NCBI RefSeq assembly: GCF_010811875.1
Contig: NZ_VKHP01000003.1
Location: forward strand, 1 to 64,000
Direction: 5' to 3'
DNA: 64,000 nucleotides
From: Bradyrhizobium uaiense
GTDB lineage: Bacteria; Pseudomonadota; Alphaproteobacteria; Rhizobiales; Xanthobacteraceae
Within the stretch, counting starts at the first letter, position 1, and the number at the start of each line of letters is the position of its first letter. Positions 1 to 64,000 of the stretch are shown here, one piece after another. Position numbers and translations under genes: made by a program. The notes under the pieces were generated by a model. It had not been told where the DNA came from and ran no database searches. It was given only the letters and a program-made list of their open reading frames with translations.

Positions 1-112
1 GACTCAGCCCGGGGGACGCCCGCATGCCGAGGTCGAGGCGCTCAGGCGCGCGGCGTCGCCTGCGCGCCTGAGCGCCTCGACCTCGGCATGCGGGCGTCCC
101 CCGGGCTGAGTC
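1..112. repeat. Perfect 51-bp inverted repeat at window start (probable assembly fold-back)
   Basis: Bases 1-51 are the exact reverse complement of bases 62-112, separated by a 10-base loop at 52-61. The right arm continues naturally into the ribD coding sequence, while the left arm only repeats the same ribD bases in the opposite direction. A perfect arm of this length inside a conserved catalytic domain, exactly at a sequence end, is what a chimeric fold-back read or contig-end artefact produces. I infer an artefact. Confidence 0.95.
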
Positions 113-303
113 CAGCCGCGACCGACGACCACGCCGTCCTTGACGATGACGGCGCCGACCGCCGGATTGGGCCAGGTGCGCCCGAGGCCTCGGCGGCCGA
201 GCGCAAGCGCGAGCTGCATGAAGCGCAGATCGGCGGCCTTCGCTGTTTCCTTGGCCTCTTTGGCTTTCTGCCCGAGCTGCTCTTCCAGTATCCGGAAGAT
301 CAT
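52..303 (-). CDS. ribD: RibD, riboflavin biosynthesis deaminase/reductase (5' part only, broken by the fold-back)
   Basis: Bifunctional RibD deaminates the pyrimidine from GTP cyclohydrolase II and then reduces it in riboflavin synthesis. Only the start of the N-terminal deaminase domain is present: a [11 protein letters not shown] segment near residues 44-54 and the zinc-site HAE at residues 72-74, followed by [10 protein letters not shown]. After that the reading frame enters the inverted left arm and meets a stop that is not part of the real gene. The start ATG overlaps the nrdR stop as ATGA, so the two are translationally coupled; an internal ATG at residue 29 is an alternative start. The missing rest of ribD should lie to the left in the real genome. 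Confidence 0.85.
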
Positions 304-782
304 TTGCGCAACGTCGCGATCCGCGGGTCCTCTTCGCCGGTCAGCTCGTCGAGCACCGCCTCAAAGTCCTTGGCCTCGCGGAAATTGCGATAGACCGAGG
401 CGAAGCGCACATAGGCGACGTCGTCGAGCTGGCGCAGATGCTCCATCACGATCTCGCCGATCGCCTCCGAGGAGACCTCCGCCTCGCCGCCGCTTTCGAG
501 CTCGCGGACGATGGTGGACACCATCTTCTCGACCCGCTCGGACTCCACCGGGCGCTTGCGCAACGAGATCTGCAGCGAGCGCACCAGCTTGTCGCGATCG
601 AACGGCACGCGGCGGCCGTTGCGCTTGATCACCGTCAGCTCGCGCAGCTGCACCCGCTCGAAGGTCGTGAAGCGGAAATTGCAGGCCATGCAGACGCGAC
701 GCCTGCGGATCACCGCGGAGTCCTCGGTCGGACGCGAGTCCTTGACCTGCGTATCGAGAGAATTGCAGCTCGGACAACGCAT
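300..782 (-). CDS. nrdR: NrdR, ATP/dATP-sensing repressor of ribonucleotide reductase genes
   Basis: The protein is 160 residues, the normal NrdR length. A zinc ribbon is formed by C3, C6, C31 and C34, followed by the [17 protein letters not shown] signature and an ATP-cone domain (about residues 49-139). NrdR represses nrd operons when the ATP cone binds dATP. It lies between glyA and ribD, an order common in Rhizobiales, and overlaps ribD by four bases. About 19 bases separate it from glyA, so cotranscription is likely. Confidence 0.97.
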
Positions 783-801
783 CCGACGGGACCTCTACCT
801 C

Positions 802-2100
<1,299 letters not shown>

Positions 2101-2750
2101 CGGCGAAATATCTCCACCGCCGCAAGCCTTTACTTAGGGATGCGGACGGTCACGAGTGGCGGTCGAAGCTGGTCTCAGAGCGTTATCACATCACCCCAAA
2201 ATGGCCAAGCGGTTGCGGTCCCCGGCGGTCAATTATGCCAGATATGGTGGGGACGGCGGGAAATGCCAGCCGGCCGGGCCGGTCCAGGGGAGCGCGGTTC
2301 CGGCCGCCTCCCGGGCATGGCCGCCGAGGCCCCGTGGCGGACGGGACGCCCCTTCCCGGCCGCGCCGACGTCCGAGACTACGACTGAGGTGCCCATCGCT
2401 CGCGAGCCGCGCGAGACCCGGTCGCTTGATCACTCGATCACTCGACCTGCATCTCGCTCGATCATGACGCGATCGATCACGATGGATCGAGCCGACGAGC
2501 GAGTGACTTACGGAGTCGGCGAGCGCACCACGCACGACAAGAATTTGAATCGTTCAATTCTTGAATCGTTCGACACTGGATCGATTCAAGGCTCTCACGT
2601 GATGCGTGCAATTGCGTGTCGTACTCCGTTGTCTCTCAGTCACACACACCAGCATTGCGCACGGCTTCGATAGCTTCTAACGGCGCGCGCGCTGTTCCCG
2701 AAAATCACCGTGATAACGACGCTGAAGAAACTTCTCTTTGGGGGCGTTGA
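2101..2750. other. Long intergenic region between divergent glyA and the TonB receptor gene
   Basis: No convincing coding sequence. It must hold the promoters of glyA (leftward) and the receptor (rightward). Bases 2428-2445 repeat GATCACTC twice, and the surroundings to about 2490 are rich in CGATC/GATCG words. An exact 11-bp repeat, TTGAATCGTTC, occurs at 2545-2555 and 2561-2571, with the partial inverse GATTCAA at 2583-2589. These could be regulator sites for the receptor, but they do not clearly match an Irr or Fur consensus. Confidence 0.6.
2545..2589 (+). promoter_or_regulatory. Candidate operator: repeated TTGAATCGTTC upstream of the TonB receptor
   Basis: The 11-mer TTGAATCGTTC is present at 2545-2555 and 2561-2571 (16-base spacing); each copy contains the short palindrome GAA-TCG-TTC. 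A partial inverse copy follows at 2583-2589. The cluster lies about 160-205 bases before the receptor start. The binding factor is unknown; an iron-responsive regulator is a guess from the target gene. Confidence 0.4.
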
Positions 2751-5030
2751 ATGACGGACGGATGGATTCGGCCGCAGCGGCTTGCTGCTTCGGCCTTGGT
2801 GATGCTTTCGGTTGCTGGTGCGGACGAGGCCTTGGCGCAGACGCAATTGCCGTCGGTGACGGTCGATGCGCCGCACCGGCAATCGGCGCGATCGCAGCAG
2901 CAGCCCTCGCAACGGACCGCGCGCGCACGAAGCGCCGCGCGCCGCACACCCACTGCGCCGGGGGCAGCGCAGTCGCAGCCTGCGCAGCAGGCCGCTGGCG
3001 CCGGCGGCGGCCACGAGCGCGCCAACGGTCCGGTCACCGGCTATCTGGCGCGGCAGAGCTCGAGCGGCACCAAGACCAGCACGCCGATCATCCAGACGCC
3101 GCAATCGGTGACCGTGATCGGCGCCGAACAGATCCGCGACCAGAAGATCGTCAGCAAGTTCGACGAAGTGCTGCGCTACTCGCCGGGCGTGATCGGCGGT
3201 ACCTACGGTTCCGATTTCCGCAACGACTGGTTCCTGATCCGCGGCTTCCCGGCGCAGAACGAGTCGCTGTTCCTCGACGGCCTGCAACTGTTCTACACCT
3301 CCTATGGAAGCTGGAAGCTGCAGCCCTTCAACCTCGAGCGCGTCGAGGTGCTGCGCGGTCCCTCCGGCATCCTCTATGGCGGCTCGGCGCCGGGCGGCCT
3401 CGTCAACGCCGTCAGCAAAATGCCGTCGGCCGAGCCCATTCGCTACATCGAAGCCGGCGTCAACAATTTCGGCAACGGCTATGCCGCATTCGACATCGGC
3501 GGCGTGGTCCCGCAGCAATCCGGCAATGGGCAGGTGCTGTACCGCTTCGTCGGCCAGGCGCAGGGCGGCGGCACCCAGACCGATTACACCTACGACAACA
3601 ATTTCTTCTTCGCCCCGTCGGTGACCTGGCGTGATGCCGACGCCAGCGTCACGGTGTACGCCACGGCCGCGCACAACAACACCAGGGCGGAGAACTTCCT
3701 GCCCTATGTCGGCACCGTCACCAACGCGCCGTTCGGCAGGATGCCGACCAGCCTTTTCACGGGCGATCCCAGCGCCGACCAATTCCGCCGCGAGCAGGAG
3801 ACCGTCGGCTACAAGTTCGAGAAGAGCCTGACCGATAGTCTCGACTTCCGCCAGAACGCGCGCGCGGCGCATGTCGACGTGTACTACACCGGCCTCTACG
3901 GCCTCGGCTACGCGACGACGCCGGCGGCGGCCGATCTTGCGCGCGGCAATTTCTACGCCCGCGGCAACGCGCTTCAGTTCAACCTCGACAACCAGCTCGA
4001 GTACCGCTTCAACACCGGCATCCTGCAGCACACCGCGCTGCTCGGCCTCGACCTCAAGCACTACGGCATCGACGACCGCCAAGGCTTTGGCGTCGGCACC
4101 AATCTCAATCTGCTCAATCCGGTCCACGGCACCAACACGACCTATAGCGGTCCGTTGTACCAGAACGCCTATCTCAACCAGGGCATGGCCGGGCTCTATC
4201 TGCAGGACCAGGTCAAGCTCGACCGGCTGACCGTGGTGCTGTCGGGGCGACAGGACTGGGTCGATCTCGTCAATCAAAACCGGATCGGAGCCGATCAGAG
4301 CCGTCAGGACAGCAAGTTCTCCGGCCGCGTCGGCGCGATCTACAATTTCGACAACGGCGTCGCGCCCTACGTCTCCTACATGACCGGCTACAACCCGATC
4401 ATCGGTCTCAATGCGGCCAGCCAGTTGCTGTTGCCGGAGACCTCGGAGCAGAGCGAGGTCGGCGTCAAATACGAGCCGGTCGGGCTCAATGCACGCTTCA
4501 GCGTCGCCTACTTCGACCTGAAGCGGAAGAATGCGCTGACCACCGATCCGAACAACCCGATGTTCCAGACCCAGAATGGCGAGGTCACCTCGCGCGGCGT
4601 CGAGCTCGAGGCGGTGGCGAACATCACGCGCGACTTCAAGCTGGTGGCGAGCTACACCAACTACGACCTGTTCGTCAGCAAGGACCTCAATCCGGCACTG
4701 ATCGGGACCGTGCCGACCAACACGCCCCGCGACTTCGCCTCGGTCTGGACCGACTACACTTTCCGCGACGGCCCGCTCGCCGGCTTCGGCCTCGGCGGCG
4801 GCGTGCGCTATGTCGGCTCGTCCTTTGCCGACACCGCGAACACCGCGCGCGTTCCCGCCGTCGTGCTCGGCGACCTTGCCCTGCACTACGAGTGGGGCAA
4901 CAACTGGCGCGCGGCGCTCAACATCGTGAACGTGACCGACAAGATCTACGTCGCGAGCTGTGCGCTGGTCACGTCCTGCTACTACGGCGATCGCCGCCGC
5001 TTCACGGCCAGCATCGGCTACAAGTGGTGA
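2751..5030 (+). CDS. TonB-dependent siderophore receptor (FhuA/FoxA type)
   Basis: Outer-membrane receptor, 759 residues. A signal peptide spans about residues 1-29 (ends ADEALAQ), followed by a TonB-box-like LPSVTVDAP. An Ala/Gln/Arg-rich linker of about 60 residues leads to the plug domain, with TPQSVTVIGAEQIRDQ, the RGF motif and ERVEVLRGPSGILYG. A 22-strand barrel is expected after that. The protein ends in aromatic residues (IGYKW), as outer-membrane barrels do. The family imports ferric hydroxamate-type siderophores; the actual ligand cannot be read. No FecI/FecR pair is adjacent and there is no N-terminal signalling domain. A strong terminator follows, so it is probably a single-gene unit. 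Confidence 0.93.
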   Translation: MTDGWIRPQRLAASALVMLSVAGADEALAQTQLPSVTVDAPHRQSARSQQQPSQRTARARSAARRTPTAPGAAQSQPAQQAAGAGGGHERANGPVTGYLARQSSSGTKTSTPIIQTPQSVTVIGAEQIRDQKIVSKFDEVLRYSPGVIGGTYGSDFRNDWFLIRGFPAQNESLFLDGLQLFYTSYGSWKLQPFNLERVEVLRGPSGILYGGSAPGGLVNAVSKMPSAEPIRYIEAGVNNFGNGYAAFDIGGVVPQQSGNGQVLYRFVGQAQGGGTQTDYTYDNNFFFAPSVTWRDADASVTVYATAAHNNTRAENFLPYVGTVTNAPFGRMPTSLFTGDPSADQFRREQETVGYKFEKSLTDSLDFRQNARAAHVDVYYTGLYGLGYATTPAAADLARGNFYARGNALQFNLDNQLEYRFNTGILQHTALLGLDLKHYGIDDRQGFGVGTNLNLLNPVHGTNTTYSGPLYQNAYLNQGMAGLYLQDQVKLDRLTVVLSGRQDWVDLVNQNRIGADQSRQDSKFSGRVGAIYNFDNGVAPYVSYMTGYNPIIGLNAASQLLLPETSEQSEVGVKYEPVGLNARFSVAYFDLKRKNALTTDPNNPMFQTQNGEVTSRGVELEAVANITRDFKLVASYTNYDLFVSKDLNPALIGTVPTNTPRDFASVWTDYTFRDGPLAGFGLGGGVRYVGSSFADTANTARVPAVVLGDLALHYEWGNNWRAALNIVNVTDKIYVASCALVTSCYYGDRRRFTASIGYKW

Positions 5031-5068
5031 GAATGCAGCGAAGCATTCTGTTCATAAAGCCATCATCG

Positions 5069-5099
5069 AGAGAGGCGGCGTTCAGCCGCCTCTCTTTTT
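5069..5099 (+). terminator. Rho-independent terminator of the TonB receptor gene
   Basis: An 11-bp perfect stem (5069-5079 with 5085-5095) with a 5-base loop runs directly into a T-tract. It lies about 40 bases after the receptor stop. Confidence 0.9.
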
Positions 5100-5143
5100 C
5101 GATCCTCGTCAGCGTGGTGTCAGCATGTCGCGCTAGGTTTCGC

Positions 5144-5209
5144 GCGCGGCGAAATTTGCCGCGCCCAGACTGGCCCGCTCCGAAATGCGAGCCCCGGAGC
5201 GGGCCTTTT
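5144..5209 (+). ncRNA. Two successive stem-loops, the second terminator-like (possible small RNA end)
   Basis: The first hairpin pairs 5144-5150 with 5158-5164. The second pairs 5172-5182 with 5195-5205 (11 bp perfect) and is followed by TTTT. There is no gene for the second terminator to serve, since the receptor already has its own at 5069-5099. A short transcript starting between about 5100 and 5140 would end here. It could equally be a backup terminator. Confidence 0.35.
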
Positions 5210-5280
5210 ACATGCCGAGGGTTTTCCAAGGCAGCTCAGGGCGTAGTCGGCGGCCGCAGGCGCTATCCTGAGCGCACGGA

Positions 5281-5562
5281 TCAGAATGCATCCCTGAACT
5301 GCGCGACATAGTCGGGGCTTCCATAGACCCACATCGGCTCGTCACATTGTCGCGAGCCCAAATCGTTCGTGCAGGCGGCGCTCCATGGCGGAGCTGCGAC
5401 CTGACGACCGACGATCCCGTATCCCTGCAATGGACCGGCAATCGCCGTCCGAGCGGCGACGTGCTCGCGATTGCTGCTCTTGTCGGTTCGCAGATGAGCA
5501 CTGGCCTCGGTCGCGAGAGATGGCGCAAGCAGCAGTGCCGCCAGAAGGTAAATGATCTTCAT
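5281..5562 (-). CDS. Small secreted protein of unknown function
   Basis: A 93-residue product with a clear signal peptide (MKIIYLLAALLLAPSLATEASA), then a hydrophilic mature part of about 70 residues with two cysteines that could form a disulfide. It has a good AGGAAG ribosome binding site about 7 bases before the ATG. I do not recognise a domain. It is the only gene between the receptor terminators and the tct operon. The signal peptide and ribosome binding site support it as real. Confidence 0.7.
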   Translation of the reverse strand: MKIIYLLAALLLAPSLATEASAHLRTDKSSNREHVAARTAIAGPLQGYGIVGRQVAAPPWSAACTNDLGSRQCDEPMWVYGSPDYVAQFRDAF

Positions 5563-5728
5563 TGTTCAGCTTCCTTTCTGAAGGGAAGACCGAAACTGGA
5601 GTCTGGTTATTTCCCGATCACACAAATGTTTGGCGACGTCGCCATCCCTGTGCTGGCCAATTTGCTCTGCCATCGGTGCATGACGGACTCCGGCTAGCCT
5701 CCCGCCGGCAGATCGATCGGTTCACGAC

Positions 5729-7228
5729 CTAATCCTCATTCGCCTTGAACCGCCCCAATCCCCTCAGCACGAACGGCGCGGCCAGCGCGATCAGCGCAAT
5801 GCCGAGCAAGGTCGCCGACATCGGGCTTTGCAGCAGCACCATGGGATCGCCGAGGCTGATCGCCAGCGCGCGGCGCAGCTGACTTTCAGCGATCGGGCCG
5901 AGGATCAATCCGATCACGACCGGCGCGATCGGGAAATCGAACCGTCGCATCAGAAAGCCCATCACGCCGAATGCCGCCAGCATCGAGAGCTCGACGACCG
6001 ACGGCTTTGCCGCGATCGTGCCCATGGTGGCGAACACCAGGATGCCGGCATAGAGCCACGGCTGCGGGATCGCGAGCAGCCGCACCCACAGCCCGACCAG
6101 CGGCAAATTGAGCACCAGCAGCATGCCGTTGGCGATGAAGAGGCTCGCGATCAGGCCCCACACCAGGTCCGGCCGCTCCGCGAACAACAGCGGACCCGGG
6201 TTGAGACCGTATTGCTGAAACCCCGCCAGCATCATCGCCGCGGTGGCCGAGGTCGGAAGCCCAAGCGTCAACAGCGGCACCAGCGTCCCGGCGGCGGAGG
6301 CGTTGTTGGCGGCTTCGGGTCCGGCGACGCCCTCGATCGCGCCCTTGCCGAACTCCTCCGGATGCTTGGTCAGCCGCCGCTCGGTCGAATAGGACAGGAA
6401 GGTCGGGATCTCCGCGCCGCCGGCCGGCAGCGCGCCGATCGGAAAGCCGAACAGCGTGCCGCGCAGCCACGGCTTCCACGAGCGCCGCCAATCCTCCCGC
6501 GTCATCCACAGCGAGCCGCGCACCGGCTCGAGCTTTTCCTCGGCCTGATGACGGCGCGAGGCGACAAAGAGCGCCTCGCCCACCGCGAACAGACCGACCG
6601 CGAGCGTCGTCACCTCGACGCCGTCGAGCAGCTCGGGGATGCCGAACGCAAGACGCGCTTGCCCCGTGAGCTTGTCGATGCCGACCAGCCCGAGCGTCAG
6701 GCCGATGAACAGGCTGGTCAGGCCGCGGACCGGCGAGTCACCGAAGGTCGCCGACACCGTGACGAAGGCAACGCACATCAGCGCGAAGTAATCTTCCGGT
6801 CCGAAGCGCACGGCGAAGTCCACCAGCCAGGGCGCGAGGAACGCGAGGCCGATGGTGGCGATGGTGCCGGCCACGAACGAGCCGATCGCCGAGGTCGCCA
6901 GCGCCGGGCCGCCGCGGCCGGCCTTGGCCATTTTGTTGCCCTCCAGCGCGGTCGCCATCGACGCGCTCTCGCCCGGCGTGTTGATCAGGATCGCGGTGGT
7001 CGATCCGCCATACATGCCGCCATAATAGATCCCGGCGAACATGATCAGCGAACCGCCGGGATCGAGCTTGTAGGTTACCGGCAACAACAGCGCGACCGTC
7101 AGCGCCGGACCGATGCCCGGCAACACGCCGACCGCGGTGCCGAGGAACACGCCGATCAGGGCGTAGAGCAAGTTCATCGGCTGCATGGCGACTGCCATGC
7201 CATGCGCCAGCGCGGCGAACGTATCCAT
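5729..7228 (-). CDS. tctA: TctA, large membrane subunit of a tripartite tricarboxylate transporter
   Basis: The 499-residue membrane protein has about 11-12 hydrophobic segments and the TctA signatures [20 protein letters not shown] and [20 protein letters not shown]. It forms the main transmembrane channel for organic acids delivered by TctC. The ATG at 7228 overlaps the tctB stop as ATGA, which fixes the start; the open frame extends further upstream but out of phase with the family. It is the last gene of a tctC-tctB-tctA operon. The substrate is unknown. Confidence 0.95.
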
Positions 7229-7719
7229 CACAGCAGTCGCTCCAGCGGGCCGGCGGGAAGGCTCAGCGTCAACAACTTGTCGAACGCGAGGTAGATGAGG
7301 GTCGTGATCAGCAGAGCGATGACGGTGTCGGCCAGCACGGCGCGGCGACCGAAGGCGGCCGACGTAGTAACGAACAGTGCCGAGGTGGCGAGGATGAAGC
7401 CGCCGCCGAGGCCGATGATGCCGATCAGGAGTGCAAGGCCGGCGATGATCAGCCACACCGGTTTCGGATCCATGCTCTCGCGCGGCGGCAGGTTGCCGCG
7501 CAGCGCGTCGATCAGATTGCCGACGGCGAGGATGACGAGGCCGATCGCGATGACGATCGGCATCGCCTCCGGCCCCATCCCGTACATCGTGGTGGACGGC
7601 AGCTGGCTCGCCTCCCACACCAGCACCGCTGCGAGCACGGCGAGCGCGGCGGCGATGACGACCCCCGCGCGGTCGACACCCCGCGCCGGCAGCTTCCCGG
7701 AAGCGGCGTCCGGCGTCAT
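7228..7719 (-). CDS. tctB: TctB, small membrane subunit of a tripartite tricarboxylate transporter
   Basis: A 163-residue protein with four predicted membrane segments, typical of the poorly conserved TctB family. Both ends overlap the neighbouring genes as ATGA (tctC stop with tctB start, tctB stop with tctA start), so the three subunits are translationally coupled. Assignment rests on size, topology and position. Confidence 0.93.
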
Positions 7720-8684
7720 GACTTCACGAGACCGACGGACTTCAGCACCTCGGTCACGCGCGTGATCTCCTTCTTGAGGAAATCCGCGAATGCATCGCCG
7801 CCGAGATAAGCGTCATCCCAGCCCTTCTGCTTCAGGATGTCCTTCCAGGCGTCGGACTTCACCATCTTCTCGACGGCATCGCCGAGCGCCTTGCGCTGCT
7901 CCGGCGTGATGCCGGGCGGTGCGACCACCGAGCGCCAGTTGGCGAGCACCAGCTCGATCCCCTGCTCCTTGAAGGTCGGGATGTCGACACCCGGCAGACG
8001 CTGCGCCGACGTCACGCCGAGCGCGCGCAGCTTGCCGGCCTTGATCTGGCCGTCATATTCGCTGAGGCCGGAAATCCCGGCCGTGACCTTGCCGCCGAGA
8101 ATGGCGGCGAGCGACTCGCCGCCGCCCGAGAACGGAATGTAGTTGATCTTCTTCGCATCGGCGCCGACCGTGCCCGCAAACAGCGCCGCCATCACATGGT
8201 CGACGCCGCCGGCCGAGCCGCCGGCAAAGGTCACCTTGGCAATGTCGGCCTTGAGCGCGGCAGCGAGATCCTGCGCCGTCTTCAGCGGCGAATTCGCCGG
8301 CACGACGATGACCTGGATCTCCTCGGTCAGGCGTGCGATCGGCGTCACCTGATCGAGTGTCACCGGCGACTTGTTCATGGCCAGCGCGCCGACCATGACG
8401 AAGCCGTTCACCATCATCTGGTTGCCGTCGCCCTTGGCGCCGTTGACGAACTGCGCGATGCCGACGCTGCCGCCGGCGCCGGGCACGTTGGTGACCTGGA
8501 CGCTGCGCGCGACACCGGCGGCGACGAGCGCCTGCTGCATCGAACGCGCCGTCTGATCCCAACCGCCGCCGGGCGCTGCCGGCGCCATCAGCTTGAGCTC
8601 GAGCTGCTGTGCAGGCGCCGCACCACTCGCCCCAAGCAACAGCGCGACGACCGCGCCGAACAGGCGCATGCGGGACGAGATCAT
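7716..8684 (-). CDS. tctC: TctC-type periplasmic solute-binding protein
   Basis: 322 residues with a signal peptide (about 1-25, ending APAQQ). The binding-protein hallmark [13 protein letters not shown] follows, and then [14 protein letters not shown]. The protein captures a carboxylate in the periplasm and hands it to TctBA. It is the first gene of the operon, with AGGAGG-like bases just before the ATG. No two-component tctDE regulator is adjacent. Confidence 0.94.
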
Positions 8685-9059
8685 GAGGCTTCCTCCTGGA
8701 TTTTCAGACGCAGCTCGGCGAACGCTGGCTGCATTCGGTCATTTGGTCGCATCGCCAATCGGAAAGCGGTCCATCGGGCCTGAAGGAATCGCTCGCCGAG
8801 CTCGTGTCTGCGTATCCCTAGCGACCATTCGCCACGGCCTTCGGCAAGCCGGCGCGCGCGACTCTTCCGTGCTGCAAATCGCCGCACCTGGCTGATCGTT
8901 TTCTGCTTGCCTTGACTTGAGCGGCTCGCCGCCGCGCCGCGGAGATCGCCTGATATGACCTTCAAAATGACGACGGTGCGCCTGTCCAGTCCTAGGAACC
9001 TTTGCGATTTTTTCCCGTTCCACCTCCGCCGATTGGTTCGGCTATTGGAGGAGACAGAC
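8685..9059. other. Divergent promoter region between tctC and a small secreted protein gene
   Basis: About 375 bases with no convincing gene. The open frames seen here have no domain, signal peptide or ribosome binding site. It must carry the tct promoter (leftward) and the promoter of the next gene (rightward). No clear hairpin or operator was recognised. Confidence 0.6.
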
Positions 9060-9296
9060 ATGAACGTTAAAGCAATTGTCGCGGCATCGTTGCTTGCCGC
9101 TTTCGTCACGCCGGCTTTTGCAGCGGATGAATTCTACGTTGTGCAGGACGTGAAGACGAAGAAGTGCACGATCGTCGACCAGAAGCCGGTCGACACGACG
9201 ACCACCACCGTCGTCAGCCCATCAGGCACCATTTACAAGACCCGCTCCGAGGCCGAGACCGGCATGAAGACCGTCAAGGTCTGCAGCTCCAACTAA
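9060..9296 (+). CDS. Small periplasmic protein of unknown function
   Basis: A 78-residue protein with a textbook signal peptide (MNVKAIVAASLLAAFVTPAFAA). The mature part has two cysteines (KKCTIV near the start and VKVCSSN at the end) and a run of threonines. The ATG at 9060 is preceded by GGAGGAG at 9047-9053, which decides against an upstream in-frame start. It is followed after 26 bases by another small exported protein. The family function is unknown to me. Confidence 0.8.
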   Translation: MNVKAIVAASLLAAFVTPAFAADEFYVVQDVKTKKCTIVDQKPVDTTTTTVVSPSGTIYKTRSEAETGMKTVKVCSSN

Positions 9297-9322
9297 CAGG
9301 CGCTCAGCCAAGGAGTTCTCTG

Positions 9323-9712
9323 ATGAAGAAATTTGCCATCGGCTGCATCACGGCCGCAGCATTCGCGACTGCCGCGCATGCGGCGACCATCATGTCCGCG
9401 GCCCCGACCGAGAGTTGGACCATCACCAACTATTACAAGCAGAACGTCTACGACCCGAAGGAATCCAAGATCGGGACCATCGACGACGTGCTTGTCGACA
9501 AGGCCGGCAAGGTGACCGGCCTCGTCGTTGGCGTCGGCGGCTTTCTCGGCGCCGGCGAGAAGGACGTGATCGTGCCATACACGGCGGTCAAAACTCAGAA
9601 GAAAGACGACAAGTGGTGGCTCACCCTCGACGAAACCAAGGACAGCCTGAAGGCTGCGCCGGGCTTCAAGTATGATCGGGCCAGCACGACCTGGAAGCCG
9701 GAAAGCAAGTAA
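9323..9712 (+). CDS. Exported PRC-barrel domain protein
   Basis: A 129-residue protein with a signal peptide (about 1-20, ending AAHAA). One PRC-barrel-like domain follows, with SKIGTIDDVLVDKAGKVTG and VVGVGGFLGAGEKDVIVPY segments. PRC barrels are small beta domains found in RimM and photosynthetic H subunits; exported single-domain versions are common in rhizobia and their role is unclear. AAGGAG lies at 9310-9315 before the ATG. It is probably cotranscribed with the preceding gene. Confidence 0.85.
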   Translation: MKKFAIGCITAAAFATAAHAATIMSAAPTESWTITNYYKQNVYDPKESKIGTIDDVLVDKAGKVTGLVVGVGGFLGAGEKDVIVPYTAVKTQKKDDKWWLTLDETKDSLKAAPGFKYDRASTTWKPESK

Positions 9713-9720
9713 GCACTGAA

Positions 9721-9752
9721 GTCCCGTCTGCTCGCTGATGCGCAGACGGGAC
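9721..9752 (+). terminator. Hairpin after the PRC-barrel gene
   Basis: A perfect 11-bp stem (9721-9731 with 9742-9752) with a 10-base loop, starting 8 bases after the stop codon. There is no T-tract, so it may stabilise the mRNA end or help Rho-dependent termination and may not act as an intrinsic terminator. Confidence 0.55.
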
Positions 9753-10144
9753 GCAGTGACAATTCATTTGATCTATGGCTGCAACGGCGGCTGCGCTGAA
9801 GGCACACCGCGCGCACCGCAACGAAACAAATCCCACCATCCTGAGGCCGTTCGTTGATCCGCTTGACCAAGTCAGCGTTGGATCACGTCGGCCTTCCTCA
9901 TTTTCCGCCTTGAGGCCAGCGTGGCAATTCTGTTCACCTGATCCCAGGTCGAGACGCGGCGCTTGCCCTCGCGTCATGGGCGCTCCTGCGCGGAGCAGAG
10001 GAAACGCGCACAGCCTGCGTGTTGTTGAATTCCGATCTCGGCAGGTCGCAGGCCGGAAACGTGTTCCTCAGCCATGTCAGTGCACGCGCCATCGAGGCCG
10101 TGTGCCTTCTGATCGTTGATTCCCTTGACCTCGAAACGCTCATG

Positions 10145-10176
10145 TCAATGATCCCATGAATCAATGATCCCATGAA
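10145..10176. repeat. 16-bp exact tandem duplication
   Basis: The unit TCAATGATCCCATGAA occurs twice head to tail. It is a short local duplication in non-coding DNA with no evident role. Confidence 0.8.
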
Positions 10177-10570
10177 GCTGCTTCGTCCGCATGCATGATC
10201 GTTCCCTTCGCGATGCGGGCGCGAATGAATGAAAAGGCCTGGCCATTCCGAATTGAAAGCGGCGGGGACGGAATTTGCCGCCACGCTCGCGCACTGCAAT
10301 GACAACCCAGCGCTTACAGTTTTGGTTCCTCGCACGCCGCGGGTCGATGCGATCCGCCTACTCTCGAGCCACAGCGCGAGATCGTTCAGAAGTCGAGGCG
10401 CAGTGAGGCGGCGATGAGTGCCTGGCTGGCGATTATCGGAAAGCGGCGCGCGGGGAATCGAGATACCGCGCAACACAACGCCGCCCGCTTGAAACACGTG
10501 CGGACGGCGCTGGTTCTAGCCCCAGGAGGGATATGCAAAATCCTGATGAGTATAGGTCGCGCGAGATGTG

Positions 10571-10758
10571 CCGAGGTCTCATACCTCAGAAGAGGTAGCT
10601 CAAAGCGGCCAAGCCTCCGAGGATCAGCCCCACCAACGATCCCCGGCACCGGAGGTTCACAGCACCGGGGATCGTTACTCCCGGGGAGCTTGGGGGCAAA
10701 GGCCGGGAGCTGAAGGTCGACTCCTGCGGTTCCAGTTCGTTCCAGCGGAACCGCAGGA
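10571..10758. other. Cluster of inverted repeats (possible structured RNA)
   Basis: TACCTC at 10582-10587 pairs with GAGGTA at 10592-10597. AACGATCCCCGG (10635-10646) pairs perfectly with 10665-10676, leaving an 18-base loop that contains GGAGG. TCCTGCGGTTCC (10722-10733) pairs perfectly with 10747-10758. Two separate 12-bp perfect stems within 125 bases are more than expected by chance. None has a T-tract. It could be a structured transcript or degraded palindromic repeats. Confidence 0.45.
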
Positions 10759-10896
10759 ACGCTTCCCTCTGCGCAAATGTTATCGAACGTCACCGCGCAG
10801 TCCCCGGTATCTATCGGTGATGAGAACGCCCATTGCGCTCCCGCCTTCTCCCGCAGGAAAGGACAGCGCGTGTTCAAGCGTCGTCGTTTCAGGCAA

Positions 10897-11070
10897 ATGC
10901 ACTGGCTCATAGAGCGCCTTCTCGCGGAGGCAAAAAGCCTGCGCGAGGAAGCCAAGGCTCTTCCTATCGGAATCGCCAAGGAACGGCTGCTGCAGAAAGC
11001 CCGGCAGGCCGACACGGCCGCTCACTTGAGCCAATGGCTGTCGTCGCCGGGACTGCTGCCACCCGAATAG
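10897..11070 (+). CDS. Small hydrophilic helical protein, unknown function
   Basis: A 57-residue Lys/Arg/Ala/Leu-rich, probably all-helical protein containing AEAKSLREEAKALP and KARQADTAAHLSQWLSSPGL. From memory, short proteins with this AKSLREEA...KARQADTA...WLSSPGL pattern are widespread in Bradyrhizobium with no known function. The start is uncertain: the ATG at 10897 has only a weak AGG upstream, a GTG at 10870 is possible, and the frame is open back to an ATG at 10777. Confidence 0.6.
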   Translation: MHWLIERLLAEAKSLREEAKALPIGIAKERLLQKARQADTAAHLSQWLSSPGLLPPE

Positions 11071-11123
11071 GAACACAGTCCACCGGACGGCTATTCCCTC
11101 CCATTGCTCGAGGAGCAATGGAA

Positions 11124-11354
11124 ATGCCCCGCTACTTCTTCGACATCAGAGACGACGGCGATGTCTACCCCTACGAAGAGGGATTGGATCTCGCTGATCT
11201 GAGAGCCGCCAAGATCGAAGCCGCCAACACGCTGGCCGGCATCGCCAGAGACGCGGGACATTCCAGCGGGGAGAATGACGTCGCGATTGAAGTCCGCACT
11301 GACGACGGACTGGTGTTTCATGCCGCCTTCGTCCTTCATCGCTCCAAACAATAG
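11124..11354 (+). CDS. DUF6894-type small protein
   Basis: A 76-residue protein beginning MPRYFFDIRDDGDVYPYEEG, the hallmark of a small family common in Bradyrhizobium and relatives (DUF6894). The function is unknown. AGGAG at 11111-11115 sits 8 bases before the ATG at 11124, which favours this start over the ATG at 11118. It lies 53 bases after the preceding small gene. Confidence 0.8.
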   Translation: MPRYFFDIRDDGDVYPYEEGLDLADLRAAKIEAANTLAGIARDAGHSSGENDVAIEVRTDDGLVFHAAFVLHRSKQ

Positions 11355-11558
11355 GACGGCCGTCCCTCCGCTAGAGTGCGAAGCTGCGTCTGCATCCTCA
11401 ACTGTCATCGCCCGGCTCGACCGGGAGATCCAGTACGCCGCGGCTTATCGGTTCAAGCGGAGACGTCTCTGGAATACTGAATCACACACGTGCGCTTTCG
11501 CGGGTGATGACACCGAGTGGCTGTTTGACAGTTGAACCAGAAACAGGGAGCGTGCCCC

Positions 11559-11780
11559 CTACAGCCCGGTATACCCGGCCTTCACATGGTCGGTGCTGCC
11601 GTCGAGCTGGCGCAGATAGGTCAGCCCGCACACGGTTAACCGATGCGTATCGCGCTCGCCCGCATCGAACAGCGTCTGCACGTAGTCTGTCACCTTCGCC
11701 CGCGCTTCGTCGCTTGCAGCGGACGTGCGGTTGAGCAGCAGATCGTACGTCTGCATGATGCGATCGATAGCGGCTTCCAT
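11559..11780 (-). CDS. Small conserved-looking protein, unknown function
   Basis: A 73-residue hydrophilic protein with no signal peptide. GGAGA lies 5 bases before the ATG. The sequence suggests two helices (MEAAIDRIMQTYDLLL and EARAKVTDYVQTLFDAG). It is 20 bases downstream of another small gene on the same strand, so the two are probably one operon. I do not recognise the family. Confidence 0.65.
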   Translation of the reverse strand: MEAAIDRIMQTYDLLLNRTSAASDEARAKVTDYVQTLFDAGERDTHRLTVCGLTYLRQLDGSTDHVKAGYTGL

Positions 11781-11800
11781 TGAAGTCTCCGGGTTGACGC

Positions 11801-12073
11801 TCAGGCGACCACCAGCGTCTCGGCCTCGAACTTCGCGATCGCCTTGTTGGCAAGGCGGAGTCGGTTCAGCTCACCGCGCTGGAACAGCTTCACGATGATG
11901 CCGAGCAGGCGCTCATTGGTGGCGAAAGTGTCGGGAATAGCGCCGGATTTGCGCAGATAATTCGAGGCGATCGCGTAGGCGTCACCGACGACCTCGACAT
12001 TCAGCACCTCGATCCCGCGCTCGACCAGCATGTCCTGCTTCTCCGTTGGGAAACGAGATAAAGCTCGGGGCAT
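11801..12073 (-). CDS. Small cytoplasmic protein, unknown function
   Basis: A 90-residue protein with mixed helix-forming sequence and no membrane segment or signal peptide. The start at 12073 has GAGG about 9 bases upstream; the open frame extends 28 codons further without a good ribosome binding site. It is the first gene of a probable two-gene unit with the 73-residue protein. No domain was recognised. Confidence 0.6.
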   Translation of the reverse strand: MPRALSRFPTEKQDMLVERGIEVLNVEVVGDAYAIASNYLRKSGAIPDTFATNERLLGIIVKLFQRGELNRLRLANKAIAKFEAETLVVA

Positions 12074-12233
12074 GCCTTGGTTCCTCGCCGGGACCCATTT
12101 ATTTTCGCAGGTGCAGCATGAACCAAATGCGGCACGAAAAACGCATCGGCCGGGCATGACCGATGCGTTACTGGAGGAAGGCTGCCGGTCTTCTCAAGCG
12201 GCCGGCTTGGCCATCAGGCGAAGAGAGGAAGGC

Positions 12234-12752
12234 TCAGAGGCGATACAGGATCTGGTCGGTCCAGAAGCGCTCGAGGCGATGCAGCGACTTGTTGAGGCTC
12301 GCGAACTCCTCGTTCGAGATGCCGCCGACCTGCTCTACCGTCTTGACGTGCTTCTGATAAAGCGCGTCGACGATCTTGCGGACTTCCTGGCCCTGCGGGG
12401 TCAGACGAATGCGGACCGAGCGGCGATCGACGCGCGAGCGCTGATGATCGAGGAAGCCGAGCTCGACGAGCTTCTTCAGATTGTAGGAGACGTTGGAGCC
12501 GAGATAGTAGCCGCGGGTACGCAGCTCGCCGGCGGTCAGTTCCTTGTCGCCGATATTGTACAGGAGCAGCGCCTGCACCGAGTTGATGTCGGCGCGGCCG
12601 CGACGATCGAATTCGTCCTTGATGACGTCGAGGAGCCGGCGATGCAGCCGCTCCACCAAAGTCAGGGCTTCGAGATAGAGCGGCTGCACCGGAGCTTGGC
12701 CGGCAGCGCGATCAGCGGCATCCGCCGCCGTTGTCGCAACGGCTTTCATCAT
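12234..12752 (-). CDS. ldtR: MarR-family transcriptional regulator, LdtR-like
   Basis: A 172-residue winged-helix regulator. The DNA-binding region holds ELTAGELRTRGYYLGSNVSY and LKKLVELGFLDHQRSRVDRR, with dimerisation helices at both ends. The GYYLGSNVSYNLKKLVE core matches the rhizobial/Liberibacter LdtR group, which controls an L,D-transpeptidase and stress genes; this is from memory of the family. GGGGAAG lies 5 bases before the ATG. It sits near hemB and the DUF6163 gene, its usual neighbourhood in Rhizobiales. Confidence 0.85.
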   Translation of the reverse strand: MMKAVATTAADAADRAAGQAPVQPLYLEALTLVERLHRRLLDVIKDEFDRRGRADINSVQALLLYNIGDKELTAGELRTRGYYLGSNVSYNLKKLVELGFLDHQRSRVDRRSVRIRLTPQGQEVRKIVDALYQKHVKTVEQVGGISNEEFASLNKSLHRLERFWTDQILYRL

Positions 12753-13420
12753 GACACTTCCCCTGTTTGTCGTTTTTATCGACTTTATTCGACGAAACTT
12801 GTGTCCCGCCTGATAGGTCCAACGTAAGGGGGCCGTTTGAATATCCGCTTAAATAAGAGAATAAAGAGATCATGAATTTAAGACAGTGAATCGTGGATTA
12901 AGCCCATGGATCAAGGGCTTTTCGCAACTTTTCATTGACGGTGGCAGGCCCCTGTTCACGCTTCGTCTGCCTCCCCTGTCACATTCGGAAACAGCCTCGT
13001 CTGAATTCGAAACGGCGGCGTAACGTGTGTGAGGGAACCCTTTACGGTGACCGATCGGTTACCGGAAAATTCTTTGAAAATTTTATGAGAGTGCGTCGGC
13101 GGGATCTGCACGCGATGCGCGCAGGCGGACTTCATTCATTGCCGCGGCCAGACCGGTTCCGCCGTCAGCCCGCGCAAAGCCGGCCGGCACACGCGCCGAG
13201 ATCCGGTGAAATGGGTCCCGACGGCAGGTCCCGCAGAGACGCCTTGGGAATGGGGCGCCTCGAATGGGGTGCGATCTGTCGGTACTCACCTAGCAGAACC
13301 AGCGGCGCTGTCTTCTCGTTGGGCGCACGGCTGCAATATAATGGCCGCCGCCGTCGGCTATTCGTCGCGCTGTCGCTGGCAGGCAACAGTGCATCAGGCC
13401 GTCCCTACACGCGACGCTGG
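12753..13420. other. Intergenic region upstream of ldtR
   Basis: About 670 bases with no convincing gene. The segment from about 12780 to 12920 is markedly richer in A and T than its surroundings and probably holds the ldtR promoter. The rest is high-GC sequence with random open frames only. Confidence 0.55.
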
Positions 13421-13882
13421 CTATGGCGGGCGTTCGCGCGCCGACATCCAGGCGAGCGCGAGATAGGCCGCGAGCATCAGGGCTTCGAACCCGACCACGG
13501 TGAGGCTGCCGCCATAGATGCCCGGAAACATCAGCTCGATGACCGCCATCGACACCACGGTGGTCAGCCAGACCACGGCGCCCCAGGGCGTCGCCAGCCA
13601 GAGCCCGACGGCGGCGACGAGCTCGATGACGGCGAAATAGATCGTGGCGGTCTGCCAGGCCATCGACTGGTTCTCGAAGGCCTCCTCCTCGCCCCCGACG
13701 AAGCCCGTCACCTGGGCCCAGTGATAGAGGCCCTTGGCGACCGAGACGACGGCCATGATACGCAGGAAGATGACGAGGCGCCGCGTCCACGCATTGTCGT
13801 CCGGCTGGATCCGGTCGGACGAGATCGCGCTCACCGAGATGGCGTTGTCGCGCGCCTGATCGCGTGCAGAGGTGTCAGACAT
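13421..13882 (-). CDS. DUF6163-type inner-membrane protein
   Basis: 153 residues: an approximately 35-residue cytoplasmic N-terminus and then four predicted membrane helices (for example FLRIMAVVSVAKGLYHWAQV and ATIYFAVIELVAAVGLWLAT). The family is found beside hemB and ldtR in Rhizobiales and has no established function. It is divergent from hemB, with about 195 bases between the two starts. Confidence 0.85.
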   Translation of the reverse strand: MSDTSARDQARDNAISVSAISSDRIQPDDNAWTRRLVIFLRIMAVVSVAKGLYHWAQVTGFVGGEEEAFENQSMAWQTATIYFAVIELVAAVGLWLATPWGAVVWLTTVVSMAVIELMFPGIYGGSLTVVGFEALMLAAYLALAWMSARERPP

Positions 13883-14027
13883 CCGAATCGCCGCACAACG
13901 GCTGCAAAATGGGGTTCATGGCGCAGTCTTGGCCCGCCGGGGATGCAAAATCAATCGCCGTTGCGGCAAATCAAGGGCGCCCAGGACGCAGTGGCCGTGC
14001 AATGACGGCGCCCCTGCGAGGTGCTAG

Positions 14028-15786
<1,759 letters not shown>

Positions 15787-15943
15787 GGGTTCCTCTCGGC
15801 TTGCCTGACGCAACATACACGTTCCGCGACCGCCGATGGCCGCCGAATCGCCGGAATATTTCGGCTAGTTCATGTTCGCGCGGCCTTGGCAGGCGAACCT
15901 CCTGTTCCCATGTCCTGCGCGGGACTTTCATCGGAGGTTGGTC

Positions 15944-16501
15944 ATGTCCTACGGCAATGACGGCGGCACCTGGCGCAGTGAAGCCTGGCGCAACGACGGC
16001 GGCGTTCCCCCGCATGCGTTCGATCCGTCGATGCAGCCGGAACTGTTCCGCGGCGTGCTCACGCGGCGTGTGTTTGCGTTCCTGATCGACCTCTTCGTGC
16101 TGTCGGTGCCGGTCATCCTGGCCGTGATTTTCATTGCCGTGTTCGGCCTCGTCACGCTCGGCCTCGGCTGGGCGCTGTTCTGGCTGGTATCGCCGGCCTC
16201 GATCGTCTGGGCGATCGTCTATTACGGCGCCTCGATCGGCGGCCAGCACTCGGCCACGCCAGGCATGCGCATGATGGATCTGGAACTGCGCACCTGGTAC
16301 GGCGCACGCGGCTATTTCGTGCTCGGCGCCGTCCACGCGGTGCTGTTCTGGGTGACGATCTCGTTCCTGTCGCCGCTGGTGCTGCTGGTCGCGCTCCTCA
16401 ACGGCCGCCGCCGGCTGCTGCACGACGTCATCCTCGGAACCGTGATTATCAACAGCTCGGTCCGGACCCAGGTCACCCCGGCGGCGCGGGCCACTTATTA
16501 G
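15944..16501 (+). CDS. RDD-family inner-membrane protein
   Basis: A 185-residue protein with an approximately 45-residue Gly/Asn-rich N-terminus. The RDD signature RRVFAFLIDLFVLSVPV is followed by three to four membrane helices and a conserved C-terminal GRRRLLHDVILGTVVI-like segment. RDD proteins are often linked to ion or osmolyte exchange, though the role here is not known. GGAGG at 15933-15937 sets the start. It stands alone, before bpt on the same strand. Confidence 0.88.
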   Translation: MSYGNDGGTWRSEAWRNDGGVPPHAFDPSMQPELFRGVLTRRVFAFLIDLFVLSVPVILAVIFIAVFGLVTLGLGWALFWLVSPASIVWAIVYYGASIGGQHSATPGMRMMDLELRTWYGARGYFVLGAVHAVLFWVTISFLSPLVLLVALLNGRRRLLHDVILGTVIINSSVRTQVTPAARATY

Positions 16502-16587
16502 GCCCGCCTAAACCAATTGACCGTTAGCCTCCGGGGGGCGATGCTAACTCGGCTGCCTGTATTGTTTGTGGAGCCCGACGATCAGAC

Positions 16588-17364
16588 GTGACCCAGCACT
16601 CGCGTGATACTCCTCAGTTCTATCTGACGGCGCCCTCTCCCTGCCCCTATCTGCCGGGCCGGCACGAGCGCAAGGTTTTCACGCACCTGGTCGGCGATAA
16701 AGCGGGCGATCTCAACGACTTGCTGACCCATGGCGGCTTCCGCCGCAGCCAGTCGATCGCCTACCGGCCGGCCTGCGACCAGTGCCGGGCCTGCGTCTCG
16801 GTCCGGGTGGTCGCCAACGAATTCCGCCCCTCCCGCAACTTCCGCAAGGTACTGGCCCGCAACGCCGACATCATCGGTGAGCAGCGCACGGCGGTGCCGA
16901 CATCTGAGCAATATTCGGTCTTCCGCGCCTATCTCGACCGCCGTCACCGCAACGGCGGCATGGCCGACATGACCGTGCTGGACTACGCGATGATGGTCGA
17001 GGACAGCCATGTCGAGACCCGGATCATCGAATACCGCAAGCGCAATGCCGACAGCGCCATCACCGGCCGCGGCGACGAGCTGATGGCGGTGGCGCTGACC
17101 GACGTGCTCAGCGACGGGCTGTCGATGGTCTATTCGTTCTTCGAGCCGGGGCTTGAGGCCCGCTCGCTCGGCACCTTCATGATCCTCGACCACATCGCCC
17201 GCGCCCGCCGGCAGGGGCTGCCCTACGTCTATCTCGGCTACTGGATCGAGGGCTCCAAGAAGATGGACTACAAGGGCCGCTTCCTGCCGCAGCAGCGGCT
17301 CGCGCCGTCGGGCTGGCTGCGCGTCGATGCGACGGGCGAGGTGCTGGCCGAGCCGCAGGACTAG
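16588..17364 (+). CDS. bpt: Aspartate/glutamate leucyltransferase (Bpt)
   Basis: Transfers leucine from leucyl-tRNA to N-terminal Asp/Glu of proteins, marking them for ClpS/ClpAP degradation (N-end rule). The protein has 258 residues. The N-terminal [16 protein letters not shown] and the cysteine-rich [14 protein letters not shown] motif are typical, as is the later [16 protein letters not shown]. The start is a GTG with only a distant GGAG upstream, so expression may be low. It converges on mntH; an imperfect inverted repeat at 17363-17382 may terminate both. Confidence 0.95.
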
Positions 17365-17382
17365 CGCTTTCGATAAGGCGCT

Positions 17383-18768
17383 CTAGGTGCCGAAGATCGT
17401 GTCGATCAACAGCTTCACGTTCAAGATCACGATCAGACCGGCGACGATCCACGCCGCCACCGCAACCGGGACCGAAATCGCGAACGCACCCATCTTGCGC
17501 TTGTCGGACACGAAGCGCACCAGCGGAATCACCGCGAACGGCAGCTGCATCGACAGCACGACCTGGCTGAACACCAAGAGCTGCGCGGTGCCGCTTTCGC
17601 CATAGAGCGCGGCGACCACGATGACCGGGGCGATCGCGATGCCGCGGGTCACCAGTCGCTGCAGCCAGTCGGGCAGCTTGAGGTCGAGAAAGCCCTGCAT
17701 CACGATCTGGCCCGCCAGCGTCGCGGTCACCGTCGAATTGAGGCCTGATGCCAATAAGGCGACGGCAAACAGCGTCGAGGCGATGCCGAGCCCGAGCAGC
17801 GGCGACAGCAGCTCGAACGCCTGGTCGATCTCGGCGACGTCGGAATGGCCGCTCTTGTGGAAGGTCGCCGCCGCCAGCACCAGGATCGCGGCGTTGACGA
17901 ACAGCGCCAGCATCAGCGCGATGGTGGAGTCGGTGGTCGCCCATTTGATCGCGTCGCGCCGGCCCTCCTCGGTGCGCGGATAGGCGCGGGTCTGCACGAT
18001 CGACGAGTGCAGATAAAGATTGTGCGGCATCACGGTGGCGCCGATGATGCCGATCGCGATGTAGAGCATCTCCGGATTGGTGAAGATCTCGCGCGAAGGC
18101 ATGAAGCCGCCGAGCACGCCGGCGATCGGCGGCGCCGCGGCCGCGATCTGGACGGCGAAGCAGACCGCGATCACGATCAACATCGCGATCACGAAGGCTT
18201 CGAGGAAGCGGAAGCCACGGTTCATCAGGAGCAGCAACAGGAACGCGTCGAGCGCGGCGAGCAGTGCACCGCCGATCAGGGGAATGCCGAACAACAGCTT
18301 CAGCGCGATCGCGGTGCCGATCACCTCGGCGAGGTCGCAGGCGATGATTGCGGCCTCGCAGGCGAGCCAGAGCAGCAGGTTCACCGGCCGCGAATAGGTG
18401 GCGCGGCACGCCTGCGCCAGATCGCGATCGGTGGCGATGCCGAGCCGCGCGGCGAGCGCCTGCAACAGGATCGCCATCAGGTTGGAGAGCAGGATGACCG
18501 ACAGCAGCGTGTAGCCGAACTTCGATCCGCCCGCGAGATCGGTGGCCCAGTTGCCGGGGTCCATGTAGCCGACAGAGACCAGATAGCCCGGCCCGGCGAA
18601 GGCCAGCAGCCGCCGCCACCACAAGCCGCCGGTCGGCACCGCAACGGTGGCGTTCACCTCCGGCAGGCTGCGCGCATGCCCGGCATCGTCCCGCCAGCCG
18701 CCCGGCACGGCGCTGGAAGCGGAAACGGAAACGGAAACGGAAGAGATTTCAGGGGTCCTCGCATCCAT
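17383..18768 (-). CDS. mntH: MntH, Nramp-family divalent metal (Mn2+) transporter
   Basis: Proton-coupled uptake of Mn2+ (and Fe2+) across the inner membrane. 461 residues with 11 predicted helices. The metal-binding DPGN (residues 70-73) and the MPHN motif in helix 6 are intact. A 50-residue Ser/Val-rich N-terminal tail precedes helix 1. The start region faces a divergent operon. Paired TTGCAACT elements about 30-50 bases upstream suggest Mur/Fur-type manganese control. Confidence 0.95.
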
Positions 18769-18797
18769 GAAATCAGGATGGCCGATCTCGCCCGTTA

Positions 18798-18820
18798 TTG
18801 CAACTCATTTGCAACTGCAT
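18798..18820. promoter_or_regulatory. Candidate Mur/Fur-type operator upstream of mntH
   Basis: TTGCAACT occurs at 18798-18805 and again at 18809-18816, exactly 11 bases (one helical turn) apart, and TGCAT follows. Rhizobial manganese-responsive sites are built from TGCAA/TTGCA words. The position, 30-50 bases before the mntH start and between divergent genes, fits an operator. Binding is inferred. Confidence 0.5.
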
Positions 18821-18857
18821 CTGGGCTCACGAAAATGATACCGACCGCGCGCCTTGC

Positions 18858-18878
18858 AAAGCACTGAAGAAGTGCTTT
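18858..18878 (+). other. Short hairpin 12 bases before the fused pspA start
   Basis: AAAGCACT (18858-18865) pairs perfectly with AGTGCTTT (18871-18878), loop GAAGA. It sits immediately before the ATG at 18890, where a ribosome binding site would be expected, and none is visible. It could control translation. Because the next codons look TnpB-like, it could also be a relic of an IS200/IS605 subterminal hairpin. Confidence 0.4.
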
Positions 18879-18889
18879 ACGTTAGATAC

Positions 18890-20020
18890 ATGATCAAGCT
18901 GCCCGTCGAGACGCCAACCGCAACGCTGCGTTACGCCCTCGCCCCCGACCCGTCGGGCATCGAGGCGATCGAGGCGACCTTTGCGGCCTATGACCGGATG
19001 ATCGCGATCCTCGCCGAGGTGGCTCCCGTCGGCGCCAACCTCGTCTCGCTGCACGCCCAGGCCTATGAACGGATCCGCAAGGAGACCGGCCTGCCCGCGC
19101 GACTGGTCACGCTCGGCCTGCGCGACCGCGCCAACTACGTCGCAGCCTCCGCCATCCGCCGGATACCGCTCGACGACAAGTTGTTCGCGATCAAGGGCCC
19201 AACTTCACTGACCATTAGCACTGTCAGCGGACGCGTCTTGGTGCCGTTCGACGTGCCGGGATATGTCTCGGGCTGGGAAAGCCCCTTCCCGGCGCATTTG
19301 ATCTCGGATGGTCGCGGCTACGAAATCCACATCGCCGTCAAATCCAAATCAGTCCAACCGGAGGAGAAGACCATGCTTCACGAAGGCATCCTTGCGCGCA
19401 TGGGCCGGCTTCTTGCCGCCATCGCGAGCCAGACCATCGACAACGTCGAGAGCAACAACAAGGTGGCGCTGGTCAAACAGGCAATCCGCGAGATCGACGC
19501 CGGCGCCGACGAAGCGCGCTATGCGCTCGGCAAGTCGCGTGCCGAAGAATTCCGTCTGAAGAAGCGGCGCGAGGAACTGGATACCGAAACGACTGGTCTG
19601 AACGAGAAGATTCGTCTCGCACTTGCGGAAAATCGCGAGGATCTCGCGCGTGCCGGCGTCGCGCGACAAATTGACCTGGAGTCGCAGGTGATCGCGCTGG
19701 AACGCGCGATGGATTTCATCGAGCTCGAAATCGATGAGCAGACCAAGGCGCTGCAGGCCATGCTCGGCGCGCGGCGCGAGGCTGAGACACGATTAACCGA
19801 TCTCGAACAAAGCCTGATCCGCGAGGCCAAGGACGAAACCAGCCGGGGCCCATCGACGACCAATACATTGAGTGCTGAACGCGCCATGGCGGCGATCGCC
19901 CGGGTCACCGGCGTTCCCGCTGCAAGCGTGCTCGGCGACAAGGAGCTTGACGAACTCGATCGCCTGCACCGCGAAAAGGAAATCGCGGCGCGGCTTGAAA
20001 GGATCAAGTCAGAAAAATGA
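18890..20020 (+). CDS. pspA: PspA/IM30-type protein with an in-frame TnpB-like N-terminal extension
   Basis: The 376-residue open frame has two parts. Residues 162-376 are a PspA-like coiled-coil protein (MLHEGILARMGRLLAA, then long Glu/Lys/Arg helices) of about 215 residues, close to the normal PspA length; PspA-type proteins stabilise stressed inner membranes. Residues 1-161 resemble the N-terminal half of IS200/IS605 TnpB: GLPARLVTLGLRDRANY (67-83), LTISTVSGRVLVPF (107-120) and DGRGYEIHIAV (140-150), ending just where the RuvC domain would begin. A strong GGAGGAG at 19360-19366 precedes the internal ATG at 19373, so a normal-length PspA may be made alone, the fusion may be made, or both. 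The stop overlaps the yqiJ-like gene as ATGA. Confidence 0.8.
   Translation: MIKLPVETPTATLRYALAPDPSGIEAIEATFAAYDRMIAILAEVAPVGANLVSLHAQAYERIRKETGLPARLVTLGLRDRANYVAASAIRRIPLDDKLFAIKGPTSLTISTVSGRVLVPFDVPGYVSGWESPFPAHLISDGRGYEIHIAVKSKSVQPEEKTMLHEGILARMGRLLAAIASQTIDNVESNNKVALVKQAIREIDAGADEARYALGKSRAEEFRLKKRREELDTETTGLNEKIRLALAENREDLARAGVARQIDLESQVIALERAMDFIELEIDEQTKALQAMLGARREAETRLTDLEQSLIREAKDETSRGPSTTNTLSAERAMAAIARVTGVPAASVLGDKELDELDRLHREKEIAARLERIKSEK
19360..19375 (+). promoter_or_regulatory. Strong internal ribosome binding site and start for PspA
   Basis: GGAGGAG (19360-19366) lies 6 bases before ATG 19373, which begins MLHEGILARMG, the expected PspA N-terminus. The outer ATG at 18890 has no comparable site. 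This suggests that most PspA starts here, whatever happens upstream. Confidence 0.75.
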
Positions 20021-20676
20021 GTGTAGTTGGCGACATTCTGCTCGCCCCCGACGTGCGGCCCTTCGCGGTCGCGGCTGCGATCATGGTGGCACTTGGCGGT
20101 ATCGAACTGCTCACCACCATGGTCGGACTTTCGATCAGCGAACTCATCGGCAAGGATTTCGCGGTCGAGGCCGAGAGCCATAATGCTCTCAGTGGCCTGT
20201 TTCTCTGGATCAACGCCGGGCGGCTTCCCCTCCTGATCCTGATCATTCTGATACTCGGCATATTCTCGATCGGAGGCTTCCTGCTTCAGGGAATGGCGCA
20301 TGCCGTAGGCACCGCCATCCCGGTCTCGATTGCCGCGGTGGTAGCTGCTGCCGGCAGCGTCCCCGTGATCAGAAACACCAGCCGCGGCCTCGCCCGCATC
20401 ATTCCGCGCGACGAGAGCTACGCGGTCAACGACAGCGACTTTGTCGGCAAGGTCGCAACCGTGTCGGTCGGCCCGCTCGATCAGGGCCTGCCCGGCAGGG
20501 TCCGTCTCAAGGATGTCTTCGGCAACTGGCACACCGTATCGGCGCGTGCCAGCGCAGAGTCCGAGGCATTGCCGGTCGGCGCCAGCGTGCTGCTGGTCGA
20601 TCGCGATGCCAAAGGCTTCATCGCGATTGCCGCTCCCTCCGATCTCGTCGAACAACAATCTTCCAACAGGGCATAA
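20017..20676 (+). CDS. YqiJ-like OB-fold membrane protein
   Basis: 219 residues: an N-terminal membrane half with about four helices (for example LLILIILILGIFSIGGFLLQ), then a soluble C-terminal OB-fold-like domain (DFVGKVATVSVGPLDQGLPG, WHTVSARA). It belongs to the NfeD/YqiJ-type partners of flotillins. It is coupled to pspA by an ATGA overlap and lies 3 bases before the flotillin gene, matching the E. coli yqiJ-yqiK arrangement. The three proteins probably act together on inner-membrane integrity. Confidence 0.88.
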   Translation: MSVVGDILLAPDVRPFAVAAAIMVALGGIELLTTMVGLSISELIGKDFAVEAESHNALSGLFLWINAGRLPLLILIILILGIFSIGGFLLQGMAHAVGTAIPVSIAAVVAAAGSVPVIRNTSRGLARIIPRDESYAVNDSDFVGKVATVSVGPLDQGLPGRVRLKDVFGNWHTVSARASAESEALPVGASVLLVDRDAKGFIAIAAPSDLVEQQSSNRA

Positions 20677-20679
20677 CAC

Positions 20680-22425
20680 ATGTGGGAACTTGCTATACCC
20701 GTCGCTATCGGCGTCATTGCCATTCTCGTCATCGGTTTGCTGTTTGCAAAACTCTACAAGCGCTCGACGCGCGATGAGGCCTATGTCCGCACCGGCCTCG
20801 GCGGCCAGAAGGTGGTGCTCGACGGCGGCTCGCTGGTGCTGCCGATCTTCCACTCCACCGCCGCGGTGAACCTGAAGACGCTGCGGCTCGAGGTCGCGCG
20901 CGGTGGGCCGGACTCGCTGATCACCAAGGACCGCATGCGCGTCGACATCGGCGCCGAATTCTATCTCCGCGTCAAACCCGACTCGTCGTCGATTGCGCTC
21001 GCCGCGCAGACGCTCGGCAACCGCACCAACGACGCGGCCGAGCTGCGCGAGCTGGTCGAAGCCAAATTCGTCGACGGCCTGCGCTCGGTCGCCGCGACCA
21101 TGAACCTGGAAGAATTGCAGGAGCAGCGCGCGACCTTCGTCAAGGCGGTGCAGGACGCGGTCGGCGCGGACATCCAGAACAACGGTCTCGAGCTTGAATC
21201 GGTGTCGCTGACGAAGCTCGACCAGAGCGACATCAAGCATTTCAATCCGAGCAATTTCTTCGACGCGCATGGCCTCACCACGCTGACCAAGATCACCAAG
21301 GAACGCGAACAGGAGCGCAACCAGATCGTCCGCACCACCGAGGTCAATATCGCGCAGCAGGACCTGGCGGCGCGGCAGACCACGCTGACTATCGAAAGCA
21401 CCAAGCGCGAGGCCGAGCTCGCCCAGCAGCGCGACATCGCCAACAAGACCGCGGCGATGCGCGCGCAGACGGCGCAGGTCGAGCAGACCGCGCTGCAGAA
21501 CGAAGCCGAATACCGCATCCAGCAGGAGCTCGCGGTCGCCAACAAGCAGACCGAGGCCAACCAGGCCCGCGACACCCGCAAGATCGAGGCTGATCTCGCG
21601 GTCAAGCGCCGCAACACCGAGATGGAGCGCGACCTTCAGATCGTCGCACAGGAAAGCGCGATCGCGGTCGCAGCCAAGAGCAAGGAGCAGTCGGAGGCCC
21701 AGACCATTGCCGAGACCGCGCGTGCCGTCGCGATCTCCGCCGAGGAAAAGGTCACCACCGCCCGCGCCACGGAAATCGCCGAGCGTGACAAGATCATCAA
21801 CGTGATCGCGGCGCGCAAGGCGGCCGAGACCGACGCGATGCCGATCACGGTGATGGCCGAGGCCGAACGCCAGGCCGCCGCCAACAAGGCGGAAGCCACC
21901 AACGTGCTCGCCAAGGCCGATGCGGCGGCCGCCACCACCCGTGCCGCCGGCGTCAAGGCGCTCGGCCAGGCAGAAGCCGAAGTCGCGACGATGAAGGCAG
22001 AGGCGCGCAACAAACTCAGCCCTGACATGATCGACTACGATCTCAATCTGGCGCGGATCAATGTGATCCCGAGCGCGCTCGCCGAGGCGGTGAAGCCGAT
22101 CGAGAAGATCTCCGATATCCGGATCTTCGACACCGGCAGCATGCTGGGCCGTGGTGGCGGCAACGGCCATGCCAACGGCAATGGCGGTCTCGGGCTCGGC
22201 GACGGCCTCGCCGCGCAATTGCTGTCGGTCTCGGCATTCAAGCCGATGATCGACAAGATCCTATCGGAGGCCGGATTCCCCGCAGGCCCCGACGCCATGA
22301 CCAACCTGCTGAGTGCGCTGCGTGCCACTCAAGCGGAAGTACCGGCCCCGTCCATCGACAGCACGGCAACGCCGCCGGCCACCATATCGGGAACCGGCCA
22401 CGCGACGCTTGGTCCGAGATCGTAG
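20680..22425 (+). CDS. YqiK-type flotillin
   Basis: 581 residues. One N-terminal membrane helix (about 4-24) is followed by an SPFH/band-7 domain (about 30-200) and a very long Ala/Glu/Lys/Gln coiled coil with AEA/TAR repeats (about 210-440). The C-terminus is Gly/Asn-rich (RGGGNGHANGNGGLGLG). Flotillins organise membrane microdomains. It is the last gene of the pspA-yqiJ-yqiK operon, with a clear terminator about 80 bases on. The symbol is left empty because several flotillin subfamilies exist. Confidence 0.9.
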   Translation: MWELAIPVAIGVIAILVIGLLFAKLYKRSTRDEAYVRTGLGGQKVVLDGGSLVLPIFHSTAAVNLKTLRLEVARGGPDSLITKDRMRVDIGAEFYLRVKPDSSSIALAAQTLGNRTNDAAELRELVEAKFVDGLRSVAATMNLEELQEQRATFVKAVQDAVGADIQNNGLELESVSLTKLDQSDIKHFNPSNFFDAHGLTTLTKITKEREQERNQIVRTTEVNIAQQDLAARQTTLTIESTKREAELAQQRDIANKTAAMRAQTAQVEQTALQNEAEYRIQQELAVANKQTEANQARDTRKIEADLAVKRRNTEMERDLQIVAQESAIAVAAKSKEQSEAQTIAETARAVAISAEEKVTTARATEIAERDKIINVIAARKAAETDAMPITVMAEAERQAAANKAEATNVLAKADAAAATTRAAGVKALGQAEAEVATMKAEARNKLSPDMIDYDLNLARINVIPSALAEAVKPIEKISDIRIFDTGSMLGRGGGNGHANGNGGLGLGDGLAAQLLSVSAFKPMIDKILSEAGFPAGPDAMTNLLSALRATQAEVPAPSIDSTATPPATISGTGHATLGPRS

Positions 22426-22502
22426 CACACGCACGCACGATCTCAGCCAGCTTGTGATCCCAAACCTCGATGGCCTAGTCAGGCACTGAACATCGCATCG
22501 AC

Positions 22503-22528
22503 AAGGCCCGCCGTCCGGCGGGCCTTTT
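22503..22528 (+). terminator. Rho-independent terminator of the flotillin operon
   Basis: A perfect 10-bp stem (22503-22512 with 22517-22526) with a 4-base loop and a TTTT run. It ends the three-gene operon before the next same-strand MFS gene. Confidence 0.9.
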
Positions 22529-22609
22529 CTTGGCGTTATCGGGAAACGGGTGGGATCGGACGTCGTCCAACCACACACTATGGCCAGATCACATTTAAGG
22601 GATTTTGCC

Positions 22610-23851
22610 ATGTCCGCCGATACGCCTAGCCTGCCGGCCACTTTCAATCGCCTGGCCTGGTCCAACCTCGCCGCGCAATCGGCCGAACAGATCGCGCTTG
22701 CGGCCGCACCCATCGTCGCGGTGCTGGTGCTCGGCGTCGGCGAAGGCCAGACCGGCCTGTTGCAGACCGCGCTGACGCTGCCGTTCATCCTGTTTGCGAT
22801 TCCCGCCGGCCTGCTGGCCGACCGCGTGTCGCGGCGCTGGGTGATGGCAGGCTCCGAGGCCCTGCGCGCCGCGGCATTGGCCGCGATCCTGCTGTTGCTA
22901 TGGCTCGGCGCGATGACCCTGCCGCTGCTGGCCTTGCTCGGCTTCATCGCGGTCTGCGGCACGGTTGCCTACAGCGTCGCCGCCCCTGCGCTGGTCCCGT
23001 CGCTGGTGACGTCACAGCAATTGCCGGCGGCCAACGCCCGCATCGAGCTCGCCCGCACCGTCGCGTTCGCCAGCGGTCCCGCGCTCGGCGGCGTGCTGGT
23101 CGGCTGGGTCGGTGCGGCGCCGGCATTCGGCTTTGCTGCGGCGCTATCGGCGATCGCGGTCGTGCTGCTCGCCGGCCTCTACGAGCCGGCGCGCCAGCCC
23201 GCCCCGCGGCGTCATCCGATGCAGGACATCAAGGAAGGCGCAGCCTTCGTGATGCACCACGCCTTGCTGCGGCCGGTGTTCATCACCCAGTTCATCTTCA
23301 ACACCGCGTCGTTCCTGCTGCTCGCCGTGTTCGTGCCCTATGCGGTGCGCCATCTCGGGCTCACCGCCACCGGCGTCGGCACCACGCTTGCGATGTACGG
23401 CGTCGGCATGGTGGTCGGCGCGCTGTTCGCCACCCGGGTGATGAAACGGCTGGCGTTCGGCACCGTGATCGGGCTCGGCCCGGTCACCGGCCTCGTCGCC
23501 TCGCTGGTGATGGCGCTGACCACCTGGATCGCGACGCCGCTGCTCGCCGGCCTCGGCTTCTTCCTGCTCGGCGTCGGCCCGATCCTGTGGGTGATCTCGA
23601 CCACCACGCTCAGGCAATCGGTGACGCCGCCCTCCCTGCTCGGCCGCGTCTCGGCGATCAACATCATGAGCTACGGCGCCCGCCCGCTCGGCTCCGCACT
23701 CGGCGCCGTCGTCGGCGGCCTCTACGGCGCCGAAGCCTGCCTCTACCTTGCGGCCGCGATCTTCGCCGCCCAGGCGCTGGTGATCCTGATGTCGCCCGCA
23801 GTGTCGCTGACGCGGCAGCCCGATATGGTCGGTGAAGCGGCGCGGTGTTGA
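22610..23851 (+). CDS. MFS exporter, EntS-like (MFS_3 type)
   Basis: A 413-residue, 12-helix major facilitator protein. The first loop reads IPAGLLADRVSRRWVM, the MFS motif A. The overall pattern (QTALTLPFILFAIPAGLLAD; LLGRVSAINIMSYGARPLGS near the C-terminus) resembles enterobactin exporter EntS and macrolide-type drug exporters. AAGGGA lies 7 bases before the ATG at 22610; the frame is open 20 codons further up. The substrate is unknown. Confidence 0.88.
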   Translation: MSADTPSLPATFNRLAWSNLAAQSAEQIALAAAPIVAVLVLGVGEGQTGLLQTALTLPFILFAIPAGLLADRVSRRWVMAGSEALRAAALAAILLLLWLGAMTLPLLALLGFIAVCGTVAYSVAAPALVPSLVTSQQLPAANARIELARTVAFASGPALGGVLVGWVGAAPAFGFAAALSAIAVVLLAGLYEPARQPAPRRHPMQDIKEGAAFVMHHALLRPVFITQFIFNTASFLLLAVFVPYAVRHLGLTATGVGTTLAMYGVGMVVGALFATRVMKRLAFGTVIGLGPVTGLVASLVMALTTWIATPLLAGLGFFLLGVGPILWVISTTTLRQSVTPPSLLGRVSAINIMSYGARPLGSALGAVVGGLYGAEACLYLAAAIFAAQALVILMSPAVSLTRQPDMVGEAARC

Positions 23852-23868
23852 TCAGCCTCCACGCCAGC

Positions 23869-23937
23869 GTCATTGCGAGGAGCTCGCGACAAAATTGCAG
23901 TGCAATTTTGCACTGAAGCGACGAAGCAATCCATTCC
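23869..23937. repeat. Palindromic intergenic repeat (GTCATTGCGAGGAGC ... GACGAAGCAATCC type)
   Basis: The element starts GTCATTGCGAGGAGC and ends GACGAAGCAATCCATTCC, a pattern I associate with abundant intergenic repeats in Bradyrhizobium and relatives. Its centre holds a perfect 9-bp inverted repeat (AAAATTGCA, G, TGCAATTTT) at 23891-23909. Confidence 0.7.
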
Positions 23938-24090
23938 TCCGCAAGCGGACCTGGGGCCGGTGTGAGCTAGCTCGCCCCGCGCGAGAGCCTGTCCGGGTAA
24001 AGACTGCACCACGCGAAGATTACACCGCAAATAAGCGATGCAATCATAACTGCTCCCCCGCCGTATCCCGAGGTTTTGAAGGGTCGATCA

Positions 24091-24843
24091 TCAAGCTGCT
24101 GCGAGGAGTGAGGCGCACGCATCAATCTGCACCAGCAGCGCGGCTCGTGCAGAGAACAAGCCATCGGGATTGCCACCGGATTTACGGCATTGAAGCGCGC
24201 GCGTGATCAGGTCCGCGTCTAGTCGCGGCACGGGCTTCTTGTTCACGAACGCCACAGCGTCATCGTTTGAACCCATGAGGCCAGTCGTCCAACTGTAGCA
24301 GAAGCGTGCAGGATAGAGCAGAGTTCGAAGATAGGCCTTGCGGTGCATGGGATCGAGCACGGAGGCGGCGGCAAAGCTTCGAGCGCGGCTTGACCAGCTC
24401 GCAAACGGGTCGGCGCACAGATATTGCCGTATCTCAGTGAGTGGAGGCCGCGCGGGTCTGGTGCGTTCGCGCTCCATCAGGACGATCGCGTGATCGAGAT
24501 AGTCAATGCGATCGAGCGGCGGAAAGCGGCCGATGGAAAAGTCGCGATCGGTCCAGAACAGGGACAATTTGGGACCCCATTCGGCCGATAGCATCACGGC
24601 CTCGCGGTGGATGCGCTCATGCGCTTGCGGCGACAATCCGGTCGCTGTGACGAGCGCCATGTCGAGATCGCTGTAGCACCAGCTAAATCCCGCATGCGCC
24701 ATGCTGCCAATAAGATATGCACCTATCAAGTCGGTCCCGAATGTCTTGCTCCACTGGGAAACAAGACGGCGCGCAAATTCCTCTGCCGCGGCTCTCGCAA
24801 GCTCATTGGGGTCAGCTTGCACCATCGAAGGCGAGTCGAACAC
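24091..24843 (-). CDS. Nucleotidyltransferase-fold protein (aminoglycoside adenylyltransferase-like)
   Basis: A 250-residue protein with the nucleotidyltransferase core motif: G46-S47 and D59-x-D61 in LIGSMAHAGFSWCYSDLDMA. A helical C-terminal domain follows (about 130-250), as in ANT-type aminoglycoside adenylyltransferases. The second metal carboxylate is probably in the WTDRDF segment. The substrate is unknown; a resistance role is only a possibility. It precedes an MHS-family MFS gene on the same strand, with 78 bases between. Confidence 0.75.
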   Translation of the reverse strand: MFDSPSMVQADPNELARAAAEEFARRLVSQWSKTFGTDLIGAYLIGSMAHAGFSWCYSDLDMALVTATGLSPQAHERIHREAVMLSAEWGPKLSLFWTDRDFSIGRFPPLDRIDYLDHAIVLMERERTRPARPPLTEIRQYLCADPFASWSSRARSFAAASVLDPMHRKAYLRTLLYPARFCYSWTTGLMGSNDDAVAFVNKKPVPRLDADLITRALQCRKSGGNPDGLFSARAALLVQIDACASLLAAA

Positions 24844-24921
24844 GTGCCCTCCTGAGGGTCCATCGGTTGGCTTCGGTGCAGGAGGGCCGCGTGGCGGCGC
24901 TCCGCTGTTTTGGGGTGACTT

Positions 24922-26238
24922 CTAATTGGTCAATTCCCCGCTGGCTGTCTCGGGCGCGAGCCGCGCAGACAGGAGGGTTATGGCGCCGATCACCATCAGA
25001 TAAGTCGAAATGGGCCAGGTTGCACCGCCGGTCCAGGCCATAAGAGACGCCGCTGCAAACGGAGTGAGGCCCGCTATCGCAGCGCCGATCTGGAAGCCAA
25101 GCGATGCACCGCTGTACCGCACCGGCGCCGTAAACAGCTCCGAGTACCAGGAAGGTCCGACCGCAAACCCGACCATCTGGCCGAATGTGATGGCCGCGAC
25201 GATCGTCAACGTGATGGTCGACGGATCCCTGGTATCAAGCAGCCAGAACATCGGAAACGCAAAGGCCATCGCGAACACGCAGGTCGCATAAAACATACTC
25301 TTGCGACCGATCCGGTCCGAAAGCCAACCGAATACCGGGATCATCGCGAGCGCCACCACGGCCGCGATGAAGATCGCGTTAATGATAACGTTCCGCGGCA
25401 TGGCGAGCGCGCCGGTGACATAGCTGATGGCAAAGACGCCTGCCACGATCGCGTAGGTTACTTCGGAAAGCTTTAGTCCGATCGCCGTGAAAAGCGGGCG
25501 GCGATGCCGCGCCAGGATGTCCACAAGCGGGACCTTGGCCAGCTCTTTCCTGGCCTCGGTCTCACGGAAGACCGGCGTCTCCGCGAGCTTCAGGCGGATA
25601 TACAGGCCGACGGCAACGAGAACGATGCTGATCAGGAACGGAATGCGCCACGCCCAGGCGAGGAAATCTGACTCGGGCAGATGCCCCAGCACCGCGAACA
25701 CCCCGATTGCAGCAAGATTCCCGATGGGCCAGCCAATCTGGACCACCGACCCCAGAAGCCCACGGTTCCTGGTCGGCGAATTCTCGACGACCATAAGCAC
25801 GGCCCCGCCCCACTCGCCGCCAAGACCGATCCCCTGGAGCAGACGCAGCAACACCAGCAGAAGCGGCGCGGCGATGCCAATCTGGTCATAAGTGGGGAGG
25901 AGGCCAATCAGGAAAGTCCCCAACCCCATGATGACGATGGTCATCGCCAACATTGCCTTGCGACCAACCCGATCGCCAAAATGTCCAAAAATCGCCGCGC
26001 CCAAGGGGCGCGCCAGGAAACCGACGGCATAGGTGCCGAACGCTGCTATGGTGCTCAGCGTAGGGTCGGACAGCGGGAAGAACAGTTTGTTGAAGACGAG
26101 TGCGGTGGCCATGCCGTAGATCAGAAAATCGTACCACTCGACCGCCGTGCCGATCATGCTCGACACCACGATGCGGTTCATCTCGGTCGTGTCGCTCGCC
26201 GGACGGTTGGCAATTGAAAGCTTTTCCGCGATGCTCAT
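24922..26238 (-). CDS. MFS transporter of the metabolite:H+ symporter (MHS) family
   Basis: 438 residues, 12 helices. The N-terminal SSMIGTAVEWYDFLIYG is the MHS signature shared with ShiA, ProP and KgtP. The MFS loop FGHFGDRVGRKAML and the later GWLSDRIGRKSMF are both present. GGAGGG lies 6 bases before the ATG at 26238, which is preferred over a GTG/ATG further upstream. It is divergent from the winged-helix/TPR regulator, which may control it. It probably imports an organic acid or osmolyte. Confidence 0.9.
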   Translation of the reverse strand: MSIAEKLSIANRPASDTTEMNRIVVSSMIGTAVEWYDFLIYGMATALVFNKLFFPLSDPTLSTIAAFGTYAVGFLARPLGAAIFGHFGDRVGRKAMLAMTIVIMGLGTFLIGLLPTYDQIGIAAPLLLVLLRLLQGIGLGGEWGGAVLMVVENSPTRNRGLLGSVVQIGWPIGNLAAIGVFAVLGHLPESDFLAWAWRIPFLISIVLVAVGLYIRLKLAETPVFRETEARKELAKVPLVDILARHRRPLFTAIGLKLSEVTYAIVAGVFAISYVTGALAMPRNVIINAIFIAAVVALAMIPVFGWLSDRIGRKSMFYATCVFAMAFAFPMFWLLDTRDPSTITLTIVAAITFGQMVGFAVGPSWYSELFTAPVRYSGASLGFQIGAAIAGLTPFAAASLMAWTGGATWPISTYLMVIGAITLLSARLAPETASGELTN

Positions 26239-26393
26239 GATTAGCCCTCCAACACCGCCTGCACCCTGCCCTGTGGCGGCCATCCCAACGATGCCAACGC
26301 GCTCCACCCAGCGCTTTGAGACCGTCTTGAGGGGACTTTGATTTGCATTGAGATTGGCTTGATTTTGCTATCATAATTGCTGTCACAGTAAGG

Positions 26394-27974
26394 ATGGAGC
26401 CTGCAATCAACGGGGCCCTTAAGCTGCTGTTCTTGTTCGACAATGTTTCTCTCGACATAGACCGGCGAGAGTTGCGCCGGGACGGCGAACTACGTTCCAT
26501 CGAGCCCCAAGTCTTCGATTTATTGGAGTTTCTGGTTCGCAATCGCGACCGCATGGTGACCCGGGACGATGTTCTGGCGGCCGTTTGGAATGGGCGGATT
26601 GTTTCAGAATCGACGCTGGCAAGCCGCATAAGTGCCGCCCGCGTCGCCATCGGCGACAATGGGGACGATCAGCGGCTAATCCGTACCGTTTTGCGTAAGG
26701 GCATCCGCTTTGTAGGGATGGTCCGCGAAGAGGGAGGGTATGCAGCAGCGCCGACGAAAACTCCCGCAGAACGGCCCGCGCTGCCTTTGCCCGATAAGCC
26801 GTCGATCGCCGTTCTTCCATTCTCCAATATGAGCGGCGATCCAGAGCAGGATTATTTCGCCGACGGGATTTGCGAAGACATCATCACCGGCTTGTCCAAG
26901 CTACGCTGGTTTTTTGTCATCGCGAGGAATTCCTCGTTTATCTACAAGGGCAAAGCAGTCGATCTGCGCCACGTCGGTCTCGAACTCGGTGTGCGCTATG
27001 TCCTGGAGGGGAGCGTCCGCAAGAGCGGCGGCCGCGTGCGTATCACTGCCCAGCTGATCGATGCCGAGACCGGCAAGCACATTTGGGCCGACCGCTACGA
27101 TCGCGACCTCATCGACATTTTTGCACTGCAGGACGAGATCACCAAAAAGGTCGTGGCAGTGATCGAGCCGAAGCTGCTGGAGGCCGAGGGTATCCGCTCG
27201 CAATATCGCTCGCCCGAGGACCTTGGTGCGTGGAACATGCTCATCCGGGCCAACTCCCAGTTCTGGCGACTGACCAAGGACGAGAGTCAGGCCGCCATCA
27301 CGCTCCTCAAGCAACTGGTCGAACGATATCCTCTCTATGCGCCGGCGCACAGCATGTTGGCCTTCTTCCTTTTGGTGTCACGGCAGGGTGGGTGGCACAT
27401 GATGGAGCCTCAGGTCGCCCAAGCCGCATATCTCGCCGCACGGGCGGTGGAACTCGACGACAGTGATCCTTGGGCGCACCTCGCGTTGGGATTTGTCGCC
27501 TTCACCAAGCGCAGCACCGATGAGGCGGTCGAGGAATTTCAGCGTGCCCTCGATCTCCACCCAAACTTCGCCGCCGCGCACGGCTTTCTCGGCTGCACAC
27601 TCGCGTTTGATGCCCGATCCGACCAAGCTATCGACCACCTCGAGCAGGCCATCCGTATGAGTCCGCACGATCCGCAGAACGCGCTGCTCAACGCAGCCCT
27701 TGCGGCGGCGCATTACCAGGCCAGCCGATACGACGAGGCCGTCGGCATCGCCCACAAAGCCATCCAGCAGCGATTCGAGTTGACCAATGGTCATCGCATT
27801 TACGTCGCGAGTCTCGCTCAGGCAGGGCGCATGGACGAGGCGCGCGCAGCCTTGGCTCGACTACAAGAATTGCATCCGGACAACTCGATTGCGTGGATCG
27901 AGCGAAACGTACCGTACACGGCTGGGCCGATGGCAAAATTCCTGGAAGGCTTACGCAAGGCCGGACTGCAGTGA
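26394..27974 (+). CDS. Winged-helix / TolB-like / TPR regulator
   Basis: A 526-residue multidomain protein. An OmpR/CadC-type winged helix (about 13-110) has a LRSIEPQVFDLLEFLVRNRD pattern. A TolB-like N-terminal domain (about 135-270) shows KPSIAVLPFSNMSGDPEQDYFADG and YVLEGSVRKSGGRVRITAQL. TPR repeats (about 290-510) include AAYLAARAVELDDSDPWAHL. There is no receiver domain or membrane helix, so it is a soluble, one-component-like regulator. This architecture is expanded in Bradyrhizobium; signals are unknown. It is divergent from the MHS transporter. The ATG has only AAGG directly adjacent, so the start is uncertain. Confidence 0.88.
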   Translation: MEPAINGALKLLFLFDNVSLDIDRRELRRDGELRSIEPQVFDLLEFLVRNRDRMVTRDDVLAAVWNGRIVSESTLASRISAARVAIGDNGDDQRLIRTVLRKGIRFVGMVREEGGYAAAPTKTPAERPALPLPDKPSIAVLPFSNMSGDPEQDYFADGICEDIITGLSKLRWFFVIARNSSFIYKGKAVDLRHVGLELGVRYVLEGSVRKSGGRVRITAQLIDAETGKHIWADRYDRDLIDIFALQDEITKKVVAVIEPKLLEAEGIRSQYRSPEDLGAWNMLIRANSQFWRLTKDESQAAITLLKQLVERYPLYAPAHSMLAFFLLVSRQGGWHMMEPQVAQAAYLAARAVELDDSDPWAHLALGFVAFTKRSTDEAVEEFQRALDLHPNFAAAHGFLGCTLAFDARSDQAIDHLEQAIRMSPHDPQNALLNAALAAAHYQASRYDEAVGIAHKAIQQRFELTNGHRIYVASLAQAGRMDEARAALARLQELHPDNSIAWIERNVPYTAGPMAKFLEGLRKAGLQ

Positions 27975-28106
27975 GACGCTTGTCTTGGCCACTTCGCAAG
28001 GGCGTCTCTTCTTGGCCCTTCAGCGACCTCGGGAGACGTCCGCTTTCCCGCCGCCGTTAGGAGTTGAGCGGACATCAGGCGGCCAGCCGCTGAATGAGTA
28101 CGCGTC

Positions 28107-29360
28107 CTAGCTCGCCAGGTACCGCTCGTACTTGCCAGCGACGACCTCGTCGGCGGCAACCGCCGGATCCAGCGTGTAGAGATCCTGCGCGTGGCTGATA
28201 CCGCGCAACACGAAGCGGCCGGTGGAGACCAGATAGTTGCGGCCGGCGGCGTCGAGCCCGGTGCGGAAGTCGGTCGAGGTCAGCAATTCCCGGTCGACCG
28301 AGGCGCACATCGAGGCGATCCGGCTGACCTCGTTGACGGCGGGTCCGACCACGGTGAAATCGAGCCGGTCTTCGCTGCCGATATTGCCATAGAAGACCTC
28401 GCCGACATGGAGACCGACATAGGCCGTCGTGGTCGGCCGGCCCTCGTTCTCGCGGCGATCGTTCAGCACGCGGATGTTATGCCGGAATCTGTGCTCGGCG
28501 CGCAATGCGCCCCGCTTGGCCACGGCCATGTTCTCGCTGGTGAACATCGCCAGCACGCCGTCGCCGATCAGCTTCAGCACCTCGCCGCCGGCATCGTGGA
28601 TCGCATCGATCGAGGCCTGCGCGTAGTCGTTCAGGAACGGAATGATCTCGTCCGGGCCGATGCGCTCGCTGATCGCGGTCGAGCCGCGCACGTCGGAGTA
28701 CCACAGCACGGCCTTGATCTTCTCGGTGATGCCGCGCTGCATGCGCCCGCGCAGCACCTGCTCGGCCGTCTCGCGGCCGAGATAGACCCGGCCCAGCGTG
28801 CGGGCGATCTCGACCTGGGCGGCCGATTTGATCGCGAGCCCGAGCACCGGCACCAGGTCGCGCAGCGCCGCCATATGGTTCTCGTCGAAGCCGTCCGATC
28901 GGCGGGTGGTGTAGTAGGAATAGAAGCAGTCCATCTCGCCGATAGTGCCGGCCTCGCCGAAGCGATGCACGAACGCTGCGAAATGCTTGTGGCCCTTCTC
29001 GGCAAGGTCGCCGATCATCGAGAAATCGTGCGTCTCGGCGAGGTCGATCACCATCTCGTCATGACCGTTTTCGAGCATGTGGTGGAACGCCGAGCGCCGC
29101 CAATTCTGACTGGCCTCGCCGGTGCTGGTCGAGCCGTATTCGAAGATATCGGCCTCGTTGCTCTCGCCGTCGTTCCAGCGGAAACCGCGTCCCTCGAAGA
29201 TCGGATGCAGGGTATCGATGAAGACGATCGCCCGCGACAGCGGCATGCCCGCAGCCCGGCAGCGCTCGCAGAAGCCGCGCAGCAGGTCGTTTTCCGGCAG
29301 GCCGGTCAGACCCTGGCGGACCAGCCAATTCATCAGGCGCAAACGGGGCGTCAGTTCCAT
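28107..29360 (-). CDS. Class III adenylate/guanylate cyclase
   Basis: A 417-residue soluble protein. An N-terminal region of about 200 residues has no recognised sensor. The C-terminal catalytic domain has all expected residues: the metal Asp in YSDVRGST, Lys and the second metal Asp in EVLKLIGDGVLAMF, the purine-binding Asp in LDFTVVG, and the Asn-x3-Arg pair in NEVSRIA. It should therefore be active and make cAMP from ATP. The open frame extends 55 codons upstream, but the start at 29360 gives a sensible N-terminus. No cyclic-nucleotide effector is adjacent. Confidence 0.88.
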   Translation of the reverse strand: MELTPRLRLMNWLVRQGLTGLPENDLLRGFCERCRAAGMPLSRAIVFIDTLHPIFEGRGFRWNDGESNEADIFEYGSTSTGEASQNWRRSAFHHMLENGHDEMVIDLAETHDFSMIGDLAEKGHKHFAAFVHRFGEAGTIGEMDCFYSYYTTRRSDGFDENHMAALRDLVPVLGLAIKSAAQVEIARTLGRVYLGRETAEQVLRGRMQRGITEKIKAVLWYSDVRGSTAISERIGPDEIIPFLNDYAQASIDAIHDAGGEVLKLIGDGVLAMFTSENMAVAKRGALRAEHRFRHNIRVLNDRRENEGRPTTTAYVGLHVGEVFYGNIGSEDRLDFTVVGPAVNEVSRIASMCASVDRELLTSTDFRTGLDAAGRNYLVSTGRFVLRGISHAQDLYTLDPAVAADEVVAGKYERYLAS

Positions 29361-29533
29361 CAACGGATTATGCCGGGCAATTGGTGCGGGAGGAAGGGCT
29401 GGTCGTCGCGTGACAGATGCCGACGCCAATCCGGCATTGCAAGGCCGCCTTGCCTCACCTTTTCGCGCGGAACAGCGCCGCCCGAGCCAGCGATTCCGCT
29501 TTCCTTTGCCCCAGCCTTCGCGCACAAGGGCGC

Positions 29534-29725
29534 ATGGACAACGACACCGGCCAGCCGAACTCGATCCGACGCCTCGTGCGATGGGCGATCACCCCGCCAC
29601 AGTCATACGGGGTCTATCTGGCCGGCATCATCCTGGTCTACGTCCTGTCGTTCTACGCCGGCACGATGAAACCGAACCACACGCCCGCCCCGCCTGTGAC
29701 CGCGCCGTCCGCCCCGCACAGCTGA
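29534..29725 (+). CDS. Small single-pass membrane protein
   Basis: 63 residues with one predicted membrane helix (YGVYLAGIILVYVLSFYAG) and a Pro/Ala-rich C-terminus (PAPPVTAPSAP). AAGGG lies close to the ATG. Its stop abuts the convergent EamA gene end. No family was recognised; the membrane segment and ribosome binding site support it. Confidence 0.55.
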   Translation: MDNDTGQPNSIRRLVRWAITPPQSYGVYLAGIILVYVLSFYAGTMKPNHTPAPPVTAPSAPHS

Positions 29726-30604
29726 TCACGCCGATTTGGTCTCAGCCGTGGCGATCCAGATTCCGGCGAACACCGCGATCAGGCCGACCACCAGGTTGGC
29801 CGTAATCGGCTCGCCGACCAGTTGCTTGGCCAGCAGCCCGGCAGCGATCGGATTGACCGTCATGGTGTTCGCGACACGAGTCGGTGAGGCCCGCTCCAGC
29901 GCCAGCACCCACAGGATGAAGGCCAACGCGCCGCCGGCTATCCCGAGATAGAGCCCCGCGATCCACTGCGATGGTCCTAACTCGCGCAGCGGCGCCAGGC
30001 TGCCGGTGAACGTCCCCACCGTCACCAGCGCAGCCGCGCCCGCGCCCATGCCGACCGCGAGGAAGCCGAGCGCGCTGGAGCGGCGGATGAACGGTCGCGA
30101 CAGCACGTTGTAGAACGCCATGCAGAGCACCGCGGCAGCCATGATCAGTTCGCCCCGCCACGCCCCCGGTGGCGCGGCCGACAGCCCGGATGCCAGTGCG
30201 GCCGCCACGCCGAGCACCGCAATCGCGACCCCCGCCGATTTGCGCATCGACAACGGCTCGATGCCGAGCAAGGCGCCGACCACCATGGTGGAGAGCGGCA
30301 GCGTCGCCAGCGCCAGGCTGGCGCGCGCTGCCGTCGTGTAGGACATCGCGAGATTATAGAGCACGAAGAACACGCCGAAGAAGGCGACGCCGAGCACCGC
30401 GACCGCCGGCAAATCCTCGCGCCGCGGCCATTTCGCACCTAGCAGGATCGCGGCCGGAAGCACGCAGAGAAAGCCGATCGCCCAGCGCAGGATCGCAAGC
30501 GTGATCGGGTCGGCATTGCCGGCCAGGTAGCGCGTGATCGCGGCCGCCGTGCCGCCAAGGCAGCTCGAGACCAAGGCAATCGCAACGCCGATCCACTCGC
30601 CCAT
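29726..30604 (-). CDS. EamA-family (DMT) transporter
   Basis: 292 residues with ten predicted helices in two EamA repeats (about 5-140 and 150-285). Examples are CLGGTAAAITRYLAGNADP in the first and GGALAFILWVLALERASPTR in the second. Members export amino acids or other metabolites. It is divergent from the XRE regulator, 79 bases away, which may control it. The start at 30604 follows GGGGACCGGG. Confidence 0.88.
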   Translation of the reverse strand: MGEWIGVAIALVSSCLGGTAAAITRYLAGNADPITLAILRWAIGFLCVLPAAILLGAKWPRREDLPAVAVLGVAFFGVFFVLYNLAMSYTTAARASLALATLPLSTMVVGALLGIEPLSMRKSAGVAIAVLGVAAALASGLSAAPPGAWRGELIMAAAVLCMAFYNVLSRPFIRRSSALGFLAVGMGAGAAALVTVGTFTGSLAPLRELGPSQWIAGLYLGIAGGALAFILWVLALERASPTRVANTMTVNPIAAGLLAKQLVGEPITANLVVGLIAVFAGIWIATAETKSA

Positions 30605-30683
30605 CCCGGTCCCCATGCGCTTTGGGTTCGCTTGTGGCATCTTGCCCGGTGAGATCATTCCGGCAACTACCTGGCAGGTATTC

Positions 30684-31505
30684 ATGTCGCAGCAGCGCGA
30701 TTTTGCAGCCAGCCTGCGCTGGTGGCGACAGCGCAAGGGTCATTCGCAACTCGAGCTCGCCGGGCGCGCGGATATCTCGCAGCGCCATCTGAGCTTCCTC
30801 GAACTCGGCCGCGCGGCACCGAGCCGTGACATGGTGATCCGGCTCGCCGCGGCGCTCGACGTGCCATTGCGCCAGCAGAACGCGCTCTTGGTCGCGGCCG
30901 GCTTTGCACCGGTGTGGCGGCAAACCGACCTTGCCGCGCCGGAGCTCGCCCAGATCCGTTACGCACTGGATTTCATATTGGCGCAACAGGAGCCTTTCCC
31001 TGCCGTCGTTGTCGACCGGCACTGGAATCTGCTGCTCGCCAATTCAGGCGCCGTACGGCTGGTGGAATTCCTGGTCGGGCCACTGTCGCCCGGCACGGCG
31101 GTCAATCTCGCCGACGCACTGGTCGCTCCAGATGTGCTGCGGCCCTATCTCACCAATTGGACCGAGGTCGCCAGCTACTTCGTCCGCAGCGTCGAGGCCG
31201 ATGCCGCCGCCGACGGCACGACCGCAACGGCGGACCTGCTCAAGCGCCTGCTGGCCTATGACGGTGTCGGGGCTGCGCTAACCGCGCCGCCTGCGGGGCC
31301 TCCCTCCGGGCCCGTGCTGCCGATGCTGTTCCGCAAGGGCGACGTCCGCCTCAAGCTGTTCACGACGATCGCGACACTGGGCACGCCGCAGGACGTCACG
31401 TTGCAGGAGCTGCGCATCGAAAGTTTCTTTCCGATGGACAATGAGACCGCGCAGATCTTTCGAAGCTGGTCGAAGGCGCGCGATCCCGAATCAGCTCAAT
31501 CGTAG
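30684..31505 (+). CDS. XRE-family regulator with MmyB-like ligand-binding domain
   Basis: A 273-residue protein. An N-terminal helix-turn-helix (about 8-65) contains SLRWWRQRKGHSQLELAGRA and ISQRHLSFLELGRA. A PAS-like MmyB/MLTR domain (about 95-265) contains PFPAVVVDRHWNLLLANSGA. MmyB-type regulators sense small ligands such as fatty acids. It is divergent from the EamA exporter, its likely target. Its 3' end overlaps the convergent metallohydrolase by 10 bases. Confidence 0.9.
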   Translation: MSQQRDFAASLRWWRQRKGHSQLELAGRADISQRHLSFLELGRAAPSRDMVIRLAAALDVPLRQQNALLVAAGFAPVWRQTDLAAPELAQIRYALDFILAQQEPFPAVVVDRHWNLLLANSGAVRLVEFLVGPLSPGTAVNLADALVAPDVLRPYLTNWTEVASYFVRSVEADAAADGTTATADLLKRLLAYDGVGAALTAPPAGPPSGPVLPMLFRKGDVRLKLFTTIATLGTPQDVTLQELRIESFFPMDNETAQIFRSWSKARDPESAQS

Positions 31506-32323
31506 AAGTCGGGCGACAGCTTCAGCCCGTCGCGCTGGGCCTTGTCGTGGTTGATCCAGAGCTGCGCCTTTTCCTTGGTCAGCATGTCGGCGATCTTCTG
31601 CATCGAGGCGACCGTCTGCTCCTTGCTGGCATTTAGGCTCGGCACGCGGCGATTGTCCCAATTGTCCCTGAAGTGAACGGCGTCGCCGGTCAGCACGAGC
31701 GCGCCGGTGTGCGGCAGCTTCACCAGCAGCGACTGGTGGCCGGGCGTGTGGCCCGGTGTCGACAGGATGGTGACGCTGCCGTCGCCGAACACGTCGCGAT
31801 CACCCTCGAGCTTGGTGACGGGATGCTCGGGCTTGAAGCGCGGCGCGTTGTTGGCGCCGGGCCATTCATACTCCGCCTTCTGCACATACAGCATCGCGGA
31901 CGGGAACATTTCGACATTGCCGACGTGATCGGGATGGGTATGCGAAACGGCGATCGCCTTGATGTCCGACGGCTTCACCCCGAGCTGGTCGAGCTGCGCG
32001 GCGAGCGTCTTCGGCCGCCGCCAGGTCACGGCCTTGGGATCGGCGGGCGCGAGGCCGTTCGGCATCGCCGCCACCGCGTCGGGAATGCCGGTGTCCCATA
32101 GGAACCAGCCCCGGGCGTGCTTGATCAGGTAGCAATTGTCGACGAAGTCCATCGACTTGCCTTCGTTGACGCCGGGCGACCAGCGCGAAATGTCGCCGGC
32201 AACGCCTTCGCCGCAATTGAGGATGTAAAGCCGCTCGACGCCTGATTTCGCCGGTTGGGCCTCGGCATGGGGCGTCGCCGCCACAGCCCAGATCAACATC
32301 GCAAGACCGATTGCCTTCCTCAC
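31496..32323 (-). CDS. Exported metallo-beta-lactamase-fold hydrolase (AHL-lactonase-like)
   Basis: 275 residues with a signal peptide (about 1-22, ending AEAQ). The metal-binding HTHPDH is at H128-H133, with the downstream TPGHTPGH, TGDAVHF and INHDK ligands, so all expected dinuclear zinc ligands are visible. The spacing and the LYILNCGEG / NCYLIKHARGWFLWDTG segments resemble N-acyl-homoserine lactonases of the AiiA/AttM type. The periplasmic location would be unusual for that group. The substrate is unproven. Confidence 0.85.
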   Translation of the reverse strand: MRKAIGLAMLIWAVAATPHAEAQPAKSGVERLYILNCGEGVAGDISRWSPGVNEGKSMDFVDNCYLIKHARGWFLWDTGIPDAVAAMPNGLAPADPKAVTWRRPKTLAAQLDQLGVKPSDIKAIAVSHTHPDHVGNVEMFPSAMLYVQKAEYEWPGANNAPRFKPEHPVTKLEGDRDVFGDGSVTILSTPGHTPGHQSLLVKLPHTGALVLTGDAVHFRDNWDNRRVPSLNASKEQTVASMQKIADMLTKEKAQLWINHDKAQRDGLKLSPDFYD

Positions 32324-32451
32324 GTCGCCCTCCGCTGATCGCGCCGGTTACTTCAACGCACGCGGGCGCAATGTGCCGTCTCATCGCCGGCCGTGGAAGA
32401 CGCAGGCACGTGTCGATCGATCAATTGAATGCGAGGGAATGGCGGCGGCTG

Positions 32452-33444
32452 CTAGACCATTTCCGCCGGCGCCAGCCGGCAGGTCTCGCTGCTGATCTCG
32501 ACCTGCAAGGTCGCGTGATGAATGCTGAATCGCTCCGACAGCTCTGCGCAGACCCGATGCAGGAAAATATCATCATGCCCGCCAGGCCGAACCAGATGCG
32601 CGGTCAAGGCGGTCTCGCTGGTGCTCATCGCCCAGATGTGCAGATCGTGCACCTCGGTGACACCCTCGAGCGCGGCGAGATAGTCCCTCACCTGCTTGAG
32701 ATCGATCCCCCTCGGCACCGCGTCGAGCGCGAGGTTGACGCTGTCGCGGGCAAGCTCCCAGCCGCTCAGCAGCACGACCACGGCGATGGCCAGGCTGATC
32801 GCCGGATCGAGCCACTGCCAGCCGGTCGCCATGATCAGCAGCGCGGCGATCACGACGCCGAACGAGACGCCGGCATCGGCCGCCATGTGCAGATAGGCGC
32901 CGCGGACGTTGAGGTCGCTGTCGCGGCCGCGCATGAACAGCAGCGCAGTGCCGCCATTGATCAGGATGCCGAGCGCCGCGACCCAGACCACGGTCCAGCT
33001 TGCGACCTCCGCCGGCTCGCGGAAGCGGTTGATCGCCTCGACGGCAATGCCGCCGACCGCGATCAGCAGCAGCCCGGCATTGAACAACGCCGCCAGGATC
33101 GAGGCGCGGCGGTAGCCATAGGTGTGGGTATCGGTCGGGCGCCGGCCGGCGAGCCACGCGCCGCCCCAGGCCAACAGCAGCGCGATGACGTCGGAGAGAT
33201 TGTGAACGGCGTCGGAGATCAGCGCCAGCGAGTTGGCGGAGTAACCGAAGATCAGCTCCGCGATGACGAAGGCGGTGTTGAGCGAGGCGCCGACCGCAAA
33301 CGCCGTGCCGAAGCTGGCGGGCGCGTGGCTATGCCCGGCATGCGAATGGCCGGCATGGGAATGGCCGCTGTGCGAATGACCACTGTGGGAATGGCCGTGA
33401 GAATGACCGCTGTGGTCATGGTCGTGACTGTGATTATGCGCCAT
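32452..33444 (-). CDS. Cation diffusion facilitator (CzcD-like metal exporter)
   Basis: 330 residues. The N-terminal tail of about 40 residues is a His-rich repeat (HSHSGHSHAGHSH pattern), typical of metal-buffering ends in CDF proteins. Six helices follow, with the transport-site motifs NSLALISDAVHNLSD and HMAADAGVSFG, then a C-terminal cytoplasmic domain (EVHDLHIWAMS). It exports Zn2+, Co2+ or similar ions. The start at 33444 directly begins the His tail. Confidence 0.93.
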   Translation of the reverse strand: MAHNHSHDHDHSGHSHGHSHSGHSHSGHSHAGHSHAGHSHAPASFGTAFAVGASLNTAFVIAELIFGYSANSLALISDAVHNLSDVIALLLAWGGAWLAGRRPTDTHTYGYRRASILAALFNAGLLLIAVGGIAVEAINRFREPAEVASWTVVWVAALGILINGGTALLFMRGRDSDLNVRGAYLHMAADAGVSFGVVIAALLIMATGWQWLDPAISLAIAVVVLLSGWELARDSVNLALDAVPRGIDLKQVRDYLAALEGVTEVHDLHIWAMSTSETALTAHLVRPGGHDDIFLHRVCAELSERFSIHHATLQVEISSETCRLAPAEMV

Positions 33445-33525
33445 GGCAACCGTCGCCCGAGATCGTCGGCGACGGTTATAGCGCGGAGAAATGTGGATAC
33501 TATCACACCGCTGGTGACGAAAGCG

Positions 33526-33606
33526 GTAGGGCAGATTAGCCGAAGGCGTAATCCGCCACGCCACGGCAAGTACGGCGGGTTACGGCTTTCGCCTAACCCG
33601 CCCTAC
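33526..33606. repeat. Palindromic intergenic repeat upstream of the CDF gene
   Basis: Two imperfect inverted arms of about 32 bases (33526-33557 and 33574-33606), both beginning or ending with GTAGGGC/GCCCTAC, flank a short centre. This is a REP-like element of a type common in Bradyrhizobium intergenic DNA. It sits between the ends and starts of parC and the CDF gene. Confidence 0.7.
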
Positions 33607-33613
33607 GCATCAA

Positions 33614-35869
33614 CTACTCCACGCCGCGATTGAACTTGTTCGACTTCGGCAGGCCATGGGCGAGCCGGCCGGCATCGGCGCGGTTGCCGCGCCAGTCGGC
33701 CAGTTCCTTGATGGTCATGCTGTGCTCGCGGCCGGCGGAGTCCTTCCAGGTCAGGCCGGTCTTGGCATCGAACACCGCGACGTCGGACAGCTCCGAGCTG
33801 GTGTATTTCTGCAGCCGCACGCCGCGGCCGCGCGCCATCTCCGGCACCTGGTCGAGACCGAACAGCACCATCTTGTGGTTGGTGCCGATCACGGCGACGG
33901 TGTCGCCCATCACGGTCGTGATCGCGCGGGCCTCGTTCGGCATGTCGACATTGAGCACCTGCTTGCCCTTGCGGGTGTTGCCGACGCAGTCCTCTTCCTT
34001 GACGACGAAGCCCTGCCCCTCGCTGCTCGCGATCAGGAATTTGCGCTCGCCCTTGTTGACGAACAGCGAGATGATCGCCGCGTCCTGCTCGAGGTCGATG
34101 AACATGCGGATCGGCTCGCCATGGCCGCGGCCGCCCGGCAGTTTTGCGACGTCGAGCGAGTAGAACTTGCCGTTGGTGGCGAACAGCAGCAGCTTCGATG
34201 TGGTCTCGGCAAAGAACGAGTGCTCGAGCTTGTCGTCGGTCTTGAAGGCAAGCCCGGAGAGATCCTCGACATGGCCCTTCAGCGTCCGCACCCAGCCCTT
34301 CTCCGAGATCACGACGGTGCACGGCTCGCGCTCGACCAGCGCCTCCTCGATCGCGGCGAGGTCGTGCTCGGGCGCATCGGCGAAGGTGGTGCGGCGCTTG
34401 CCGAGCGGCGTCTTCGGTCCGAAGATGTCGCGGACCTTGCGGACCTGATCGCCGACCTTGGCCCATTGCTCGGTCTCGGAGCCGAGCAGCCCCTCGATGC
34501 CCTTCAGCTCCTTGCGAAGCTCCTTGTCCTCGGTGCGGATCTCCATCTCCTCCAGGCGCCGCAGATTGCGCAGGCGCATGTTGAGGATGGCCTCGGCCTG
34601 GATCTCGGTGAGATTGAAGGTCTTGATCAGGACGGGCTTCGGCTCGTCCTCGGTGCGGATGATCTTGATCACCTTGTCGAGGTTCAGATAGGCGACGAGG
34701 TGGCCGCCCAGCACTTCCAGCCGGTGCTCGATCTGCGTCTTGCGGAAGTTGGAGCGGCGGATCAGCACGTCGCGGAGATGGTCGAGCCATTCGCGCAGGC
34801 ACTCGGCAAGGCCGACCACCTTCGGGATACGGCCCTTGATCAGCACGTTCAGGTTCAGCGAGATCTTGCTTTCCAGCTCGGTCAGCCGGAACAGCGACTC
34901 CATCATCAGCGCCGGATCGACGGTGCGCGATTTCGGCTCGAGCACGACCCGGACGTCTTCGGCCGACTCGTCACGGATGTCGGCCACCAGCGGCAGCTTC
35001 TTCTCGTTGATGAGTTCGGCGACCTTCTCGACGATCCGCGACTTCTGCACCAGCCACGGGATCTCGGTGACGACCACCACCCAGCTGCCGCGCGCGCCCT
35101 CTTCCACGCTCCAGCGCGAGCGGGTGCGGAACGAGCCGCGCCCCGTGGTGTAGGCCTCGATGATCGATTCCTTGGAATCGACCACGATACCGCCGGTCGG
35201 AAAGTCCGGGCCCTTGACCCACTTCAGCAGCGCCTTCGACTTGGCGTCGGGCTTCTCGATCAGATGCAGCGCGGCGTCGCAGAGCTCGGCGGCGTTGTGC
35301 GGCGGGATCGATGTCGCCATGCCGACCGCGATGCCCTGCGCGCCGTTGGCGAGCAGGTTCGGGAAGCCGCCGGGCAGCACCACCGGCTCTTTCGACTGGC
35401 CGTCGTAATTGAGGCGGAACTCGACGCCGTCCTCGTCGATGCCGTCGAGCAACAGCCGCGCGACCTCGGTCATGCGGGCTTCGGTGTAGCGGTAGGCGGC
35501 CGGATTATCGCCGTCGATATTGCCGAAATTGCCCTGGCCGTCGACCAGCGGGTAGCGCGAGGAGAAATCCTGCGCGAGGCGCACCATGGCGTCGTAGATC
35601 GCCTGGTCGCCATGCGGATGGAACGAGCCCATCACGTCGCCGACGATCTTGGCGGACTTCTTGAATGCGGCGCGCGGGTCGAGCCCGAGCAGGTCCATGC
35701 CGTAAAGGATGCGCCGGTGCACCGGCTTCAGCCCGTCGCGGGCGTCCGGCAGCGCACGATGCATGATGGTCGAGAGCGCATAGGCGAGATAGCGCTCCTC
35801 GAGCGCATCACGCAGCGGCACCTCGTGAATTTCGGCCGGCTTTTCCGGCGGGGTCTGTCGCTTTCCCAT
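33614..35869 (-). CDS. parC: DNA topoisomerase IV subunit A
   Basis: 751 residues. The breakage-reunion domain has the catalytic Tyr128 in [10 protein letters not shown]. Motifs [17 protein letters not shown] and [17 protein letters not shown] are present, with a six-bladed C-terminal DNA-wrapping domain from about 490. It decatenates daughter chromosomes with ParE. The residue equivalent to the quinolone-target serine is Gln89, as I recall for other Rhizobiales ParC. It is the last gene of the minus-strand core, 166 bases from recO. Confidence 0.97.
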
Positions 35870-36035
35870 GGGGAGGCGTTAAACCTTGGCGCTGAATCGG
35901 GCAAGCCGCGAATCGCGTCAAACGCACGCCGATTCACCTGATTCGCGCAATTATTGCGCGGTCCGGTTGGTCGCCTGCAGGGCGATTTCGTTCCGGTCAC
36001 TGCGCGCATGACAGGGGCGCAAGAAGGTCAGCGCT

Positions 36036-36785
36036 TCACGTTTCCGCCAACCGGCTCCGGCGCTTCGTTACGGCGTTGATGAAGCCGTCACGGGCGTCGG
36101 AATGGCCCTGGCCGCGGGGCTCCAGCACATGGCGGAGCAGGAACAGGCCGGTGATCTGGAAACCGTCGCGCAGATCCTGCTCCGACCAGCTGTTGGCGCC
36201 GCCCTCGCCTTCGCGCAGGAACGCCGGCAACGGCAACAGCCGGTCGCGCCACGGCTCGCCGGCCGCGCGGGACACGGCGCCGCCGGATTTCGGCGACACA
36301 TAGATCAGGTCGGCGGTCTCACCGGTGGCCGCGCAATTTTCCAGGTCGAGCCCGAAGCCGAGCTCGGTCAGCATCGCCAGCTCGAACCGGATCAGGTGCA
36401 CGGCGGCAATGCCGGCGTCATCGAAATCGTCGAGCGTTCCCTGCAGCATCTCGTAGATGTCTTCGTGGGGATCGCGCTCCGGCAACAGCCGGGCCAGCGC
36501 CGCCAGATGCGTGACGCCATAGACCGCGTGCGACGAGGCCAGCAGCGTCGCCGCGCGCAGCCGCGTGCCTTCCAGCGCATACATCCCGAGATGCTCGTCG
36601 AGCCGCGCCCGCCACACCGCGGTGACGCTGTTGCCGGGCTGCAGCAGCGGCCGCATCCGCGAGCCGGCGCCGCCACGCACCAAACCGAGATGGCGGCCGT
36701 GCTCGCGCGTCAGGAGCTCGACGATGGCGGAGGATTCGCCATGCCGCCGCACGCCCAGCACGATGCCTTCGTCGGTCCATTCCAT
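36036..36785 (-). CDS. recO: DNA repair protein RecO
   Basis: 249 residues. The N-terminal OB fold begins [26 protein letters not shown], the usual RecO start. A helical C-terminal domain follows, with [22 protein letters not shown]. RecO loads RecA on SSB-coated single-stranded DNA with RecR. It is located between era and parC, as in many Rhizobiales. A divergent small membrane protein gene starts about 55 bases away. Confidence 0.95.
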
Positions 36786-36838
36786 GTGCTAACTATACCG
36801 CCAACCGGTCCGATACTGAAGTTGCCTACATATGCGAG

Positions 36839-37147
36839 ATGATCGTAATGGCTAGCCTCATTGGCGACTTGATCGCCGCCGTGCTCGAATTTGCGTTCTG
36901 GGCAGCCTGGGAAATACTTCCGGCGCTCTGCTTCTTCACCGCACTTGCAGTGGTGTTTGCCGCAACGCTCGGCAAGGTGACGATCGAACGCCGAGGCGGC
37001 AGGATCGGCTGGACAGGAGTCCCCAGAATCACTCGTTCGCCTCAGGGCCGGATGGTCCTGTCGGCTTCGCTCGGCGTCATCATCGGCTTCGTCTTCTGGG
37101 TTATCGTCGTGAGCGCGGCCATCATCTTCCACGCCTACCAATCGTGA
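36839..37147 (+). CDS. Small membrane protein of unknown function
   Basis: 102 residues with two or three hydrophobic segments (about 5-45 and 74-98), separated by a basic loop (KVTIERRGGRIGW). A second ATG four codons in is possible. It is inserted on the opposite strand within the era-recO interval and is divergent from recO. No family was recognised. Confidence 0.65.
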   Translation: MIVMASLIGDLIAAVLEFAFWAAWEILPALCFFTALAVVFAATLGKVTIERRGGRIGWTGVPRITRSPQGRMVLSASLGVIIGFVFWVIVVSAAIIFHAYQS

Positions 37148-37157
37148 GGTCTAGCTC

Positions 37158-37559
37158 TTACGCGTTGAACCAGCCCTGCGCGTCGCCGGTGAAGGAATAA
37201 TACAGCCCGGCCGCGGTCAGGATGCAGGACACGATCTCGATGGCGCTGTCGATCTCCAGGCCCTTGTCGCCGATCACCTGCACCAGCGAGATCACCGACA
37301 GCACCAGCATCGCGGCCAGCGCCCAGCGCGGCCAGTTCTTGCGGTGCTGCGCGGCGAGCCGGACGAAATACACCAGCAGCAGGATCATGCAGCCGGCGGT
37401 CAGGGTCTCGCCGGTGATGATCTGCTCGGTCCTCTCGAAGGTCGGCGTGCGGTCCTGGAACGCCACCGACAGCGCGTCGAGCGTCAGCGACAGATAGAGC
37501 AGCACTTCAAACCACAGCACGTTTCTGGGCACGTTCATCGCTCTGGGCACGCTCATCAC
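37158..37559 (-). CDS. Inner-membrane protein of unknown function
   Basis: 133 residues with about four hydrophobic helices (VLWFEVLLYLSLTLDAL, TAGCMILLLVYFVRLAA, WALAAMLVLSVISLVQVIG, IVSCILTAAGLYYSF). It starts 11 bases after the era stop, so it is probably the last gene of the lepB-rnc-era transcript. The first ATG has several nearby alternatives (next codon, or residue 8). No family was recognised. Confidence 0.7.
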   Translation of the reverse strand: MMSVPRAMNVPRNVLWFEVLLYLSLTLDALSVAFQDRTPTFERTEQIITGETLTAGCMILLLVYFVRLAAQHRKNWPRWALAAMLVLSVISLVQVIGDKGLEIDSAIEIVSCILTAAGLYYSFTGDAQGWFNA

Positions 37560-37570
37560 AAACGCCGGCT

Positions 37571-38494
37571 CTATTCCTTCGGGAAATCCAGTCCCATTTC
37601 CTTGTAGCGGTCGGGATCGTCGCCCCAGTTCTCGCGCACCTTGACGAACAGGAACAGATGCACCGGCACGCCCATGATCTCGGCGATCTCGGCGCGCGCC
37701 TGCGCACCGATCGACTTGATGGTGGCGCCGCCCTTGCCGAGCACGATCTTGCGCTGGCTCTCGCGTTCGACAAAGATCGTCTGCTCGATGCGGATCGACT
37801 TGTCCTTGCGGTCGGTCCAGCTGTCGGTCTCGACCGTCGACTGGTACGGCAATTCCTGATGCAGATGGCTGTAGATCTTCTCGCGGGTGATCTCGGCCGC
37901 CAGATGCCGCATCGGCGCATCCGACATCTGGTCCTCGGGATAGAGGAACGGGCCCGCGGGCACCATTTTCGCCAGCGCCTTGCGCAGATCGTCGACGCCG
38001 TTGCCGGACAGCGCCGAAATCATGAACGTGTGCTCGAAGCGCATCCGCTCGTTGGCGGCCTGCGCCAGCGCCAGCAGCTTCTCGCGCTGCACGAGGTCGA
38101 CCTTGTTCAGCACCAGAATCTTGGGATGCGCGACGGTTTCCAGCTTGGCCAGGATCGCGTTGGCCTCCTCGTCGATACCCGATTTCGCATCGAGCAGCAC
38201 GCAGACGAGATCGGCATCATGGGCGCCGCTCCAGGCGGTCGACACCATGGCGCGGTCGAGCCGGCGCCGTGGCGCGAAGATGCCGGGCGTGTCGACCAGG
38301 ATGATCTGCGCGTTGCCCTCGATCACGATGCCGCGGATCAGCGCGCGCGTGGTCTGCACCTTGCGCGAAACGATGGTGACCTTGGAGCCTACCAGCGCGT
38401 TGACCAGCGTCGACTTGCCGACATTGGGCGCACCGATCAGCGCGACGAAGCCACAGCGCGTCGCGTCTCCCTGCTCTTTGGTTTCGTCAGTCAT
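37571..38494 (-). CDS. era: GTPase Era
   Basis: 307 residues. G1 is GAPNVGKST (residues 21-29), G3 is DTPGIF, G4 is NKVD, and a C-terminal KH domain carries GKGGATIKSIG. It assists 16S rRNA maturation and 30S assembly. It overlaps the end of rnc by 8 bases, so the two are translationally coupled. Confidence 0.97.
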   Translation of the reverse strand: MTDETKEQGDATRCGFVALIGAPNVGKSTLVNALVGSKVTIVSRKVQTTRALIRGIVIEGNAQIILVDTPGIFAPRRRLDRAMVSTAWSGAHDADLVCVLLDAKSGIDEEANAILAKLETVAHPKILVLNKVDLVQREKLLALAQAANERMRFEHTFMISALSGNGVDDLRKALAKMVPAGPFLYPEDQMSDAPMRHLAAEITREKIYSHLHQELPYQSTVETDSWTDRKDKSIRIEQTIFVERESQRKIVLGKGGATIKSIGAQARAEIAEIMGVPVHLFLFVKVRENWGDDPDRYKEMGLDFPKE

Positions 38495-39308
38495 GGGTAC
38501 CGACGCCTTCGCGCTCGATCATCGCGGATGCTGCTGCCTTCTCTGCCGCACGCTTGTTGCCACCGACGCCCTCGGCGGAGACGAGGCCCGGCAGGTCGAC
38601 CGCAACGCGGAATTGCGGATCGTGGTGCGGGCCAGTGCGTTCGACCTCGCGATAGACGGGCGTCGGCAATCCCTTGCCCTGCGCCCATTCCTGCAACACG
38701 GTCTTGGGATCGCGCAGCGGCCGGCGCAGCTTGTGCATCCGCTCGGTCCAGTTGCGCTCGACGAACTGGCGCGCGGCCTCGTAGCCGCCGTCGAGGAAGA
38801 TCGCCCCGATCACCGCTTCGCAGATATCGCCGAGCACGGACTTGCGCAGCCGCGCGCCCTCGACCGCCTTGACCATGCCGAGCTTGATGTCCTCGAGCAA
38901 TCCGAGCGCCTTGGCGACGTCGGCGCAGCTCTCCTTGCGCACGAGGTCGGCGAGCCGCTTCGACAATTCGCCCTCGTCGGCCTTCGGGAACGCCCGGAAC
39001 AGCATGTCGGACACGATCAGCCCGAGCACGTGGTCGCCGAGGAATTCCAGCCGCTGGTAGCTGTCGGCGCGGTTGCGGGTGGCGGGCTTCAGCGCGGACA
39101 CGTGGGTGAACGCGGTGGTCAGCAGTGCGGCATCGGAGAACGTGTACCCGATGCGCGCCTCGGTACCCGCGATCGCGGCCTTCTCTTCGGCGGCCTTGGC
39201 CGCCTTGCTGCGACGTTTCTTCGGCGCGGCTGCGCTATCGGCGGCTGGCGTCTGGCTCGGCTCGCCGGTGGGCGCTTGATCGTTGATGGCTGCGGTGTCG
39301 TCGTTCAT
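38487..39308 (-). CDS. rnc: Ribonuclease III
   Basis: 273 residues with the RLEFLGDHVLG catalytic signature and a C-terminal double-stranded RNA-binding domain (DPKTVLQEWAQGKGLPTPVY). It cleaves rRNA precursors and structured mRNAs. There is an unusual N-terminal extension of about 50 residues rich in Ala/Lys (PKKRRSKAAKAAEEKAA). The start at 39308 is fixed by an ATGA overlap with lepB; the open frame extends 9 codons upstream. Confidence 0.96.
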   Translation of the reverse strand: MNDDTAAINDQAPTGEPSQTPAADSAAAPKKRRSKAAKAAEEKAAIAGTEARIGYTFSDAALLTTAFTHVSALKPATRNRADSYQRLEFLGDHVLGLIVSDMLFRAFPKADEGELSKRLADLVRKESCADVAKALGLLEDIKLGMVKAVEGARLRKSVLGDICEAVIGAIFLDGGYEAARQFVERNWTERMHKLRRPLRDPKTVLQEWAQGKGLPTPVYREVERTGPHHDPQFRVAVDLPGLVSAEGVGGNKRAAEKAAASAMIEREGVGTHD

Positions 39309-40066
39309 CGCACGATGGAGAATAGGCGGTTCCACCGCACGGCGAACGGCCAGCGCCAGATCATCCAGGCCTGCTCGCCCTCGGCGATCGAGAAGAAGAT
39401 CATCTGGGCTCGCCCGATGATGTTCTCGAACGGCACGTAGCCGACCTGCGACAGGAAGCGGCTGTCGGTGGAGTTGTCGCGGTTGTCGCCCATCATGAAA
39501 TAGTTGCCGGGCGGAACGGTGTAGACGATGGTGTTGTCCATATAGCTGTTGTCGGTGCAGTCCAGCGACTCATAGCTGACGCCGTTCGGCAGCGTCTCCT
39601 TCCAGCGCTTGACGCGGGCGGTGGCATCCGCCGAGCCGCAGGGATCCTCGCCGACGAAATCGCTCAGCCGCTCCCGCTTGATCGGCTCATCGTTGATGTA
39701 GAGCAGCCCGTTCCTGACCTCGATGCGGTCGCCCGGCAGCCCGATGACACGCTTGATGTAGTCGGTAGAGTCGTCCCGCGGCAGGCGAAACACCACGATG
39801 TCGCCGCGGTTCGGCTCCGAGCCGAAGATGCGGCCCGAGAAGATGTTCGGCGAGAACGGGATCGAATAGTGGCTGTAGCCGTAGGAATATTTCGAGACGA
39901 ACAAATAGTCGCCGACCAGCAGTGTCGCCTTCATCGACCCCGAGGGGATGTTGAACGGCTGGAACAGGAAGGTGCGGATAACGAGCGCGATCAGAAGGGC
40001 ATGGATGACGACGCGGATGGTCTCGCCCAAGCCGCTCTCAGATTTGGTCCCGGTGGTCACGCTCAT
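39305..40066 (-). CDS. lepB: Signal peptidase I
   Basis: 253 residues. One N-terminal membrane helix (about 18-38) is followed by the catalytic Ser44 in PSGSM and Lys105 in DYIKRVIGLPGD, and later GDNRDNSTDSR. It removes signal peptides at the periplasmic side. The start at 40066 follows GGGAAAG; the frame is open 47 codons further upstream without family similarity. It is the first gene of lepB-rnc-era. Confidence 0.96.
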   Translation of the reverse strand: MSVTTGTKSESGLGETIRVVIHALLIALVIRTFLFQPFNIPSGSMKATLLVGDYLFVSKYSYGYSHYSIPFSPNIFSGRIFGSEPNRGDIVVFRLPRDDSTDYIKRVIGLPGDRIEVRNGLLYINDEPIKRERLSDFVGEDPCGSADATARVKRWKETLPNGVSYESLDCTDNSYMDNTIVYTVPPGNYFMMGDNRDNSTDSRFLSQVGYVPFENIIGRAQMIFFSIAEGEQAWMIWRWPFAVRWNRLFSIVR

Positions 40067-40351
40067 TGCTTTCCCAATTCCCGTGGGCCCTTGAAGTCCA
40101 CGCGGTGGCAGAACGTTCTCTTCGCGCGAAGCGTTCGACCCTCGCGTGAGGAAAATGGCCTTGATTCTGATCTTGAGGGCAAATTCCAGTCTAAACCCGG
40201 AATCCACGTCTCGCTCGATATACCCTGCGGCGTTTTAGACGGTTGTTCGCAGGGGCGCAATCAATCGCCTCCTCAAAACTTCGCAATTCATTGAAATCTC
40301 AGTGATTTTTTAGTTTGCTGAAGTTTTCTGGCAAATTCCGGCGCCGGCCGC

Positions 40352-40768
40352 TCATCTGGCGGGGGCAACCGCCGAAATTATGACGAAGGCCTGCGCCAGC
40401 GGCCAATCGTCCGTGATCGAGAGGTCGATCTGCGCCTGCATGCCCTCGGGCGTCAGTTCCTGGAGCCGGGCCAGCGCCCCACCGGTCAGCCGCATCGACG
40501 GCCGCCCCCCCGGCAGGTTCACCACGCCCATGTCCTTCCACCACACCCCGCGCCGGATACCGGTGCCGAGCGCCTTGGAGCAGGCTTCCTTGGCGGCGAA
40601 GCGCTTGGCGTAGGTTGCGACCACCATCTTCTCGTTGTTGGCACGGCGCATCGCCTTGGCGCGCTCGGCGTCGGTGAAGATGCGATCGAGGAATCGCTCG
40701 CCGTGGCGCTCGATCACCTTCGCAATCCGGGTGATGTCGATCAGGTCGGAGCCGATGCCGATGATCAT
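40352..40768 (-). CDS. acpS: Holo-[acyl-carrier-protein] synthase
   Basis: 138 residues. It transfers 4'-phosphopantetheine from CoA to apo-ACP. The magnesium ligands are D8 in GIGSDLID and E61 in KRFAAKEA. Its ATG overlaps the pdxJ stop as ATGA. The 285 bases to lepB hold no gene. Confidence 0.96.
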
Positions 40769-41538
40769 GCGCTGACGGCACCTTGTGCCCTGGCGCGGCC
40801 GCGATCCATGGCCGCACGCATCTCGCGCACCGTCTCGGCGATGCCGACGAACAGCGCCTCGCCCATCATGAAATAGCCGATGTTCAGCTCGCGGATCTCG
40901 GGCAGCGCCGAAATCGTCTCCGCGGTCTCATAGTCGAGCCCGTGGCCGGCATGGACCTCGAGCCCGGCTGCCAGGGCGAGCTTGGCGCCGGCGATAATGC
41001 GCTGCCATTCGGCGTCCGCCTTGTCCTTGTGGCCGTCGACCACGGCGTCGCACCAGCCGCCGGTATGGATCTCGATCACCGGCGCCTTCAGCTTCGCGGC
41101 CATCTCGATCTGTCGCGGGTCCGCTGCAATGAACAGCGAGACCCGGATGCCGGCGTCGTTGAGCCGGGCGATGAACGGCGCCAGCGCATTGTGCTGGCCG
41201 ACCACGTCGAGGCCGCCTTCGGTGGTGAGTTCCTGGCGCCGCTCAGGCACCAGGCATACGGCGTGCGGCTTGGTGGCAAGCGAAATCCGCAGCATGTCGT
41301 CGGTCGCCGCCATCTCGAAATTCAGCGGCTTGGATATCTCGGCCTTGAGCCGTGCCATGTCCTCGTCGCGGATGTGACGGCGATCCTCGCGCAGATGCGC
41401 GGTGATGCCGTCGGCGCCGGCCGCGATCGCGGCAAGTGCCAGCCGCACCGGGTCGGGCCGTGCTCCGCCCCGCGCATTGCGCAGGGTCGCGACATGATCG
41501 ACGTTGATACCGAGACGCAGCGGAGCAGCCTTTGACAT
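40765..41538 (-). CDS. pdxJ: Pyridoxine 5'-phosphate synthase
   Basis: 257 residues with the family start [25 protein letters not shown] and GLDVVGQ segments. It condenses 1-deoxy-xylulose phosphate and aminoacetone phosphate in vitamin B6 synthesis. The start at 41538 gives the usual length; the frame is open 25 codons further through the upstream repeat. It is coupled to acpS, a common pdxJ-acpS pair. Confidence 0.96.
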
Positions 41539-41576
41539 TTCTCTGACCTGTAATTCTAACCCGTCATGCACGGGCG

Positions 41577-41647
41577 TAGCCGTCCGAAGGACGGCGTCGC
41601 TTCCGCTCGCCATAGCCGTCCGGAGGACGGCGTCGCTTCCGCTCGCC
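41577..41647. repeat. Two tandem copies of a 36-bp intergenic repeat
   Basis: Copy 1 (41577-41611) and copy 2 (41613-41647) differ by one base within TAGCCGTCCGAAGGACGGCG and its continuation. Each contains the inverted repeat CCGTCC/GGACGG. The unit, ending TCGCTTCCGCTCGCC, is a common intergenic repeat type in Bradyrhizobium. It lies between rsh and pdxJ and may affect their mRNA. Confidence 0.8.
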
Positions 41648-41667
41648 TATGAGCCGTGCATCCACCT

Positions 41668-43959
41668 TCAGCCATTGACGCGCTCGACCCGTGCAACGAC
41701 GGCCTTGGCGCGCAACTGCGCGATGATAGCGCTGAGATGCTTGAGGTCATAGACCTCAAGATCGATGGTCAGCTCCGTGAAATCAGGCGATTGGCGCGAC
41801 ATGTGGATGTTGTCGATGTTGCCGTCGTGCTCGGCGATCACGGTCGCGATCTGGGCGAGGCTGCCGGGCTCGTTGACATTGTGCACCAGGATGCGCGCCG
41901 GGAAGCGTTGCGGCATGGTCTCGTCGATATCCCAGCGCACGTCGAGCCAGCGTTCCGGCTCCTCCTCGAAATCCTTCAGCGCCGGCGACTGGATCGGATA
42001 GATCGTGATCCCCTCGCCCGGCGTGACGATGCCGACGATCCGGTCGCCCGGCACCGCGCCGCCATTCGGCGCGAACTTCACCGGCAGGTCGGAGTTGATG
42101 CCGCGCACCGGGATCACCGAGGTGGCGCGCGCCGGATGCGGCGGGTTCTGCGTCTTCAGCTTGGCGGCGAGCCCCTTCTTGGCGCCATAGCGCACCAGCC
42201 GCTCTTCCTTGTAGTCGGGATACATCGCGCGCGCGACGTCGGACGCCTTGATTTCGCCGCGTCCGACCGAGGCCATCACGTCCTCGATCGAGGTCCGCGC
42301 GAGCCGCGGCAATGCGCCCTTCAGCTTGTCGTCGGCATATTCGATCTTGGCGCGGGCAAACAGGCGGTCGACGATGCGGCGGCCGAGGCCGGCATACTGG
42401 TCGCGCACGGCATCCCGGGTGGCACGGCGAATCGCGGCCCGCGCCTTGCCGGTACGGGCGAGCGCTTCCCAGGCCGACGGCGGCGCCGACTGCGCCTTCG
42501 AGGTCAGCACCTCGACCTCGTCGCCGTTCTGCAACTCTGAGGACAGCGGCGCGAACTTGCCGTTGATCTTGCAGCCGACAGCGCTGTTGCCGACTCCGGT
42601 GTGCACGGCATAGGCGAAATCGATCACGTTGGCGTTGCGCGGCAGCGCGATCAGCTTGCCCTTCGGCGTGAAGCAGAACACCTGGTCGTGGAACAGCTCG
42701 AGCTTGGTGTGCTCGAGGAACTCTTCCGGATTGGAGCTCTCCGAGAGAATGCCGATGGTATGGCGCAGCCACGCGAAGGCGTTGGACTCGTGCTTCAGCC
42801 GCTCGTGCGGCGAGCCCGCCCCTTCCTTGTAGAAGGCATGCGCGGCGATGCCGAACTCGGCGATCTCGTTCATCTCCTCGGTACGGATCTGCAGCTCGAC
42901 GCGCTGCTTGCCAGGCCCGATCACGGTGGTGTGGATCGAGCGGTAGTCGTTCTGCTTCGGCGTCGAGATATAGTCCTTGAAGCGGCCCGGCACGACCGGC
43001 CAGGTGGTGTGGACGATGCCGAGCGCGCGGTAGCAGGCCCCGACATCGTCGAGGATGACGCGGAAGCCGTAGATGTCGGACAGCTGCTCGAAGCCGACCG
43101 ACTTGCGCTCCATCTTGGTCCAGATCGAAAACGGCTGCTTGCGGCGGCCGAACACCCGCGCGGTGATGCCGTTCTTCTGCAGGTTCTTGGAGAGCTGAGT
43201 TTCGATCTCGCCGATCAGGTTGCGGTTGCGCTCGGCCAGTGAATCGAGCCGCTGCTTGACCACGGCGTAGGCCTCTGGATCAAGCACGAAGAACGACAGG
43301 TCCTCCAGCTCCTCGCGCATCTCCTGCATACCCATGCGGCCGGCCAGCGGCGCATAGATATCCAGCGTCTCATCGGCGATGCGGCGCCGCGAGGCCGGCG
43401 GCATGAACTCCATGGTCCGCATGTTGTGGAGGCGATCGGCGAGCTTGATCAGCAGCACGCGGACGTCGTCGGCGATCGCAAGCAGCAGCTTGCGCAAATT
43501 CTCGGCCTGCTTGGCCTCGCGCGACACCAGCTCCAGCCGCTTCAGCTTGGTCAGGCCCTCGACCAGCGCGCCGATCTCGTGGCCGAACACATGGTCGATC
43601 TCGGCCCGCGTCGCTTCGGTGTCCTCGATCGTGTCGTGCAGCAACGCCGCCACGATCGTGGCATCGTCGAGCTTGAGGTTGGTGAGGATCGCGGCGACTT
43701 CGAGCGGATGCGAGAAATAGGGATCGCCGGAGGCACGCGTCTGCGTGCCGTGCGCCTTCATGGCGTAGACGTAGGCGCGGTTGAGCAGGTCCTCGTTGGT
43801 GTCCGGGTTATAAGAACGGACGCGCTCGACCAGGTCATATTGTCGCATCATGCGCGTCCGCGGCTTGGCCGGCCTCTCCGCCACGGACGACGCCGGCGCC
43901 ACCGCGACCGTTTCGGTCGCAGCCTGCATCTGGATGGAACTGCGGCGTCGATACGCCAT
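41668..43959 (-). CDS. rsh: Bifunctional (p)ppGpp synthetase/hydrolase (Rsh)
   Basis: 763 residues. The hydrolase domain has H84 (SHPLEVA) and the H108-D109 pair in LLHDTIEDT. The synthetase domain contains RFKDYISTPKQNDYRSIHTT. TGS and C-terminal ACT domains follow. Both activities look intact, as expected for the single long Rsh of alphaproteobacteria, which drives the stringent response. An N-terminal tail of about 36 residues precedes the likely core start MMRQYDLVER; the shorter start is possible. It is downstream of rpoZ, separated by a terminator. Confidence 0.96.
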   Translation of the reverse strand: MAYRRRSSIQMQAATETVAVAPASSVAERPAKPRTRMMRQYDLVERVRSYNPDTNEDLLNRAYVYAMKAHGTQTRASGDPYFSHPLEVAAILTNLKLDDATIVAALLHDTIEDTEATRAEIDHVFGHEIGALVEGLTKLKRLELVSREAKQAENLRKLLLAIADDVRVLLIKLADRLHNMRTMEFMPPASRRRIADETLDIYAPLAGRMGMQEMREELEDLSFFVLDPEAYAVVKQRLDSLAERNRNLIGEIETQLSKNLQKNGITARVFGRRKQPFSIWTKMERKSVGFEQLSDIYGFRVILDDVGACYRALGIVHTTWPVVPGRFKDYISTPKQNDYRSIHTTVIGPGKQRVELQIRTEEMNEIAEFGIAAHAFYKEGAGSPHERLKHESNAFAWLRHTIGILSESSNPEEFLEHTKLELFHDQVFCFTPKGKLIALPRNANVIDFAYAVHTGVGNSAVGCKINGKFAPLSSELQNGDEVEVLTSKAQSAPPSAWEALARTGKARAAIRRATRDAVRDQYAGLGRRIVDRLFARAKIEYADDKLKGALPRLARTSIEDVMASVGRGEIKASDVARAMYPDYKEERLVRYGAKKGLAAKLKTQNPPHPARATSVIPVRGINSDLPVKFAPNGGAVPGDRIVGIVTPGEGITIYPIQSPALKDFEEEPERWLDVRWDIDETMPQRFPARILVHNVNEPGSLAQIATVIAEHDGNIDNIHMSRQSPDFTELTIDLEVYDLKHLSAIIAQLRAKAVVARVERVNG

Positions 43960-44112
43960 GTACTCGCTGCCTCTCGCGCGGGACCGGAACGTCCCACCTT
44001 CCTCAATCTAGTGTGCTTTCGAACGAAGCTGCACCCCGCGCAGGCCCTGGAACCATTCAATTTCCCGCGCCAGCATAGGACGCACCGTAACAGCAAAATT
44101 GTCAACAAAAGC

Positions 44113-44140
44113 AAAGGCCCGGAGCAATGTCCGGGCCTTT
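44113..44140 (-). terminator. Rho-independent terminator of rpoZ
   Basis: A perfect 10-bp stem (44113-44122 with 44131-44140) with an 8-base loop. On the minus strand it is followed by TTTGCTTTTGTT. It lies about 40 bases after the rpoZ stop and before rsh. Confidence 0.85.
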
Positions 44141-44178
44141 GGCAAATCTATTCGAAAATGAAGAGCCGAACGACGAGC

Positions 44179-44571
44179 TTACTCGTCTTCCTCGGGCTGC
44201 TCTTCCGGGGGCGCCAGACCTTCGAGGCCCTTGAGCAGCTCTTCCTCGGTCATCCGCTCGACCGCGACCTCGGTGTCGTCGGCGTCAACGCTGGCACCAG
44301 CGGAACCGATCAGCGGCACGGTGTCGGGCTCGGGCTCGTCGACCTCGACGAACTTCTGCAGGGAGTGCACGAGTTCCTCTTTCAGGTCTTCCGGCGAGAT
44401 CGTCGAATCGGCAATCTCGCGCAGCGAGACGACCGGATTCTTGTCATTGTCGCGATCAACCGTGAGTTGCGATCCCGACGAGATCATCCGGGCGCGGTGC
44501 GCGGCCAACAGGACGAGGTCGAAGCGATTGTCGACCTTATCAATGCAATCTTCGACGGTGACGCGAGCCAT
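44179..44571 (-). CDS. rpoZ: RNA polymerase omega subunit
   Basis: 130 residues with the conserved start [20 protein letters not shown] and [10 protein letters not shown]. The C-terminus is highly acidic (EEQPEEDE), as in other alphaproteobacteria. It assists assembly of the beta' subunit. Its position next to rsh is typical and functionally relevant, since omega forms part of a ppGpp site in some bacteria. Confidence 0.97.
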
Positions 44572-44931
44572 CTCGAGGCGCTCCGTGGTAAAAGGGACCG
44601 AACATGTAGGTTATGAGGGTTAGTTATAGGGCTAGCCCCCGTTTCGCAAGGTAAAATTTGTGATTTGCCTTCCGAACAGGCTCTGATAACCCGGTCTGCC
44701 GGGGCCAGAAGGGCCGGAGCGTCTGACGACATGGCTAGGTTGCTGTCCCAGACAAGTAAATCTCTTCATTGCAATGTCAAAGGTCTAGGCTTTTTGCCCT
44801 CGCCTCACCATAATTGCGGTGGTGACTGTCGTGGGGAAAGATTCACTGAACTTTAGGCAGCAACGCAGGAAATTGCGCGCGGTCGTTTGCCGCGACGCTA
44901 AGAACACTAACAACCACGCGAGAACACTTTG
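44572..44931. other. Divergent promoter region between rpoZ and the NYN gene
   Basis: 360 bases with no gene. AT-richer than the surroundings around 44590-44680. It must carry the rpoZ promoter (leftward) and the promoter of the NYN/UDG pair (rightward). No clear operator or structured RNA was recognised. Confidence 0.55.
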
Positions 44932-45573
44932 ATGTCGTCACCTGTTTCCAACAAGATCGCGCTCTTCATCGACGGAGCCAATCTTTACGCAACCGCAAAG
45001 ACGCTGGGCTTCGACATCGACTACAAGCGCCTCCTCAAGGAATTCCAGAGTCGCGGCACACTGCTTCGTGCGTTCTACTACACGGCGATCATCGAGGATC
45101 AGGAGTATTCGTCGATCCGCCCGCTGATCGACTGGCTCGACTACAACGGCTACACCGTGGTCACCAAGGCAACCAAGGAATTCATCGACGCCAGCGGCCG
45201 CCGCAAGGTGAAGGGCAACATGGACATCGAGCTCGCGGTCGATGCCATGGAACTCGCCGAGCACATCGACCAGATGATTCTGTTTTCCGGCGACGGCGAC
45301 TTCCGCTCGCTGGTCGAGGCCGTGCAGCGCCGCGGCGTTCGCGTCACGGTGATCTCCACCATTGCCAGCCAGCCGCCGATGATCGCCGACGAGCTGCGCC
45401 GCCAGGCCGACGTATTCACCGACCTCGTCGAGCTGCAATCCAAGCTCGGCCGCGATCCGTCCGAACGTCCGGCCCCGCGCGAACCCCGCGAACCGCGTCA
45501 CCATTCCCCGCAATTCCTGCAGCGCGCGACCACCATGGCCCCCCGGGGAGCCGATGACGATTTCGACGAGTAA
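44932..45573 (+). CDS. NYN-domain (LabA/DUF88-like) nuclease
   Basis: 213 residues. A PIN-like NYN fold is shown by ALFIDGANLYA (D14 region), KGNMDIELAVDAMELAEHID and LFSGDGDFRSLVEAVQRRG, which hold the acidic metal-binding residues. A Pro/Arg-rich tail (APREPREPRHH) follows. NYN proteins are RNA nucleases; a target is not known. It overlaps the start of the downstream uracil-DNA glycosylase by 20 bases. Confidence 0.9.
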   Translation: MSSPVSNKIALFIDGANLYATAKTLGFDIDYKRLLKEFQSRGTLLRAFYYTAIIEDQEYSSIRPLIDWLDYNGYTVVTKATKEFIDASGRRKVKGNMDIELAVDAMELAEHIDQMILFSGDGDFRSLVEAVQRRGVRVTVISTIASQPPMIADELRRQADVFTDLVELQSKLGRDPSERPAPREPREPRHHSPQFLQRATTMAPRGADDDFDE

Positions 45574-46213
45574 TCTCGTCGCCGCACCCACGCGTCCCGA
45601 CAGCAACTGTCAGCTCTGTCCAAGGTTGGCCGACTTCCGCTCGGAAGCCCGCGCGAAAAACCCGGACTGGTTCAACTCCCCCGTGGAATCGTTCGGCGAT
45701 CCGAATGCGCGACTGCTGATCGTCGGGCTCGCGCCGGGCATGCAGGGCGCCAACCGCACCGGCCGTCCCTTCACCGGCGACTACGCCGGTGACCTGCTCT
45801 ACGCGACCTTGCTCGAATATGGCTTCGCCAGCGGTGTCTATCAGGCGCGGCCGGACGATGGCCTGAAGCTGGTGGACGCCCGGATCAGCAATGCGGTGCG
45901 CTGCGTGCCGCCGCAGAACAAGCCGCTGCCGGCCGAAATCAACACCTGCCGGCAATTCCTCCGCGCCACCATCGCCATGATGCCAAAGCTGCGCGCGATC
46001 GTGCTGCTCGGGCGAATCGCCCACGAATCGACCTTGAGGGCGTTGGAAATTCGATTGGCCGCAGCACCTTTTGTGCATGGTGCAGTGCATAGCGGGGGTA
46101 AATTCAAGCTCTACGACAGCTACCACTGCTCGCGCTACAACACGAACACGGGCGTGTTGACGACCGATATGTTCCGCAAGGTGTTCGCGACTGTCCGCAA
46201 GGAGCTGGGCTAG
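45554..46213 (+). CDS. Family 5 (UDGb-type) uracil-DNA glycosylase
   Basis: 219 residues. Motif 1 reads GLAPGMQGANRTGRPFTGD, the family-5 pattern with no catalytic Asp/Asn at the usual position. The iron-sulfur cluster cysteines are C19, C22, C117 and C132. It removes uracil, hypoxanthine or related bases from DNA. It overlaps the end of the NYN gene by 20 bases, suggesting coupled translation. Confidence 0.92.
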   Translation: MTISTSNLVAAPTRPDSNCQLCPRLADFRSEARAKNPDWFNSPVESFGDPNARLLIVGLAPGMQGANRTGRPFTGDYAGDLLYATLLEYGFASGVYQARPDDGLKLVDARISNAVRCVPPQNKPLPAEINTCRQFLRATIAMMPKLRAIVLLGRIAHESTLRALEIRLAAAPFVHGAVHSGGKFKLYDSYHCSRYNTNTGVLTTDMFRKVFATVRKELG

Positions 46214-46417
46214 CGCCCTTTCCGGTATCCGCTTTGCGAATCGCTATCCGAAACCCGCAAATGCAAAAATTCTGAATAGTAGAAAAATATCCCTGAGTTG
46301 CCCGACGTGTCAAGTTGCCCGGTCGTACGCCGGCGGCCGCCGGCTACTTTGCATGGGGTTGTTTTCGATATTTGGCAGCGCCCCCTGCGACGGCGCCATA
46401 ATTTCATATTGCTCCAG

Positions 46418-46999
46418 CTAGTCCCTCCGCGGATTGTGCTTCAGCCATTCCAGCACATCGCCGGCGTTCCGGTCGGGCGGAAACACCGGATAAAAAACGT
46501 GCGTGATGCGCGCATCGTCGATGATGAGCGCAAGCCGCTTGATCAGCGTCAGACCCGCCACCGACATCGTCGGCAATCTCAGCGTGTGGGTCAGTTCCAG
46601 CGCTTCATCGGACAGCACCGGGAACGGCAGATGCAGCCGCGACGCCATCTCGGTTTGGTAGTCATTGCTTTGCGTCGACAGCCCGAACACCTGGGCAGCA
46701 CCGGCGGCCTTCAGCTCGGCGAACAGATCGCGGAATGCGCAGGTCTGCGGCGTACAGCCACGGGCGCCCGGGATCATGTCCCAATCGTCGACCAGCCCGA
46801 TCTTGCCGGGCTCGCCGGTTCGCGGATAGGCGAACACCACGGTGCGCCCCTCGAGCGCCGACAGCGCCACCGAGGTGTCGTCGGTGGCGCGCAGCCTGAC
46901 CGGCGGGATGGTCATGCCGGTCAGATGCGCCGCGCCGCCATCGTCCTTGGGCGCCGGGATCTTGCTCCAGTCGACTTCGGTGAGGCTGCTTTGGGTCAT
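46418..46999 (-). CDS. Bcp/PrxQ-type peroxiredoxin
   Basis: 193 residues with a thioredoxin fold. The peroxidatic C82 and resolving C87 (GCTPQTC) have the five-residue spacing of atypical 2-Cys Bcp enzymes. GLSTQSNDYQTEMASRL and PFPVLSDE also match. It reduces hydroperoxides. An N-terminal extension of about 25 residues precedes the core. It stands alone between UDG and smpB. Confidence 0.88.
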   Translation of the reverse strand: MTQSSLTEVDWSKIPAPKDDGGAAHLTGMTIPPVRLRATDDTSVALSALEGRTVVFAYPRTGEPGKIGLVDDWDMIPGARGCTPQTCAFRDLFAELKAAGAAQVFGLSTQSNDYQTEMASRLHLPFPVLSDEALELTHTLRLPTMSVAGLTLIKRLALIIDDARITHVFYPVFPPDRNAGDVLEWLKHNPRRD

Positions 47000-47047
47000 C
47001 GGACCATCTCCATCGACCGTCAGCGCGGTGACGGCGGCTCGAACAGG

Positions 47048-47521
47048 CTATCCCCGCGACCGCATCAGGCGGCCCTTCTCCCGACTCCAGTCGCGCTTCT
47101 TCTCGGTCTCGCGCTTGTCGTGCAGCTTCTTGCCCTTGGCGACTGCGAGCAGCAGTTTGGCACGGCCGCGCTCGTTGAAGTACAGCTTCAGCGGAATGAG
47201 CGTCATGCCCTCGCGGTCGACGGCGCCGAGCAGCTTGTTGATCTGCTTGCGATGCAGCAGCAGCTTCCGCGGCCGCTTCGGCTCATGGTTGAAGCGGTTG
47301 GCCTGCAGATATTCGGGGATATTGGCGTTGATCAGCCATATCTCGCCGTCCTTGGAATCCGCATAGGATTCCGCGATCGTGCTCTTGCCGCTGCGGATTG
47401 ATTTCACCTCGGTGCCGGTCAACGAAATGCCGGCCTCGATCGTGTCCTCGATTGCGTAGTTGAAGCGGGCCTTTCGGTTTTCGGCGACAACCTTGATCGG
47501 GCGTTCGTTCTTTTCGGCCAC
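47048..47521 (-). CDS. smpB: SsrA-binding protein SmpB
   Basis: 157 residues with [40 protein letters not shown] and the basic tail [14 protein letters not shown]. It guides tmRNA to stalled ribosomes. No ssrA gene is visible nearby. It begins 1 base after mscL ends and is part of dapA-mscL-smpB. Confidence 0.97.
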
Positions 47522-47522
47522 T

Positions 47523-47939
47523 TTAGCTCTTCTTGAGAAGGTCGCGGATTTCCGTCAGCAGCACGACTTCGTCAGACGGCTTCGGCGGCTCGGCGGGCTT
47601 GGCCTCATCCTTGCGCTTGAACTGGTTCATGGCACGAATGACCAGGAACAGAACGAAGGCGATGATCAGGAAGTTGAGTGTCAGCGTCAGGAAGTTGCCC
47701 CAGGCCAGCACCGCGCCCTGCTTCTTGGCGTCGGCCAGGTTGCTCGCCGTCACCTTCGCAGATAGCGGGCTGAAATAATTGGAAAAGTCGAGACCGCCCG
47801 TGATCGCGCCGATGATCGGCATGATGATGTCGCCGACCAGCGAGGTGACGATCGCGCCGAAGGCCGCACCGATGATGACGCCGACGGCGAGGTCGACGAC
47901 ATTGCCCTTCATGGCAAATTCGCGGAATTCCTTCAGCAT
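47523..47939 (-). CDS. mscL: Large-conductance mechanosensitive channel
   Basis: 138 residues with the MscL start [20 protein letters not shown], two membrane helices and a C-terminal cytoplasmic helix ([14 protein letters not shown]). It releases solutes on hypo-osmotic shock. The start at 47939 has AAGGGG about 6 bases upstream and gives the family length; the frame is open 14 codons further. Confidence 0.96.
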
Positions 47940-47998
47940 GCCCATCCCCTTCTGTTCGACATTGCGCACGGCATTGTTCACGGCGAGACCGGTCCGGC

Positions 47999-48889
47999 TC
48001 AGTTGATCAGGCCGGCATGCACCATGGCACTGCGAACGGCCTGGCGCGTGGATTCAGCGACCGGCACCATCGGCAGACGCAGCTTCTCGTCCAGCTTGCC
48101 GAGCAGCGACATCGCGTACTTCACCGGCGCCGGATTGCTCTCGATGAACAGGTTGGTGTGCAGCGGCATCAGCTTGTCGTGGATCTTCAGCGCAGTGGTG
48201 ACATCACCCTTCTGCCAGGCAGTCTGGAATTCCGAGCACAGCCGCGGCGCCACGTTCGAGGTCACCGAGATGCAGCCATGGCCGCCATGCGCCATGTAGC
48301 CGATGATGGTCGCGTCCTCGCCGGAGAGCTGGTTGAAGTCCTCGCCCATCGCGGCGCGCTGCTGCGAGACCCGCACCATGCTCGCGGTCGCGTCCTTGAC
48401 GCCGGCGATGTTCCTCAGCTCGAACAGCCGCTTCATGGTATCGACCGACATGTCGATCACCGAGCGCGGCGGGATGTTGTAGATGATGATCGGAATGCCG
48501 ATCGCATCGTTGATCGCCTTGAAGTGCTGATACATGCCTTCCTGGGTCGGCTTGTTGTAGTACGGCGTCACCACCAGCACGGCATTGGCCCCTGCCTTCT
48601 CCGCGTGCTCGGCGAGCTCGATCGCCTCCTTGGTCGAATTCGAGCCGGCGCCGGCGATCACCGGCACCCGGCCCTTGGCCTCCTCGATGCACCACTCGAC
48701 CACCCGCTTGTGCTCGTCGTGGCTGAGCGTCGGGCTCTCGCCCGTCGTGCCGACCGGCACCAGGCCGTGCGTGCCCTCGGCGATCTGCCAGTTCACGAGG
48801 CCGCGGAACGCCGCCTCATCCACCGAGCCGTCTTTGAAGGGCGTCACCAAGGCAGTGAATGATCCCCGGAATTTTGTCTTGGCTGCCAT
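47999..48889 (-). CDS. dapA: 4-hydroxy-tetrahydrodipicolinate synthase
   Basis: 296 residues. The Schiff-base lysine is K165 (IAGVKDAT) and the catalytic tyrosine is Y137 ([10 protein letters not shown]). It condenses pyruvate with aspartate semialdehyde in the lysine/diaminopimelate route, feeding peptidoglycan. It is divergent from the lytic transglycosylase gene, about 330 bases away. Confidence 0.97.
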
Positions 48890-49217
48890 GGACTTCCTCC
48901 AAACGCTTCAGGCTAAAGGCTAGGTCGACGGACCCTTGTTGTTGTCGTGCTTCACGTCCGTGCAACCGGCACCCGGTTGATGCGAAACGCCATGAGAGGC
49001 AATTCATATCGGGTCTGACCGACAGGCGAAAGGGCCGTACCGTACCTATTCCCAACGGTAATCTGCGGCGCGCGAAACCGCTTGCAGCCGCGATTTTGCC
49101 GTTGTGCTGGCGCAAACAGCCGCACCGGCCGACTTCTTAGTATTTTGTCTACGTTTTCAATCAAATAAGAACCCATGGCCCAAACGACCAGATGATTCGG
49201 GGCCGCAGAGGACTTCT
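48890..49217. other. Divergent promoter region between dapA and the lytic transglycosylase
   Basis: About 330 bases with no gene. The AT-richer part around 49140-49185 may hold the rightward promoter. No structured element was recognised. Confidence 0.55.
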
Positions 49218-51665
49218 GTGATCCGTTCCTCCCGCGCAGGCACATTGCGATCGACGGCGCTGGCGACGAGCCTCGCGCTCGTTGTCGGCCTTGCCGCCAT
49301 CACGGCCGATGCATGGGCCGCCGAGGATGCTCCGGCCGCCAAGCCGGCGACCCAGGACACGGCTTCCAAATCCGGTGCTGCGAAGCCTGCCGCGCCAAAG
49401 ACTGCGGCTTCCAAGACTGCAGCTTCCAAGACCTCAGCTTCGAAGCCGGCAGCTACCAAGCCAGCCGCAACCAAGAACAGCGAAGCCAAGAGCGGCGAAA
49501 CCAAGCACAGCACTGCCAAGACCGAAGCTCACAAGGCCGCGGCTCCGAAAGCCACCGAATCCAAGAGCACCACATCCAAGACCAGCCCGTCAAAGACCAG
49601 TGCGTCCAAGACCACCGCGTCCAGGCCTGCCTCTCCGGCTGCAACGGGAACGGTCTCGAGCAGGTCGGTGCCCGCCCCCGCGCTGGTTCCGGCGACCCGC
49701 CAGCACGCCGCACCCGCCGTGCGCAAGCCGGTGCTGCCTGCAGCCGTGGCCGCGACATCGTCGACGTCGCAGTCGGACAAGGAAGCGCTCGCAAGCGTCG
49801 TCGAGCTGCTGCGCAAGCGCAAGCCGTCGGATGCCACCGAGGCCGAGGCCTCGATCTCCGATCCGGTCGCCCGCAAGCTTGCCGAATGGCTGATCCTGCG
49901 CAGCGAGGACAATGGTGCTTCGGTCGAGCGCTACCGCGCCTTCCTCGACGCCAATCCGAGCTGGCCCTCACAGACCTTCCTGCGTCGCCGCATCGAGGCC
50001 TCGCTGTGGGACGACCATCGCGACGACTCCGCGGTCTGGGCCTGGTTCCAGAATGAATCGCCGGTGTCGGCCAAGGGCCGGCTCGCGCTCGCCAAGGTGA
50101 TGATCGGACGCGGCGACCGCGGCAATGCCGAGCGGCTGGTGCGCGAGGCCTGGCGCAACGATCCGATGAGCGAGGACACCGAAACCACCGCGCTCGATCT
50201 GTTCGGCTCGTTCCTGACCGCCGGCGACCACAAGGCGCGCATGGACACTATGCTCTACGGCACCGACAACGAAGCCGCCGGCATCCGCGCGGCCAGGCGT
50301 CTCGGCTCCGGCTATCTGGCGCTCGCCAAGGCGCGCATCGCGGCCAACCGCAAGGGCTCGAACCTGCGCGCACTCATCGAGGCGGTGCCGAGCGAACTCT
50401 CCGGCGACACCGGCTATCTGTTCGCCAAGATCCAGCTGCTCCGCCGCGAGGAGAAATTCGCCGAAGCCGCGCGGCTGATGCTGAGCGCGCCGAAGGACGC
50501 TTCGCGTCTCTTCAACGTCGACGAATGGTGGGTCGAGCGCCGGCTGCTGGCGCGCAAGATGATCGACGTCAACGAGTTCCGCACCGCCTATCTGATCGCG
50601 CGCGACGCGGCGCTGCCCGCTCGCGACATCTACAAGACCGAGCAGGAATTCACCTCGGGCTGGATCGCGCTGCGCTTTCTCAATGACCCCGCGCTCGCCT
50701 CCCAGCATTTCGCGCGGATCGGCGTGGGCAGCGCCAACCCGACCGCGCTCGCGCGTGCCGGCTATTGGCAGGGCCGCGCCGCGGAGGCCGCCGGCCGAAG
50801 CCAGGAGGCGCGCGCGGCCTACGCACGCGCAGCCGAACAATCCACCAGTTATTACGGCCAGCTCGCGCGCGCAAAACTCGGCCTGCCGCAGATCGAGCTG
50901 AACAGCGCTCCGCGCGGCCGTGGCACCGATCGGCTGGAGATCGTCCGTGCGGTCGCCCTGCTCTACGAAATCGACGCGCGCGAGCTCGCGATTCCGATCT
51001 TCGGCGACCTCGGCGACAATGGCGATCCGGAAGCGCTGGCCGGCCTCGGCGAGCTTACAGCGCGCCATGGCGACGCCCGCGGCATGCTGCTGATGGGCAA
51101 GGCCGCGCTCAATCGCGGGCTGCCGTTCGATCACTACGCCTATCCGGTCAACGGCATCCCCTCCTTCCGCCAGGTCGGCCCCGAGGTCGAGCAAAGCGTC
51201 GTCTACGCGATTGCGCGCCAAGAGAGCGCGTTCAACCCGGCCGTGGTGTCGCCGGCCCAGGCCTATGGCCTGATGCAGGTGACGCCGGACGCCGGACGCT
51301 ATGTCTGCAAGCGTGCCGGCATCGGCTTCGACCTCAACCGGATGAAGACCGACCCGGTCTACAATGCGACGCTCGGCGCGGCCGAGCTCGGCGGCCTGCT
51401 CGAGGACTATCGCGGCTCCTACATCCTGACCTTCGCCGCCTACAATGCCGGTCGCGGCAGCGTGAAGAAGTGGATCGAGCGCTATGGCGATCCGCGCGAT
51501 CCCAAGGTCGATGCGGTCGACTGGGTCGAACTGATTCCGTTCTCCGAGACCCGGAATTACGTCCAGCGGATCATGGAGAACCTGCAGGTCTATCGCGCCC
51601 GCTTCGGCGGCGGCACCCGTTTGCAGATCGAGGCCGACCTCCACCGCGGCACCAGCGCGGAATGA
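49218..51665 (+). CDS. slt: Soluble lytic murein transglycosylase with low-complexity spacer
   Basis: 815 residues. A GTG start at 49218 gives a proper signal peptide (about 1-36, ending TADAWAA) and has AGAGGA upstream. Residues about 40-170 are a repetitive Ala/Lys/Ser/Thr spacer (AASKTAASKTSASKPAATK). A helical superhelix domain (about 190-640) and a C-terminal SLT domain follow. The catalytic glutamate is E669 in ARQESAFNP, and the LMQVTP motif is present. It cleaves peptidoglycan glycan strands in the periplasm, producing anhydro-muropeptides. Confidence 0.94.
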   Translation: MIRSSRAGTLRSTALATSLALVVGLAAITADAWAAEDAPAAKPATQDTASKSGAAKPAAPKTAASKTAASKTSASKPAATKPAATKNSEAKSGETKHSTAKTEAHKAAAPKATESKSTTSKTSPSKTSASKTTASRPASPAATGTVSSRSVPAPALVPATRQHAAPAVRKPVLPAAVAATSSTSQSDKEALASVVELLRKRKPSDATEAEASISDPVARKLAEWLILRSEDNGASVERYRAFLDANPSWPSQTFLRRRIEASLWDDHRDDSAVWAWFQNESPVSAKGRLALAKVMIGRGDRGNAERLVREAWRNDPMSEDTETTALDLFGSFLTAGDHKARMDTMLYGTDNEAAGIRAARRLGSGYLALAKARIAANRKGSNLRALIEAVPSELSGDTGYLFAKIQLLRREEKFAEAARLMLSAPKDASRLFNVDEWWVERRLLARKMIDVNEFRTAYLIARDAALPARDIYKTEQEFTSGWIALRFLNDPALASQHFARIGVGSANPTALARAGYWQGRAAEAAGRSQEARAAYARAAEQSTSYYGQLARAKLGLPQIELNSAPRGRGTDRLEIVRAVALLYEIDARELAIPIFGDLGDNGDPEALAGLGELTARHGDARGMLLMGKAALNRGLPFDHYAYPVNGIPSFRQVGPEVEQSVVYAIARQESAFNPAVVSPAQAYGLMQVTPDAGRYVCKRAGIGFDLNRMKTDPVYNATLGAAELGGLLEDYRGSYILTFAAYNAGRGSVKKWIERYGDPRDPKVDAVDWVELIPFSETRNYVQRIMENLQVYRARFGGGTRLQIEADLHRGTSAE

Positions 51666-51905
51666 GTCGGCGCAAGGCGGTTTTCAACAGCCTTGCGACG
51701 GACCTGACGAGAACTCAACATAACCCGTTGTTATAACTTATATTTCCAGAATTCGCCCGATCCCCCACACCCAAATCGGCACTCTAGATAGAGCCTCGGC
51801 GCCCGCTCCGGGGCGGCCGGCGGCCGAGTTGCCACCAAATCACCTTGTCGCAATCTGAATCTGCCGCTTGCGGCTCAGCGTCCTCTCGGGCATATCGGCG
51901 CCATT

Positions 51906-51998
51906 GGAGAGGTGGCCGAGTGGCTGAAGGCAACGCTTTGCTAAAGCGTCATACGGTCTCAAGCTGTATCGAGGGTTCGAATCCCTCCCTCTCCGCCA
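51906..51998 (+). tRNA. tRNA-Ser(GCU), with encoded CCA end
   Basis: Acceptor stem GGAGAGG (51906-51912) pairs with CCTCTCC (51988-51994). Discriminator G51995 and CCA follow. The anticodon stem ACGCT/AGCGT encloses loop TTGCTAA with anticodon GCT, reading AGC/AGU. A long variable arm and the T-loop GGTTCGAATCC confirm a class II serine tRNA. Confidence 0.95.
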
Positions 51999-52166
51999 TA
52001 TCGCCTTGATATAGCTGACATATTTCGCGCTTCGCCCTCCTTGAGCCGCGCGATCAATGGGAGGCCTCTGAAAATGGAGGCCAATCGTGCTCAAACCGAA
52101 CAGAGCGTTCAAAATATAGAGAAGGTCAGGCGCCGCCAGACGGGAGCTGACCACTCGTTGGCGCGC

Positions 52167-52538
52167 TTAGAACTTTCGTCCGTCAGATTCCATTTTCTTG
52201 CATTCCCCGCTGACCGTAAGGGATTTTCCTCCCGACGACAGGGTCTTGGTAGCTTTGCCCGACTGTCGGGAAATCATGATCGAAAGCGAAGCTGCCTGCT
52301 CTTTTCCATCGATCGTAATGTTTGCCGGGCCATCGAAGGAGAACGAATCTTGGTCCAATCTCCAGCCTCTCGCCGTATCAATGTAGTATTGAACGATCGA
52401 GGCGGCCATGTTCCAACCATCAGTTGAAGCCGTTGGAAAATCGCACTCCAGTGCTGGGACCTGAGTTTGCGCGCTCCCCTCCAGAGGGAACGCGGCCAAG
52501 GCAATAAGTGACAGAAGCCCATTTCGTATGACTTGCAC
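52167..52538 (-). CDS. Secreted protein of unknown function
   Basis: 123 residues with a signal peptide (VQVIRNGLLSLIALAAFPLEGSAQ) and two cysteines in the mature part (LECDFP and GECKKM). The start is a GTG at 52538 with GGGGAG about 8 bases upstream; the open frame extends further but without a signal-like N-terminus. No domain was recognised. Confidence 0.7.
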   Translation of the reverse strand: MQVIRNGLLSLIALAAFPLEGSAQTQVPALECDFPTASTDGWNMAASIVQYYIDTARGWRLDQDSFSFDGPANITIDGKEQAASLSIMISRQSGKATKTLSSGGKSLTVSGECKKMESDGRKF

Positions 52539-52864
52539 GTATACACTCCCCGAAGCTCCCCTATGGGTGCCCCGGCAACATACCGCGGGGTGAGCGCTCA
52601 CCAAAGACGGAATACTTCCAAGGGCGCCCCGAATTTCCGACACGGCGAGGCCCCAAAGAAAAGCCCCCAGCGCTCCTGGGGCCCGCTCGGGGCACAGTGG
52701 ACGTGTCTAATAAGGGCGATCGCTGGCAGCAAGCTCGGCCTGGACCGGCATTCACCTCCGCGTGAATGAAACATCATTTTCAGCGCCTCGAAGCGAGCGC
52801 GCAACAAACCGCGCCCAACCTCGCTGCATTGTCTTCTTCACCTGAACATTTCCGGAGCAAGGCC

Positions 52865-53146
52865 ATGCAGCACGACAATGGCATTCAATTCCAGGATCTC
52901 GACCAGGTTTTGCGTAACGCCCAGCTTCGTCGCTTCGCCGACCTGAGACCTTGGCTAGGGCAGCGCTTCGCATCCAAGGCAGGCAGGCTCGTCATCGCAA
53001 CTTCACTTGCTTGCATGGTCGTTGTGCTGGCGATGGTTGCTGCCCCACGGCCGGTCTCGAGCGCTGCCCTTGGCAGCGAGTGGCAATGCAGCAAGGCGGC
53101 GTTTGTGTTGACGACCTGTCGTCAAGCCGAACCTGCGCGCTCCTAG
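52865..53146 (+). CDS. Small single-pass membrane protein
   Basis: 93 residues. A hydrophilic N-terminal helix (FQDLDQVLRNAQLRRFADL) is followed by one membrane segment (LVIATSLACMVVVLAMVAAP) and a short tail with two cysteines. GGAGCAAGG lies before the ATG at 52865; the frame is open 33 codons upstream. The DLDQVLRNAQLRR pattern recalls small Bradyrhizobium proteins of unknown function. Confidence 0.6.
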   Translation: MQHDNGIQFQDLDQVLRNAQLRRFADLRPWLGQRFASKAGRLVIATSLACMVVVLAMVAAPRPVSSAALGSEWQCSKAAFVLTTCRQAEPARS

Positions 53147-53407
53147 CGGGGTCATTTGGCTGGCGAAACCGTTTGCCCGCCGAACCGTAACTGGAGCGCC
53201 GGCCTATTTCTTCCATTTTGGTGCTACGGGCCGGCTGGGGCCGTTCGGTCTTTCCCAGTCACGAACGGCCTCACTCTTGAGCCCTATCCATGAGCTGCGT
53301 TGTCAGCTTCCCCCCGGCTTGATTATTTGGCATCACCAAGAGATCGAGAGGCCGCCCCGAGGCCATCCGTCGGCTGGTCGGGATCGGGCTAAAGGCGACG
53401 ACATAAG

Positions 53408-54088
53408 ATGAATGGCCCAAGCCGCGGTCTCAAGATAGCGATCTGCCTCGCACTGGCTATTGTTCTGCCTGCTGCGCAGACCCCGCCGACGGCGCATTCG
53501 CGGGACGAACGGCGTGTGATCGACAAGGAATGTCGCGATGTCTTGCCTGTGCAGGCAAAGATACGGGCGTGCCTCAGCCTGCTGAGCGATCGACGGCTCT
53601 CGACCGCCTATCTTGCTCCGATCAACGGCGAAATATCGAGCACGTTCCAAAGCTTGCGGGACTACGACAACGCCATAAAATACAAGAAGATCGAAATCGA
53701 GCGCGCGAACACCGCGGTGGAGCAACCTTCTCGTTCGAGCGAAGCACTTCCTGCAAGTCTTGGCGCGATGTCCCTGCGTTACATGCAGCTCGGGACACTC
53801 CAGTCGCTCAACCGCCTCACCAACTTCGCCAATCAGTCGGATGAAGCACGCCGCGGCGCCACCGAGGAGCGAAACAACTACAATCTGGCGCTTTCATACA
53901 ACCCGATGAACTACAGGGCATATCGATACCGGGCTGAAATTCGCAGCCTGTTCTGCGAGAGCGCGTCCGCCGCTCTGGACATAGAGGCCGCGGTCAGGTT
54001 TGCCGAACAGGCTGGAGATCAGGACGCCGCTCGCGACTACAAGCGCGTCACGCTAAGCCCCTGCATCCCGGCGTGGCGGCGAGACTAG
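53408..54088 (+). CDS. Secreted helical-repeat protein, unknown function
   Basis: 226 residues with a signal peptide (IAICLALAIVLPAAQT). The mature region looks like TPR-type helices (YDNAIKYKKIEIERAN; NYNLALSYNPMNYRAYRYRAEI). Five cysteines are present, some probably paired. No specific family was recognised. Confidence 0.65.
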   Translation: MNGPSRGLKIAICLALAIVLPAAQTPPTAHSRDERRVIDKECRDVLPVQAKIRACLSLLSDRRLSTAYLAPINGEISSTFQSLRDYDNAIKYKKIEIERANTAVEQPSRSSEALPASLGAMSLRYMQLGTLQSLNRLTNFANQSDEARRGATEERNNYNLALSYNPMNYRAYRYRAEIRSLFCESASAALDIEAAVRFAEQAGDQDAARDYKRVTLSPCIPAWRRD

Positions 54089-54252
54089 TCCGCGGGGCCA
54101 TCAGACTGTCGCCCCCGGCGACATACCCGCGCCACACCGCCCCGACCGTACTCTTACGGACCCGCTATTGGCAGGCAACTTGCGACGCATCCGCGAATAG
54201 TTCGGCGCCAGCTGTTCCCGGTGTGCCGAACTCAGACATTCGGAGCACGCAA

Positions 54253-54534
54253 ATGAACATGCATCATCGTTTTGAGACAGCCCGCGGAGGCACTGGACGA
54301 GAGTCGACGATCAGCAAGATGCTGTCTGATCTTGTCCTGGCCTGCCAGCAGATCGAAGCCGACATCGCGACCGAGGAAGAGCGCACGGGAGTTCACGACC
54401 GGTCGGACGCAAGGTATCCGATCTTGGCAAGGTCGCTCATTGAGCGGTACGCCAATCTCAAGGGGACCATCGCCACACTCGAAAAGCGCGTCACCGAAGT
54501 ATCCCGGCACAAGCTGATCACCGACGCGGCATAG
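54253..54534 (+). CDS. Small coiled-coil protein, unknown function
   Basis: 93 residues, hydrophilic, with helices rich in Glu/Arg/Lys (SDLVLACQQIEADIATEEER and LKGTIATLEKRVTEVSRH). GGAG at 54242-54245 precedes the ATG. No signal peptide or membrane segment. The family is unknown. Confidence 0.6.
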   Translation: MNMHHRFETARGGTGRESTISKMLSDLVLACQQIEADIATEEERTGVHDRSDARYPILARSLIERYANLKGTIATLEKRVTEVSRHKLITDAA

Positions 54535-54560
54535 CTTTGAAATCACACGCTCAGAAGCAA

Positions 54561-54585
54561 AGGGGCCCGCTGGAAGCAGGCCCCT
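54561..54585 (-). terminator. Imperfect hairpin after the Cys-rich secreted protein gene
   Basis: AGGGGCC and GGCCCCT arms separated by a short imperfect stem and loop; on the minus strand TTTG follows. It lies shortly after the stop of the 74-residue gene and is a plausible terminator for both converging genes. Confidence 0.5.
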
Positions 54586-54591
54586 GGCATC

Positions 54592-54816
54592 TTACTGGAT
54601 CCCGATGCACTGCCGCTTGCCGTCGTTGGGGCAGTAGAAGCAGGCTTTCGAGGAGCACCCCGACAGGTCTCCGGCCTTGTTCAGGGTGTAGTTGCAGCCT
54701 GCGGTTCGGTCGCACGCCTTGACGACTGCCCCAATGGGGGCGGCGGACGCCGACTGACCGAACGTGAACAAAGCAATCGCAGTTGCAACGGCGAAGCTCA
54801 CTGTAATTGAACGCAT
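54592..54816 (-). CDS. Small secreted six-cysteine protein
   Basis: 74 residues with a signal peptide (about 1-26, ending QSASAA). The mature part of about 48 residues has six cysteines (C35, C41, C54, C59, C62, C70), consistent with three disulfides. Such compact exported proteins occur in Bradyrhizobium; their role is unknown. A purine-rich site precedes the ATG. Confidence 0.75.
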   Translation of the reverse strand: MRSITVSFAVATAIALFTFGQSASAAPIGAVVKACDRTAGCNYTLNKAGDLSGCSSKACFYCPNDGKRQCIGIQ

Positions 54817-54971
54817 GACTTACCCTCCTCCGCATCTGGGCCGACGCACCATTGCATCGCCTTGGCCAGAACTCTCGCCGAACGGTTCCGGAAGTGATGT
54901 GAGGCGGGTCACTCAGGCTCGCGGCCGCCGCCCTGGAGGGATCGAGGTGATAGAGCGTCGGCGCGCCGCTG

Positions 54972-55211
54972 TCAGCCGCTGCCGCGGGTGGAGGGATCCA
55001 GGTTTCGATTCTCACCCGGCGGGATCGGCCCGAAGCCTGGATACCTGTACCAGCCTGGAGGGGCGACCTGCTCGATCGGACTGATGATGAGGTGCTGCCG
55101 CACGCGCCGGTGATGCCCGGTTGCGGCGTCGGCAACCGCACTCGATAGGATCACGAGAGACAACGCCAAGGCCAGGGAAATAGGTAAAGAAACACGCAAG
55201 GCAGCACACAT
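54972..55211 (-). CDS. Small exported Pro/Arg-rich protein
   Basis: 79 residues with a signal peptide (LPISLALALSLVILSSAVADAA), then a basic, proline-rich mature part (HHRRVRQH ... PPGWYRYPGFGPIPPGENRN). GGAG lies 8 bases before the ATG at 55211, preferred over upstream starts. No family was recognised. Confidence 0.65.
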   Translation of the reverse strand: MCAALRVSLPISLALALSLVILSSAVADAATGHHRRVRQHLIISPIEQVAPPGWYRYPGFGPIPPGENRNLDPSTRGSG

Positions 55212-55321
55212 CGCGATCACTCCGTTTCGCCGAACAAGTGATCGCCGACCGTAGCCCCCTATTCCGCCCTGGCCTCTCACATGCGATCAAAACAGCGAGA
55301 TCACCAACCTTGCCTTGCGCC

Positions 55322-56230
55322 CTATCGCGCGTCGCACGCGGTCTTCAGCGGCCGCGGAAAGGCCTGCGCGCAGGCGACGCCGAGCAGCGCGAGGCCGCCG
55401 CCGATGACGTGGAATGACCTCACCGGCTCGCCCAGCATCACGATCGCGGCTGCGGCCGTCAGCACCGGCAGCAGGTTCATGAAGATCGCGCAGCGGTTCG
55501 GACCAAGCTGTGCGACGCCGCGGATCCAGAGGAACGGCAGCACGACCGACGCCAGTGCCCCCGCATAGACGATCAGCGGCAAGGTTGCGGCGTTGACCTG
55601 CCGCAGCGGCGCCGGTGTCGCGAGGAACGCCGGAAACATCACCGCCAGCGCACACAGCGCCTGCATATAGGTCGACTGCCATCCGCTGATCGGCAGAGCC
55701 CAGCGCTTCAGGAGCACACCGTACAGCGCATAGACGATCGCGGCGAGCAGCATCAGCGCGTCGCCCGCATGCACGCCGTTTTGCGACAGCGACGACAACT
55801 CGCCGCCGCTGACGAGATAGACGAGGCCTGCAAACGACAGCGGCGCGCCGCAGATCATGCCGAGGGTCGGTCGTTCGCCGAGCAGTACGGCGCTGAGCGC
55901 GACCGTCAACAGCGGCGTCAACGCGGTGAAAACGGCCATGTTGGTCGCGGTGGTGGTTTCGGCCGCGAGATACGACAGGCTCTGGAACAGGCACATCGCA
56001 AGGAAGCCGAGGATCGCGAGCGGACCGAGATGCGGCCAGATCGCGCGGCGATTGCGCCAGGCGGCCAGCGCCACGAACGGCGACATCAGGAGCACTGCGA
56101 CCAGCAGGCGATAGAAGGTGATCGCCTGCGGACCGATCGTGTGCGCCGAGAGGCGGGAGACGATGACGTTGCCGGCCCACAGTACGATGGCAACGAAGGG
56201 ATAGAGAAGTGCAGCATTCTTCTTGAGCAT
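55322..56230 (-). CDS. EamA-family (DMT) transporter
   Basis: 302 residues with ten predicted helices in two EamA repeats. The first contains LWAGNVIVSRLSAHTIGPQA and the second ASVVLPFLWIRGVAQLGPNR. It probably exports a small metabolite. The start is uncertain (an ATG 5 codons upstream is possible; both have weak ribosome sites). It is divergent from an AraC regulator 96 bases away, its likely controller. Confidence 0.88.
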   Translation of the reverse strand: MLKKNAALLYPFVAIVLWAGNVIVSRLSAHTIGPQAITFYRLLVAVLLMSPFVALAAWRNRRAIWPHLGPLAILGFLAMCLFQSLSYLAAETTTATNMAVFTALTPLLTVALSAVLLGERPTLGMICGAPLSFAGLVYLVSGGELSSLSQNGVHAGDALMLLAAIVYALYGVLLKRWALPISGWQSTYMQALCALAVMFPAFLATPAPLRQVNAATLPLIVYAGALASVVLPFLWIRGVAQLGPNRCAIFMNLLPVLTAAAAIVMLGEPVRSFHVIGGGLALLGVACAQAFPRPLKTACDAR

Positions 56231-56326
56231 GATCCGGCAGTGCATTGGTGAAGGACACACCAGCAACTACCTGTCGCGCCGAAGTCCGTCTCACGCTAGA
56301 ATGACCTCACCTAGCGAGATTGGGAC

Positions 56327-57115
56327 ATGCGAGATGAAGACGTGTTGGACGAGTTGATCACACGGCACCTCGATTATCACGCCACGGCGCGGCCGATGGC
56401 GGCGATGGAGATCGACTATCCGAGCGGCGCGTCGACCGGCCGGCACGCGCATCCGCGCGGGCAATTGCTCTACGCCATCGAAGGCGTGATGATCGTGCGC
56501 TGCGCGGAGGGAACCTGGGTGGTGCCGCCCAATCGCGCGGTGTGGCTGGTGGCCGATCTCGAACACGAGGTCCGTATGTGCGGCGCGGTCAAGATCCGCA
56601 CGGTGTTCGTGGATGCTGACGCGGCGCCCAATCTGCCGCAGGCCAGCTGCGTGTTCACGGTCTCGCCGCTGCTGCGCGAATTGTTCGTCGCCGCGATGGC
56701 TGTCCCGCTGGACTATGCGCCCGCGACCAGCGACGAGCGCCTGATGCGCGTGCTGCTCGACCAGCTCCGCGAAGTCGACGTGCTGCCGCTACATCTGCCG
56801 ATGCCGCGCGACAAAAGGCTCGCTCGGATCTGCGCGGCGCTGGTGAGCCGCCCGGACGATGCCTCGACCGCCGAGCAGTGGGCGCACCGCTTGAAGCTGA
56901 CGGCGAAGACGATCCATCGTCTGTTCGCCAAGGAGACCGGCATGACCTTCGGCGAATGGCGTCAGCAGGCCCGTCTGCTGTTCGCGCTCGAACGGCTCGC
57001 GCAGGGCGCGCGCGTGGTCGATGTCGCGCTCGATGCCGGCTATGCCAGCCAGAGCGCCTTCGCCGCGATGTTCCGCAAGCATTTCGGCGTGCCGCCCAAC
57101 GCGTTCTATCGATAG
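56327..57115 (+). CDS. AraC-family regulator (cupin sensor plus HTH)
   Basis: 262 residues. The N-terminal cupin contains GRHAHPRGQLLYAIEGVM and WVVPPNRAVWL. The C-terminal pair of helix-turn-helices (about 165-260) includes TAKTIHRLFAKETGMTFGEW and VALDAGYASQSAFAAMFRKH. This form is typical of single-cupin AraC regulators controlling an adjacent exporter. It is divergent from EamA. Confidence 0.92.
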   Translation: MRDEDVLDELITRHLDYHATARPMAAMEIDYPSGASTGRHAHPRGQLLYAIEGVMIVRCAEGTWVVPPNRAVWLVADLEHEVRMCGAVKIRTVFVDADAAPNLPQASCVFTVSPLLRELFVAAMAVPLDYAPATSDERLMRVLLDQLREVDVLPLHLPMPRDKRLARICAALVSRPDDASTAEQWAHRLKLTAKTIHRLFAKETGMTFGEWRQQARLLFALERLAQGARVVDVALDAGYASQSAFAAMFRKHFGVPPNAFYR

Positions 57116-57130
57116 GCCGTCGCGGCCGAA

Positions 57131-58033
57131 CTAACGCTCCGCAGGCACCATCTGGGCCACCGACCCCAGGATCCACTCCCTGAACGCTGCGATCTTCGGA
57201 AGCCCCTGCCGGTTGTCGGGGCAGACGAGATAGTACGCGAACTCCTCCAGATGCGATGTCTCCAGCAGTTGGATCAGCTCGCCGGCTTCGATCTCGTTCG
57301 CCACCATCGCCGCCGGCAGGAGGCCTGCGCCCTGCCCGGTCAGCACGGCCTTCAAGAGCAGACCACTGTCGTCGAACGAGGATCCCCGCGGCGTGCGAAC
57401 TTCCGCGATGCCATTGGCCTGAAACCACAGGCTCCAGCCTTTGCGATCGGCATCATGCACCTGCGGCCAGCCCGCGAGCTCGCCGGGCGACGCCGGCCGC
57501 CCGAGACGCGCCACCAGCGACGGCGCTGCGACCACCACCATCTCGACCGTGACGACGCGGTCGCTGCGCAGCCCCGGATAGCGGCCAAGCCCGTGGCACA
57601 CCGCGACGTCGACGCCGCTGCGCGAGAAGTCGACCACCGTATTGCTGGTCACGATCTGCAGATCGATCTCGGGATGACTGCTCTGAAACGACGCCATCCG
57701 CGGCACCAGCCAGGCCGACGCAAAGAACGGCGTGACGCTCACCGTCAGCGTGCCGACGTCAACAGATGCAGCGACGCGGCGCGAAGCATCGGCGATCTGG
57801 CGAAACGCATTGCGGATCGACGGCAGATAGTCGCGGCCCGCGTCGGTGAGATAGATGCCGCGCGGCACCCGCTCGAACAGCTTGATGCCGAGATGGGCTT
57901 CCAGCGTCTTGAGCATCTGGCTGACCGCGCCCGGCGTCACGCACAGCTCCTCGGCCGCGAGCTTCACCGAGAGGTGGCGGGCGGCGGACTCGAATGCCTT
58001 GAGCGCGTTCAGGGGTGGAAGCTTGCTTTCCAT
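57131..58033 (-). CDS. LysR-family regulator (GcvA-like)
   Basis: 300 residues. The N-terminal HTH (about 6-65) has LPPLNALKAFESAARHLSVK and ELCVTPGAVSQMLKTLE. The C-terminal periplasmic-binding-like effector domain (about 90-295) follows. It is divergent from the thioesterase/MFS unit. Two copies of TAGATTTTCTAAT lie in the intergenic region, one 5 bases upstream of its own start codon, suggesting autoregulation. Confidence 0.93.
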   Translation of the reverse strand: MESKLPPLNALKAFESAARHLSVKLAAEELCVTPGAVSQMLKTLEAHLGIKLFERVPRGIYLTDAGRDYLPSIRNAFRQIADASRRVAASVDVGTLTVSVTPFFASAWLVPRMASFQSSHPEIDLQIVTSNTVVDFSRSGVDVAVCHGLGRYPGLRSDRVVTVEMVVVAAPSLVARLGRPASPGELAGWPQVHDADRKGWSLWFQANGIAEVRTPRGSSFDDSGLLLKAVLTGQGAGLLPAAMVANEIEAGELIQLLETSHLEEFAYYLVCPDNRQGLPKIAAFREWILGSVAQMVPAER

Positions 58034-58037
58034 GATG

Positions 58038-58050
58038 TAGATTTTCTAAT
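58038..58050. promoter_or_regulatory. Candidate LysR operator, proximal copy
   Basis: The 13-bp element TAGATTTTCTAAT contains the inverted repeat TAGA-TTT-TCTA. It lies 5 bases upstream of the LysR start codon (58031-58033), consistent with repression of its own gene. An identical copy sits at 58160-58172. Confidence 0.6.
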
Positions 58051-58159
58051 TCAAGATGCCCAGCAAATCTGATTTGCCAACCGGACGCTCTGCGCGCTCT
58101 ATCAGCCTATGTTAATGCTGGAAGCGGCGTCAACGCAGGGAATCCCGAGCCAATAAAGT

Positions 58160-58172
58160 TAGATTTTCTAAT
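58160..58172. promoter_or_regulatory. Candidate LysR operator, distal copy
   Basis: An identical TAGATTTTCTAAT, 122 bases from the proximal copy and about 54 bases before the thioesterase start. It is extended by flanking A/T (TTAGATTTTCTAATCT). Paired identical palindromes in a divergent LysR/target region fit cooperative regulation. Confidence 0.6.
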
Positions 58173-58225
58173 CTTTATTGCGATTCCTGATGGCGAGCTT
58201 TCGGTTCCCCGACGGAGCCCACGAC

Positions 58226-58744
58226 ATGACTGAGGTCCCCGACAAACTCGCCCTGCGCGAGATCAGCGCAGGCGGCCATACCGGCCAACTCGCCGACCGC
58301 ATCAACGCGTCGCAAGCCGGCAGCCTGCCCGGCCTGCTGGAGTTTCAATGGCTCGAGGCTGGACGCGGCTACATCAGCGGCCGCTTCGAGATTGCCGCAA
58401 AGCACTTCTCGCCGCACGGGCTGCTGCACGGCGCAAGCATCGTCGCGTTGGCCGATACCGCGTGCGGGTTCGGTTGCCTCGCGTCCTTGCCTGACGGGGC
58501 GATCGGCTTCGCCACCGGAGAGTTGAAGACGAATTTCATCGGCGCCGCGCGCGCAGGCAGCGTCAGTTGCGAGGCGCGCCTCGTTCATGCCGGGCGTACG
58601 ACCCAGGTGTGGGATGCCGAGATCCGCAGCGAGACGACCGGCAAGACCATCGCGCTGTTTCGCTGCACGCAGATGCTGCTCTATCCGCCGGCCACGGCCG
58701 GCGATCGCACCACGCCAGCAGAACGAACAGGAGAACGATCGTGA
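58226..58744 (+). CDS. PaaI-type hotdog-fold thioesterase
   Basis: 172 residues. The hotdog core contains HGLLHGASIVALADTACGFG, the PaaI signature with an HG(x)xxHGG-like site, and GELKTNFIGAARAG. The usual asparagine/aspartate pocket is D around ADTACG. It hydrolyses acyl- or aryl-CoA thioesters. The start at 58226 follows GGAGCCCACGAC; upstream in-frame starts (58190, 58178) lack a good site. Its stop overlaps the MFS start as GTGA. Confidence 0.88.
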   Translation: MTEVPDKLALREISAGGHTGQLADRINASQAGSLPGLLEFQWLEAGRGYISGRFEIAAKHFSPHGLLHGASIVALADTACGFGCLASLPDGAIGFATGELKTNFIGAARAGSVSCEARLVHAGRTTQVWDAEIRSETTGKTIALFRCTQMLLYPPATAGDRTTPAERTGERS

Positions 58745-60003
58745 GGAACGCCGCCATGCACGCCGGATATCAGAGAGCAAAGCCGTTCTATGGCTGGTAT
58801 GTCGTTGCCGCAGCCTTCGTCGTGACGTTCATCGGCTTCGGCAGCGCCTACACGTTCTCGTCCTTTGTCGAGTCGTTGCAGCGGGAGTTCGGCGCCTCGC
58901 GCGGCTCGGTGTCGCTGGTGTTCTCCTTCGCCGGCTTCCTGTATTTCGGTCTCGGCATCGTCTCCGGCCCGCTTGCCGATCGCTGGGGCGCACGCAGGCT
59001 CGCCTGCCTTGGAATGGCGCTGGTTGGTCTCGGCATGATGCTGGCGGGACAGGCACAGACCATCCTTCAGGTCTATGCCGCCTACAGCATCGGCATCGGC
59101 GCCGGCGTCGGTTGCGCCTATGTCCCGACACTGGGCGCCGTGCAGCGCTGGTTCGTCCGGCGGCGCGGTTTTGCGTCGGGCCTCGCCGTCAGCGGGATCG
59201 GGGTCGGCACGCTGGTGATGCCGCCGCTCGCGACCTGGCTGATCACGAGCCTCGGCTGGCGCGATGCCTATGTCGTGCTGGGCGTCGTCGCCGCCGTCGC
59301 GGGCATCGGCGCATCGCTGCTGATCGCGGACGACCCGCGCCGCTACGGCACCGGACCGGACGGCGATCCGCTTGAAGCGGTCTCGGGCGCGCCGCTGCGC
59401 CACGGCGTCTCGATCGGCGGCGCGGTCAAGACCGCCCGCTTTGCCGGGCTCTATGCGGCCTGCCTGATCAGCGCGTTTGGGGTGTTCGTGCCCTTCGTGC
59501 ATCTGGTGCCCTTTGCCGTCGATCATCAGGTGGCGCCGACGCTTGCCGTGCTGCTGCTCGGGATGATCGGCGTCGGCAGCACCGCCGGCCGCTTCTTCCT
59601 CGGCGGCATCGCCGACCGGGTCGGCCGCGATGCATTTCTGGTCGCGATGTATCTCGGCATGGCCGTCTCGCTGGCGATCTGGGCGATCGCCGGCAGCTTC
59701 TGGTCACTCACGGTCTTTGCGCTGCTGTTCGGCGTGTTCTACGGCGGGTGGGTTGCGATCCTGCCCGCCGTGGTCACCGACCATTTCGGCGGCCGCAACG
59801 TCGGCGGCATCATCGGCATCCTCTACACCAGCGTCGCCTTTGGCACGCTGCTGGGCCCAAGCGCCGCCGGTTTCGCCTACGACATCAGCCACAGCTACTT
59901 CATTCCGGTGGCGATCAGCGCTGCCGCCAACCTCGTCGCCGCCCTCATCGCGATGGTGACGACGCGAACGGCCTCGCCGATCGCATCGGTGGCGCTGCGT
60001 TGA
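58741..60003 (+). CDS. MFS transporter (monocarboxylate/oxalate-formate type)
   Basis: 420 residues, 12 helices. The start is a GTG overlapping the thioesterase stop, with AGGAG upstream (an ATG five codons on is possible). It begins AKPFYGWYVVAAAFVVTFIG, and GPLADRWGARRLACLGMAL is the MFS motif A. The FYGWYVV opening is typical of the OFA/monocarboxylate group. Coupling with a thioesterase suggests import or export of a carboxylic acid. Confidence 0.88.
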   Translation: MRNAAMHAGYQRAKPFYGWYVVAAAFVVTFIGFGSAYTFSSFVESLQREFGASRGSVSLVFSFAGFLYFGLGIVSGPLADRWGARRLACLGMALVGLGMMLAGQAQTILQVYAAYSIGIGAGVGCAYVPTLGAVQRWFVRRRGFASGLAVSGIGVGTLVMPPLATWLITSLGWRDAYVVLGVVAAVAGIGASLLIADDPRRYGTGPDGDPLEAVSGAPLRHGVSIGGAVKTARFAGLYAACLISAFGVFVPFVHLVPFAVDHQVAPTLAVLLLGMIGVGSTAGRFFLGGIADRVGRDAFLVAMYLGMAVSLAIWAIAGSFWSLTVFALLFGVFYGGWVAILPAVVTDHFGGRNVGGIIGILYTSVAFGTLLGPSAAGFAYDISHSYFIPVAISAAANLVAALIAMVTTRTASPIASVALR

Positions 60004-60093
60004 TGTGCCTCTGACGGCCGGTGATCCGCCGTGCTAGGCTGGCGGATCACCCTGCTCTATCGGCTCGAAACCCCAGTGCTCACTCGCTTCGCC

Positions 60094-60798
60094 ATGACCA
60101 ATGCCTGGAACTATCGGCGAGCAGACCGTGACGATATCGTCGAGCTGGCATCGTGGCGCGGTGCCGGCTCGCTCGGCCTTAGGCCGCACTTCCATGATGA
60201 GAGCCAGATCGTGCTGGTGCTGTCGGGGTCGCGCGCCTTTCGTATCGATGGCGCGACCATCACCGTACCCGCGGGCCATGCCGCGCTCATTCCGGCAGGA
60301 ATGCTGCATGCACCGATGCCGACCCCGGACCAGGAGACGGTCTGCCTGAACGCCTATGTTCCGGCGAGCCGCGCTCCCTCTTCGCTCCGGATCATCAGCA
60401 TCGGGGCTCGCTGGCGGAGCGTGGACGAGATAATGCCCGAGCATATCCTCGAGATCGCCGACGACACCCTGTCGCACGAGTCCTCCAGCTCGGTCGGCAT
60501 CGTCGACAGGACGAAGCTCGGCGTCGCCCTGACGGACAGCCTGAAACCGATCGGCGAGATCGCCGCAGGCTTCGGGCGCAGCCGCGAAGGGTTCAGCCGC
60601 ATGGTGAAACGCGAGCTCGGCGTCGCGCCGCATGGCTTCCGGCTGCTGGCCCGGCTCAATCTTGCCCGAAAACTGCTCCGCGATGGCGAGCCGATCGCGG
60701 CGGTCGCGGCCGATGCGGGCTTTTCCGACCAGAGCCACCTCACCCGCCTGTTCCGCCGTACCTTTGGGACGACGCCGGGCCTCTATTGGCGCGATTGA
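60094..60798 (+). CDS. AraC-family regulator
   Basis: 234 residues. A cupin-like N-terminal half has RPHFHDESQIVLVLSGSRAF and PAGHAALIPAGMLHA. C-terminal HTHs (about 140-232) include GFSDQSHLTRLFRRTFGTTPG. The start at 60094 begins MTNAWNYRR; the frame is open 21 codons upstream. It precedes a TSUP transporter on the same strand. Confidence 0.88.
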   Translation: MTNAWNYRRADRDDIVELASWRGAGSLGLRPHFHDESQIVLVLSGSRAFRIDGATITVPAGHAALIPAGMLHAPMPTPDQETVCLNAYVPASRAPSSLRIISIGARWRSVDEIMPEHILEIADDTLSHESSSSVGIVDRTKLGVALTDSLKPIGEIAAGFGRSREGFSRMVKRELGVAPHGFRLLARLNLARKLLRDGEPIAAVAADAGFSDQSHLTRLFRRTFGTTPGLYWRD

Positions 60799-60871
60799 AG
60801 CGACGTCACAGACGTTCCAGACCTGCCGACGCTCCCCCGGTTAGCCTGCTCACCCTGCAACAGGGTGAAGC

Positions 60872-61636
60872 ATGGATGCCCAGATAGGTCTTCTGCTGCT
60901 CGCGGCTGGTGTCGCGGGCGGCATCATCAACGCGTTGGCTGGCGGCTCGACGCTCATCACGTTTCCGGCGATGCTCGCGGCAGGCTTGCCGGCGGTCATC
61001 GCCAATGCGTCGAATGCGGTGGCGATCTCACCAGGACATTTGATCGCAGCGCTCGCCGATCGCGGCAAGCTGCCGCCGCCGACGCGGCGCACGATCTGCT
61101 TCGTCGCCGTCGCCACGCTCGGCGGCGCGGTCGGCGCCGGCGTCCTGCTGCTGCTTCCCGAACGATTGTTCGTCCTGCCGGTGCCGGGCCTGATCGCATT
61201 CGCAACGCTGCTGTTTGCCTTTGCGCCGCAGGTCCAGAGCAGGACCATCGCCCGTCGGGACGCCGCGGCGCTGCCCTCGACCGTTGCAAGCAGCGCTGTG
61301 CTGGGACTGGCGTGTGTCTATGGAGGCTTCTTCGGCGCCGGGCTCGGCGTCATCCTGACCGCGGTGCTGTCGATCACGGAGCCCAACGACATCAGGGCGG
61401 TCAAGGCGTTGAAGAACCTGCTCGCGACCTGCGTGTCGCTCGCCGCCACATTGATCTTTATCGTACAGGGAGCGGTGCGGTGGCCGGAGACTTCAGTGAT
61501 GCTGGTCGGCGCCATGGTCGGCGGCTATGCGGGAGGCTACCTGATCCGGATCCTTCCCGCGCACATCGTCAGGCAGTTCGTGATCGTGGCCGGAGCCGTC
61601 ATGACCGTGATCTACGCGGCGCGATACTGGTTCTAG
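60872..61636 (+). CDS. TSUP (TauE/SafE) family transporter
   Basis: 254 residues with about eight hydrophobic segments. The N-terminal VAGGIINALAGGSTLITFPAML is the TSUP signature. The second repeat has CVYGGFFGAGLGVILTAVLS. Members export sulfite, sulfonates or other anions; the substrate here is unknown. It follows the AraC gene by about 70 bases and may be its target. Confidence 0.9.
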   Translation: MDAQIGLLLLAAGVAGGIINALAGGSTLITFPAMLAAGLPAVIANASNAVAISPGHLIAALADRGKLPPPTRRTICFVAVATLGGAVGAGVLLLLPERLFVLPVPGLIAFATLLFAFAPQVQSRTIARRDAAALPSTVASSAVLGLACVYGGFFGAGLGVILTAVLSITEPNDIRAVKALKNLLATCVSLAATLIFIVQGAVRWPETSVMLVGAMVGGYAGGYLIRILPAHIVRQFVIVAGAVMTVIYAARYWF

Positions 61637-61644
61637 GTGGAGTG

Positions 61645-61662
61645 AGGGAGCCGAAGCTCCCT
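61645..61662 (+). terminator. Short hairpin after the TSUP gene
   Basis: AGGGAGC (61645-61651) pairs with GCTCCCT (61656-61662), loop CGAA. There is only a weak T-run. It lies 8 bases after the stop and is a plausible weak terminator. Confidence 0.5.
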
Positions 61663-61674
61663 TCAGTCTCGGCC

Positions 61675-61727
61675 AGAGCGTTTTCGAGCGACGTGGATAC
61701 CGGTTCGCATGAAGAAAACGCGTCGAA
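61675..61727. repeat. Bradyrhizobium-type intergenic repeat (AGAGCGTTTTCGAGCG ... GAAGAAAACGCG)
   Basis: The sequence AGAGCGTTTTCGAGCGACGTGG followed by ATACCGGTTCGC and GAAGAAAACGCG is, from memory, one of the most frequent intergenic repeats in Bradyrhizobium and relatives. GCGTTTTC and GAAAACGC form its inverted ends. Confidence 0.7.
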
Positions 61728-61735
61728 ACGAAAGC

Positions 61736-62011
61736 CTAGTGCGTCGTCATCCAGGCGCGGGCTTCGCGCTGGGCGGCTGCGATCTCAACCTCGGACATCT
61801 GCTCGGCGACTTCGCGACGGTGCGCGATCGCATCGGTACGTCCCTTGAGCGCCGCCAGGTTGAACCATTTGTGCGCCGCGACGAGGTTGACCACACCGGA
61901 GCGGCCGCTCGCCCAATACATGCCACGTTCGAACAGCACGTCCTGGATCGCAGTCGCAGCAACCGGGACAGCGCTTTCCTGATCGATGACCCCCTGAAAC
62001 ATTGTCGTCAT
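61736..62011 (-). CDS. Small Sel1-repeat-like protein
   Basis: 91 residues containing one Sel1-like helical repeat (LFERGMYWASGRSG... LVAAHKWFNLAALKG). The C-terminus EAQREARAWMTTH-like segment recalls a small family common in Bradyrhizobium. An ATG three codons later (62002) sits better behind the AAGGGG, so the true start may be there. The function is unknown. Confidence 0.75.
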   Translation of the reverse strand: MTTMFQGVIDQESAVPVAATAIQDVLFERGMYWASGRSGVVNLVAAHKWFNLAALKGRTDAIAHRREVAEQMSEVEIAAAQREARAWMTTH

Positions 62012-62817
62012 TCCCCTTTTTGTTGTTGGCCGCCCTCCCCCGAGCGCGGCCCCCGTCCACTGTTGAACTACCCTGTCGTCACGGGCTGATCTCTTGATCA
62101 TGCCCCGCGTTGATCCTTGGGGATCACCGCGTGCCGTTTGCCGGCTTGTTGGGATGATCATGGCCCATCAAATTTGAAGAGCGGTTTAAGTATCGCGATG
62201 AACGGGATGTAAATCGGCGTTGCCGGGGGCGTTTCCAGGAATCGTAGAAGTGCCTGTGCCGCAGGCACTTCCATGCATTCGTGAACGCCGGTTTACCCTG
62301 GTGTTTCGGACAACGATAACCATGGCGGACAATGGCCGCTTGCGCCGGCTGGTCTCGGCAGGCGGTCAGCTTCGAAACTGATGGATGGGTGGCACGTCCG
62401 GTGGCTCATCGCGCGGCCGGCTGCACAGACGAATGCAGCGCGAGGCCGCAAAGCCAAGCGTCAGTCCAGAACTGGAATGGGGAAAATGGATGCCAGGGCG
62501 CGGGCTGCGCAGGCCGCCGGAACGAGGGGGTCGGCGAACACGTCAGGACCAGATTTCAGCTCGGCATTCTCGCCGGTGAAATTGCGGAACCAAGCGGGCT
62601 CCGCACCGAACGAAGAAATCTCTGTTTCTTCTGCCGGACCGGTTTTGGGAAGGTTGCCCTCTCCGAAATTCGATCCAGCCGTTTGACCTGATGTCTCGCC
62701 GACACCCTCTTTCGTCAGCCAGAGCCTTGGGGTGGGATGTGCCTCTCAGCAGTCCGTCCGCTGGCTCTTGCGACGTGCCGGCGTCAAGCCGCCGGCAATC
62801 CTCTCAAGGCGAGAGGC
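62012..62817. other. Gene-poor region with one hairpin
   Basis: About 800 bases without a convincing gene. A perfect 10-bp stem (62247-62256 with 62262-62271, loop 5) is present but without a T-tract. Open frames in 62330-62690 have no ribosome site or recognisable domain. Confidence 0.55.
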
Positions 62818-62916
62818 TTACTTCTTCTTGGCGACCTTGCGGGTCTTCTTCGCAGTCTTCTTCACTGCGCTCTTGGCCTTCTTCGCCTTCTTCGCCTTCT
62901 TTGCCTTCTTAGCCAT
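62818..62916 (-). CDS. 32-residue lysine-rich histone H1-like protein
   Basis: The product is MAKKAKKAKKAKKAK followed by SAVKKTAKKTRKVAKKK: 32 residues, almost half of them lysine, with an AKK tandem repeat at the N-terminus. GGAGGG lies 5 bases before the ATG, a very strong ribosome site. The composition matches the Ala/Lys tails of bacterial histone H1-like proteins (AlgP/Hc1 type). It probably binds DNA or RNA by charge. It is short enough that automated gene callers may miss it. Confidence 0.75.
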   Translation of the reverse strand: MAKKAKKAKKAKKAKSAVKKTAKKTRKVAKKK

Positions 62917-63517
62917 GTTGCCCTCCAGTATGTGAGATGGCTCTCTAGTTCGCTGCGTGCACTCGGGAATCGATATGCACTACTTCCCGAATACACCAAC
63001 AGACCGAAAAAAACAGTGTCCCGCTTAAGGAAGTGTTGACGCAGCGACGGCAGTGCGCACAGCGCGCGTCGCCGTTCAAATCGACAATGCTTCGCGCGAC
63101 GATGCGAGAAGTGCAACAGCGGCCGACATCGGCATTTGTCAACGTTGCAGGAAATACCTTGTACTGTAGGCTTTTCATGAATTCGAATTGAAGCGATCGA
63201 CGCGCGATCGTCGTTGCGCCGAGTCGCGAGTGACGACGAAAAGCGGCGCGGCATAGACGCCGAGTCGTAATTTTTGGCAACGAAAAAATTTTCGTGGGTA
63301 AGACGACTTTTGCCTCGTTTGAGGTCACCCGGACCGGATTCGCGAACGAATCGCAGCTTCGGCGATTCGGCGCCGAGGGCGTCAGTGCGACGGTCGCGGG
63401 AGGGTGTGAGGCGGGATCACGTCGCGTTCACGCGCGCGCGACGACACGAGAGGCGATCGCGCGAGAGCATGATCCGGTTGGATCATGCGCCAAGGACAAC
63501 ATCATTGTCCTGTTCGG
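62917..63517. other. Intergenic region between the histone-like gene and gatB
   Basis: About 600 bases with no convincing gene. It contains ACGAAAA/TTTTCGT (around 63280-63295, A/T-rich) and hairpins GCATGATCC/GGATCATGC (63467-63475 with 63480-63488) and AGGACAA/TTGTCCT (63493-63511) just after the gatB end. The latter two could terminate gatB, though no long T-tract follows. Confidence 0.55.
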
Positions 63518-64000
63518 TCAGATGCCGAGCTTCGACTTCAAGAGGTCGTTGACTGCCTGCGGGTTCGCCTTGCCGCCCGACGACTTCATCACCTGACCGA
63601 CGAACCAACTCGCCAGTTGCGGCTTCGCCTTCGCCTGCTCGACCTTGTCGGGATTGGCCGCGATGATGTCGTCGACCACCTTCTCGATCGCGCCGAGGTC
63701 GGTGACCTGCTTCATGCCGCGCGTCTCGACGAGCGTGCGCGGATCGCCGCCTTCCTGCCAGACGATCTCGAACAAGTCCTTGGCGATCTTGCCGGAAATC
63801 GTTTTCTCTCCGATCAGATCGACGATCGCACCGAGTTGCTTTGCCGACACCGGCGAGGCTGCGATCTCCACGCCTTCCTTGTTGAGACGACCGAACAGTT
63901 CGTTGATCACCCAGTTGGCGGCGAGCTTGCCGTCGCGCGCCTTGTCGGCGAGACCTGACAGCACCGTCTCGTAGAACTCGGCGCTCTCGCGCTCGGCGAC
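63518..64000 (-). CDS. gatB: GatB, Asp-tRNA(Asn)/Glu-tRNA(Gln) amidotransferase subunit B (C-terminal part)
   Basis: The open frame continues past the right edge; the last 161 codons are present. They match the GatB tail domain ([39 protein letters not shown]). GatCAB converts misacylated Glu-tRNA(Gln) or Asp-tRNA(Asn). The conserved catalytic part lies outside the window. Confidence 0.93.

What the first reader, a model, noticed from the sequence alone, without database searches (positions are those of the whole stretch)
18890..19372. TnpB-like N-terminal domain fused in frame to PspA, in a PspA-YqiJ-flotillin operon
About 160 residues before the expected PspA start resemble the N-terminal half of IS200/IS605 TnpB: GLPARLVTLGLRDRANY, LTISTVSGRVLVPF and DGRGYEIHIAV. 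The similarity stops just where the TnpB RuvC domain would begin. The frame is open with no stop through this segment, its base composition looks like the host, and there is no transposase tail or second hairpin. It may be a domesticated RNA/DNA-binding domain attached to a membrane-stress protein, or a fossil insertion that left an in-frame remnant. Alternatively only the internal start is used and the upstream part is a separate short reading frame that merely lacks a stop.
Basis: partly seen in the sequence, partly recalled or inferred. Interest (0 to 1): 0.78.

Follow-up and report, generated by a model that had tools for sequence, protein, structure and literature searches.

The report
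TnpB recognition lobe fused to PspA
In Bradyrhizobium and some related bacteria, the DNA-reading half of a transposon's RNA-guided nuclease has been kept, without its cutting half, as a conserved front domain of a membrane-repair protein, where it probably acts as the switch of its own stress operon.

Summary
Confirmed. Residues 1-161 (18890-19372) form the complete WED+REC recognition lobe of TnpB/Cas12. An AlphaFold model (pLDDT 84.8) matches TnpB, Fanzor2, TranC or Cas12 in 49 of 50 VIA rows (Z 11.2-6.1; the other row 2.9), and a lobe profile finds a complete TnpB at E 5.1e-10. RuvC and zinc ribbon are absent; PspA follows directly.

It is not a fossil. Of 25 carriers among 397 genomes of the order, 24 hold lobe and PspA in one open frame. 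Carriers lie in ten families. dN/dS of the lobe is 0.08-0.16.

A conserved internal ribosome site and ATG (19360-19375) predict a second product, PspA alone. A palindrome AAAGCAC-N7-GTGCTTT lies at the promoter: one site in each of 17 carriers, always there, none in 8 non-carriers of the genus.

TnpB reads its target motif with WED+REC (PMC10097598, passages). My best reading is that the lobe became a DNA-binding autorepressor coupled to PspA as membrane sensor. Binding and repression are inferred. Against it: the lobe has lost TnpB's strong positive charge, and promoter hexamers are weak in this window.

The parts
18854..18883 (+). Promoter-like hexamers TTGCAA (18854-18859), 18 nt, TACGTT (18878-18883), ending 6 nt before the ATG; suggests a leaderless mRNA
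   Evidence: 7 of 12 consensus positions in the window; 51 of 100 distinct related contexts score 8 or more against 6.2% of shuffles. The strict scan of the window finds no promoter.
18858..18878 (.). Palindrome AAAGCAC-N7-GTGCTTT, proposed operator
   Evidence: Only site in the window at up to 2 mismatches (0.10 expected); one site per genome in 17 of 17 carriers and 0 of 8 non-carriers of the genus; variants.
18890..19372 (+). TnpB-type recognition lobe, residues 1-161: first WED strand (res 11-17), REC helices (res 21-82), remaining WED strands (res 90-150)
   Evidence: AlphaFold model, Foldseek and VIA, profile hit to TnpB, hhalign. Assignment of segments to WED and REC follows PMC10097598 (passages).
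19360..19375 (+). Internal Shine-Dalgarno GGAGGAG and in-frame ATG (19373-19375)
   Evidence: Conserved although the peptide under it changes; Glu codons there GAG 256, GAA 2 against 2158 and 1288 elsewhere.
19373..20020 (+). PspA domain, 215 residues; also the predicted short product
   Evidence: Pfam PspA_IM30 E 1.1e-10.
20017..20676 (+). YqiJ-like membrane protein, start overlapping the pspA stop
   Evidence: Pfam YqiJ_N E 2.9e-18 and YqiJ_OB E 5.4e-11.
20680..22425 (+). Flotillin
   Evidence: Pfam Flot E 1.2e-25 and Band_7 E 1.1e-17.

Best explanation
The gene encodes the target-motif-reading (WED+REC) lobe of a TnpB, without the RuvC lobe, fused to PspA. Shown by computation: the identity of the lobe, an old conserved fusion, purifying selection, an internal ribosome site that predicts a second product (PspA alone), and a palindrome private to this promoter. 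Inferred: the long protein starts at or near the first base of a leaderless mRNA, pairs through its PspA part, binds the palindrome between the promoter hexamers and represses its own pspA-yqiJ-flotillin operon. On membrane damage the PspA part is drawn to the membrane and its partners, the lobe leaves the DNA and the operon opens. The short product supplies PspA without the lobe for membrane repair. It would be a PspA and its regulator in one chain.
For: Lobe fold and sequence homology. Fusion in one frame in 24 of 25 order carriers, four more diverged carriers. dN/dS 0.08-0.16 in 14 comparisons. Palindrome: one site in 17 of 17 carriers, always at this promoter, 0 of 8 non-carriers of the genus, reversed control 0 of 41 genomes; 34 distinct sites, some changed symmetrically in both arms; lost together with most of lobe and PspA in the decayed copy of G399. 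It overlaps promoter-like hexamers that end 5-7 nt before the start in the examples printed. Of 14 class genomes with YqiJ, 7 have lobe-less pspA preceded by a separate small gene, so the lobe sits where another first gene stands. In TnpB the target motif is read by WED and REC, while the RNA scaffold is held by WED and RuvC (PMC10097598, passages).
Against: No binding data. Net charge of 19 lobes is -6 to +4 against +11 to +24 in 12 TnpBs. The motif-contacting residues are not kept: K76, F77, Q80 of ISDra2 align with A/S, R/Q, T/V, and the other contact positions could not be placed safely. The palindrome could be bound by an unlinked regulator; linked genes under 120 codons were not compared. 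The hexamers are weak in the window and in clade 2 (7 of 12; none in the strict scan). The small gene of the sister operons is not confirmed as DNA-binding. L130 has no convincing palindrome.
Confidence: 0.5

Rival explanations
1. The lobe no longer binds nucleic acid and is a structural adaptor: it caps the start of PspA or binds a partner, so that the ratio of long to short product tunes PspA assembly. The palindrome is bound by an unlinked regulator.
For: Loss of positive charge and of the known motif-contacting residues; two products of differing N-terminus.
Against: The palindrome goes with the fusion in 17 of 17 against 0 of 8 genomes and no other gene is shared by the flanks of the two Bradyrhizobium clades at the threshold used.
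Confidence: 0.28
2. The lobe is still an RNA-binding or RNA-guided part: it binds a small RNA, or the inverted repeat acts as a hairpin in the leader of its own mRNA.
For: Its ancestor binds RNA partly through WED (PMC10097598, passages); the inverted repeat keeps pairing through changes of both arms, which a hairpin would also do.
Against: RuvC, which holds much of the RNA scaffold, is missing; charge is near zero; no Rfam match in 17000-23500; pspA and yqiJ overlap, leaving little room there; promoter-like hexamers place the start of the mRNA after the repeat.
Confidence: 0.12
3. Only the internal start is used and the lobe frame is not translated to a stable product.
For: The internal ribosome site is strong, while I saw no ribosome site before ATG 18890 (sequence).
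Against: dN/dS 0.08-0.16 in the lobe; lobe conserved as protein over ten families; one open frame in 24 of 25 order carriers.
Confidence: 0.03
4. Fossil of an inserted transposon gene, kept by chance as an in-frame remnant.
For: The lobe derives from a transposon gene, and one copy (G399) is decaying.
Against: Selection, spread and a fixed junction.
Confidence: 0.02

Closest known systems
TnpB of IS200/IS605 (ISDra2 TnpB) and Cas12f
   Same: Same WED+REC fold over the whole lobe, ending where RuvC begins; profile homology to one complete TnpB
   Different: No RuvC, no zinc ribbon; near-neutral charge; fused to PspA; not beside transposon genes as far as the window ORFs and Pfam scans of the operon show
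TldR (TnpB-like nuclease-dead repressors; PMC13418256, passages)
   Same: Domesticated TnpB relative, proposed to repress transcription
   Different: TldRs keep an inactivated RuvC and a guide RNA and act on other genes; here RuvC is gone, no guide RNA was found, and the proposed target is its own promoter
PspA/IM30 with its separate regulator (PspF in E. coli; PMC11237479, passages)
   Same: PspA domain; membrane-stress operon; the idea that PspA holds its own operon off (the E. coli mechanism is recalled)
   Different: The proposed regulator is part of the PspA chain and is a TnpB lobe, not an AAA+ activator
PspA operons with YqiJ and flotillin (PMC11237479, passages)
   Same: The same three membrane genes together
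   Different: The published class pairs pspA with a CesT/Tir gene; no TnpB, transposase or Bradyrhizobium in its main text

Membership tests
TnpB RNA-guided nuclease | WED+REC recognition lobe | tested here: met
TnpB RNA-guided nuclease | RuvC nuclease domain with catalytic residues | tested here: not met
   PspA begins at residue 162, Pfam shows PspA and no OrfB_IS605
TnpB RNA-guided nuclease | Zinc-ribbon (TNB) domain | tested here: not met
   No Cas12f1-like_TNB match in the 376-aa protein at E 1; L138 as positive case has it
TnpB RNA-guided nuclease | Guide RNA encoded with the gene | tested here: inconclusive
   No Rfam match in 17000-23500; unknown RNAs would be missed
TldR | Inactivated but present RuvC domain | tested here: not met
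   No RuvC at all
TldR | Guide RNA | tested here: inconclusive
PspA/IM30 | PspA_IM30 profile match over cut-off | tested here: met
   41.9 bits against 33.9
PspA/IM30 | Membrane binding and assembly | not testable with these tools
   Needs biochemistry
Autoregulatory DNA-binding protein (considered) | Site private to its own promoter | tested here: met
   17 of 17 carriers, 0 of 8 non-carriers of the genus
Autoregulatory DNA-binding protein (considered) | Binding of the protein to the site | not testable with these tools
   Needs gel shift or footprint

The most novel reading that the evidence does not exclude
A TnpB recognition lobe, stripped of nuclease and guide RNA, has become a protein-only, sequence-specific operator reader: a one-chain membrane-stress switch in which PspA senses the membrane and the old target-motif reader opens and shuts its own operon, with a second start that makes sensor-free PspA from the same gene.
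Probability: 0.45. Interest if true: 0.9.

Novelty: new variant of a known kind. Interest (0 to 1): 0.8.

Why it matters
The TnpB exaptations I know of (Cas12, TldR, Fanzor; partly recalled) are RNA-guided. A lobe kept without RuvC, and as far as can be seen without RNA, would show that the target-motif reader can live on as an ordinary DNA-binding or adaptor domain, and would link PspA membrane stress to transcription in one protein. The palindrome, the two starts and the lobe make it directly testable in a plant-symbiotic soil bacterium. Pfam and NCBIfam see only the PspA part, so annotation that rests on them would miss the domain.

Tried and rejected
Rejected: (1) fossil insertion or missing stop, by selection and spread. 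(2) The palindrome as operator of the divergent mntH: it is also present in clade 2 and in other families, where no mntH was found within the locus, and it is absent in 8 non-carriers of the genus. (3) A linked regulator shared by both Bradyrhizobium clades: 40 clade-2 loci longer than 9 kb share with window 12000-27000 only the three operon genes and antisense frames of them (ORFs of 120 codons or more, E 1e-10, seen in 3 or more loci; smaller genes not tested).

Weak or negative: single-sequence searches of the lobe; 26 lobes against Pfam and NCBIfam gave chance-level hits, among them one HTH_OrfB_IS605 (E 0.16) and one tspaseT_teng_N (E 0.05); the lobe profile against PDB sequences gave no TnpB; hhalign to a 12-member TnpB profile 48.5%. 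In the phylum search 34 of 398 genomes matched at E 1 or better: 9 are fusions, one is the TnpB L138, and of the other weak hits I read four (L139, L140, L141, L148), none TnpB-like; so the profile reaches one TnpB, while OrfB_IS605 itself finds TnpBs in 18 of 200 genomes. The own genome has no OrfB_IS605 match. The small gene of the sister operons was not placed: model pLDDT 65.5, best Pfam DUF6290 E 0.0017 below cut-off, no support from NCBIfam or PDB sequences; I did not search its low-confidence fold. The spacer scan inside one search was not informative. Trees were built but not compared; only identities were correlated. VIA lists no family outside TnpB/Cas12 but one row at Z 2.9, which excludes nothing.

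Faults and dropped rows: one search read ten minus-strand loci on the wrong strand, alignment discarded; searches stopped on a script error; one search missed L008, recovered; patterns missed some loci, read by later scripts; one search missed L127, L128, L130, added; L122 was not scored; the script took an upstream Met in L107-L109, and the same three enter the codon count; L206 was left out of the alignment. Loci L002-L018, L019-L098 and L100-L106 overlap in part (same genomes), hence the 110 and 100 distinct sequences. One search kept 80 of 117.

Full report
What is there. The frame 18890-20020 encodes 376 residues. Residues 166-299 match PspA_IM30 over its cut-off (E 1.1e-10); the next two genes are YqiJ (20017-20676, overlapping the pspA stop) and flotillin (20680-22425). 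Residues 1-161 match nothing in Pfam at E 1, and only three weak unrelated NCBIfam models.

The lobe is TnpB. An AlphaFold model built on 26 homologues has mean pLDDT 84.8 and pTM 0.79. Foldseek against the PDB puts TnpB, Fanzor2, TranC or Cas12 in the first 11 rows (best E 4.9e-3, probability 1.00; none at E 0.001 or better). VIA re-alignment gives the same kinds in 49 of the 50 rows shown, Z 11.2 to 6.1, 128-149 residues aligned, against Z 2.9 for the one other row; the four ISDra2 TnpB entries have Z 10.7-11.0, rmsd 3.8-5.3, and end at residue 173-185. In ISDra2 TnpB, WED and REC make up residues 1-176 and RuvC begins at 185 (PMC10097598, passages). At sequence level, a profile of 19 diverse lobes run over 398 genomes of the phylum has as its best non-fusion hit a complete TnpB (L138, E 5.1e-10, positions 14-155), which carries OrfB_IS605 and Cas12f1-like TNB domains; hhalign to it gives 96.2%, E 2.2e-9. 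Against this, hhalign to a 12-member TnpB profile gave 48.5%, and the other weak hits that I read were not TnpB. The lobe seems to come from a particular, diverged corner of the TnpB family.

The fusion is old and selected. With the full protein, 17 of 41 genomes match, all among the 25 of the same genus. With the lobe profile, 25 of 397 genomes of the order match, in 7 genera and 7 families; 24 lie in one open frame of 369-519 codons, and the 25th (G399) is decayed. Four more diverged carriers, in three further families, came from 385 genomes of the class. In the diverse fusions read, lobe and PspA join at the same point. In named genomes 117 relatives were found and 80 kept, 77 of them titled Bradyrhizobium. 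YqiJ follows in all 124 fusion loci compared and flotillin is seen in 117 of them; the other 7 loci are short. dN/dS of the lobe is 0.08-0.16 in 14 comparisons, of PspA 0.04-0.18. Pairwise identities of lobe and PspA go together (r 0.90, 27 sequences).

Two products. In 121 of 121 loci scanned the PspA part starts with an in-frame ATG. In 118 the script saw a Shine-Dalgarno-like stretch before it (weak forms counted); in the other three, L107-L109, it had taken a wrong Met, and their true junctions follow GGAG. The three loci that the script missed have AAGGAG. The peptide under the site differs between lineages (PEEKTM, EEENAM, MEENM, QKEITM, EEQTTM, GEERSM), yet the DNA stays purine-rich. 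Glutamate codons there are GAG 256, GAA 2, against GAG 2158, GAA 1288 elsewhere in 110 distinct genes (related sequences, so not independent). That looks like selection on a ribosome site: the gene should make the long fusion and PspA alone.

A private palindrome. AAAGCAC-N7-GTGCTTT lies 11 nt before the ATG at 18890. The exact pattern occurs once in each of the 17 carriers, each time just upstream of the fusion, in none of the 8 non-carriers of the genus, and once in one of 16 genomes of other families (G031); the reversed control occurs in none of the 41. Over 124 fusion loci, with 34 distinct sites, at least 6 of 7 arm positions pair in 118 (the script looks for the best site, so this count leans upward); in 33 of the 34 distinct sites as printed it ends 10-12 nt before the start. 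Some variants changed both arms symmetrically: AAAGTAC/GTACTTT in L044, AAAGGAC/GTCCTTT in L110, AAAACAC/GTGTTTT in L121 (all). L130 has no convincing site; L122, not scored, shows a related one by eye. In the decayed copy of G399 most of lobe and PspA is gone and so is the palindrome (0 matches at up to 3 mismatches in L123). Promoter-like hexamers overlap the palindrome: 51 of 100 distinct contexts score 8 or more of 12, against 6.2% of shuffles, and the second hexamer ends 5-7 nt before the ATG in the examples printed, which fits a leaderless mRNA. In the window itself the hexamers are weak (7 of 12; none in the strict scan).

Who binds it. mntH is the divergent neighbour only in clade 1, and 40 clade-2 loci share only the operon with window 12000-27000 at the threshold used, so neither mntH nor a shared linked gene of 120 codons or more explains the site. 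In the class, 14 of 240 genomes have YqiJ: 3 with the fusion, 7 with lobe-less pspA preceded by a separate small gene, 4 without pspA just upstream. That small gene begins with a segment that looks by eye like a ribbon-helix-helix DNA-binding domain, and some of its promoters carry TGCATACA-like repeats (by eye); the tools did not confirm the fold. If right, the TnpB lobe sits in the slot of a DNA-binding regulator.

Why this lobe could read DNA. In ISDra2 TnpB the motif TTGAT is read by Y52, S56, K76, F77, Q80 (REC) and T123, N124 (WED), and the RNA scaffold is held by WED and RuvC (PMC10097598, passages). In my alignment K76, F77, Q80 fall on A/S, R/Q (13 R, 6 Q) and T/V (16 T, 3 V) in 19 lobes: conserved but different; the other contact positions are not placed with confidence. 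Net charge is -6 to +4 in 19 lobes against +11 to +24 in 12 TnpBs (all). This speaks against guide-RNA binding and is also the main argument against DNA binding.

Proposed mechanism. The long protein, paired through PspA, sits on the palindrome and blocks the promoter; membrane damage draws the PspA part to the membrane with YqiJ and flotillin; the operon opens; the short product provides lobe-free PspA. Shown: lobe, fusion, selection, internal ribosome site, private palindrome. Inferred: binding, repression, release, leaderless start, and pairing through PspA.

Literature. Searches: TnpB with PspA as whole words (1 paper, on pneumococcal vesicles, listing only); two of TnpB, PspA, flotillin (120 papers, 20 listed, none titled on such a fusion); PspA, YqiJ, flotillin, phage shock (14 papers, 10 listed); PspA with Bradyrhizobium and membrane stress (3 papers); domesticated or nuclease-dead TnpB (4 papers, 38 papers, 12 listed). 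None of the listed titles or abstract starts reports this fusion; the library lacks most subscription papers. The PSP survey PMC11237479 (passages) has no TnpB, transposase or Bradyrhizobium in its main text and does describe PspA with YqiJ and flotillin. PMC13418256 and PMC8987985 were seen as passages.

Noticed in passing
L177, L178, L179, L180, L181, L183, L184 (upstream of pspA): Seven sister pspA-yqiJ-flotillin operons carry an unnamed gene of about 170-190 codons before pspA, with a ribbon-helix-helix-like start (by eye) and TGCATACA-like repeats in some promoters.
   Followed up: partly
L123/L124 (G399, same genus): A decayed copy: lobe remnants in shifted frames, most of PspA deleted, palindrome gone, YqiJ kept.
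   Followed up: partly
L010-L018 and many of L052-L098, just before the start codon: Clade 2 has a second, directly repeated half-site (GTGCTTTAGTGCTTT) between the palindrome and the ATG.
   Followed up: no
L076 (JAUEPE010000003.1): A record titled Frankia sp. RB7 holds a Bradyrhizobium-type operon; probably a mislabelled genome.
   Followed up: no
17383-18768, minus strand: An mntH (Nramp)-like gene (name by eye) is transcribed away from the operon in clade 1, so the palindrome lies in a shared divergent promoter region there.
   Followed up: partly
L138 (G806, another class of the phylum): A complete TnpB whose recognition lobe is unusually close to the fused lobe; a lead to the source subfamily.
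   Followed up: partly
G031 (L159): One exact palindrome match in a genome of another family of the order, away from any fusion; AAAGCACTTTTAAAGTGCTTT.
   Followed up: no
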